DNA of 30,910 bases. It comes from Chloroflexota bacterium (lineage in GTDB: Bacteria > Chloroflexota > Anaerolineae > Anaerolineales > Anaerolineaceae). The stretch lies in assembly GCA_029265085.1 (NCBI GenBank), contig JAJUJY010000035.1, positions 1-30,910 on the forward strand, given 5' to 3'. A program made the position numbers and the translations under genes. The notes below the pieces were generated by a model that did not search any database, was not told where the DNA came from, and saw only the letters and a list, made by a program, of their open reading frames with translations. This document shows positions 1-30,910 of this stretch, one piece after another (within the stretch, counting starts at the first letter, position 1; each line of letters starts with the position of its first letter).

Positions 1-71
1 CCATTATCTTGCTGGATCAGGCTGCCTTTGACAAATAGTTTGCGTAAGATAAATTCGGGTATCGTGGCCAT
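1..71 (-). CDS. Hypothetical protein, N-terminus only (runs off the window)
   Basis: Reading leftward from an ATG at 69-71, the frame stays open to the window edge and encodes about 23 residues beginning MATIPEFILRKLFVKGSL. A purine-rich AGGA lies about ten bases upstream of the ATG. The start resembles small archaeal and Chloroflexota hypothetical proteins that begin with an IPEF-LRKL-VKGSL-like stretch, but that is recalled family resemblance, not a search. The protease terminator at 146-180 separates it from the next gene, so it probably has its own promoter. The function is unknown and too little is visible to say more. Confidence 0.45.
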   Translation of the reverse strand, partial: MATIPEFILRKLFVKGSLIQQDN

Positions 72-145
72 GCGGAATCCTGAAGTTAAACAGGGCTGTG
101 GATGGATTATGCCTAATTAAACCACACCCTGCCTGAAAAATGTGC

Positions 146-180
146 TTAAAAAAGGGCTGGCCGGAATTTCCGGCCAGCCC
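146..180 (-). terminator. Intrinsic terminator of the protease gene
   Basis: GGGCTGGCCGG (154-164) and CCGGCCAGCCC (170-180) form a perfect 11-bp GC-rich stem with a 5-nt loop. On the minus strand the stem is followed directly by a run of six T. It lies 36 bases past the stop of the protease gene, in the right orientation to end it. Confidence 0.9.
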
Positions 181-215
181 AATACTATATGACTGAACTG
201 GTTTGAAAATTCGAT

Positions 216-1589
216 TTATGGGACAGCATCCAAGGCTGCATCGGCTGTAATCAGCCCCGCGCCAGTGGCATCTGAATCCCAGCACACTTCTTCCATTGCG
301 CCAGCCGAGTTGTAAATATCCCGGCAGCCAGGATTCAAATGAATGGCAGCGCTTTCCAGGTAGGTTTCCACCATAGGCGCCAACAGTGAGCCGTCTTTTT
401 GTAGCATCAAGGCTACAATGCCGGCCACATGCGGGGAAGCCATTGAGGTGCCGCCCAGGAAGTAGTAGCTGAGCTGGCCGTTGGTCTGGTAAGGACCAAC
501 AATCCATGAACCGGGAGCTGCAATATCCAGGTCCTGGTCGGCTAAGGCGCGGCTGGAGAAGTCGGTAATGTAGAAATCTTCTTCAATAACAGGATCTGGG
601 ACATCCCTGTTGTTCCACCAGGCGCGGTTTCCTACTGGAGACCATTCGCCTATCCAACCGGAGGCTGCAACCGAAATGACCGGGCCGTATGCGCCAGGAT
701 ACCCCATGCCAGCTTCGCCTTCGTTACCGGCGGAAGCCACAATGATCACACCTTGATCAATTGCGTAATTAATGGCGGCTTTTTCCATGGCATCCAGGCT
801 TGGGCCGCCCAGGCTCATATTGATCACCACGGGATAATCTTTCAGCGGGCCAGCCTTCAAATCGCCTACATAAGTAATACCGCGGGCAACCACAGAAGAC
901 CAACCGGAACCGTTTTGGTTGAGGACTTTCACCGGAATCACTGTGGCATCTGGGGCTACGCCATTTATGGGTGTGCCGCGCAGGCTGTAGCCCAGGATGG
1001 TGCTGGTGACATGCGTGCCGTGCGAATCCTGGTCCAGTTCCCACTTGTTGGGCTGGCTGGATACAAACCCAACCTCGCCGCCGCCGCCGCCAAAGGCAAT
1101 GCCATATTCCACCGCAATGCGGTCAGCGGGGAAGTAATTGCGCCAGGTTTTCAATAACCCGGTATCCAGAACAGCCACATACACCCCTTCGCCGGTGTAG
1201 GGTTCCACCCGGCCTTCACCAAGATTGGTGACATTGACAGCATCCAGGTCCCAGGTATTATAACCATTTGCAAAACTGGCCGCGGCCGCCGTGGCCACGG
1301 GACGGCCGTTGCGGGCAGCATCCGGGTTGGCAGCGACAACATAGGGCAGCGCCTGAATTTCCGGTAGCCGGGATGCATCAATCTGCATGGTCAATGCATC
1401 AATTTCATAGACCACGTCGCGGATTTTGCCAAGTTTTCCCAGTTGTACCAGAATGGAATTGTTGATGTCCGTGTTCAGCACAACGTTGACACCAATGATT
1501 TTTCCGGCTGCAGGTGCGGCGGAAACAACTGACACAGATGAGAGAATAATTACCAACGCAAGAATGATATTAAAAGTAATTTTCTTCAT
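216..1589 (-). CDS. Secreted subtilisin-like serine protease (S8 family)
   Basis: A 457-residue exported endopeptidase. The start at 1589 is chosen over an upstream in-frame ATG because GGGAGGAG sits just before it and it begins a clear signal peptide (MKK, then a hydrophobic stretch to about residue 24 ending SAA). Residues 30-90 look like an I9-type inhibitory propeptide. The S8 catalytic triad is complete: Asp142 (VAVLDTG), His190 (SHGTH) and Ser382 (GGTSMASPH), with oxyanion Asn289 (SAGNEG). No C-terminal anchor or repeat domain is seen, so it is probably released outside the cell. It is monocistronic, with its own promoter-like sequence and terminator. A peptidase of this kind suggests scavenging of external protein, but the substrate cannot be told from sequence. 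Confidence 0.93.
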   Translation of the reverse strand: MKKITFNIILALVIILSSVSVVSAAPAAGKIIGVNVVLNTDINNSILVQLGKLGKIRDVVYEIDALTMQIDASRLPEIQALPYVVAANPDAARNGRPVATAAAASFANGYNTWDLDAVNVTNLGEGRVEPYTGEGVYVAVLDTGLLKTWRNYFPADRIAVEYGIAFGGGGGEVGFVSSQPNKWELDQDSHGTHVTSTILGYSLRGTPINGVAPDATVIPVKVLNQNGSGWSSVVARGITYVGDLKAGPLKDYPVVINMSLGGPSLDAMEKAAINYAIDQGVIIVASAGNEGEAGMGYPGAYGPVISVAASGWIGEWSPVGNRAWWNNRDVPDPVIEEDFYITDFSSRALADQDLDIAAPGSWIVGPYQTNGQLSYYFLGGTSMASPHVAGIVALMLQKDGSLLAPMVETYLESAAIHLNPGCRDIYNSAGAMEEVCWDSDATGAGLITADAALDAVP

Positions 1590-1900
1590 ATGCAGTGACT
1601 CCTCCCAAAATAGAAAAATATGAGTTTCCGCCTGTTTGTGGAGCAAAGCAGCGCGGAGATCAAATGTTGTGACTCAAATTATAGAGAGGTTCGGGGGTGA
1701 AAGTAAAAGGCAAAAGTCCGAATCGGAACAATAAATCTTAGAGAATCTTTTGAATTGGTTAGTTTTTGATTGGATAAACCTTTCAGATTGTAAATTAGAG
1801 GGAGAATGTCTGAGAATAAGAGAATTTTCTCAAATTGGTTCCCTGGTAAAATGATCAATTATTACGAATGGAATCTTTTGGATTGTAGAGGGATACGAAT
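1590..1900. other. Gene-free stretch between two divergent genes
   Basis: About 310 AT-rich bases separate the protease and the phosphatase. The protease promoter is on the minus strand. For the rightward gene a weak candidate is TTGATT (1766-1771), a 17-bp spacer and TGTAAA (1789-1794). I see no ORF, repeat or strong hairpin here. Confidence 0.5.
1678..1707 (-). promoter_or_regulatory. Probable promoter of the protease gene
   Basis: On the minus strand there is a perfect TATAAT (1678-1683). A TTTACT hexamer lies 18 bp upstream (1702-1707) and matches four of six positions of the -35 consensus. The start codon is about 90 bases downstream. Confidence 0.5.
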
Positions 1901-2566
1901 TTGAACCGGGTTTATCTGGTACGGCATGGTGAAAATTTAGCCAATTTGACCAAGGAATTTTCTCACCGCAAGGTGGATTATCCGCTGACCGAAAAAGGTA
2001 TATTGCAAGCGCAGCAAACCGCAGCATGGTTTCGTGGCTGTCAGGTGGATGGATTATTTAGTTCGCCGTTAATTCGGGCTCAACAAACAGCGCAGACTAT
2101 CGGGCAGGCCATAGGAATTACGGTTCAGGTGGTGGAATCGTTTCGAGAAGTGAATGTTGGTGATTTGGAAGGCCAACCCGTTAGCAAAGAAATTTGGGCG
2201 ATTTACACCCAAATATTTGATCAGTGGACTGCTGGGAACCTGACTGCCTGCTTCCCTGGCGGCGAAGATTATCACACTTTGTGGAAGCGCATGCACCAAG
2301 GTCTGCAATTGGCCTTACACAAACGCCAGGAACAAACGGTGGTCATTGTTGGGCATGGGGGCATCTTCAGTATTGCCATGCGTGATTTGTGCCCCGAGGT
2401 GGATTTAAATTGGCTTGCACGCCTACCCAATCCAAACTGCTCGATCAGTGAAATCCTGATCGAGCAGAAAAATGGAAACCTATTGGGGCATTTGGCCAGG
2501 TGGGCAGATGTGTCTCACCTGTCTGGCTATGCTGCGGAATTTGTAAACCCGCTTCCGGAAGATTAA
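1901..2566 (+). CDS. Histidine phosphatase family protein (phosphoglycerate-mutase fold)
   Basis: A 221-residue cytoplasmic member of the branch 1 histidine phosphatase superfamily, which uses a phosphohistidine intermediate. The RHG motif is at the N-terminus (YLVRHGEN, nucleophile His9). Arg59 in SSPLIRAQQT, acidic Glu83 in FREVNVGDLEG and the second His152 (VIVGHGG) complete the active site. The start is a TTG with GAGGG about nine bases upstream; no ATG fits at the N-terminus without losing the RHG motif. Family members act as cofactor-dependent mutases, cobalamin-pathway phosphatases (CobC), fructose-bisphosphatases or broad phosphatases. Nothing nearby narrows the substrate, so only the family is assigned. 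It converges with proS, whose stop lies 15 bases downstream, with no convincing terminator between. Confidence 0.9.
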   Translation: MNRVYLVRHGENLANLTKEFSHRKVDYPLTEKGILQAQQTAAWFRGCQVDGLFSSPLIRAQQTAQTIGQAIGITVQVVESFREVNVGDLEGQPVSKEIWAIYTQIFDQWTAGNLTACFPGGEDYHTLWKRMHQGLQLALHKRQEQTVVIVGHGGIFSIAMRDLCPEVDLNWLARLPNPNCSISEILIEQKNGNLLGHLARWADVSHLSGYAAEFVNPLPED

Positions 2567-2580
2567 CCGTCTTTTAGGAA

Positions 2581-4356
2581 TTAATCCTCGTACGGAACCT
2601 GCACTACCCGTTGAGTGAGTTCAGCCTGCATGGCCGTAATTTGCGCCTGGATATATGCGGTTAGCTCCGCGGCAGGAACCATGACTTTGTCAGCTTGATC
2701 GCGGCGTTTGACCTCAAAGCTGCCAGAGTCTAAAACACGCTGGCTGATGGTGACGCGGATGGGCAGACCGATCAGGTCTGCATCGTTAAACTTTACGCCA
2801 GGACTTTCCTCGCGGTCATCGTACAGCACTTCGATCCCGGCGTTTTCCAGTTCTTGATAAACTTTTTCAGCCGCATCCAGCGGAGCCTGGCTTCCTTTTC
2901 CAAGCAGTAAAACGAGGTGAACTTTAAAGGGAGCGATGCTGATCGGCCAGATTAATCCTTTATCGTCATGGTGCTCTTCCGCCACGCAGGCCAGCAAACG
3001 GCCTACCCCAATACCGTATGACCCCATAATGACTGGTTTTAATTCGCCGTTTTCGTCCTGGTAGGTGCAGCCCATTGCATCGGAGTAGCGCGTACCAAGT
3101 TTAAATATGTTGCCTACCTCGACTCCCCGCTCGGTGTGCAATGGATTGCCGCAGTGCGGGCACAGGTCGCCGTCACGGGCTGCGGTGATATCTGCAACGA
3201 TTTTTGCGGTATAGTCGCGACCATAATTGGTGTTGAAAAGGTGATAATCGGTTCGGTTTGCGCCTGCTACCAAATTGGTCGATTGCGGAATCAGGTCGTC
3301 AACAACCACCAGAACGCCTGCCTGAACACCAATCGGTGATGCATATCCCGGAACTGCGCCAATCGCTGTGATTTCTTCTTCCTGGGCAGGGCGCAATTCT
3401 TTCGCCTGGACTGCATTGGCCAGCTTGGTTTCGTTTAATTCCATGTCACCGCGCACCACTGCAAAGACCAGCTGATTAACTTCTTCACCATTTTCCTGGA
3501 TGGTTGCAACCATGAAAACCGCCTTGGCAGTTTTGGCTTTTGGAATGTTGAGCAGGGCAGCCAGATCCTCGATGGTTTTGGTGTTGGGGGTATGGACGGG
3601 TTCGGTGGGCAGCTGGGCCTCGACTGGCAGGGCTTCTTTTTTGAAGCGGGCAATTTGCCGGTTGGCTGAATAGCCGCAGTCGCTGCACAACACCAATGTG
3701 TCCTCTCCAATTGGGCTGAGGTACATATATTCGTGCGCCAGCTTGCCGCCCATCATGCCGGTGTCTGACTTGACTGCAATCACGGACAGGCCGCAGCGGT
3801 TAAAAATATTGAAGTAAGCCTGGTAATGGGCGCGGTACTGTGTATCCAGTCCTTCCCAGGAGGCGTCCAGAGAATAACTGTCTTTCATGGTGAATTCGCG
3901 CACGCGGATTAACCCAGCCCGCGGACGGGGATCGTCGCGGAATTTGGTTTGCAGATGATAAATTAATGCAGGTAGTTGTTTGTATGAGCGAATTTCACGC
4001 CGGACCAGATCGCCAACAGCCTCTTCGTGGGTCATGGCTAACACCATGTCGCGGTCATTGCGGTCTTTAAATCGTCCCATTTCTGCACCAATCTGGTACC
4101 AGCGGCCTGTTTCTTTCCAGATATCTGCGGGGAGCACCACGGGCATGGAGAGTTCTTGCCCGCCAATGGCATTCATTTCTTCTCGCAAGACAGCCTCAAT
4201 TTTTGTGACCGTACGCTTTGCCAGCGGCAGGCTGGCGAAAATACCAGTGGCAACCTGGCGAATAAATCCTGCCCGAATCAGGTATTGGTAGCCGGGGGAT
4301 TGGGCTTCTGCGGGAGCTTCTCGCAAGGTTTGGGAAAACAGGCGCGACATTCGCAT
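2581..4356 (-). CDS. proS: Prolyl-tRNA synthetase, bacterial type with editing domain
   Basis: Attaches proline to tRNA-Pro in the cytoplasm; class II synthetase of 591 residues, a normal length for the bacterial-type enzyme. The N-terminal half has the class II motif 2 region (FRDDPRPR followed by VREFTMKDSYS). An INS (YbaK-like) editing insertion follows, spanning roughly residues 235-400. Motif 3 is IMGSYGIGVGRLLA, and an anticodon-binding domain makes up the last ~120 residues (PFKVHLVLLLG onward). Two CxxC pairs (CSDC, CPHC) flank the insertion. The start has AGGAGAG eight bases upstream. It is the third gene of a leftward operon after the CDF exporter and hydrolase, 51 bases after the hydrolase stop. 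No T-box leader is present in that gap. Confidence 0.97.
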   Translation of the reverse strand: MRMSRLFSQTLREAPAEAQSPGYQYLIRAGFIRQVATGIFASLPLAKRTVTKIEAVLREEMNAIGGQELSMPVVLPADIWKETGRWYQIGAEMGRFKDRNDRDMVLAMTHEEAVGDLVRREIRSYKQLPALIYHLQTKFRDDPRPRAGLIRVREFTMKDSYSLDASWEGLDTQYRAHYQAYFNIFNRCGLSVIAVKSDTGMMGGKLAHEYMYLSPIGEDTLVLCSDCGYSANRQIARFKKEALPVEAQLPTEPVHTPNTKTIEDLAALLNIPKAKTAKAVFMVATIQENGEEVNQLVFAVVRGDMELNETKLANAVQAKELRPAQEEEITAIGAVPGYASPIGVQAGVLVVVDDLIPQSTNLVAGANRTDYHLFNTNYGRDYTAKIVADITAARDGDLCPHCGNPLHTERGVEVGNIFKLGTRYSDAMGCTYQDENGELKPVIMGSYGIGVGRLLACVAEEHHDDKGLIWPISIAPFKVHLVLLLGKGSQAPLDAAEKVYQELENAGIEVLYDDREESPGVKFNDADLIGLPIRVTISQRVLDSGSFEVKRRDQADKVMVPAAELTAYIQAQITAMQAELTQRVVQVPYED

Positions 4357-4407
4357 GGTGATCTCTCCTGAACAACGATGTTCACGGGATTATACCATGC
4401 CCCTTGA

Positions 4408-5325
4408 TCAACGGTTTTGATCAAAAAATTGGATGATCCGTGCCGCGTAAAGATCGCCAGCAGTTGTCCGGTAGTTTCCATGCCCTGCGCCAGGAACAAT
4501 CCAGAGCTCTTTTGGAGATCCTGCCGCAGAAAATTGTTCCTGTGCGCGGGTGATTTCGGCTTCTTTTTCACCGTGAATTAGCAGTACTGGCCGCGGGCTG
4601 ATGAATGGAAGCGACTGGATCGGGCTTACCCGGGCGGGGCGTGTTCCAGTAAGAAGCCAGTATTCAATGGATACCATCTGGTGGATTTGCCATTCTACCG
4701 AGAGTACAGGCGGGTTGGAGTTGCGGATCTCATAGGCAAGGTCACGGTAATTCCCTTCAGCTATCACAGCTTGAATGGCACGCATCTCCGCGGCACCGCG
4801 GATGGCCGTGACTCCACCTGCCGAAAATCCTAAAACGCCAATCCAATCCACGTGCGGCTGGTTTTGTGCAAATTCAAGCATGGCCTGCAATTCAATCATT
4901 TCTCGATTGCCCAGGGTAGCCATCTTTCCGATGCAGGCACGTGTTTCCAGGGTCAATACCCCATAACCTGCCTGAGAAAGGATGTCAGCTTCCGGCAGCA
5001 TGGCATCGCGGCTGCCGCCATGCCCGGCCAGCAGCAAAATCACGGCTCCGTTTTGCGGCGGTTTCCACCACCCCCGCAGTGTTATTTGGTCTTTTGTGAT
5101 CAGGCGGATGGATTGGTAACCGGCAGCATGTTCTGCAGAGGGCGGGCAGCCTGGATAAAGCAGTCTCCGCAAATACAAGCTGGATAAACTGACGATCAAA
5201 ATGACCCAGGCAAAGAAAAAGGCCAGAAAAAGGCGGCGCCCAAACCTGGCCCATTGATTAAAAATTGGGTGGATATTTCTGGAGGAGGTTGGGAAAATTC
5301 TAATCTTCCCAGCCATCTGGTTCAA
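4408..5325 (-). CDS. Membrane-anchored alpha/beta hydrolase
   Basis: A 305-residue alpha/beta hydrolase with one N-terminal membrane segment (about residues 32-52), which would place the catalytic domain outside the cytoplasm. The nucleophile elbow is GFSAG (Ser168). A histidine near the C-terminus (GAGHGNY, His282) and an acidic residue after LLIHGEKE (Glu253 or Glu255) complete a likely triad. The oxyanion region resembles LLLAGHGGSRDAM. This arrangement is common in the peptidase S9-like and BAAT-like hydrolases, but the substrate cannot be named. Its start overlaps the end of the CDF gene by 26 bases (or 17 from the second Met at 5316), so the two are translated together. The neighbour proS gives no functional hint. 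Confidence 0.8.
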   Translation of the reverse strand: MNQMAGKIRIFPTSSRNIHPIFNQWARFGRRLFLAFFFAWVILIVSLSSLYLRRLLYPGCPPSAEHAAGYQSIRLITKDQITLRGWWKPPQNGAVILLLAGHGGSRDAMLPEADILSQAGYGVLTLETRACIGKMATLGNREMIELQAMLEFAQNQPHVDWIGVLGFSAGGVTAIRGAAEMRAIQAVIAEGNYRDLAYEIRNSNPPVLSVEWQIHQMVSIEYWLLTGTRPARVSPIQSLPFISPRPVLLIHGEKEAEITRAQEQFSAAGSPKELWIVPGAGHGNYRTTAGDLYAARIIQFFDQNR

Positions 5326-6199
5326 TGTGGACGTAAGCGCGGTCCACTTCAGGCAGGGCCTGAACGCGGCTAATTACTTCGTCGCTGATTTGGTGGGTGT
5401 CATGAAGGCGGGTTTCTCCGTTTACATTGATATGCAAATCAACCAGCAGTTTTGGACCAGCGTAATCGGTCATCAAGTGGTGGACTTTGATGACCCCAGG
5501 AACACTTTCTGCAATTTCAATAATCTGTTTCCGCAGTTCTTCAGAAGCGCCTGCGCCAGTCAGGAAGTTAAGGTTTTCGCGGGCTGCTTTGTAAGCGGCG
5601 CGGAAAATCCAGGCAGCTACCAAAAAACCGGCAATCGGGTCTGCCAATGGATGGATTAATTTTGAACCAAATGCACCAATAAAAGCTGCGGATGAGGTTA
5701 ATACATCGCTCAAATTGTCTTGCGCAGTGGTGTTGAGGGTGGGACTGGCCAGTTTGCGGGCAATTTTGGAGATCGAAAAATACATGCCTGCTTTGACCAG
5801 GGCACTAAAAATTAATACAAGAGTCGGAAATCCCGGATCAATGGCCTGGCCGCCGAGTTGAAAACGTTCAAAAGCGGCGCGGGCAGCTTCATAGCCTGCA
5901 AAAGCCATCGAAAAAGACACCAATAAGCCAACCATTGGTTCGAAACGACTATGCCCTTGCGGGTGACTGAGATCTGGCGGCCGTTGTGCCATCCATAAAC
6001 CAAGCACCATTAACACCGAGTAAAGCACATCGGAAATGGAGTTGGCGGCGTCGGCATACAGCGCAACAGAGCCGGAAACATACGCGGCAAATGCCTTGGA
6101 GACTGCCAGAACAACATTGCCGACAACAGTGATGATTAATGCGGTTTTGTAGAGACGATTTTCGTCCGGTTGTGGTGTGTAATCTCGAACCCAGCGCAT
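5300..6199 (-). CDS. Cation diffusion facilitator metal exporter, probably Mn type
   Basis: A 299-residue inner-membrane metal/proton antiporter of the CDF family, with six predicted membrane segments and a cytoplasmic metallochaperone-like domain from about residue 215. The start at 6199 is preferred because AGGGA precedes it; an upstream in-frame Met adds a 16-residue tail that lies in the leader RNA. The transport-site residues are Asn53 and Asp57 in membrane segment 2 (ADAANSISD) and Asp161 and Asp165 in segment 5 (DNLSD). In CDF proteins an N-D-D-D site is found in manganese exporters of the MntE type, whereas zinc exporters use H-D-H-D. Mn(II) is therefore the best guess, by inference. 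The gene is preceded by a structured leader with its own terminator and is first in an operon with the hydrolase and proS. Confidence 0.88.
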   Translation of the reverse strand: MRWVRDYTPQPDENRLYKTALIITVVGNVVLAVSKAFAAYVSGSVALYADAANSISDVLYSVLMVLGLWMAQRPPDLSHPQGHSRFEPMVGLLVSFSMAFAGYEAARAAFERFQLGGQAIDPGFPTLVLIFSALVKAGMYFSISKIARKLASPTLNTTAQDNLSDVLTSSAAFIGAFGSKLIHPLADPIAGFLVAAWIFRAAYKAARENLNFLTGAGASEELRKQIIEIAESVPGVIKVHHLMTDYAGPKLLVDLHINVNGETRLHDTHQISDEVISRVQALPEVDRAYVHIEPDGWED

Positions 6200-6221
6200 T
6201 TCTTTCCCTTGACCTCTTAAT

Positions 6222-6330
6222 AAAAAAAAGCCATTCTGGTGCCACATCCCCGAAGCTTAAGGGGAGTCGTTGCACCTTTGAGGCTTTCAATTCATGTGTA
6301 GGTCAGGCTGAGTGCTCCGCCTGAAAATTT
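6222..6330 (-). ncRNA. Structured leader RNA with intrinsic terminator before the CDF gene (candidate riboswitch)
   Basis: On the minus strand, about 130 nt separate the probable transcription start (~6330) from the ATG. The first hairpin pairs CAGGC with GCCTG (6319-6323 with 6304-6308). A second composite stem follows: AGCC (6282-6285), a 5x5 internal loop, GGTGC (6272-6276) pairing GCACC (6238-6242), then GGCT (6229-6232). An inner CCCC/GGGG pair (6261-6264 with 6248-6251) adds to it. The stem ends exactly at a run of eight T, the hallmark of an intrinsic terminator. A terminator before the start codon of a metal exporter suggests attenuation by a ligand. I do not recognise a known class; it lacks the conserved GGGGAGUAG-type loops of the Mn-sensing yybP-ykoY family. 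Confidence 0.55.
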
Positions 6331-6336
6331 TCCACC

Positions 6337-6342
6337 AGTATA
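6337..6342 (-). promoter_or_regulatory. Extended -10 promoter of the CDF operon
   Basis: TATACT on the minus strand, preceded by TG one base upstream (TGgTATACT), is an extended -10 element. No good -35 is present, which is normal for this type. It would start transcription near 6330, at the head of the structured leader. Confidence 0.5.
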
Positions 6343-6394
6343 CCACAACCTTTTTTAAATGACGAAATTACCTTATAAATGGACTAAAATTGTC

Positions 6395-6423
6395 TTGATT
6401 GACTGGCTGTTTTTTAGTACACT
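6395..6423 (+). promoter_or_regulatory. Promoter of the DoxX-like gene
   Basis: TTGATT (6395-6400), a 17-bp spacer and TACACT (6418-6423), 39 bases before the ATG at 6463. Confidence 0.55.
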
Positions 6424-6462
6424 GATTGTGAAATTTGTTATTAAAGGTGTGAGAGGTTTGCA

Positions 6463-6957
6463 ATGGGAAAAATAATGTCAGTTTATCAAAAAGTAGATTT
6501 TGCGCTAACGCGCTGGATGGCCCGCTATGGGGTTGTGCTGCTAAGAATCAGCTTAGGGGTGATCTTCTTCTGGTTTGGGGTATTGAAATTCTTTCCAGGC
6601 TACAGCCCTGCTGAAGAATTAGGCACTCGAACGATCGCGACATTAACATTTGGCATCATCACCCAGGACCTGGCCCGGATTCTCTTGGCCGCGCTGGAAA
6701 CGGTCATTGGATTGGGATTAATTACGGGAGTCTTTTTGCGCGGGACCTTGTTTTTATTGTTTTTCCAGATGCTTGGAACGGTTACGCCTATTTTTTTGTT
6801 CCCTGCGGAAGTGTTTACGCGGATACCAATTGCGCCAACTCTGGAAGGGCAATATATTATCAAGAATGTGGTCCTGGTGAGTGCAGGATTGGTGATAGGG
6901 GCAACCGTCCGAGGCGGGCGGTTAATTGCCGACCCACCTGCTGGTGAGCGAAAATAA
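6463..6957 (+). CDS. DoxX/DUF417-like four-helix membrane protein
   Basis: A 164-residue integral membrane protein with four predicted membrane helices (about residues 21-43, 60-78, 84-110 and 128-150). Helix 1 carries the pattern LLRISLGVIFFWFGVLKF, which resembles the DoxX and DUF417 (RclC/YkgB) families. Members have been linked to redox or sulfur stress and respiratory quinol modules, but most lack a proven reaction. The start has GAGAGG about seven bases upstream; an in-frame ATG four codons later is an alternative. It stands alone with its own promoter and converges with the ABC transporter lipoprotein gene, whose stop is only 13 bases away. No function is assigned. Confidence 0.75.
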   Translation: MGKIMSVYQKVDFALTRWMARYGVVLLRISLGVIFFWFGVLKFFPGYSPAEELGTRTIATLTFGIITQDLARILLAALETVIGLGLITGVFLRGTLFLLFFQMLGTVTPIFLFPAEVFTRIPIAPTLEGQYIIKNVVLVSAGLVIGATVRGGRLIADPPAGERK

Positions 6958-6969
6958 TTGATTAGCCCT

Positions 6970-7962
6970 TTACCGAGCTGCTTCCAGAATGCTGGTTGTA
7001 AATACCTGGCTGGCATCCACTTTTCCTAAAGCATCGTACTGGTTCAGCATGTCTGCCAGCGCCTGCCATTGTTCCAGGGTTTGCCAGCCAATCCCATGCG
7101 CCTGGGTCAGGTCAGATTGTGCATCTGCCAGTTCTGTGTCGAGCATAAAGCGCATATGTTTGGAGTCGGTTTCGGGGCCGGCGTATTTTAATACGATTTG
7201 TACGGCTTCATCCCGGTTTTGATCGGCGTAGTCAATTCCGCGCAGTGCGGCTCGTAAAAAACGGGTCAATAATTCAGGCTGCTTTTCGAGGGTTTCCTGA
7301 CTGGTAACATAGGTTAAGCCCAGGCTGGGCAGGCCAAAATCCGCCGATTCCCAGAGGGTTAAATCATATCCCCAGGATTGCAGCAAAAACGGCTCGTTCG
7401 ATTTAAAAACTGGATAAACATCTACTTTGCCTTCTGCCAAGAGGCGCGGGTCAAAACCAACATTTACCAGTTCAATTTTGTTTGGGTCAGCACCAGCAGC
7501 CTCCAACAAGGCAAAAAGGTCGGGTGGAGGGGTCCCTTTATATCCCACCAGATGGCCTTCCCAATCTTTTGGCGTTTGAAAATTGGCCGTGGAAAGTGCC
7601 GCAAAGGCTTGCTGACCGCGCTGGCCCAGTAAAGCAATTGATACCAGCGGCAGCCCCGGATCGTCCCGGCGCTGTAACAGCACAGCAGCATCCTGGGTTG
7701 TGACCTGCACTTTCCCGGCTGAAACCAATTGCAAATGTTGGCCTTGCCCCGGAGAATGTTCGATCGTAACCGTCAGACCCTCTTCGGTAAAAAATCCCTT
7801 TTCCTGGGCAATGTAAACTCCAACAAAGGGTAAATTTGCCTGTGGCTTGTAACCAGCCATAAACGTCATGGACATTGGTTCAGGGGTATTGGGAGCTGCC
7901 TGGCAGGCAGAAGTTACCAGTAATAAAAATAAAACCAGGATGCGGAATGTTTTGGTGCCCAT
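6970..7962 (-). CDS. ABC transporter substrate-binding lipoprotein, NMT1/SsuA/THI5-like
   Basis: A 330-residue solute receptor on the outer face of the membrane. The start at 7962 is chosen because GGAG lies eight bases upstream and the protein then opens with a lipoprotein signal (hydrophobic stretch to TSAC, Cys21). The longer frame to 8163 lies inside the permease gene. The body has the NMT1-like pattern NLPFVGVYIAQEKGFFTEEGLTV followed by GQGQHLQLVSAGKVQV, shared with receptors for thiamine-precursor pyrimidines, sulfonates, riboflavin and similar small molecules. It follows the permease gene by 20 bases in an ATPase-permease-receptor operon. The ligand is uncertain; the flavin-domain regulator upstream makes a flavin or vitamin precursor attractive, as inference. 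Confidence 0.88.
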   Translation of the reverse strand: MGTKTFRILVLFLLLVTSACQAAPNTPEPMSMTFMAGYKPQANLPFVGVYIAQEKGFFTEEGLTVTIEHSPGQGQHLQLVSAGKVQVTTQDAAVLLQRRDDPGLPLVSIALLGQRGQQAFAALSTANFQTPKDWEGHLVGYKGTPPPDLFALLEAAGADPNKIELVNVGFDPRLLAEGKVDVYPVFKSNEPFLLQSWGYDLTLWESADFGLPSLGLTYVTSQETLEKQPELLTRFLRAALRGIDYADQNRDEAVQIVLKYAGPETDSKHMRFMLDTELADAQSDLTQAHGIGWQTLEQWQALADMLNQYDALGKVDASQVFTTSILEAAR

Positions 7963-7982
7963 GCGTATCTCCAAGGGATAAA

Positions 7983-8747
7983 TCAGGATTGGGGGTTGGT
8001 TGGCTGCCAAAAAACAGCACGTTGTTCTAAAAATGAAAGCAGCCGGTAAAGTCCCATGCCAGCCGCAGAAAGGATCAAAATCGCTGCGAATAAATAGGGC
8101 AGGTTCAGGTTGCTGTAAGCCAGCCACATTGTGCGCCCCAGGCCGCCGGATGCTCCCGTCCATTCTGCGACCACTGCGCCAACCAGTGCCAGGGGAGCAC
8201 TGATCTTTAGTGCGGCAAATAAATACGGCAGAGCAAAGGGCAGGCGTAAGAATCTAAATATCTCAATCCGGTTTGCCTGCCACGACCGGAACAGATCCAG
8301 GTAGGCGTTGTCAATTCTCTGCAAACCACTGAGTACATTCACCAACACCGGAAAGAAGGTCATCAAAGCCGTAATGACAATTTTCGGCAGTACGCCAAAG
8401 CCCAACCATAAGGTGAGCAGAGGGGCAATGGCTACCAGCGGGGTGGATTTAATCAGGATTGCCAGGGTCATAACCCCATCTTCAATGCCGGGTAAAAGGG
8501 TCAGGATCACAGCAAGAAGGCTGCCCGCAATTACTCCAATGAGCAAACCAGCCAGTGCTTCACCTAAGGTGAGCAGGGTAGCCTCAGCGTACAAGCGCGG
8601 CTCACTAAAGAGCGTGACCAGAACCCGGCTGGGGGATGGCAGCAAGTAAACCGGGATATCAAAGAGCCTGACGGATATTTCCCAGCCCAGGAAAAATATC
8701 AGGACGATGCTCCAGGCAATCCAATTTGAGTGTTGACGGTTGGTCAT
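7983..8747 (-). CDS. ABC transporter permease (SsuC/ThiX-like)
   Basis: A 254-residue BPD-type importer permease with about six membrane helices. The cytoplasmic coupling (EAA) loop appears as [20 protein letters not shown], followed by the typical [14 protein letters not shown] stretch of the nitrate/sulfonate/thiamine-precursor importer group. Its start overlaps the ATPase stop by four bases (ATGA at 8744-8747), so translation is coupled. It forms the membrane channel together with the ATPase and the NMT1-like receptor. Nothing in the permease itself reveals the substrate. Confidence 0.9.
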
Positions 8748-9517
8748 TCTGTCTTCCGTTTTTCAGGAAAGCCCTGGGATAGGCTTAGATCATTTCGCAA
8801 TCGGGCTAAAGCTGCCTGAAAGTCCGGTTCAAATTCATGGCGCGGACGCGGCAAATCAACGCGCAGGTCGGCAACCAGCTGCGCCGGACGCGTGCTCAGT
8901 ACGAGGATACGGTCGGCCAGGCGCAGGGCTTCATGAATATTGTGGGTGATCCACAGGACAGTCGGCTTAAGCGGCTGCCATAAATCCAGCAATTGAGCAG
9001 CCATGTGCTCGCGAGTCAATTCATCAAGCGCGGCAAAGGGCTCGTCCATCAACCACAAGCCGGCATTCAGACTGAGCAGACGGGCGAGTGCAACTCGCTG
9101 CTGCATGCCGCCTGAAAGGGCAAATGGATACGTGTCGGCTGCATCTTGCAGACCTACCCTCAGCAAGGCTTCTTCTGGGGTGAGCCGGTGATTGGTGTTG
9201 CGCGGGAGAAAACGTTGGGCCAGGGCTACGTTCTGACGGGCCGTAAGCCAGGGAAGCAGGGCAGGGCTTTGGGCCATCCAGGCCAATCTGCGCTGCGTGT
9301 TGGCTTCTGATGCAGGTTTGCCGTCCAGATGAATTTCACCTTTTGTTGGCTGGATCAGGTTGGCAATGATGCGCAGTAGTGTGGATTTTCCGCAGCCGCT
9401 TGGCCCAATGACCGCCACAAATTGACCGGAATTGATCTGAAAGGATAGATCTTGAATCGCCGGGCGAGGCGGCCGGGCAGTGAAGGAGTGGGTGAGGTGG
9501 TTGACCTGAACTTGCAT
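8744..9517 (-). CDS. ABC transporter ATP-binding protein (SsuB/ThiZ-like)
   Basis: A 257-residue cytoplasmic ATPase that powers the importer. All nucleotide-binding motifs are intact: Walker [10 protein letters not shown] (residues ~38-46), Q-loop [17 protein letters not shown], signature [15 protein letters not shown], Walker [13 protein letters not shown], and the switch histidine in WITHNIHEA. The length and motif forms fit the nitrate/sulfonate/taurine subfamily. It is first of the three transporter genes and starts 12 bases after the stop of the IclR-FMN regulator. Regulator and transporter are therefore probably one transcript from the operator-promoter at 10675-10727. Confidence 0.94.
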
Positions 9518-9529
9518 TGCTCATCCTGT

Positions 9530-10669
9530 TTATGCGGTTGGAATGGCTGGGCCAGGCAGGCCTTGCCAGCCGCGCAGTGATTCAAGTTCGATCCGAAATG
9601 CACGGGCTACCTGTGCAACGGGTTGGGCAGTTGCGGATTGGCCCAGGTAGCGGTGGGTGAGACGCTGAAGTAATTGGTTTAGCTCGGGACTGCCGGTTGT
9701 GTAGGGCAAGGCGGATGCTTTTCCGCGGGCAACAATGCGGCGAAGCGGTGGCCAGGGCTCATCCACGGTTAAAGATATATTGGGATTTTGAAAGACAAAA
9801 TCTGCCCATTGCGACCCCTGCCAGGCAATAATGGTGAAGGCTTGACCGTCCCATTCTTGCCAGACTGGAATCACGTGCGGTCTTCCGTCCGGGCGGATGC
9901 AGGCCAGCCGGGCTGCCCAGGGGCCTTGTAAAAAACTGGTGATTTCCACTGCGTCCAGGGCACCGGTACCGGGGAGTTCTTTGGGAGATTGTCCGCGATA
10001 GGGGGAATAATATAATGCGCCCATCCGGTATGATAAGCGGGCAGCTAATGCACGCAGTTCCGGCAGCCATAAACCAAGCATCGGGTCAGACTGCCAGCGA
10101 TAAACAGGAACACTTAAGACAATGGCCGCACCGGGTTGGCTGCCTTCCGGACAAACCGGCAGAGCCAATTCGGCCATGTGACGGCCGATTTCCAGTGTGT
10201 AGCCATTTTGTATTGTGGTTTGATCTGGATTTGTGGATAAGATGCGGGCTGCCGCAGTGATTTCAGCCGCATTTTGGCCGGGGTTGTATACCGAACGGAC
10301 AGGGTGTTGTCCTTCGATTTGACCAAGAATCTGGCTGCCCTCTGCTGTTGGCATAACCAGGATCATGGTTTCCGGCCAGTTCTGGCGGCCTACCTCCTGG
10401 TAAAAAGCGGTAAGCAAATCCTGGCGGTGATCTCCCGGCATGGTGCGCCATGCCAACAGCCGAGGCCCGCAGTGATAGCGTCCGCGGCGCTCGGATTGCT
10501 CTACGTAGCCGAGAGTCTTCAATGTGCGCAGCAATATAAATAATGTGCTGCGCGAAACATCCAGATTGAGCAAAATTTCCTGCGGTGTTAACCCGTCGGG
10601 TTCAGCCAGGAGCAGTTCAATCAGGCGTAAGGTGCGTTCTGCGGTTGAAACAAGGGGATCTTCGGGCAT
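9530..10669 (-). CDS. IclR-type regulator fused to a pyridoxamine-phosphate-oxidase-like (FMN split-barrel) domain
   Basis: A 379-residue predicted transcription factor. Residues ~1-65 form an IclR-type winged helix (STAERTLRLIELLL, then LTPQEILLNLDVSRSTLFILLRTLKTLGYV). Residues ~80-230 are a weakly conserved middle that may be a degenerate IclR/GAF-like sensor. Residues ~238-370 look like a pyridoxamine 5'-phosphate oxidase/FMN-binding split barrel: GPWAARLACIRPDGRPHVIPV, then a tryptophan-rich strand pair and ISLTVDEPWPPLRRIVARGKA. Joining a DNA-binding domain to a flavin-binding fold suggests a repressor that reads FMN, a flavin precursor, F420 or a related ligand. The neighbouring NMT1-type transporter is the obvious target. 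No Shine-Dalgarno sequence precedes the ATG, so initiation is atypical. Confidence 0.8.
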   Translation of the reverse strand: MPEDPLVSTAERTLRLIELLLAEPDGLTPQEILLNLDVSRSTLFILLRTLKTLGYVEQSERRGRYHCGPRLLAWRTMPGDHRQDLLTAFYQEVGRQNWPETMILVMPTAEGSQILGQIEGQHPVRSVYNPGQNAAEITAAARILSTNPDQTTIQNGYTLEIGRHMAELALPVCPEGSQPGAAIVLSVPVYRWQSDPMLGLWLPELRALAARLSYRMGALYYSPYRGQSPKELPGTGALDAVEITSFLQGPWAARLACIRPDGRPHVIPVWQEWDGQAFTIIAWQGSQWADFVFQNPNISLTVDEPWPPLRRIVARGKASALPYTTGSPELNQLLQRLTHRYLGQSATAQPVAQVARAFRIELESLRGWQGLPGPAIPTA

Positions 10670-10674
10670 AATAA

Positions 10675-10710
10675 GTCTGATATATTGGACTGGTGTCCAA
10701 TATATCAGAC
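10675..10710. promoter_or_regulatory. Perfect 16-bp inverted repeat, probable operator of the IclR-FMN regulator
   Basis: GTCTGATATATTGGAC (10675-10690) and its exact reverse complement (10695-10710) are separated by four bases. The dyad lies between the -10 region and the start codon of the regulator and has no T-run, so it reads as an operator rather than a terminator. A repressor bound here would block the regulator-transporter operon. Confidence 0.8.
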
Positions 10711-10727
10711 GATGGTTTGTGCGTCAA
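10699..10727 (-). promoter_or_regulatory. Promoter of the IclR-FMN/ABC operon
   Basis: On the minus strand: TTGACG (10722-10727), a 17-bp spacer and TATATT (10699-10704). The -10 lies inside one arm of the inverted repeat. The predicted start near 10692 would give a leader of about 20 nt. Confidence 0.7.
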
Positions 10728-10747
10728 GAGGATGGCGCAGGATGAAT

Positions 10748-11209
10748 TTATTTCACCGGAATATAAATATACATCACCGAATTGGGCGAGCCGGGAATAA
10801 AGTCTTTATCATAAACTTCCATATCAACGAGATCGGCCACTTGCAAACCCGATTTTGGCAGCCAGACCTGGTAGATATATTGGTAGGTTTCTGGTAATGT
10901 GTCCAGCAACCCGCGGTGAGCAAAGACCGCATATTTTCTTTCTGGTACCTGACGCAGCACCATCCCTTCAGGGATGCGGTCGGTGTTGTTCACTTCGACA
11001 CCGGCAACATATTCAAACTCGCCCTCCGGCAGATTGGGGATGGAGGAATCGCACAGCCCGTAAGAGACCATTGGGTCACTGCGCGGGGGCTCGTTGATCC
11101 GCCAAACAAATCGGCTCCACATTTCAGCCACTTCATTATTTTCATTTTTACCAATATATTGCATACCAATCAGGTTGAAAGCCGGTTTCACAACAAATTT
11201 CGGTTCCAT
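10748..11209 (-). other. Possible internal translation start: stand-alone GyrI-like protein within the MerR gene
   Basis: In frame with the MerR fusion, AAAAGGAG (11216-11223) lies six bases before an ATG (11207-11209). From there a complete 153-residue GyrI/effector-binding domain (MEPKFVVKPAFNLIGMQYIG onward) runs to the shared stop. The linker before it (QTQKENL) is simply the translated Shine-Dalgarno region. Either the downstream gene was fused by loss of a stop codon, or both the fusion and the short protein are made. Confidence 0.45.
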
Positions 11210-12100
11210 GAGGTTCTCCTTTTGGGTTTGGCTTGCGAAAGCAAGGCCAGGGAAGTTGAGTTTTTGGACCGGACATTGAACCTCAATCACTTCAATAGGC
11301 TCAATGCTTCCCGGAGGGTCGGTGTGGTACACCTCATGAAAGGGACCGCTGATCTGGTAACCATTATTTTGTGCCCAGGTGAACATGGCCGCATACGTTG
11401 CGGTAAGTTCTTCCGGGTTTGTTCCTGTGTGGATGGTACTTGCGATGGGTTGTCCGGCGGACGTTTCGATTACCTCGATGGCCTGTCCATCCAGTAAATA
11501 TACCTTTTGGGCTGGGCGTGAAGCGATTGGCAGCGTCATCACTATTTTTAAGTTGGACTCTGCGTATTCACTTTCTTCTACAGTAGAGAGCCAGGATCCG
11601 TTCACTTTTAACTGGTTTGCTTCTACACAGCTTTGAATGCATTTCATCAAGGCTTTTCGAATCCGGATCATCTCAGCCCGGCTGGGAGCGATCCGGTGAG
11701 CCTGAAGAGCGGGATAAGCCTCGGTTGTTTTGAGCAAAATATCCATCTTGGAAGGAAAGTCCTCCTGATCCAGGTTGCGCATGTGCAGTTGGATTCGATT
11801 TAGACGTGCCTGCTCTTCTTCCAGGCGTTGTTCTAACTCAAGCTGCTTCATGTGCAGCATCCCGCGCAGCTCGGCTGGAGAAACATTCTCGTTCAAGACG
11901 CGCTCAATTTGATCCAGGCTCAGTCCCAGGTCTTTGAGTGCCAGGATACGGTTCAGCCGGCGAAGCTGTTCCAGCGTATAGTAACGATAGCCGGTAAACC
12001 GGTCGATCCAGGCTGGTTTCAGCAGTCCCAGTTCACCATAATGGTGCAAGGTCTTAATGGTTACGTTAGCAAGTTTTGAGAAGTCGCCAATTTTAATCAT
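10748..12100 (-). CDS. MerR-family regulator with two GyrI-like effector-binding domains
   Basis: A 450-residue one-component regulator. The start at 12100 (MIKIGDFSKLA) is chosen by the MerR domain boundary and an AGGGA upstream. Residues 1-70 are the MerR winged helix (TIKTLHHYGELGLLKPAWIDRFTGYRYY). Residues ~75-120 are a coiled coil rich in Glu and Leu for dimerisation. Residues ~125-285 are a first GyrI/BmrR-like ligand domain and residues ~298-450 a second one. A single effector domain is usual, so the doubling is odd. A perfect Shine-Dalgarno sequence and ATG lie at the junction, suggesting a fusion of two genes or a second product. Such regulators bind hydrophobic or cationic drugs and twist a 19-bp-spacer promoter; this gene has exactly such a promoter, implying autoregulation. 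Confidence 0.85.
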   Translation of the reverse strand: MIKIGDFSKLANVTIKTLHHYGELGLLKPAWIDRFTGYRYYTLEQLRRLNRILALKDLGLSLDQIERVLNENVSPAELRGMLHMKQLELEQRLEEEQARLNRIQLHMRNLDQEDFPSKMDILLKTTEAYPALQAHRIAPSRAEMIRIRKALMKCIQSCVEANQLKVNGSWLSTVEESEYAESNLKIVMTLPIASRPAQKVYLLDGQAIEVIETSAGQPIASTIHTGTNPEELTATYAAMFTWAQNNGYQISGPFHEVYHTDPPGSIEPIEVIEVQCPVQKLNFPGLAFASQTQKENLMEPKFVVKPAFNLIGMQYIGKNENNEVAEMWSRFVWRINEPPRSDPMVSYGLCDSSIPNLPEGEFEYVAGVEVNNTDRIPEGMVLRQVPERKYAVFAHRGLLDTLPETYQYIYQVWLPKSGLQVADLVDMEVYDKDFIPGSPNSVMYIYIPVK

Positions 12101-12145
12101 GCGCTTGTCCCTTTGGTGTACATCCTGAAGGCCTTCAGTGTCAAA

Positions 12146-12176
12146 AGGATACAACCTCCGGTAAGGGAAGAGTCAA
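12146..12176 (-). promoter_or_regulatory. MerR-type promoter with 19-bp spacer
   Basis: TTGACT (12171-12176) and TATCCT (12146-12151) are separated by exactly 19 bp, the overlong spacing recognised by MerR-family activators. The spacer holds a CCT...AGG imperfect dyad (CTTCCCTTACCGGAGG) like BmrR/TipA operators. It drives the MerR gene itself. Confidence 0.75.
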
Positions 12177-12190
12177 GGGGAAAAAATAAG

Positions 12191-12229
12191 AAAAGCGGCT
12201 TGTTTTTCATTCATTCTAAAGCCGCTTTT
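12191..12229 (-). terminator. Intrinsic terminator of the aminotransferase gene
   Basis: AAGCGGCTT (12193-12201) pairs with AAGCCGCTT (12219-12227) around a 17-nt loop, flanked by A and T runs on both sides. It lies just after the stop of the leftward aminotransferase gene and could also work on the other strand. Confidence 0.75.
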
Positions 12230-12248
12230 TGTTAATTTTTGAGCCGTG

Positions 12249-13316
12249 TTACGTTTTGATCAAAGTTTCCAGGGCAGTAATTAAATCTTCAACATCTTCT
12301 AGTTGAGTTTCGCCCATTGTGGCGATGCGGAAAGTTTTGTCTTTGAGCGAACCATACCCGTTGGCGATGCGCATACCGCGTTTTAACAGCATCTTATTCA
12401 CTTCACTGATATTCCATCCCAGGGTGTTTTTGAGGGTGACCACGGTTTTGGATAAATACGGTTCATTTGCGAGGGTTGGCATTCCCCGGCTGGCAGCCCA
12501 GCTTTGAATCCGCTGCGAAAGGGAAATATGCCGATCAAAGCGGTTTTGCAGCCCTTCAATTTGAATCCGGTTCAATTGCACATCCAGGGCATAGATTAAT
12601 GACATTGCAGGCGTCATAGGGGTTGAATCTTTGAGGCGGTGTTTTTCCATCCTGAGCAAGTCAAAATACCAGCCGCGGTTGCTGACTAGTTCGGCCTTTT
12701 TCATGGCACGTTCTGACGCAGCCGCAAATGCCAGTCCGGGCGGCAGCGCCATACATTTTTGGGAGGAGGTGAGTAAAAAGTCGATGCCCCAGGCATCCAT
12801 TTCGATCTTAACACCCCCCAGTGAGGATACTGCATCTACGAAGATCAGTGTTTCCGGGCTAATCTCTTGCACGACTGCTGCCAGGCTGGCAAGCGGGTTT
12901 TCAACGCCGGTTGAGGTCTCGTTATGGACTATGGTCACGGCTTCATACGATTTTTCCCGCAGGGCTTCTGCAAGCAAATCGGGTGTAATCGCAGAGCCGT
13001 ATTCCACTTCCAGTCGTCCGGCCTGTTTGCCGTTTGCCAGGGCGACTTCATACCAGCGTTGGGCAAAAGCACCATTGACGCAGCATAACACGTCCTGTTG
13101 AACAAAGTTGCGAATGGCCGCTTCTTGCATTCCCGAACCGGAGCAAGTTGCTTGAAATACCCGGTTTTGAGTAAAAAAGATGGGTTTTAATTTTTCTTCG
13201 GTTTGATGAAATAATTCTTCAAATTCTTTGCTGCGGTGCGGCAAGATGGGGCGGGCTTGCGCTGCCAGAACTTCTGGTGCCACATCAACTGGCCCTGGAA
13301 CAAACATTCGCGCCAT
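12249..13316 (-). CDS. Class V aminotransferase (serine/alanine-glyoxylate aminotransferase-like)
   Basis: A 355-residue PLP enzyme of fold type I. The N-terminal MFVPGPVDVAPEVL, the glycine-rich ATCSGSGMQEAA, Asp161 in FVDAVSSLGG (binds the PLP pyridine) and Lys187 in SSQKCMALPPG (Schiff base) are the hallmarks of the alanine-glyoxylate/serine-pyruvate/PucG group. Such enzymes move an amino group from serine or alanine to glyoxylate or hydroxypyruvate, or act in serine synthesis. The true substrate pair cannot be fixed from sequence. AGGAA sits eight bases before the chosen ATG. It is transcribed alone, with a terminator downstream and a striking nested RNA structure just upstream. Confidence 0.88.
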   Translation of the reverse strand: MARMFVPGPVDVAPEVLAAQARPILPHRSKEFEELFHQTEEKLKPIFFTQNRVFQATCSGSGMQEAAIRNFVQQDVLCCVNGAFAQRWYEVALANGKQAGRLEVEYGSAITPDLLAEALREKSYEAVTIVHNETSTGVENPLASLAAVVQEISPETLIFVDAVSSLGGVKIEMDAWGIDFLLTSSQKCMALPPGLAFAAASERAMKKAELVSNRGWYFDLLRMEKHRLKDSTPMTPAMSLIYALDVQLNRIQIEGLQNRFDRHISLSQRIQSWAASRGMPTLANEPYLSKTVVTLKNTLGWNISEVNKMLLKRGMRIANGYGSLKDKTFRIATMGETQLEDVEDLITALETLIKT

Positions 13317-13362
13317 GATCTTTTCCTTGTTGAGTATCTATCAGTGGAAAGGGGAAAGAAAA

Positions 13363-13479
13363 AGGCTGTCCTTATGAAAAAACACGCTATCGGACGGTTT
13401 CAATTCTGGGTGATACGGTTTGATCAGCCTTATTCCAGAAGAGAAATGCCTTGAGCGTGTATTTTGGTAAAGACAGCCT
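13363..13479 (-). ncRNA. Nested hairpin RNA upstream of the aminotransferase (candidate regulatory RNA or terminator)
   Basis: Four sets of arms nest around one centre: AGGCTGTC/GACAGCCT (13363-13370 with 13472-13479), ACACGCT/AGCGTGT (13382-13388 with 13454-13460), TTCTGG/CCAGAA (13404-13409 with 13435-13440) and TGAT/ATCA (13411-13414 with 13423-13426). Read leftward, the outer stem ends in TTTTTCTTT, terminator-like. It lies between the small membrane protein gene and the aminotransferase ATG, so it could end the first transcript, control the second, or be an independent RNA. I do not recognise a known family. Confidence 0.5.
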
Positions 13480-13493
13480 GATGAAGTGTGATA

Positions 13494-13685
13494 TTAGCGC
13501 AGGAAGAATGACAAGACAACCAGAATGATGATGAAACTGGATGCCAAAATGCCAATCCGCTTGAGATCTTTGATTACGTAGCCGTAATCCGGATTGAATT
13601 CTGATGAAGTGCTGCGTGAAGTGGTGGCGGTTTTTACCGGCGCCGGGGTGATGGAAGAAGTCTGACGATGCTGTTTCTTGCTCAT
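13494..13685 (-). CDS. Small single-pass membrane protein, unknown function
   Basis: A 63-residue protein with a Ser/Thr/Pro-rich, basic N-terminal half and one C-terminal membrane helix (RIGILASSFIIILVVLSFFLR, split here only by the description). The NPDYGYVIKDLKRIGILA segment before the helix looks conserved in style with short proteins I associate with Anaerolineae, but that is impression rather than a search. AAGGAG sits seven bases before the ATG. It follows the sortase gene by 29 bases and is probably co-transcribed with it. The topology would leave the N-terminus in the cytoplasm. It has no LPxTG-like motif, so it is not a sortase substrate. Confidence 0.75.
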   Translation of the reverse strand: MSKKQHRQTSSITPAPVKTATTSRSTSSEFNPDYGYVIKDLKRIGILASSFIIILVVLSFFLR

Positions 13686-13714
13686 TACTTACTCCTTAAG
13701 GATGAATTGTATTG

Positions 13715-14614
13715 CTAATCTTGCAAATTTGCCGTGACAACGATCCGCTGGTCATCGATCAAATAGGGATAACAGGAGATCAGGGTCACAACCGGTTCTT
13801 GCGTAGGTGCCATAACTTCAACCCGGGTTGGTTCGACAATTTGTGTCTGTTGTACGACGTAGGTGTAAGCGCGCTGGTTGGTATAAAGGATGATTTCGTC
13901 ACCCTCGTTGAGTTTATCCAGATCGCGAAACAATTCGCCGAAAACATCATTGTGAGCAGAAAGGACAAGATTGCCTTGCTGTCCCGGATTGGGAGATCCG
14001 ATATGTTGGCCAACGCCTTTTTTAAGCTGTTCCCAACCATCCCCTTGGACAATCGGCGCATCCACACCAATCGCTGGGATCTGGATGCGAACAGCCTGTT
14101 CGGGGCTGGGGGTCGGGATGGGCAAGTTTGCCAGGCTTTGTACCAGCGGGCGCAGGTGTTCCGGAATTTCGGCTTCATTGAACTGCACTCCACCGGGAGC
14201 ATTGGGTGGTGTATGCCCAGAGGGTAGAACGACCGCGGTGATTAACGGGGTGGGCGTCAGGGTCGGCTGGTCAAGGACGGTGGCAACCTCTTGATTCAGG
14301 TTGCGCAGCAGCGAGAACCCATTTAGCAAGACAAACGCCAGGCCGATAACGGCAATCACTTCCACCAAAAGTAAAGCTCGGTCAAGCCAGACGCGCCGTG
14401 GATTTCGGCGCACCGGAACGTTCTGGTCGTCAATCACTTCCTCAGTCGGCATGGTCTCAAACGGGTTTGCGGAAGGCTGCGGTTCTACCACTACAACACG
14501 ACCGGTACGGCGATATTTTTCCAACCGGTTTTGACGTTCCGCGCGGCGTTTTTCGATGAGCAAATGCCGCAGTTCTTCTACCGTAAGGTCTTCGACTGAC
14601 CGTTGACGAGGCAA
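13715..14614 (-). CDS. Sortase (class D/E-like) with long cytoplasmic N-terminus
   Basis: A 299-residue membrane-bound transpeptidase. The start is set to a TTG at 14614 with AAAGGAC upstream, giving MPRQRSVEDLTVEELRHLL; the longer ATG frame to 14668 adds an unlikely tail. Residues 1-75 are charged and cytoplasmic, 78-102 form a membrane helix, and 110-170 are a Pro/Thr linker. The sortase barrel carries the full active site: His221 (LSAHND), Cys281 (TLISCYP, a variant of TLxTC) and Arg290. Sortases cleave LPxTG-like signals and attach proteins to other proteins or the wall; no substrate is visible in the window. In cell-wall-poor Chloroflexota the acceptor is unclear. The small membrane protein gene follows. 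Confidence 0.9.
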   Translation of the reverse strand: MPRQRSVEDLTVEELRHLLIEKRRAERQNRLEKYRRTGRVVVVEPQPSANPFETMPTEEVIDDQNVPVRRNPRRVWLDRALLLVEVIAVIGLAFVLLNGFSLLRNLNQEVATVLDQPTLTPTPLITAVVLPSGHTPPNAPGGVQFNEAEIPEHLRPLVQSLANLPIPTPSPEQAVRIQIPAIGVDAPIVQGDGWEQLKKGVGQHIGSPNPGQQGNLVLSAHNDVFGELFRDLDKLNEGDEIILYTNQRAYTYVVQQTQIVEPTRVEVMAPTQEPVVTLISCYPYLIDDQRIVVTANLQD

Positions 14615-14834
14615 GAAACAGTCCTTTCCTGGTCTTTGTGGCCTGACCAATACCGGATTATACCCCAAATTGTGCTTCCTGGATAAGGAACAGTTGGCCC
14701 GGAATCAGCCTTTTGGGTAGTTTACCTCACCTTGTACGATTGACAAAAAAAAGATCCTTTCCGGCGCTGTTTAACTGAATTGATTGTGGTAAGATTGGGT
14801 AAAAATTGGCGGAATTGTTTGGGAGGGTGACACC

Positions 14835-15755
14835 ATGCGTCGATGGCTACCGATCTTGTTAATGGTGCTGGTGACGGTGCTGACTGCGCCGGTAAATGCG
14901 CAAAATCCGGTTGTTTTCGAACAAATGCGTATTGATATCTGGCCGGAATATGACCGCCCAGAAGTTTTGGTGATTTACCGGATTAAACTGGCAGCAGAGG
15001 TAGAATTGCCTGCCCAGGTCAGTATGCGTATTCCGCGTGATGCCGGTGCTCCCTACAATGTCGCGATGGAAGATATGGACGGGTTGTTATACAACCTGGC
15101 CTACTCCACAGAGGTGGAGGGCGATTGGCTGCGCGTGACGTTTACAGCTCCGTCTGCTGATGTACAGTTAGAGTATTATGACCCTGCCCTGACCAGAAAC
15201 GGTGTCAAACGCGTTTTTGAATATTCCTGGGCTGGAGATGTTCAGGTTAACGATCTCACGATTTCTATTCAGCAGCCTGTGAATGCATCCAATATGCAGA
15301 TTTTCCCTAATATGGGCAGCGGACAACCCGCGGATGATGGTTTAACCTATTTCAACAACCAGGTTGGGCAGGTAGAACCGGGCACAACCTTCTTGTTGCG
15401 GATAAATTACGATAAAGCAGATGATGAATTAAGTGCCGGTCCTCGGCCGGTTCAGGCAACAGAACCATTGGACTCGACCACTACTGGACGGACAGATTTT
15501 CAGGGATATTTGCCCTGGATTATTGGTGGGGTAGGTTTGCTGCTGATTGCAGGCGGGGCAATCTGGTTTGTGGTCAATCAGGACCGCAATCATTCGACGT
15601 TTACCGGTCGTGCACGTCACAAAACATCAAAACCGCGCCCGGTGGTGATGGAACAACCGGAGGGCGGTGATATTTATTGTCATCAATGTGGTAAACGTGC
15701 CGGACCGGGCGACCGTTTTTGCCGTAAATGCGGTGCGCGGCTGCGGATTGAATAG
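14835..15755 (+). CDS. Membrane protein with extracytoplasmic beta domain and C-terminal zinc ribbon
   Basis: A 306-residue protein of unknown function. A signal peptide covers residues 1-23 (cleavage after VNA). A beta-rich extracytoplasmic domain follows to ~residue 205, then a membrane helix at ~229-250 (LPWIIGGVGLLLIAGGAIWFVV). A basic cytoplasmic tail ends in a zinc ribbon with CHQC and CRKC pairs (residues ~282-300). The layout of an outside sensor-like domain joined to an inside zinc ribbon is common in uncharacterised Chloroflexota proteins. GGGAGGG lies seven bases before the ATG. It is divergent from the sortase and may be read with lepB, which begins 138 bases downstream. Confidence 0.75.
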   Translation: MRRWLPILLMVLVTVLTAPVNAQNPVVFEQMRIDIWPEYDRPEVLVIYRIKLAAEVELPAQVSMRIPRDAGAPYNVAMEDMDGLLYNLAYSTEVEGDWLRVTFTAPSADVQLEYYDPALTRNGVKRVFEYSWAGDVQVNDLTISIQQPVNASNMQIFPNMGSGQPADDGLTYFNNQVGQVEPGTTFLLRINYDKADDELSAGPRPVQATEPLDSTTTGRTDFQGYLPWIIGGVGLLLIAGGAIWFVVNQDRNHSTFTGRARHKTSKPRPVVMEQPEGGDIYCHQCGKRAGPGDRFCRKCGARLRIE

Positions 15756-15893
15756 GCCGTTTGCAGCAGCCGCGTTTGGTTTGGTCAACTTGATAATATT
15801 GTAAGAAAGCGGAACAGGCGCGGGTTTTCCCTTGTCCGTCACTTAAAGCCGTCATATAATGAAGGCACTTCCGGCGTAGTATTTGGAGGAATT

Positions 15894-16484
15894 GTGGAAG
15901 ATCTTCAACCGGAGTTGGTTCCAGAACCTGCTCCAATACAAAAAACACGACCTGCCTGGGTCTCTTCTCTCATTGAGATCGTCCAGACAATTCTATTAGC
16001 ATTGGTATTATATTTTCTGATCGATTTCGTGGTCGCACGAGTACGTGTTGAAAATATCAGCATGCAGCCCACCTTGAAACCTGGTGAATTTATTGTTGTC
16101 AATAAGATGGCCTATCGCTTTGGTGAGGTCAAACCAGGTGATGTGGTTGTTTTTCATTACCCTGGAAATCCGCAAGAAGATTACATCAAACGGGTGATTG
16201 GTGTGCCGGGTGATCAAATCTCCGTTCGGGATGGAATTGTTTATGTGAATGGCGATGGATTGGTAGAACCGTATATTTCCGCTCCGCCTCGTTATGCCGG
16301 GGAATGGACTGTCCCGGAGGGAAATATTTTTGTATTGGGAGATAACCGCAACCAATCCTCTGATTCCCATAGTTGGGGGTTTGTCCCGTTTGAAAATCTG
16401 GTTGGAAAAGCTCTGGTTGTGTATTGGCCTCTGGAAGAGATCAAAATCCTCACACAACCTTTGATTGTTAATGCTGCACAATAA
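15894..16484 (+). CDS. lepB: Signal peptidase I
   Basis: A 196-residue membrane protease that removes signal peptides from exported proteins at the outer face of the membrane. One N-terminal membrane helix (~24-46) precedes the catalytic domain. The Ser/Lys dyad is Ser56 (NISMQPTL) and Lys99 (DYIKRVIGVPGD). The later LGDNRNQSSDSHSWGFVP box D/E completes the S26 signature. The start is a GTG with GGAGGA directly upstream. It is followed after only three bases by deoC, so the two are co-transcribed though functionally unrelated. Confidence 0.95.
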   Translation: MEDLQPELVPEPAPIQKTRPAWVSSLIEIVQTILLALVLYFLIDFVVARVRVENISMQPTLKPGEFIVVNKMAYRFGEVKPGDVVVFHYPGNPQEDYIKRVIGVPGDQISVRDGIVYVNGDGLVEPYISAPPRYAGEWTVPEGNIFVLGDNRNQSSDSHSWGFVPFENLVGKALVVYWPLEEIKILTQPLIVNAAQ

Positions 16485-16487
16485 TTT

Positions 16488-17231
16488 ATGACAACACAAC
16501 TTACTGAAATATTGAACTTAACCAAGTCTTACGAAACTGCATTGCCAGTCTTTCGACCGTATGAAGGCGAAAACCATCGCCCAATTACTGCTTATATTGA
16601 CCACACACTGCTCAAACCGGAGGGAACACCGGCACAGGTCCAGCAGATCTGCCGCGAAGCGGTGGATTATCATTTTGCAGCGGTTTGTGTCAACCCAATT
16701 TTTGTACCATTGGTGGCAAAAGAACTGTCCGGTTCTCCTGTGGCAACCTGCACGGTAGTGGGTTTCCCGCTGGGTGCCAGTGCTAAGCGGTCTAAAGTGG
16801 AAGAGACACGAATTGCCTGCGAAGAAGGTGCAACCGAGATTGATATGGTGGTTGCAATTGGCTTGTTGAAAGCCGGTGAAGTCAATGCAGTGATGGATGA
16901 TTTACTGGCTGTGGTGGAAATGTCTCACCGGCATCATGCGCTGGTTAAAGTGATCCTGGAAATGGCCCTCTTAAACCAGCATGAAAAAATTCTGGGCTGC
17001 CTGCTTTCTCAAGCAGCCGGAGCGGAATTTGTAAAAACCTCCACCGGGTTCGGTCCGGGCGGTGCAACAGTGGCAGATGTCGAATTAATGCGCCGTGTGG
17101 TGGGTCCCAAATTGGGGGTGAAAGCTGCGGGTGGTGTGCGTTCACTGGCCGATGCGCAAGCAATGTTAAAAGCCGGTGCCAGTCGATTGGGGTCCAGTGC
17201 TGGTGTGAAAATTGCACAGGAATTAGGATAA
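16488..17231 (+). CDS. deoC: Deoxyribose-phosphate aldolase
   Basis: A 247-residue cytoplasmic class I aldolase that splits 2-deoxyribose 5-phosphate into glyceraldehyde 3-phosphate and acetaldehyde in deoxynucleoside catabolism. Active-site residues are present: Lys183 (EFVKTSTGF, Schiff base), Lys212 (GVKAAGGVR) and Asp119 (EIDMV), with the usual opening YIDHTLLKP. The first ~30 residues extend a little beyond the core enzyme. No clear Shine-Dalgarno sequence precedes the ATG, which is three bases after the lepB stop, so translation is probably coupled. No other nucleoside-salvage gene is near. Confidence 0.95.
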   Translation: MTTQLTEILNLTKSYETALPVFRPYEGENHRPITAYIDHTLLKPEGTPAQVQQICREAVDYHFAAVCVNPIFVPLVAKELSGSPVATCTVVGFPLGASAKRSKVEETRIACEEGATEIDMVVAIGLLKAGEVNAVMDDLLAVVEMSHRHHALVKVILEMALLNQHEKILGCLLSQAAGAEFVKTSTGFGPGGATVADVELMRRVVGPKLGVKAAGGVRSLADAQAMLKAGASRLGSSAGVKIAQELG

Positions 17232-17255
17232 AATAAGATTAATGAGTGAGCGATT

Positions 17256-17537
17256 ATGTCGGACTATGTGATCCCATGCAGTGAATGTCAGGCAGGCCAG
17301 ATGCGCCGGGCGTATCTGGTATATTACACTTGGCTGGGTAATGAGTTGATCACAGTCCCCGATTTTCCTTCCTGGGTTTGTGATGTTTGCGGGCGCCGAG
17401 AATATGATATTCACGCTTTGAACCGGTTGTCTCTCATCCTCAGTCCCAATGCTGGGAACAGTACTTCGCGAAAGCGCAGCCGGCAAACCACGCATGGATT
17501 GCGGGTAAAACGCTCGCGCCCCAGCCAACCTGAATAA
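17256..17537 (+). CDS. Small zinc-finger protein (YgiT-like CxxC...CxxC)
   Basis: A 93-residue protein with two CxxC pairs (CSEC at residues ~8-11 and CDVC at ~47-50) set as a zinc ribbon, like the N-terminal half of YgiT/MqsA-type proteins. The C-terminal third is basic and Ser/Arg-rich. No helix-turn-helix and no toxin partner are visible, so an antitoxin role is not supported. It follows deoC by 24 bases and ends the rightward operon. A small hairpin (CCAACC/GGTTGG) overlaps its stop codon, and a strong bidirectional terminator follows. Confidence 0.65.
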   Translation: MSDYVIPCSECQAGQMRRAYLVYYTWLGNELITVPDFPSWVCDVCGRREYDIHALNRLSLILSPNAGNSTSRKRSRQTTHGLRVKRSRPSQPE

Positions 17538-17556
17538 GGTTGGGGTGATGTGTAAA

Positions 17557-17597
17557 TAAAAACCGTGCAGAGGAATTTCCCTGCACGGTTTTTTTGG
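17557..17597. terminator. Bidirectional intrinsic terminator
   Basis: AAACCGTGCAG (17560-17570) pairs perfectly with CTGCACGGTTT (17581-17591) around a 10-nt loop. A-rich and T-rich tracts on either side make it work for the rightward zinc-finger operon and the leftward kinase gene, whose stop lies three bases away. Confidence 0.9.
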
Positions 17598-17599
17598 CA

Positions 17600-19627
17600 T
17601 TAAGGCAGTGCCTGCCAGGCGGGCTGCATATCCAGGCCGGGATGATTGGTCAGGTTCACCTGGAACTGGCCGTTGGCGTTCATAAAATATATCTCTGCGT
17701 TACCATCTCGTTCTGAGGTGAAGATGAGATACCGCGAATCGGGCGACCAGGCTGGTTCGCGGTCGTTGTTTAAATCAGTTAATTTGACAATATCTGCGCC
17801 CCGCGTGCCGAATTGTGCCGCAAAAATTCGGCGCTGCTTGCCGTCCACGCGCGTGTAGGCAAGCCAATTTCCATCGGGGGAAATTTCCGGATCGGCCACC
17901 ATTCCCAGACGGCCAAAGATTTCGGCTGGATCATAAGGCTGCGGGGTGGCGAAATCATTGCTGGCGGCACGCATATACAGATATTCGTGACTACTGGCGG
18001 TAATGACAAAGACCAGCCATTTCATGTCCGGGGTCCAATCCGGTGAAAATTCTTGCAAATCATAACTGATCCGGCGGGTTTCTTTGCCATCGGGTGAAAT
18101 CAGATAGATCTGGCGGATACCATCCAGGCGTCCATTATTGGTAAAAGCAATCCATTTACCATCTGGCGACCAGGAAGGGTCGGTATCGTCTCCTTTGCGG
18201 TTGGTCAGGTTGACAGGATTGCTGCCATCGGCAGCGACAACCCAAATGTCCAGCCCGTTACCGTCTGTGCCGGGGGCGGAATAGAGTAGTTGACTGCCGT
18301 CTGGTGACCAGGCTGGCTGAGACTTTTCAATTGGATCAAAGGTTAATTGCTCTGGCTCGCTGGCATAAGCCCGGCCGGTGTTGTCCAGAAAGACATGCAT
18401 CGTCCAGATCTGCTGGATACCGTCTGGGCTGCGGTCACTGACAAAAGCAATTACCCCAGGGCCTCCCAGGGGCAGCAGTGCCGTGGTTGGTGAGGCTTCC
18501 GGAGTGATTGTTGCAGAAGGCTCAAGGATTTGGCTGGGAACTGCGGTTGGGGTTTGGGTGCTGGCAGCAGCAAGTGTTGGCATCCCGGTTTCTGTTGCGG
18601 TTGACTGGATCATTGCGGCTGCCGGTGCTGTGGGGCTGGATTTAGCTTCCGGGGAATTTGTAAAAAAGCCCCGCAGCAAAAGTATTCCGCCAATGACAAC
18701 CACAGCGCCCAAAAATAAGACAACCCCAGCAATAGCCCAAATCCAGCCGGGTAATCCTTTACGAACGGTTGAGGCAGGCTCTTGAGGGGGTATCACAGGC
18801 TGCTGAATCCGCACGGTCGGAGCGGTAATTTTCCCATGCAGCGTAAGATTCAATTCATTTACATTGTTAAACCGGTCTTGTGGACGCAAGGATAGGGCTT
18901 TTTCCAGGGCTGCCTGAACGTTTGGGGGTATCGCCGGATTCAACAGGTTGATGGGGGTCAACACAGCCTGGCTTAATACCCGTTGAACACTGTCAACAGG
19001 TTTATGGCCGCTTAACAAATGATATAGTGTGGCTGCCAGAGAGTATTGGTCGGTATAGGGACCTGTGCGTGCACTGCCGTATTGCTCTGGCGGAGCATAG
19101 CCGGGCGTATATCCGGTGGCGCCTGTAGAGGTAACCTGGGCGGTTTCACTGGCTTTGGCAATGCCAAAATCGACCAGGACGACTTCATTTTGAGGGGTAA
19201 TTTTAATGTTTGCCGGTTTGATATCGCGATGAACGACTGGCGGGTTCTGTGTGTGAAGATAATTAAGCGCGGCGGTGAGTTGGTTCGCCCAATCCAGCAC
19301 TTTTTCTAACGGCTGCGGACCTTCCCGCTCGAGGATTGTCCCCAGGTCTTCTCCCGGGATGTAATCCATTACCAGGTATTGGGTTTCATCAAGCACAAAG
19401 TAATCAAAAACCCGCGGTAGATTGGGGTGGCGCAGCGAGGCCAGCAGCCGAGCTTCGCGCATGAATTGTTCTGCGCTTTCTGGCTGGGGGTTGTAATTGA
19501 TTTTTACGGCAACCTGCTGGTCGAGTGCGGTATCGCGGGATAGATAAACTGCTCCCATGCCGCCTTTGCCCAACAGTTCAAGAATTAGATACCGGTCGTG
19601 AAGGAGGGTGTTGGGGGATAATTGCAT
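17600..19627 (-). CDS. Membrane Ser/Thr protein kinase with extracytoplasmic TolB/PD40-like propeller
   Basis: A 675-residue Hanks-type kinase. The cytoplasmic kinase domain (~10-265) has the glycine loop GKGGMGAV, Lys42 (VAVK), the HRDIKPAN catalytic loop (Asp135) and DFG at 153-155. A membrane helix lies at ~295-319, followed by a Ser/Thr/Ala/Pro linker (~325-390). The extracytoplasmic part (~395-675) contains repeated SPDG-type WD40-like/PD40 beta-propeller blades (for example SPDGSQLLYS, SPDGKWIAFT, SPDSRYLIFTS). The propeller presumably senses a ligand or wall fragment and signals inward. No cognate phosphatase or substrate is adjacent. It ends at the shared terminator and lies next to the tRNA-Lys gene. 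Confidence 0.93.
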   Translation of the reverse strand: MQLSPNTLLHDRYLILELLGKGGMGAVYLSRDTALDQQVAVKINYNPQPESAEQFMREARLLASLRHPNLPRVFDYFVLDETQYLVMDYIPGEDLGTILEREGPQPLEKVLDWANQLTAALNYLHTQNPPVVHRDIKPANIKITPQNEVVLVDFGIAKASETAQVTSTGATGYTPGYAPPEQYGSARTGPYTDQYSLAATLYHLLSGHKPVDSVQRVLSQAVLTPINLLNPAIPPNVQAALEKALSLRPQDRFNNVNELNLTLHGKITAPTVRIQQPVIPPQEPASTVRKGLPGWIWAIAGVVLFLGAVVVIGGILLLRGFFTNSPEAKSSPTAPAAAMIQSTATETGMPTLAAASTQTPTAVPSQILEPSATITPEASPTTALLPLGGPGVIAFVSDRSPDGIQQIWTMHVFLDNTGRAYASEPEQLTFDPIEKSQPAWSPDGSQLLYSAPGTDGNGLDIWVVAADGSNPVNLTNRKGDDTDPSWSPDGKWIAFTNNGRLDGIRQIYLISPDGKETRRISYDLQEFSPDWTPDMKWLVFVITASSHEYLYMRAASNDFATPQPYDPAEIFGRLGMVADPEISPDGNWLAYTRVDGKQRRIFAAQFGTRGADIVKLTDLNNDREPAWSPDSRYLIFTSERDGNAEIYFMNANGQFQVNLTNHPGLDMQPAWQALP

Positions 19628-19671
19628 GGGATTAATTATAGCAAGGATAGGCTTGATTTACCTCAGAATGG

Positions 19672-19700
19672 TTGACTTGTAAACTTACCCGTGATAGAAT
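19672..19700 (+). promoter_or_regulatory. Promoter of tRNA-Lys
   Basis: TTGACT (19672-19677), a 17-bp spacer and TAGAAT (19695-19700), with the mature tRNA 5' end 13 bases further on. Confidence 0.8.
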
Positions 19701-19713
19701 TTAGGTCGCTTGG

Positions 19714-19785
19714 GGGCGTGTAGCTCAATGGTAGAGCAGTGGCCTTTTAAGCCATTGGTTCAGGGTTCGAGCCCCTGCACGCTCA
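19714..19785 (+). tRNA. tRNA-Lys (anticodon UUU)
   Basis: A 72-nt cloverleaf: acceptor GGGCGTG/CACGCTC with one G-T pair, D-arm GCTC/GAGC, and anticodon stem GTGGC/GCCAT around loop CTTTTAA, which places TTT at positions 34-36. The T-arm is CAGGG/CCCTG with TTCGAGC. The discriminator base is A and CCA is not encoded. It is the boundary between host-like genes and the mobile-element-like cluster. Confidence 0.97.
19750..19785 (+). other. Putative attachment site (attL) in the tRNA-Lys 3' half
   Basis: The anticodon-arm-to-3'-end half of a tRNA gene is a standard crossover target of tyrosine recombinases, and element-type genes begin right after it. No second copy of this sequence exists in the window, so the matching attR would have to lie beyond 30910. 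This is inference from position and gene content only. Confidence 0.4.
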
Positions 19786-19819
19786 CAGCTTTTTTTTTTG
19801 ATTAACAATTTATGGGGGC

Positions 19820-20287
19820 ATGGTGGCAAACGCTGAGGAGTACGAGCACGAATTTGAGCAGTTAGCCGGTGTTGAACATAAACCGGTTTCACCTGCTGAA
19901 AGGGCAGGTGCGGCGCGGTTTGCCTGGCGTGGTATTCAAGATGATTACATAGAACCGCTTGTATCTCCAGGTACAAGCAAAACCAGGCGAGAAGCAATTC
20001 AAATTCGTAACATTGATCGATTGCGTGGCTTGGTGATTAATGCTGTTTTTGGCTCAACGGTAATGTGCGCTCTGATTACTGGAGCGTTGATCGCTACCGA
20101 AGAACCCACAACCATAAATTATCAAGCATGGCTACAAGCGCTTGAAAATGCTCTAAAGCCTTTATTCGCAGCAACGATTTATTTCCTTTCAAACCCCACA
20201 TTGTATTGCCTGATGTCCTTATTTGCCTTTTTGGTCCTCACTGGAATTGGGTTTGGTGTAAGCCTGATTAAATGGCTAAAGGAGTAA
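19820..20287 (+). CDS. Two-helix membrane protein, unknown
   Basis: A 155-residue protein whose first ~75 residues are charged and cytoplasmic-looking. Two predicted membrane helices follow (about residues 73-92 and 132-151), the second ending in a short basic tail. I recognise no family. The ATG at 19820 follows a G-rich stretch that can act as a ribosome binding site; the next codon is a GTG. It is the first gene after tRNA-Lys and is followed after four bases by the tandem helix-turn-helix gene, so it belongs to the element by position. A host origin cannot be excluded. Confidence 0.6.
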   Translation: MVANAEEYEHEFEQLAGVEHKPVSPAERAGAARFAWRGIQDDYIEPLVSPGTSKTRREAIQIRNIDRLRGLVINAVFGSTVMCALITGALIATEEPTTINYQAWLQALENALKPLFAATIYFLSNPTLYCLMSLFAFLVLTGIGFGVSLIKWLKE

Positions 20288-20291
20288 CACC

Positions 20292-20714
20292 ATGGATATG
20301 TATATTCCCCTAAAGAAAGCGGCGCGAATAGTCAAGAAGGATCCTGACCTGTTGTATCAGGATATTGCTGCTGGTATGATTAGAGCAATTAAAGCGGCGG
20401 GGAGTGAAATCCTGGTGAATGAAAAGGACCTTTATCACGATTTGCCAAAAGAGGAACGGCCAGAATATAAAAAATATGCTCATCTTTGTGGTGTAAAGAT
20501 TCTGGCTAGTGAAGCGTCAAGGCGATATGGTGTGTCAACCCAATCTATTAGCAATTGGGTGAAAGCCGGATATATCAAGATGATTGAAAGATCCACAAAG
20601 CGGGTTTGGATAGATGAGGCGGATATAGCCTATTGTGCCGAGGTTTACAAATCAAATCCTGGGCAGGGGAAATGGCTATTCAATTCGGACGGAACCCCAT
20701 ATAACAAAAAATAG
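20292..20714 (+). CDS. Tandem helix-turn-helix protein, excisionase-like
   Basis: A 140-residue predicted DNA-binding protein with two related MerR/excisionase-style units: residues ~1-50 (YIPLKKAARIVKKDPDLLYQDI, then AGMIRAIKA) and ~65-125 (LASEASRRYGVSTQSISNWVKAGYIKMI, then STKRVWIDEADIAYCAEVY). The second has the clear pattern 'helix - turn - SISNWVKAGYIK - wing' followed by an Asp-rich helix. Its place beside the tRNA junction fits a recombination directionality factor or an element regulator. AAAGGAG lies seven bases before the ATG. An intrinsic terminator follows, making this and the previous gene a separate small unit. Confidence 0.7.
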   Translation: MDMYIPLKKAARIVKKDPDLLYQDIAAGMIRAIKAAGSEILVNEKDLYHDLPKEERPEYKKYAHLCGVKILASEASRRYGVSTQSISNWVKAGYIKMIERSTKRVWIDEADIAYCAEVYKSNPGQGKWLFNSDGTPYNKK

Positions 20715-20732
20715 TCAATCAATTTCAAATCA

Positions 20733-20757
20733 AAACCGCCAAATTCGGCGGTTTTTT
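20733..20757 (+). terminator. Intrinsic terminator after the tandem HTH gene
   Basis: AAACCGCC (20733-20740) pairs with GGCGGTTT (20747-20754) over a six-base loop and runs into seven T. The next gene has its own promoter just downstream. Confidence 0.85.
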
Positions 20758-20780
20758 TATTGTTCTTATTTCCCAATGTA

Positions 20781-20809
20781 TTGACAACTTTTGGAAATGG
20801 GTATACACT
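20781..20809 (+). promoter_or_regulatory. Promoter of the main element operon
   Basis: A perfect -35 TTGACA (20781-20786), a 17-bp spacer and TACACT (20804-20809), 41 bases before the ATG at 20850. It is placed to drive the long run of coupled genes up to at least 24157. Confidence 0.75.
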
Positions 20810-20849
20810 GATCGTGTCGTTTGTCACCAAATCCCCAGGGGGTAACCCA

Positions 20850-21245
20850 ATGCCACAATCAAGCCAATTATCTTACACGGTCATTTATGACCCCACCGGG
20901 GGCGATTTTCTCTTAGGCCGGTTTACGGATATCCGTTTACCTGTCAAATACAAGGGCTGGCCGGAGAATATCGCTTTTCAAAATCGTTGTTCTTTTCAAA
21001 TTGTTGCCTATACAGGAGGGAAATTGCGCGAATTGGGAAGGTGTAATAAAGCTGGTTTGCTGTCTGTGCGTTTATCTCAAATTGCGGCGGTCCATCCGCC
21101 AAGCCACCCCAATTTTATAAAAGCCCTGGCTGATATTCGGGAGCATTATAAAACCTGCACCCAATGCCGGACTTATTTAGATTGGCTGGCTAATGTTTGT
21201 ATTCAACCGGCCCCGGATCTGGAGCCGGAATTAACAAATGATTAG
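20850..21245 (+). CDS. Hypothetical protein of the element
   Basis: A 131-residue soluble protein. The start at 20850 is chosen because GGGGG lies nine bases upstream; the longer frame to 20760 runs through the promoter. The C-terminal half has spaced cysteines (YKTCTQCRTYLDWLANVCIQP), a possible metal site, and an EHYKTCTQC-type helix. The N-terminal half looks beta-rich (YTVIYDPTGGDFLLGRFTDIRL). No family recognised. It opens the operon that contains parA. Its stop codon lies inside one arm of a 12-bp perfect hairpin shared with the next gene's leader. Confidence 0.65.
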   Translation: MPQSSQLSYTVIYDPTGGDFLLGRFTDIRLPVKYKGWPENIAFQNRCSFQIVAYTGGKLRELGRCNKAGLLSVRLSQIAAVHPPSHPNFIKALADIREHYKTCTQCRTYLDWLANVCIQPAPDLEPELTND

Positions 21246-21270
21246 TCCGATGCAGCAACATCGGACTAAT
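21241..21270. repeat. Perfect 12-bp inverted repeat across a stop codon
   Basis: ATTAGTCCGATG (21241-21252) and CATCGGACTAAT (21259-21270) enclose a 6-nt loop. The left arm contains the TAG stop (21243-21245) of the upstream gene, and the right arm ends eight bases before the ribosome binding site of the next gene. No T-run follows, so it is not a classic terminator. It may be an operator, an RNA-stability hairpin or a translation control. Confidence 0.7.
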
Positions 21271-21288
21271 CCAAAAGGGGCTATAACG

Positions 21289-21495
21289 ATGGCTATCTAT
21301 GTCAACCTTGATGATATCACGAATAACGGCCGTGCGCTACTGTGTGACCTGCGCGGAATGGCCGAGCAGCAAGGATCTGATTTCTCAAAAGTTTGGATGC
21401 CTGCTGCGGATCTGATCCATGACGTATTGACCGGAATTGGTTTACCGGAAGATGCGGTAACCGCCATTTTAGAATCCCAGGAGGTTGCCGCGTAA
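21289..21495 (+). CDS. Small hypothetical protein
   Basis: A 68-residue acidic soluble protein (MAIYVNLDDITNNGRALL onward). The start at 21289 follows AAGGGG by eight bases; a longer frame from 21238 passes through the hairpin and is less likely. Its stop TAA overlaps the next gene's ATG (TAATG at 21493-21497), showing coupled translation. No domain recognised. Confidence 0.6.
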   Translation: MAIYVNLDDITNNGRALLCDLRGMAEQQGSDFSKVWMPAADLIHDVLTGIGLPEDAVTAILESQEVAA

Positions 21496-21953
21496 TGGAA
21501 ACAGGATTAACCGCTGCTGATCTTGCCGAGGGAATCAAGCAGGTTGTTGAAGCCTTGCAAGAAAAAATCAATGATCTAACCGCCAAGCTGGTAGAGATTG
21601 AATACCAGGGGGTAATCAACGCAACCCCATATTACAAGGATGGGAAATACCTGCAATTGATCCACCCCATGACCAACGGCGAACGAGTGCGGGAATATGT
21701 GGGCGCGGATCCTGAAAAGGTGCAGGAAGCCCTGGCAGCGGTTGAGCGGTATAAAGCCTGGGTAGAACTGGACCAGGAGCGGGCAAAATATCAGGGGATA
21801 TTAAACCAGATTCATTCTGAATTATCCGCCGTGCAAAGGTCTATCCGTTCTGCTGCCCAGCGTGATTTACCGCTGGCTGATATTTTCAAGATTGGTGACA
21901 TTCTGAACTGTACCAGGTCGAATGAATGTCACCAACTCATTACAAGATTTTAG
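21495..21953 (+). CDS. Coiled-coil hypothetical protein
   Basis: A 152-residue protein with a helical N-terminus (LAEGIKQVVEALQEKINDLTAKLVEI, broken here for description). A short beta segment follows (YYKDGKYLQLIHPMTNGERVREYVG), then a long helical region (PEKVQEALAAVERYKAW to SAVQRSIRSA). The middle segment resembles the small DUF-type domain that often follows recombinase or transposase helices (tyrosine-rich strand, then YVG), but I cannot assign a function. The start overlaps the previous stop. It lies in the parA operon. Confidence 0.6.
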   Translation: METGLTAADLAEGIKQVVEALQEKINDLTAKLVEIEYQGVINATPYYKDGKYLQLIHPMTNGERVREYVGADPEKVQEALAAVERYKAWVELDQERAKYQGILNQIHSELSAVQRSIRSAAQRDLPLADIFKIGDILNCTRSNECHQLITRF

Positions 21954-21964
21954 AGGGGTACATC

Positions 21965-22294
21965 ATGGATGCAAAATTAACTATCCTGTTCCAACAAGAG
22001 GAATATTTCGGGAAAGGCAAGTTTGATGACCCGGAAAATGTTGTGTCTGTCATTTTGCGCAAATGGGAAGCTACCGGGGAATTGCCAGAATACACCCTGG
22101 AATTGGCTGTATGGGCCAATGATGATCGGGTAAGACTAGAGAAGGGCTTGATTGATTGGGCAGATATCCGAGGGGATTACCCGGATGCGGCGGCTATTCG
22201 GATTGCAATTCTGAAATTCGATATAGCCGTAAAAACCCATTTGATTAACCAAGCGGATGCCCTGATTGAAGAAATCGAGGCTGGGCAGCCATGA
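21965..22294 (+). CDS. Hypothetical acidic protein before parA
   Basis: A 109-residue acidic, probably helical protein (MDAKLTILFQQEEYFGKG onward). The start at 21965 is chosen for AGAGGGG seven bases upstream; the longer frame from 21926 overlaps the previous gene more. Its stop overlaps the parA ATG by four bases (ATGA), so the two are translated together. No family recognised; the coupling suggests a role linked to ParA dosage or partition, as inference only. Confidence 0.6.
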   Translation: MDAKLTILFQQEEYFGKGKFDDPENVVSVILRKWEATGELPEYTLELAVWANDDRVRLEKGLIDWADIRGDYPDAAAIRIAILKFDIAVKTHLINQADALIEEIEAGQP

Positions 22295-23058
22295 CCATAA
22301 TCACCATAGCCAACCAAAAGGGCGGGGTAGGGAAAACCGCTACCGCTGTGACGCTGGCGCATGGAGCCGCCCTGCGCGGGCTGCGGGTGCTGCTGGTTGA
22401 CCTGGACACCCAGGGCAACGCGGCCGATTCGTTGGGCCTGGACGCGGCGGGAGATCTGTTCCGTTGGCTGATCCAGGGCCAACCGTTGCAGGTTTGCGCG
22501 ATCCAGGCCCGGCCGGGGTTAGATCTGATCCGGTCCGATAAAACCACCGTTGCGCTGAAAACCATTCTGGCAGGTCAAGATTTTCGGGAGCGTTGTTTGG
22601 TCGCTGGCCTGGCTGGCAACCGGTATGACCTGGTTGTATTCGATTGCAGCCCCAGCGCGGATATTCTGCATACCGCGGCGCTTGTTGCTGCTGACTATTT
22701 GATTATCCCCGCTCAAATGAGCCAATACGCGATTAAGGGGGTTGTAGAGGTTCGCCAATCGCTTGACGCTATAACACGGGTTGGGGGTTCTAAGTGCTCT
22801 CTTGCCGGGATTATTCCAACGTTCTTTGATCGGGTGACCAATGAAAGCCAACTCCAGTTAGAAAACCTGGCTGGTGCTTTCAAGTCGCTGGTTTGGCCTG
22901 TGGTGCCGATTGATAACAAGGTCCGGGAAGCAAACCGGGCCGGTCAAACCCTTTGGGAGTACGCCCAGGATAGCCGGGCCGTTACCGGATACGAATTGAA
23001 CGGGAAGCGGGTTGGGGGGTATGCCCAGGTGCTAGATCGGCTAATGGGGATTGTATGA
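22291..23058 (+). CDS. parA: ParA-family partition ATPase
   Basis: A 255-residue cytoplasmic ATPase. The deviant Walker A is NQKGGVGKTATAV (signature Lys10 and Lys15), Walker A' is LLVDLDTQGNAADSLG, and Walker B is LVVFDCSPS. There is no N-terminal helix-turn-helix, so it is of the short type Ib/Soj-like group. In plasmids and integrative elements ParA moves DNA bound by a centromere-binding partner. The likely partner is the ribbon-helix-helix protein at 23762, and the palindrome array at 24172 a possible centromere. The gene is more GC-rich than its neighbours. It overlaps the genes on both sides by four bases. Confidence 0.93.
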   Translation: MTIITIANQKGGVGKTATAVTLAHGAALRGLRVLLVDLDTQGNAADSLGLDAAGDLFRWLIQGQPLQVCAIQARPGLDLIRSDKTTVALKTILAGQDFRERCLVAGLAGNRYDLVVFDCSPSADILHTAALVAADYLIIPAQMSQYAIKGVVEVRQSLDAITRVGGSKCSLAGIIPTFFDRVTNESQLQLENLAGAFKSLVWPVVPIDNKVREANRAGQTLWEYAQDSRAVTGYELNGKRVGGYAQVLDRLMGIV

Positions 23059-23339
23059 ACGAAACGGTTAAATCTATCGAGGTTGAAATACCGGTCCATG
23101 CCGGGCGGCCTTGGGATCCAATTCCTGAACCGGCCTGGTACATGAGGCGGGTTGTTCGAGAAATTATGCGCGTAGTCAATAGAGCACCAGGCTATAAAAT
23201 TGTGCTCTTGTCCGTTTCTCTGGAAGATGGGAAATCAGCCGCGGCACGTCATTTTGATTGGGCCAGATACCAGGGCTGCCGGGTGACGGTGTTCTATTCC
23301 TTCTATCGCCAATTAGAGCTATTCGGGGTGCAATCATGA
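23055..23339 (+). CDS. Small hypothetical protein after parA
   Basis: A 94-residue soluble protein with mixed helix and strand (PAWYMRRVVREIMRVVNR, then IVLLSVSLEDGKSAAARHFDWARYQG). It overlaps parA and the next gene by ATGA on both sides. No family recognised. A link to partition is suggested only by position. Confidence 0.55.
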   Translation: MNETVKSIEVEIPVHAGRPWDPIPEPAWYMRRVVREIMRVVNRAPGYKIVLLSVSLEDGKSAAARHFDWARYQGCRVTVFYSFYRQLELFGVQS

Positions 23340-23548
23340 GTGAAAACTATCAACGTCCTGTACTTTCAAACGAAGAAGTAAACCAGGCTTACCGCTTTGC
23401 TAGAGAATTGAGCACGTTATACCCTGCGAGGCGAATTGTAGTGATCGGTTCGCTGTTGGTTGAAAATGCGCGTTTGCTGCGTGAAGTAAACCAGCTCCGG
23501 GAAAAGCTGGGAATAGATCCATTGGCTGAGCACAAATTAGCAGGGTAA
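23336..23548 (+). CDS. Small hypothetical helical protein
   Basis: A 70-residue protein starting at 23336 within an ATGA overlap (MSENYQRPVLSNEEVNQAY onward). It is mostly helical, with a Leu-rich C-terminal segment (VENARLLREVNQLREKLG) that could form a short coiled coil. No family recognised. The frame extending back to 23258 is a shadow inside the previous gene. Confidence 0.55.
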   Translation: MSENYQRPVLSNEEVNQAYRFARELSTLYPARRIVVIGSLLVENARLLREVNQLREKLGIDPLAEHKLAG

Positions 23549-23550
23549 CC

Positions 23551-23778
23551 ATGACCACAAATGATCTGATTGCCCAGGCTGAACAAATGATCCAGCAGGT
23601 TGACGCGATTAACGAGCGGGTATTCTCTGCCTGGTCGGTGCGCTGCCGCCAATGCGGTGATAACGTGGACCTGGTTCATGCAGTCAAGGTTAGTGATGAT
23701 GGCCTGGAATATTGGCTTTGTGGTGAATGTGCGGATCTGTGCGGTTGGCTAGAGGTGCACCATGAAGAAACAAAATAA
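23551..23778 (+). CDS. Small zinc-finger protein
   Basis: A 75-residue protein with a helical start and two cysteine pairs, CRQC (~30-33) and CGEC (~56-59), spaced as a treble-clef or ribbon zinc finger. An extra Cys lies in the DLCGWLEVHH tail. Such fingers are common in phage and plasmid genes of unknown role. It begins two bases after the preceding stop and overlaps the ribbon-helix-helix gene by 17 bases. Confidence 0.6.
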   Translation: MTTNDLIAQAEQMIQQVDAINERVFSAWSVRCRQCGDNVDLVHAVKVSDDGLEYWLCGECADLCGWLEVHHEETK

Positions 23779-24157
23779 CGGCCTGATTGATTTTAATACC
23801 CTGGGTGACCTTGACCCGGTTATCAGCGCGACCATCAGCAACGGGCAGCGGCGGGCTGCTGATCGGACCTTGCCGCAAAAAGAGCGCAAAGCCAAGATCC
23901 GGGAGCGGGCAAAAGCGGAGGCACGGAACGGCAGACGGTCGGTTTACGATATGGACCCGGAATTAATCCGGGAACTGGCCGCCCTGGCAGAAAAGCACCA
24001 AACATCCGCAAGCCAACTGGCCGCCCTGGCGGTTTGGTTTTTCCTGGATGCAATTGATAAGGGTCAAATCCAGGTTCGGGACTATCTCCAGCCGGTTAAT
24101 AACCCCCGCTATGCGTACCTGGTCAACTGGCAAAAGAGCGGCGGTGGCAAAAAATAA
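23762..24157 (+). CDS. Ribbon-helix-helix-like DNA-binding protein, possible partition partner
   Basis: A 131-residue protein with a very basic, flexible N-terminal half (LPQKERKAKIRERAKAEA, then RNGRR). It is followed by the pattern RSVYDMD-PELIRELAALAEKH-QTSA-SQLAALAVWFFLDAI, which fits one strand and two helices of a ribbon-helix-helix fold. RHH proteins with basic tails (ParG, Omega, CopG types) bind repeated operators and, with ParA, act as centromere-binding proteins or repressors. The array of four palindromes begins 15 bases after its stop codon, and the initiator-like gene follows. DNA binding is predicted from pattern alone. Confidence 0.6.
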   Translation: MKKQNNGLIDFNTLGDLDPVISATISNGQRRAADRTLPQKERKAKIRERAKAEARNGRRSVYDMDPELIRELAALAEKHQTSASQLAALAVWFFLDAIDKGQIQVRDYLQPVNNPRYAYLVNWQKSGGGKK

Positions 24158-24171
24158 TTAATTACTGTCTT

Positions 24172-24263
24172 GGGGGTACCCCCGTATTTTTACCGTCTAA
24201 AACGCGGGGGTACCCCCACATTTTAGACGGGGGTACCCCCTAAAAAATCGCGGGGGTACCCCC
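24172..24263. repeat. Array of four GGGGGTACCCCC palindromes
   Basis: Four exact copies of a 12-bp palindrome at 24172-24183, 24206-24217, 24229-24240 and 24252-24263. The starts are 34, 23 and 23 bp apart, and the separators are AT-rich. Each copy is self-complementary, so each could be a dimer-binding site. The position between the RHH gene and the initiator-like gene suits a centromere, an origin component or a copy-control operator. A 6-bp hairpin (GGGCTT/AAGCCC, 24265-24281) follows. Confidence 0.85.
24193..24230. repeat. 38-bp dyad centred on the second palindrome
   Basis: CCGTCTAAAA (24193-24202) and TTTTAGACGG (24221-24230) are perfect inverted arms. Their centre coincides exactly with that of the GGGGGTACCCCC at 24206-24217. 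Only the three bases next to the core on each side break the symmetry. Only this copy has such arms, so it may be a special or nucleation site. Confidence 0.85.
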
Positions 24264-24301
24264 AGGGCTTACAGGAAGCCCCAGGAGCGGCGCAATAGGG
24301 C

Positions 24302-24322
24302 AGGGGGCTATAAATACCCCCT
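24302..24322. promoter_or_regulatory. AGGGGG-9-CCCCCT dyad around a -10-like sequence
   Basis: AGGGGG (24302-24307) and CCCCCT (24317-24322) enclose CTATAAATA, which holds TATAAA, a plausible -10 of the initiator-like gene starting at 24342. No good -35 is seen. The G5/C5 arms match the half-sites of the upstream array with a wider gap, so the same protein may repress here. Confidence 0.5.
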
Positions 24323-24341
24323 CAAAAATAATAGGGGTTCT

Positions 24342-25220
24342 ATGGGCAAAAATGGATCAAACGGAAACAAATCAAATGAGCGGGACGCATACCAGCAAAC
24401 CCTAATGGAATTTATCCAATGTCGGCCGGTTGCCTATTGGCCTGGCCTTGCCCGGCGGGTCGGCGGTGTAAAAGCGGCGGTCATGCTAAGCCAATTACTG
24501 TACTGGAATGGTGATCCAACCGTTAAAAGCCGCGGCGGCTGGTTGCTTAAGTCGGTTGATGATCTAGAGCATGAAACCGGATTAACCAAGGTCGAGCAGC
24601 AAACCGCAAGGGAAACATTAATCCAGTATGGGGTGATTGACGCTGAACTACGCGGTGTTCCAAGGATCTGGCATTACCGGGTTAATATGGCCGTTTTAGA
24701 AAATATTCTCATTGGGAAGGAATCTCATCCAATGGAAAACTCATCCAATGAGAATCTCATCCAATGGGAAACTCATTCAATGGAAAACCTTCCCAACATT
24801 GGGCGGGAAAGTGATCCAACATTGGGAAGGAATCTCACCCAACTTAATAAGGTATTAAAGACTACCTCCTTAAGACTACATAAGAAGACTACCTCCTCCT
24901 CCTATCCGGCCCAAAAAAATCAAACGGAAGCCCCCCAAACCGCTGACCAGCAGGAGCAGGGCTTACCGGAGAATTTAATTTCTGGGTTATCTAACATTGG
25001 AGTATTTGAGGACCTATACCCGGAAATAGTAAACGCGCTCCAGGCGGGTTGGTCCGTGGATGCGCTCTTAGATCTGATTGGCGAGGTAACCACCAGCGCA
25101 AATGTGACCGCTCCGGGCGGCGCATTTATCTACCGTTTACGCAATCGCAAACCACCCAAACCGAGGGATGATCGAAAAAATTACCTCTCCGGTGAGTATG
25201 CCGATTTAATCAATTGCTAA
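24342..25220 (+). CDS. Winged-helix replication-initiator-like protein (lambda O/DnaD-style)
   Basis: A 292-residue predicted DNA-binding protein. Residues ~25-125 carry a pattern typical of phage and plasmid replication proteins: VKAAVMLSQLLYWN, then GGWLLKSVDDLEHETGL, EQQTARETLIQYGVIDAELRG and WHYRVNM. This is a winged helix that reads a DNA site. Residues ~125-215 are low-complexity and Asn/Ser/Thr-rich because the DNA there consists of repeats rather than conserved protein. The C-terminal ~75 residues resemble the end of other initiators (APGGAFIYRLRNRKPPK). Its own coding sequence contains an iteron-like array, as in lambda O. AGGGG lies before the ATG, and the gene follows the palindrome region. 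It would recruit the host helicase to start replication; this is inferred, since no domain search was possible. Confidence 0.65.
   Translation: MGKNGSNGNKSNERDAYQQTLMEFIQCRPVAYWPGLARRVGGVKAAVMLSQLLYWNGDPTVKSRGGWLLKSVDDLEHETGLTKVEQQTARETLIQYGVIDAELRGVPRIWHYRVNMAVLENILIGKESHPMENSSNENLIQWETHSMENLPNIGRESDPTLGRNLTQLNKVLKTTSLRLHKKTTSSSYPAQKNQTEAPQTADQQEQGLPENLISGLSNIGVFEDLYPEIVNALQAGWSVDALLDLIGEVTTSANVTAPGGAFIYRLRNRKPPKPRDDRKNYLSGEYADLINC
24711..24843 (+). repeat. Iteron-like array inside the initiator gene (candidate origin)
   Basis: CTCATCCAATGG-type 12-mers occur at 24724, 24740, 24756 and 24772, exactly 16 bp apart (copy 2 ends in A, copy 4 has one T change). A 22-bp repeat (ATTGGGAAGGAATCTCAYCCAA) flanks them at 24711-24732 and 24821-24842, and an inverted CCTTCCCAA lies at 24788-24796. 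Because 16 is not a multiple of three, the copies fall in all three frames and encode different peptides (SHPME, SSNE, LIQW, HSME). The DNA, not the protein, is therefore what is repeated. Confidence 0.8.
24858..24897 (+). repeat. AAGACTAC triple repeat next to an AT-rich stretch
   Basis: AAGACTAC occurs at 24858, 24872 and 24885, the outer two extended to AAGACTACCTCCT. Just before them (24841-24857) is an AT-rich run with TTAATAA and TATTAAA. Following the iteron-like array, this is where an unwinding element would be expected. Confidence 0.6.
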
Positions 25221-25228
25221 GGGGAACT

Positions 25229-25597
25229 ATGAATAAAATGACTACCACCGAAACAAGAATCTTAAGCGCAATCAACCAGGCGGGAGCAATCCAATCAATT
25301 CGTTGGCTTTGCACTACGCTGGGAATAAGCCGAACGAACGCAAGGACCAGGATCCGCAATTTACAAAAGCGCGGATTAATCCAGGTTGATTATCAGGGAC
25401 CGCGGCGGGCTGCGGTGCTGCGGGCGGCGCGGCCGTGGGTGCAGCGCTGGGCGGGCAAGGCGCGGCGCTGCCCGGTGCCGTTGACGATCCAGGCGCGGCA
25501 TGCCTGCATGAAAAAGCAGCCCAGCCAAACAAATAGGGGTAATGATTCTCAAATGATCCCGGTACACAGTACACAGTACACAAATCATGATGCCTGA
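25229..25597 (+). CDS. Small winged-helix protein
   Basis: A 122-residue predicted DNA-binding protein. Residues ~5-60 (TTTETRILSAINQAG, then IRWLCTTLGISRTNARTRIRNLQKRGLIQV) form a MarR/LexA-style winged helix. The C-terminal half is Arg/Ala-rich and ends without a recognisable domain; much of its composition comes from a GC-rich block (25395-25500). AAGGGG lies five bases before the chosen ATG at 25229. It follows the initiator-like gene by eight bases and may regulate the element. Three GTACACA units lie near its 3' end. Confidence 0.65.
   Translation: MNKMTTTETRILSAINQAGAIQSIRWLCTTLGISRTNARTRIRNLQKRGLIQVDYQGPRRAAVLRAARPWVQRWAGKARRCPVPLTIQARHACMKKQPSQTNRGNDSQMIPVHSTQYTNHDA
25562..25582 (+). 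repeat. Tandem GTACACA x3
   Basis: Three exact 7-bp units in a row at the end of the small wHTH gene, just before the next start codon. They may be a regulatory site or a simple repeat; nothing further can be said. Confidence 0.6.
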
Positions 25598-25757
25598 AAT
25601 CGGGGAGAAGTTAGGCTCTGTGCTGTTATGCCTGGTTTGCCTGGTTCCGTGGGCGGCCGGGTTTGGTGCTGGCTGGCTGCTGTGCAAACGGGTTGCCCAG
25701 CGCGGCTGGCCCTGGACTGAAATCATTAACTCCATTCGAGAAAGAAGGGAAATCTAA
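25587..25757 (+). CDS. 56-residue membrane protein
   Basis: A short ORF beginning ATGATG at 25587 and overlapping the stop of the wHTH gene in another frame. It encodes MMPEIGEKLGSVLLCLVCL, then one membrane helix up to about residue 32 (containing LVPWAAGFGAGWLL), and a basic tail ending in REI. No clear Shine-Dalgarno sequence is present, so coupled translation is likely. It is the first of a run of seven tiny membrane proteins. Function unknown. Confidence 0.55.
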   Translation: MMPEIGEKLGSVLLCLVCLVPWAAGFGAGWLLCKRVAQRGWPWTEIINSIRERREI

Positions 25758-25768
25758 GAGGTGTAGCT

Positions 25769-26104
25769 ATGGAAGATGACGTTAAATCATTTGCATTGTC
25801 AATATTGGTGATCCTAATTGGCAGTGTGATAGCAATATTGATGCTGATGTCCTTGACTGCAAAAGCGGGTTATGTTTCTGATCCTGTTTGCGTTGAAGAA
25901 AAATGGGTTGCAAATGTTGAGCAAACACTAACAGGAACAACAACTGTTTATTATGTCAGTACTTCGGATGGTAAAACGTTTGAATTATATTCGGCTGGTA
26001 TGTATGGGAAGTTGAAACCTAACAAGTGTTACATAGTCAAAGCGCTTGGCTCTACGTTTTCTGCTGGCATTATTACCTATATTGAAAAAGAGGTGCAACC
26101 ATGA
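25769..26104 (+). CDS. Single-pass membrane protein with exported domain
   Basis: A 111-residue protein with one N-terminal membrane helix (~8-31, FALSILVILIGSVIAILML). A small beta-rich domain of ~75 residues outside the membrane contains two cysteines (DPVCVEEKW and NKCYIV), possibly a disulfide. The segment TTTVYYVSTSDGKTFELYSA looks like an OB- or beta-sandwich-type strand set. AAGAGG lies before the ATG, and it overlaps the next gene by ATGA. Function unknown; it is the largest member of the small membrane gene cluster. Confidence 0.65.
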   Translation: MEDDVKSFALSILVILIGSVIAILMLMSLTAKAGYVSDPVCVEEKWVANVEQTLTGTTTVYYVSTSDGKTFELYSAGMYGKLKPNKCYIVKALGSTFSAGIITYIEKEVQP

Positions 26105-26298
26105 TGATAACCGATAAATGGTTAGTGTATCTGGCGTTGGCGTTTGTGTTTTTTACTTGGCTTGGGGCGATGGTTGTTTGTGATGATTACTATTCGGACA
26201 AGGTTCGTGCAGTATGGCGCAAAGTAACAACCAACATTTTGATAACAATCATTGTTTTGTTTGGTGCTTTTTCAGTCGTTTTGATTGTTGGGGGGTGA
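26101..26298 (+). CDS. Two-helix small membrane protein
   Basis: A 65-residue protein with two predicted membrane helices (about 7-26 and 42-63) joined by a short charged loop (DDYYSDKVRAVWRKV). It starts in the ATGA overlap with the preceding gene; ATG codons at 26101 and 26104 are both possible. AT-rich like its immediate neighbours. No family recognised. Confidence 0.55.
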   Translation: MMITDKWLVYLALAFVFFTWLGAMVVCDDYYSDKVRAVWRKVTTNILITIIVLFGAFSVVLIVGG

Positions 26299-26301
26299 CA
26301 C

Positions 26302-26496
26302 ATGAAAGACGATACTAGTCTAGATCAAAACGATGGTGCTGTTTTAGCGTCAATACTTGCTGTGATGGCTGTGTTGTATCTATTTAGCCGTATGACAGTT
26401 TTAGGGGTTGCGCTTATCGGCGGGGATATTTTAGATATTTTGGCCGGTGTTTATGTGGTGGGTTATCTTGCCTATTTTTGCGTACGATCCATATAA
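26302..26496 (+). CDS. Two-helix small membrane protein
   Basis: A 64-residue protein with a charged start (MKDDTSLDQNDGA) and two predicted membrane helices (about 13-33 and 36-62). GGGGGTGACAC precedes the ATG by a few bases. No family recognised. It is part of the small membrane protein cluster and lies three bases after the previous stop. Confidence 0.55.
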   Translation: MKDDTSLDQNDGAVLASILAVMAVLYLFSRMTVLGVALIGGDILDILAGVYVVGYLAYFCVRSI

Positions 26497-26505
26497 GGGG
26501 TAAGA

Positions 26506-26736
26506 ATGAGCGAATACATATTCTGGGTAATCAAAGAAATGGGGCTTGAATGGCCTTTGAAAATCATGGCCGGATTGGTAGTTATCAACGGGTTGCTTGC
26601 TTTATCGCTAGAGAAACTCAAAAAACCAAGTCGTGACCGGGGAGAATTAACCGCGATTACCAAACCGCTATATCCCCGTTATAGGGTCGTTGACCGCTCA
26701 AAATCCAAACGTTTGAAATACAGAAGAAAGGAGTAA
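26506..26736 (+). CDS. Small membrane protein with basic tail
   Basis: A 76-residue protein with one likely membrane helix (about 15-36) and a strongly basic C-terminal tail (EKLKKPSRDRGELT, then RYRVVDRSKSKRLKYRRKE). The tail would face the cytoplasm and could contact DNA or phospholipid. AGGGG precedes the ATG. No family recognised. Confidence 0.6.
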   Translation: MSEYIFWVIKEMGLEWPLKIMAGLVVINGLLALSLEKLKKPSRDRGELTAITKPLYPRYRVVDRSKSKRLKYRRKE

Positions 26737-26741
26737 AAGCC

Positions 26742-26843
26742 ATGTTAACTAGTATTTTGGTTCTTGTTGGAACGGTTGCATTAACCGTAATCATCGGCCT
26801 GGCTGTTGTCCTGGTTGTCAACAAAGCGAAAGGGGGCAAATGA
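26742..26843 (+). CDS. 33-residue single-helix peptide
   Basis: An ATG with a perfect AAAGGAG eight bases upstream begins a 33-residue peptide. It consists of one membrane helix (residues ~3-27, TSILVLVGTVALTVIIGLAV onward) and a basic end (NKAKGGK). It overlaps the next gene by ATGA. The strong ribosome binding site and exact packing between coupled genes argue that it is real. The shape (one helix, basic C-terminus) is that of a holin-like, pilin-like or filamentous-phage coat-like peptide; which one cannot be decided. Confidence 0.65.
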   Translation: MLTSILVLVGTVALTVIIGLAVVLVVNKAKGGK

Positions 26844-27058
26844 CCCAGCGTTATGTAGAACTGTTGAACCGGTACCAGGCGCGGGATGATTCCTTAGTCC
26901 TGCTGGCCGGAATATCTTTACTCATCATCCTGGCCTGGGTGCTGATTGACCAGCAGCATATAAAAGCCCAGGTTAAAAATTGGCTGCGCTCTGCGGTGAC
27001 CGGAATCATCCTGGTTGTATTCCTGGTTACCCTGTTGAGGTCAATCCATGTTATCTAA
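26840..27058 (+). CDS. Two-helix small membrane protein
   Basis: A 72-residue protein with a soluble start (MTQRYVELLNRYQARDD) and two predicted membrane helices (~18-37 and ~49-68). It overlaps the 33-residue peptide gene by four bases and the following glycosyltransferase gene by 11 bases, so all three are translationally linked. GAAAGGGGG lies before the ATG. No family recognised. Confidence 0.6.
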   Translation: MTQRYVELLNRYQARDDSLVLLAGISLLIILAWVLIDQQHIKAQVKNWLRSAVTGIILVVFLVTLLRSIHVI

Positions 27059-28589
27059 GCGCGTAAACTGGCAAACCCTAGCCCTGGCCGCTCTGGCGGC
27101 CGGGGCAGCCCTGCGAATTGCTGGCCTGGGCGCGGCTGCCCTGTGGTATGACGAAAGCTACACCCTGGCTTTGACCCGGTTTGATCCGGTGACTATGGTC
27201 CGGCTGGCAGCCCAGGATTTTAACCCCCCAGGCTGGGAATTGATCGCCTGGCCGTTCACCCGGTTAATACCCGGTTTGTATCATGCAAGGATACCGGCGC
27301 TGCTGGCAAGTCTGGCCGGGCTGGTCCTGGTTTGGTTGATTACCGGCCGGTTGATTCAGCAGCCACCGGCGCGGTTTGCTGCGGTTGCCCTGGCTGCCCT
27401 GCTGCCGGTCGGGTTCTGGACTGCCCAGGATGGCCGCTGTTATGCGCTGCTATCTACTCTCTACCTGGCCGGGCTGTGGTTTATTCTGAACCGGCGCTGG
27501 CTGGGGCTGGCCGCGGTTACTGGCTTGATTCTCTATATGCACAATACCGGGTTATTTTATGCGGCTGCCCTGGGCCTGTCTGGCCTGGCCGCGTGTGGTG
27601 ACAATAAAATCACCTGGTCAACCATCAAATGTCACCAGGGTTTGATTTATGCGATGGCTGCCGGTGTACTGTCGTATTTACCCTGGGTGCCCGCTCTGAT
27701 CCAATCCACCAGCGGGGATTTTTGGTTAGGTCCATTGACCTGGGGCGGTCTAAATTATGCCATGATCCAGGCGGCATTTACCGGAACCCTGGGGCCAGTC
27801 ATGGCTGCGGTTGCGGTGTATGGGATCTGGTTTGCCCTGGCTGCTGCGGTGCTGTTGGTCGGGGGCGGTTGGCTGGCTGACCGGATCCAGCCTGCTACCG
27901 CCAAGGTGGGGAACCTAGTGCTAAATTACCTTCGGATGCCAACGGTTACCGTTCAGGCTGATCCAGCCGAGCGGGGACAATTGGTATTGATGGTCTTTGC
28001 CCTGGGGCCGCTGGTGCTGCTGGATTTGGCCTCAATGACCTATAAAAATCTGATCTTTTACCGCCCTCTGGTTCCGGCCGTGGTGCCCGTTTGTTTATTC
28101 CTGGCCGCTGCCCTGACCCCCAGGCGGTTAACCCTGACAACCTGGCTGCTGCCCTATACCGCGGCGGTGCTGGTCCTGGCTGGCCTGATCGGTTGGGATC
28201 CTGACCGGCGCGGCGGCGATCTGGACCAGGCAGCCGAATTTATTACCCAACATGCCCAGCCGGGGGATATTGTTTACCATGCTACTGCAACAAGCCTGAT
28301 GCCCTTTGGGGATTACCTGAACCTGAACCAATATTTATTGGACGAGCAGCAGCCGGACGGATTATTAAGATGGTCCTTGCAAGATGCGTTTGATATACAA
28401 CGGGCACCCCTGGAAGATCTGCACTCAGGCGGGCGGGTTTGGTTTGTTTGGGCGCGGGATCCAATCGTAACTGACCAGGCAGCCCGGCGCATGGCGGGAT
28501 ATACCCAGGGCGCGGTATTGGTTGGCCGGGTGCAATCCTGGCAGTTTGCGCCAATGGAGATCTACTTACAAGGGGAGGTCAAACCATGA
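27048..28589 (+). CDS. GT-C membrane glycosyltransferase (PMT/ArnT-like)
   Basis: A 513-residue integral membrane protein with about ten or more helices. After the first helix it has LWYDESYTLAL (Asp35, Glu36), the catalytic acidic pair in the first extracytoplasmic loop of GT-C enzymes that use lipid-linked sugars (the dolichyl-phosphate-mannose mannosyltransferase/GT39/GT83 group). The NPPGWELIAWPFTRL segment then corresponds to the HPPLYYL motif, but with His replaced by Asn. The C-terminal ~120 residues form a soluble domain outside the membrane. Such enzymes glycosylate proteins or lipids on the outer face. A paralogue lies at 29011. It overlaps the preceding small membrane gene and the next gene (ATGA at 28586). 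Confidence 0.85.
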   Translation: MLSKRVNWQTLALAALAAGAALRIAGLGAAALWYDESYTLALTRFDPVTMVRLAAQDFNPPGWELIAWPFTRLIPGLYHARIPALLASLAGLVLVWLITGRLIQQPPARFAAVALAALLPVGFWTAQDGRCYALLSTLYLAGLWFILNRRWLGLAAVTGLILYMHNTGLFYAAALGLSGLAACGDNKITWSTIKCHQGLIYAMAAGVLSYLPWVPALIQSTSGDFWLGPLTWGGLNYAMIQAAFTGTLGPVMAAVAVYGIWFALAAAVLLVGGGWLADRIQPATAKVGNLVLNYLRMPTVTVQADPAERGQLVLMVFALGPLVLLDLASMTYKNLIFYRPLVPAVVPVCLFLAAALTPRRLTLTTWLLPYTAAVLVLAGLIGWDPDRRGGDLDQAAEFITQHAQPGDIVYHATATSLMPFGDYLNLNQYLLDEQQPDGLLRWSLQDAFDIQRAPLEDLHSGGRVWFVWARDPIVTDQAARRMAGYTQGAVLVGRVQSWQFAPMEIYLQGEVKP

Positions 28590-28999
28590 CCAGGAGAAAA
28601 AAATCAAGCGGGTTTGGCATGCTGGGGGCTGCCTTTGCTGGCAGCGGATCCAAGCGGCGCGGAAAGCGCGGCGGGTTGGTCAATATTGCCCCATCCATCA
28701 ACGGGCGCAAGCGGCGCGGCCAACGGTGGACGATGGCCGATAACATTGATACATTCAAAGCCTTTCGGGGCAAGGGGCGGCGCTCCAGCCGTGGGGGTAT
28801 CACGGCCCAGGCAGCCCGTTCATTCCGTGACCGCATGACCCCAACCGAGCGGGCACAAATTCAGCAAGAACTGGACGAAACCATAGAAAATGACACGGTT
28901 CTAAGCGGCCAAACCGCTGACCAAAAGCTAGTAAATCAGCCGTGGTATCAGCGGTTAATGATCCTGGCCCGTGAACGGTTCCGAAAACCTGTTTTATAA
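28586..28999 (+). CDS. Basic hypothetical protein between the glycosyltransferases
   Basis: A 137-residue, highly basic protein. The first ~75 residues are Gly/Arg/Lys-rich and probably disordered (KRRGKRGG, NGRKRRGQRW, GKGRRSSRGG). The remainder is helical (FRDRMTPTERAQIQQELDE, then QPWYQRLMILARERFRKP). It could bind nucleic acid or acidic lipid. No family recognised. AGGGGAGG precedes the ATG, which overlaps the glycosyltransferase stop. Its place between two glycosyltransferases in one operon suggests a shared structure, as inference. Confidence 0.6.
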   Translation: MTRRKKSSGFGMLGAAFAGSGSKRRGKRGGLVNIAPSINGRKRRGQRWTMADNIDTFKAFRGKGRRSSRGGITAQAARSFRDRMTPTERAQIQQELDETIENDTVLSGQTADQKLVNQPWYQRLMILARERFRKPVL

Positions 29000-29010
29000 A
29001 AGGGGGAAAC

Positions 29011-30528
29011 TTGAAAAAATCCCGGTTGGTATTCTTGACAATCTTTACCCTGGCCGCTGGTTTGCGATTGGTTCAATTGGGGTTGGCCCCGCTCTGGTAT
29101 GACGAGGTTTTCAGCGCAACCCTGGCCCGGTTACCCCTGGGGCAAATGCTCCAGGCTACCGCTGGGGATACTCACCCCCCGCTGTATTATTTGATCCTTT
29201 GGGGTTGGGTGCGGTTGGCTGGCTATTCTGAGTTTGCCTTACGGATGCCTTCTCTGATTTTCTCTCTGGTCGGGCTGTGGCTGTTTTGGCGGTTGTCGGC
29301 CGCCTATGATCTGCCGGATCCGGTCCGGCTGGTTGGGTTGGGGTTCATGGCCTTTATGCCGGTCATGCAGCATTACGCACAAGAAGCCCGCATGTATGCT
29401 CTATTTGTTGCCCTGGTGCTTTGGGCTGCCCTGGCGGTCAAGCAGCGGCGCTGGGTCCAGGCTGGTATAGCCAATACCCTGATTTTATATATTCACAATT
29501 ACGGGCTATTCTATGTTCCGGTCCTGTTTATTATGGCCTTATGGCCGGAAGTCCATAAAGCGGTAACCTGGTACCGCTTAGAAGATGGCACCAGCCGGGT
29601 AGATTGGCAAGATTGCCAATCCCGTGAGTGTACCAGGGCGTTTGTTATTCCAGGGTTGGCCTGGCTGCCCTGGGGGGTTGTGCTGCTATCTCAAATGCGG
29701 ACCGTTGCCGGAGGCTATTGGATCCAGGCGGTAACCCCTGGGGGTGTTCTCTATGCTGTGTATATGCTGTTCCTGGGCTTTGCCACCCCGGATAACTTTC
29801 AGGTAATCGCTATCCTGGTATGTTTTGCCGCTCTGATTCTGGCTGTGCTCCAGGGGCTAAAATCTAAGCGGCTGGCCTGGCTTGCCCTGGGCTTGCTGCC
29901 GTTGGTTGTGGCTGTGGCTGGTTCGCTGATCTGGCGGCCGGTGCTGCTGTTCCGTGGGCTGCTGCCCTCTGCCCCGTTTTTATATCTCTTGATTGCGGAT
30001 CTGATCGGCCGGGCAAAGCTAAAACGGTTGACCGGATATATCTTTTTTACTCCGGTAATCCTGGCCGGGTTGATCGGCCATTTTATCTATAACCCAGCCA
30101 ACAAGGGCGGCGCAAACGAAACTGTAAACCTGATCCGAGAGGTAAGGCAGCAAATCCAACCGGGGGATATTATCTATCACGTTAATGACGGATCGGCGCT
30201 GTCCTGGTCCTGGTATGCCCCGGATCTGGAGCAATACGAATTACCCAGCGGGGACCTATGCGGCCGGTCGGATCCAGGCAGCCTATCCGATAAAACACGG
30301 GCGGCGGTTGGGATCCAGCAAGCCGAGTTAACCAGCCTGGACTATAAAAGAGCCTGGCTGATCTATTCGATTGGCCCATTAACCACCCAATGCGAGGAGC
30401 AAATAGCCGCGGATCTGCGCGACAAATCGAGCCAATACCGCTTAGTTTGGGAAGATGATCTAATCACTACGGGAGTGTATCTTTATGAGCACGTTACAAA
30501 TACAACCGGTCAACCATCGGCGCGATAA
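29011..30528 (+). CDS. GT-C membrane glycosyltransferase, paralogue
   Basis: A 505-residue polytopic membrane protein homologous along its length to the protein at 27048. The first loop has LWYDEVFSATL (Asp31, Glu32) followed by GDTHPPLYYLILWGW, the full motif of lipid-linked-sugar glycosyltransferases. The C-terminal extracytoplasmic domain shares the QPGDIIYH pattern with QPGDIVYH of the first copy. The start is a TTG with AGGGGG just upstream. The pair may differ in donor or acceptor, since the His of HPP is Asn in the first copy. The last 44 bases overlap the next gene. Confidence 0.85.
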   Translation: MKKSRLVFLTIFTLAAGLRLVQLGLAPLWYDEVFSATLARLPLGQMLQATAGDTHPPLYYLILWGWVRLAGYSEFALRMPSLIFSLVGLWLFWRLSAAYDLPDPVRLVGLGFMAFMPVMQHYAQEARMYALFVALVLWAALAVKQRRWVQAGIANTLILYIHNYGLFYVPVLFIMALWPEVHKAVTWYRLEDGTSRVDWQDCQSRECTRAFVIPGLAWLPWGVVLLSQMRTVAGGYWIQAVTPGGVLYAVYMLFLGFATPDNFQVIAILVCFAALILAVLQGLKSKRLAWLALGLLPLVVAVAGSLIWRPVLLFRGLLPSAPFLYLLIADLIGRAKLKRLTGYIFFTPVILAGLIGHFIYNPANKGGANETVNLIREVRQQIQPGDIIYHVNDGSALSWSWYAPDLEQYELPSGDLCGRSDPGSLSDKTRAAVGIQQAELTSLDYKRAWLIYSIGPLTTQCEEQIAADLRDKSSQYRLVWEDDLITTGVYLYEHVTNTTGQPSAR

Positions 30529-30910
30529 CAAAGGATTGCATATTGACCCTGGCCGGTTGGCCGGTGCTGTAACCAGCAAGGGCGGATCTGCTGAAATGGC
30601 CGCTCCTGAAAAGGTCGAGAGCACCCCAACCGGTCAAGCGCTGCCAACGCTCCAGGCAGGACCAACGGAAGCCCCAACAGAAAACCCGGAACCATTGAAG
30701 CAGCGCATTTATGCCCATCCGCCCAGGAACAAGATCAAGCGCTTGATTTATGATCTGTTGACCCCAAAGCGGCCAGAACCAACCCCGGAAGAACTCCGAG
30801 CGTTGGAGGAACAAAAGCGCTATGAAGCCCTGGCCGCCCTGCTGCGCGAGGAAAGCGAACTATTCAGGGACCGGATTATCAACGCGCTTAACCGGCTGGG
30901 GCTGTGCTAC
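30485..30910 (+). CDS. Hypothetical protein, N-terminus only (runs off the window)
   Basis: An ATG at 30485 opens a frame of 142 codons that is still open at the window end. It overlaps the glycosyltransferase gene by 44 bases. The N-terminus is Pro/Thr/Glu-rich and flexible, followed by a charged helical part (EELRALEEQKRYEALAALL, then REESELFRDRIINALNRLG). The helix-then-NALNRLGLCY ending resembles the region before an ATPase or nucleic-acid-binding domain, for example in FtsK/TraB-like or VirB4-like proteins. That is only a guess. The codon use matches the GC-rich glycosyltransferase genes, and the frame extends too far to be chance. Confidence 0.65.
   Translation, partial: MSTLQIQPVNHRRDNKGLHIDPGRLAGAVTSKGGSAEMAAPEKVESTPTGQALPTLQAGPTEAPTENPEPLKQRIYAHPPRNKIKRLIYDLLTPKRPEPTPEELRALEEQKRYEALAALLREESELFRDRIINALNRLGLCY

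Follow-up and report, generated by a model that had tools for sequence, protein, structure and literature searches.

A mobile element of a probable Anaerolineae host seems to have its origin of replication within its own initiator gene

The window (the whole stretch of DNA analyzed here, 30,910 nucleotides) holds a replication initiator gene within a group of genes that begins at a tRNA gene. The first-pass annotation described this as a probable Chloroflexota element. The chromosomal prolyl-tRNA synthetase encoded in the window agrees with that assignment, with 64–72% identity to its best matches, in 8 of 60 Anaerolineae genomes, and makes a host of this class the most likely one. The main features of the element are:

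19714..19786, + strand: tRNA-Lys gene (ARAGORN), left edge of the element and presumed insertion site
20292..20714, + strand: helix-turn-helix protein, excisionase-like (PHROG 66, 5.2e-5; HTH_17, 1.2e-5, below its cut-off)
22291..23058, + strand: ParA-type ATPase (PHROG 164, ParA-like, 7e-43; AAA_31, 4.9e-36)
23762..24157, + strand: probable ribbon-helix-helix (RHH) DNA-binding protein, proposed ParA partner (weak PHROG regulator matches)
24172..24263, unstranded: four perfect GGGGGTACCCCC palindromes (24172, 24206, 24229, 24252) in the gap that separates the initiator gene from the RHH-like gene, candidate centromere/operator
24342..25220, + strand: O-like replication initiator gene, 292 aa (PHROG 9773, E 6.4e-31)
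25214..25597, + strand: small winged-helix protein directly downstream of the initiator, scanned from an inner ATG at 25229 (MarR_2, 5.7e-7; PHROG 3502, 3.3e-6)
30485..30910, + strand: N-terminal portion of a possible FtsK/SpoIIIE-like translocase, truncated where the window stops (BLASTP E 5e-4 over 43 aa)

The gene order tRNA, helix-turn-helix gene, parA, small DNA-binding gene and initiator is common to the window and two relatives, L001 and L022. The family members extend over 19714–30910 in the window, 6855–14789 in L001 and 6295–13337 in L022. The tRNA at the element edge is specific for Lys in the window, Cys in L001 and His in L022, a relation of adjacency only. Counterparts of the helix-turn-helix gene were recognized in both relatives by position and by eye. 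The best PHROG regulator match of the probable RHH protein had an E value of 0.017 and its Arc-like match one of 0.26, and there was no RHH match in Pfam. Its orthologue in L022 (9935–10297) is clearly alike by eye, and BLASTP against the protein in the corresponding position of L001 gave no match. The GGGGGTACCCCC palindrome occurs four times at one mismatch or fewer where 0.11 occurrences are expected, and 0/100 shuffles reached four. Two of the intervals between the palindromes are 23 bp, and the group, which the first-pass annotation had overlooked, could serve as both centromere and operator for partition by ParA and the RHH-like protein. The corresponding gap in L001, between its small DNA-binding gene and its initiator gene, contains other tandem repeats (9814–9902).

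Downstream of the initiator, the protein scanned at 25229–25597 had a DnaD-like PHROG match only at E 0.017. The 3' end of this gene contains a perfect 7-bp tandem repeat, GTACACA three times at 25562–25582. No helicase loader, helicase or P-like partner was found among the nine genes scanned around the initiator, and no integrase among the scanned genes of the window and its relatives. Two large membrane proteins (27048–28589 and 29011–30528) are alike by eye, with DNA repeats at 28256/30156. The second of these matches PMT_2 glycosyltransferases. A similar-looking gene is present in L001 (11585–13051), and we regard the two membrane proteins as cargo. The open reading frame at 30485–30910 has no Pfam match of its own, and its BLASTP partner in a single comparison was L001 12924–14789, which matches FtsK_SpoIIIE at 6.8e-34. 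An FtsK-like gene is present in L001 and possibly in the window.

The gene at 24342 had been called initiator-like, and the profile match to PHROG 9773 (replication initiation O-like), which spans residues 27–205, identifies its product as an O-like initiator. The full-length AlphaFold2 model, read by pLDDT, has well-modeled N- and C-domains (residues ~27–125 and ~208–270) separated by a disordered linker (~128–205). The C-domain is helical in this model; when modeled alone it has a low-confidence pLDDT of 66.7. No Pfam family, RepA_N included, matched the protein at E≤0.1, and a Foldseek search against the PDB gave no match at E≤0.001. A PDB sequence search with an alignment of relatives (A1, described below) gave two matches with E values of 0.19 and 0.23, which we took as chance. 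When the pLDDT profile is compared with the positions of repeats in the DNA, the disordered linker coincides with the following arrays:

24710..24732, + strand: 23-nt direct repeat flanking array A, upstream copy (96% identity to the copy at 24820–24842)
24724..24788, + strand: iteron array A, period 16, four 12-bp units at 24724, 24740, 24756 and 24772 (TRF 4.1 copies, score 95)
24792..24843, + strand: iteron array B, period 23, 2.3 copies, with a CCCAACATTGGG core dyad (TRF score 62)
24844..24901, + strand: low-GC stretch with the AGACTAC array, proposed strand-opening element (36% GC against 48% in the whole gene)
24859..24865, + strand: AGACTAC unit 1, read as K-T-T
24873..24879, + strand: AGACTAC unit 2, in another frame, read as R-L-H
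24886..24892, + strand: AGACTAC unit 3, read as K-T-T

The order in the linker DNA is the 16-bp array A, then the 23-bp array B, then the three AGACTAC units. Much of this had been seen in the first-pass annotation. Its four 12-bp units with their strict 16-bp period were recovered by TRF, its three AAGACTAC units are the AGACTAC words, and its AT-rich stretch is the low-GC DNA around them, although the words themselves are not strongly AT-rich. The direct repeat that it gave as 22 bp is real and flanks array A, but is 23 nt long. Its layout of four iterons and an AT-rich region is present but incomplete, since the 23-bp array B was overlooked; the AGACTAC units belong to an AGANTAC array, and it is this part that extends across phyla.

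The 12-mer of array A is not rare by itself. The window contains 6 matches at two or fewer mismatches where 3.98 (sd 2.08) would be expected, and 22/100 shuffles reached 6 or more. The unusual feature is the tandem register. The best lag-16 identity over a 48-nt window is 0.85; synonymous-codon shuffles gave a mean of 0.59 and a maximum of 0.77, so that 0/300 reached the observed value. Matches at lag 16 are nearly equally frequent at codon positions 1, 2 and 3 (14/19, 15/19 and 15/18). The lag-23 score of array B was reached by 1/300 synonymous shuffles, and its dyad has arms of 5 and a spacer of 2 (shuffle p 0.06). That selection acts on the DNA had been proposed from the sequence, and the codon-shuffle results and out-of-frame copies bear marks of it. 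These data indicate that the arrays in the initiator linker are under selection at the DNA level.

We then compared relatives of the element. Beyond the query we found 43 relative proteins, 28 of which were aligned with it as A1. Relative DNA came from an Anaerolinea MAG (L001) and from genomes of its class and order, including L007, which lies within L022. Genomes with a match numbered 8/396, 9/400 and 8/301 in three overlapping sets in each of which the MAG is counted. Scans with the single protein returned no relatives in viral_contigs or genome_contigs; scans with alignment A1 returned 3 and 2 loci. The 16-bp array has 4.1 copies in the window, 3.5 in L001 and 5.1 in L007, and 3' of it the 23-bp array has 2.3, 2.7 and 3.6 copies, respectively. 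The lag-16 score was reached by 0/300 synonymous shuffles in each of the three. The repeat unit sequences differ among them despite the same periods and order, and the linker peptide of L007 is, by eye, unlike that of the window. Homologues that keep DNA repeats while the encoded linker diverges had been named as support for an origin, and L007 compared with the window is such a case.

For relatives available only as proteins we tested by back-translation, period by period, whether a repeating DNA sequence is compatible with the linker peptide. P0007 and P0024 were excluded for want of an anchor, which left 27 of the 29 A1 proteins. Three lags stood out: 16 (compatibility 0.831, against 0.610 with shuffled residues), 23 (0.760 against 0.613) and 32 (0.729 against 0.605). 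All other lags from 10 to 31 were within ~0.04 of the shuffled value. A second run on all 29 proteins used a shorter window and a looser anchor, and the 16-bp signal came first in 10/10 proteins with both signals at 0.85 or above. At least two AGANTAC-encodable peptides were present in 22/29 A1 proteins (raw count). Together, these results show that the arrangement is conserved while the repeat sequences and the linker peptide diverge. Tandem, near-identical copies are what neutral duplication by slippage would leave, but these periods and this order recur in many genes whose repeat sequences differ. This largely contradicts slippage as the explanation, and we consider it extremely improbable.

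To place the AGACTAC units in a wider context, we examined O-like genes of phages and plasmids. Records with a tblastn match numbered 64 for phages and 35 for plasmids; the sample comprised 14 of the former and one of the latter, plus lambda. AGANTAC clusters were found in the linker of 6/7 of the first genes (the exception being lambda O) and 8/9 of the next. The exception among these nine was the O-like gene of Ld25A, the one Lactobacillus phage gene examined, which was without a cluster. A protein scan with an N-domain pattern then contributed the best 80 of 499 confirmed loci, ranked by likeness to L034, the array-bearing Marinobacter plasmid relative. With the earlier genes this made 106. 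The N-domain profile was matched by 103 of them, which dereplication at 85% DNA identity reduced to 63; the three without a match, as judged by their absence from the profile list, are L019, L020 and lambda O. AGANTAC clusters were present in 54/63 dereplicated genes, which is not an unbiased rate because the sample was ranked by likeness to an array bearer. In the same ranked sample, AGAHTAC clusters were present in 48/63, compared with a mean of 2.8 and a maximum of 8 in 200 rounds of synonymous shuffling and a mean of 0.005 genes in codon-order shuffles. The spacing between units of AGAHTAC clusters is 12 bp in 57/76 intervals and 10–14 in the rest.

A 22–24-bp array lies 5' of the AGANTAC cluster in 42/43 genes that have both, with a median gap of 12.5 nt (range 5–62). 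The lone exception to this order is L014, in which the TRF row is far downstream. In some AGANTAC-bearing genes (for example L030, L032, L238 and L241) TRF detected no 22–24-bp array, and neither array was found in 5/63 O-like genes (L002, L003, L010, L011 and L013). The GC content of the AGANTAC array is below that of its gene in 54/54 cases (mean 0.40 against 0.55). Dyad symmetry of the repeat units is modest and weaker than expected, with 17/56 consensus units at p<0.05 and a mean arm of 4.3 against 3.1 in shuffles. Among the other dereplicated genes a 16-bp TRF row occurs only once, in L179 (1.9 copies).

These genes also bear on the possibility that selection on the linker peptide, as a repetitive disordered spacer, produced the repeats, with DNA repetition as a by-product. 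The linkers of the nearest relatives are indeed alike, with a SHPM..SNGK..IQ..NIG pattern, and TETTTE-type peptides are frequent in motif-bearing phage O proteins. In keeping with this, 107 of the 124 clustered AGAHTAC copies are in codon phase 1, compared with 13 in phase 2 and 4 in phase 0. However, AGANTAC copies are found in all three codon phases, even within the single gene L004; the periods of 16 and 23 are not multiples of three; and L007 has the same periods with an unlike peptide. Codon choice is also skewed to the DNA word. At constrained positions, T2 is encoded by ACT in 88% of 68 cases compared with 16% of 1231, I by ATT in 90% at the AGAHTAC word compared with 39% elsewhere in the same genes, and E by GAG in 92% of 90 at the word compared with 52% of 1569 elsewhere. 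The less constrained third T, supposedly free, is raised as well (ACT in 42% of 110 compared with 16% elsewhere). A peptide origin of the repeats is thus largely contradicted and very unlikely.

We also worked from the motif back to the gene. The outcome of this check was mixed. It covered at least 120 stretches with at least 127 motif matches, and the longest open reading frame was on the same strand as the motif in 122 and on the opposite strand in 5. The O-like N-domain, by local profile, is carried by 67/122 same-strand frames. The other 55 include other initiator types together with acidic, tail and other proteins that resemble chance matches, and in 24 of these 55 the motif is in codon phase 2. 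Six of the 55 were checked by PHROG: L041 and L063 matched replication initiation protein/O-like, L061 O-like, L053 and L154 a DnaD-like loader, and L070 an O-like C-part with an HNH domain. An HNH-endonuclease-like domain lies between the N-domain and the AGANTAC region in L043 (1646–2647), L048 (4–907) and L070 (4511–5347), and the L070 frame contains only the later part of its HNH-bearing O-like gene. This arrangement looks as if a homing nuclease targets origins. A scan for relatives of L061 returned only L061 itself, and one for lambda O returned 80 near-identical copies of no use for comparison.

The arrays, their order and their conservation lead us to conclude that the linker DNA of the initiator gene is very probably the replication origin of an integrative, plasmid-like element. 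The steps we propose rest on analogy with lambda, pSK41 and plasmid Rep/DnaA origins, which suggests the 16- and 23-bp arrays as the sites of iteron binding and AGANTAC as the site of opening. The N-terminal domain, probably a winged helix, would bind the 16- and 23-bp iterons, and the resulting nucleoprotein complex would then melt the adjacent low-GC stretch with the AGANTAC array, which we propose as the strand-opening element. The initiator or a host loading factor could capture one exposed strand via the AGANTAC words. The C-terminal domain, judging from O and RepA_N proteins, may recruit a replicative helicase or primase.

Iterons often double as control sites. The repeats could therefore be sites of autoregulation or copy-number control (an operator or incompatibility locus), with the origin elsewhere on the element, and the four strong palindromes just upstream of the gene make the region rich in likely protein sites. 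We consider this improbable, since it leaves unexplained a low-GC AGANTAC array that lies 3' of the iterons and since the corresponding iterons of lambdoid phages form the origin (PMC7466680). The upstream parA and RHH-like genes raise a further possibility, namely that their products use array B, or the cluster as a whole, as a partition site (centromere). The upstream GGGGGTACCCCC array is a better centromere candidate, and no parA is annotated within ~3.3 kb around the 14 phage and one plasmid O-like genes (where many products are 'hypothetical'), most of which have the same internal layout. A role in partition is accordingly very improbable.

A second initiator family bears on what might read the AGANTAC word. 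This family (phrog_270 for the seed L041) has a different N-domain profile, and an AGANTAC cluster is present in 13/14 of its dereplicated genes, the gene without one being a 376-nt fragment. The sample was the best 80 of 182; its seeds were chosen via the motif, and the relatives via patterns in parts of the protein other than the linker. Among the 14 representatives, L326 and L399 are contigs of motif-chosen seeds. The phrog_270/678-type genes L041, L063, L080 and L155 have an N-terminal motif, N-[VI]-[TI]-P-x-x-W-[WF], unlike O-like genes, and like O-like genes they carry AGAYTAC arrays and often 22–23-bp arrays as well. On the C-terminal side, the Marinobacter plasmid protein matches other O-like and DnaD-like profiles in its C-part. 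The AGANTAC word is thus kept with different N-domains (phrog_9773 and phrog_270) and, it seems, with different C-domains, which makes a common host reader possible.

From this we tentatively suggest that the AGANTAC array is an unnamed strand-specific element for origin opening or helicase loading, the equivalent in O-type replicons of the DnaA-trio. At least two initiator families would share it, in Pseudomonadota, Cyanobacteriota and Chloroflexota phages and mobile elements, and it would lie 3' of the iterons, spaced at about one helical turn. Because the word is kept while iterons and C-domains change, a host factor, and not the element's own initiator, may read it. We put this whole proposal at slightly below an even chance. 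Among the open-licence papers listed in our searches, none describes the AGANTAC array in its title or the opening of its abstract, and no paper of that collection contained any of five motif strings.

If these ideas are correct, the element provides a candidate replication module for uncultured Anaerolineae, on whose replicons there was no title among the open-licence literature matches listed. A short DNA word kept across phyla in fast-changing initiator genes suggests a shared origin-opening step, and one word in many replicons predicts one common reader. Synonymous recoding of AGANTAC would separate origin function from protein function. A simple rule for proposing origins in phage and plasmid genomes also follows: iterons, then AGANTAC, inside the initiator gene.

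As a comparison, in lambda and Stx phages the initiator gene contains iterons with AT-rich DNA next to them, each lambda iteron being an inverted repeat (PMC7466680). The lambda record annotates four iterons in O, and their place in mid-gene beside an AT-rich region is that seen in the window gene. By contrast, lambda O is outside the local N-domain profile list and has no AGANTAC cluster; the 60 tblastn records listed, out of 64, do not include lambda. No P-like partner turned up among the genes scanned around the window gene. In the plasmid pSK41 four Rep boxes in the middle of rep are bound by the N-domain, and the protein can do without its linker (PMC5703833). The window gene, with its proposed origin central in the gene and encoding the linker, is closer to such RepA_N plasmids than to lambda; the likeness is one of layout, and no RepA_N domain was matched by Pfam profile. 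The first-pass annotation had proposed a new replicon type; this is not supported in principle, because the layout is already that of lambda O and of pSK41 RepA_N (PMC7466680 and PMC5703833).

A further comparison is with the PHROG 9773 O-like proteins of phages and a Marinobacter plasmid, which share the N-domain family and have 22–24-bp arrays and AGANTAC inside most genes. They differ in that the 16-bp row occurs once only among them, and in that the window element lies next to a tRNA gene and carries parA and possibly an FtsK-like gene. With respect to the AGANTAC words, PMC10797057 reports that Rep proteins of plasmids can bind iterons in duplex form and, simultaneously, the repeats of the DUE as single strands, and that DnaA reads a short repeated word in the unwinding element. 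The DnaA-trio and the single-stranded repeats bound by Rep resemble the AGANTAC array as short words in a region to be melted, beside double-strand initiator sites (PMC10797057). The word is different, however, its spacing is ~12 bp for AGANTAC compared with 3, and recognition of AGANTAC is our proposal. Compared with these systems, the stacking of a 16-bp array before a 23-bp array in tRNA-adjacent Anaerolineae elements with ParA and RHH-like genes is new. The general principle is known, and what is new is the cross-phylum AGANTAC word, the stacked 16/23/AGANTAC arrangement and the element family.
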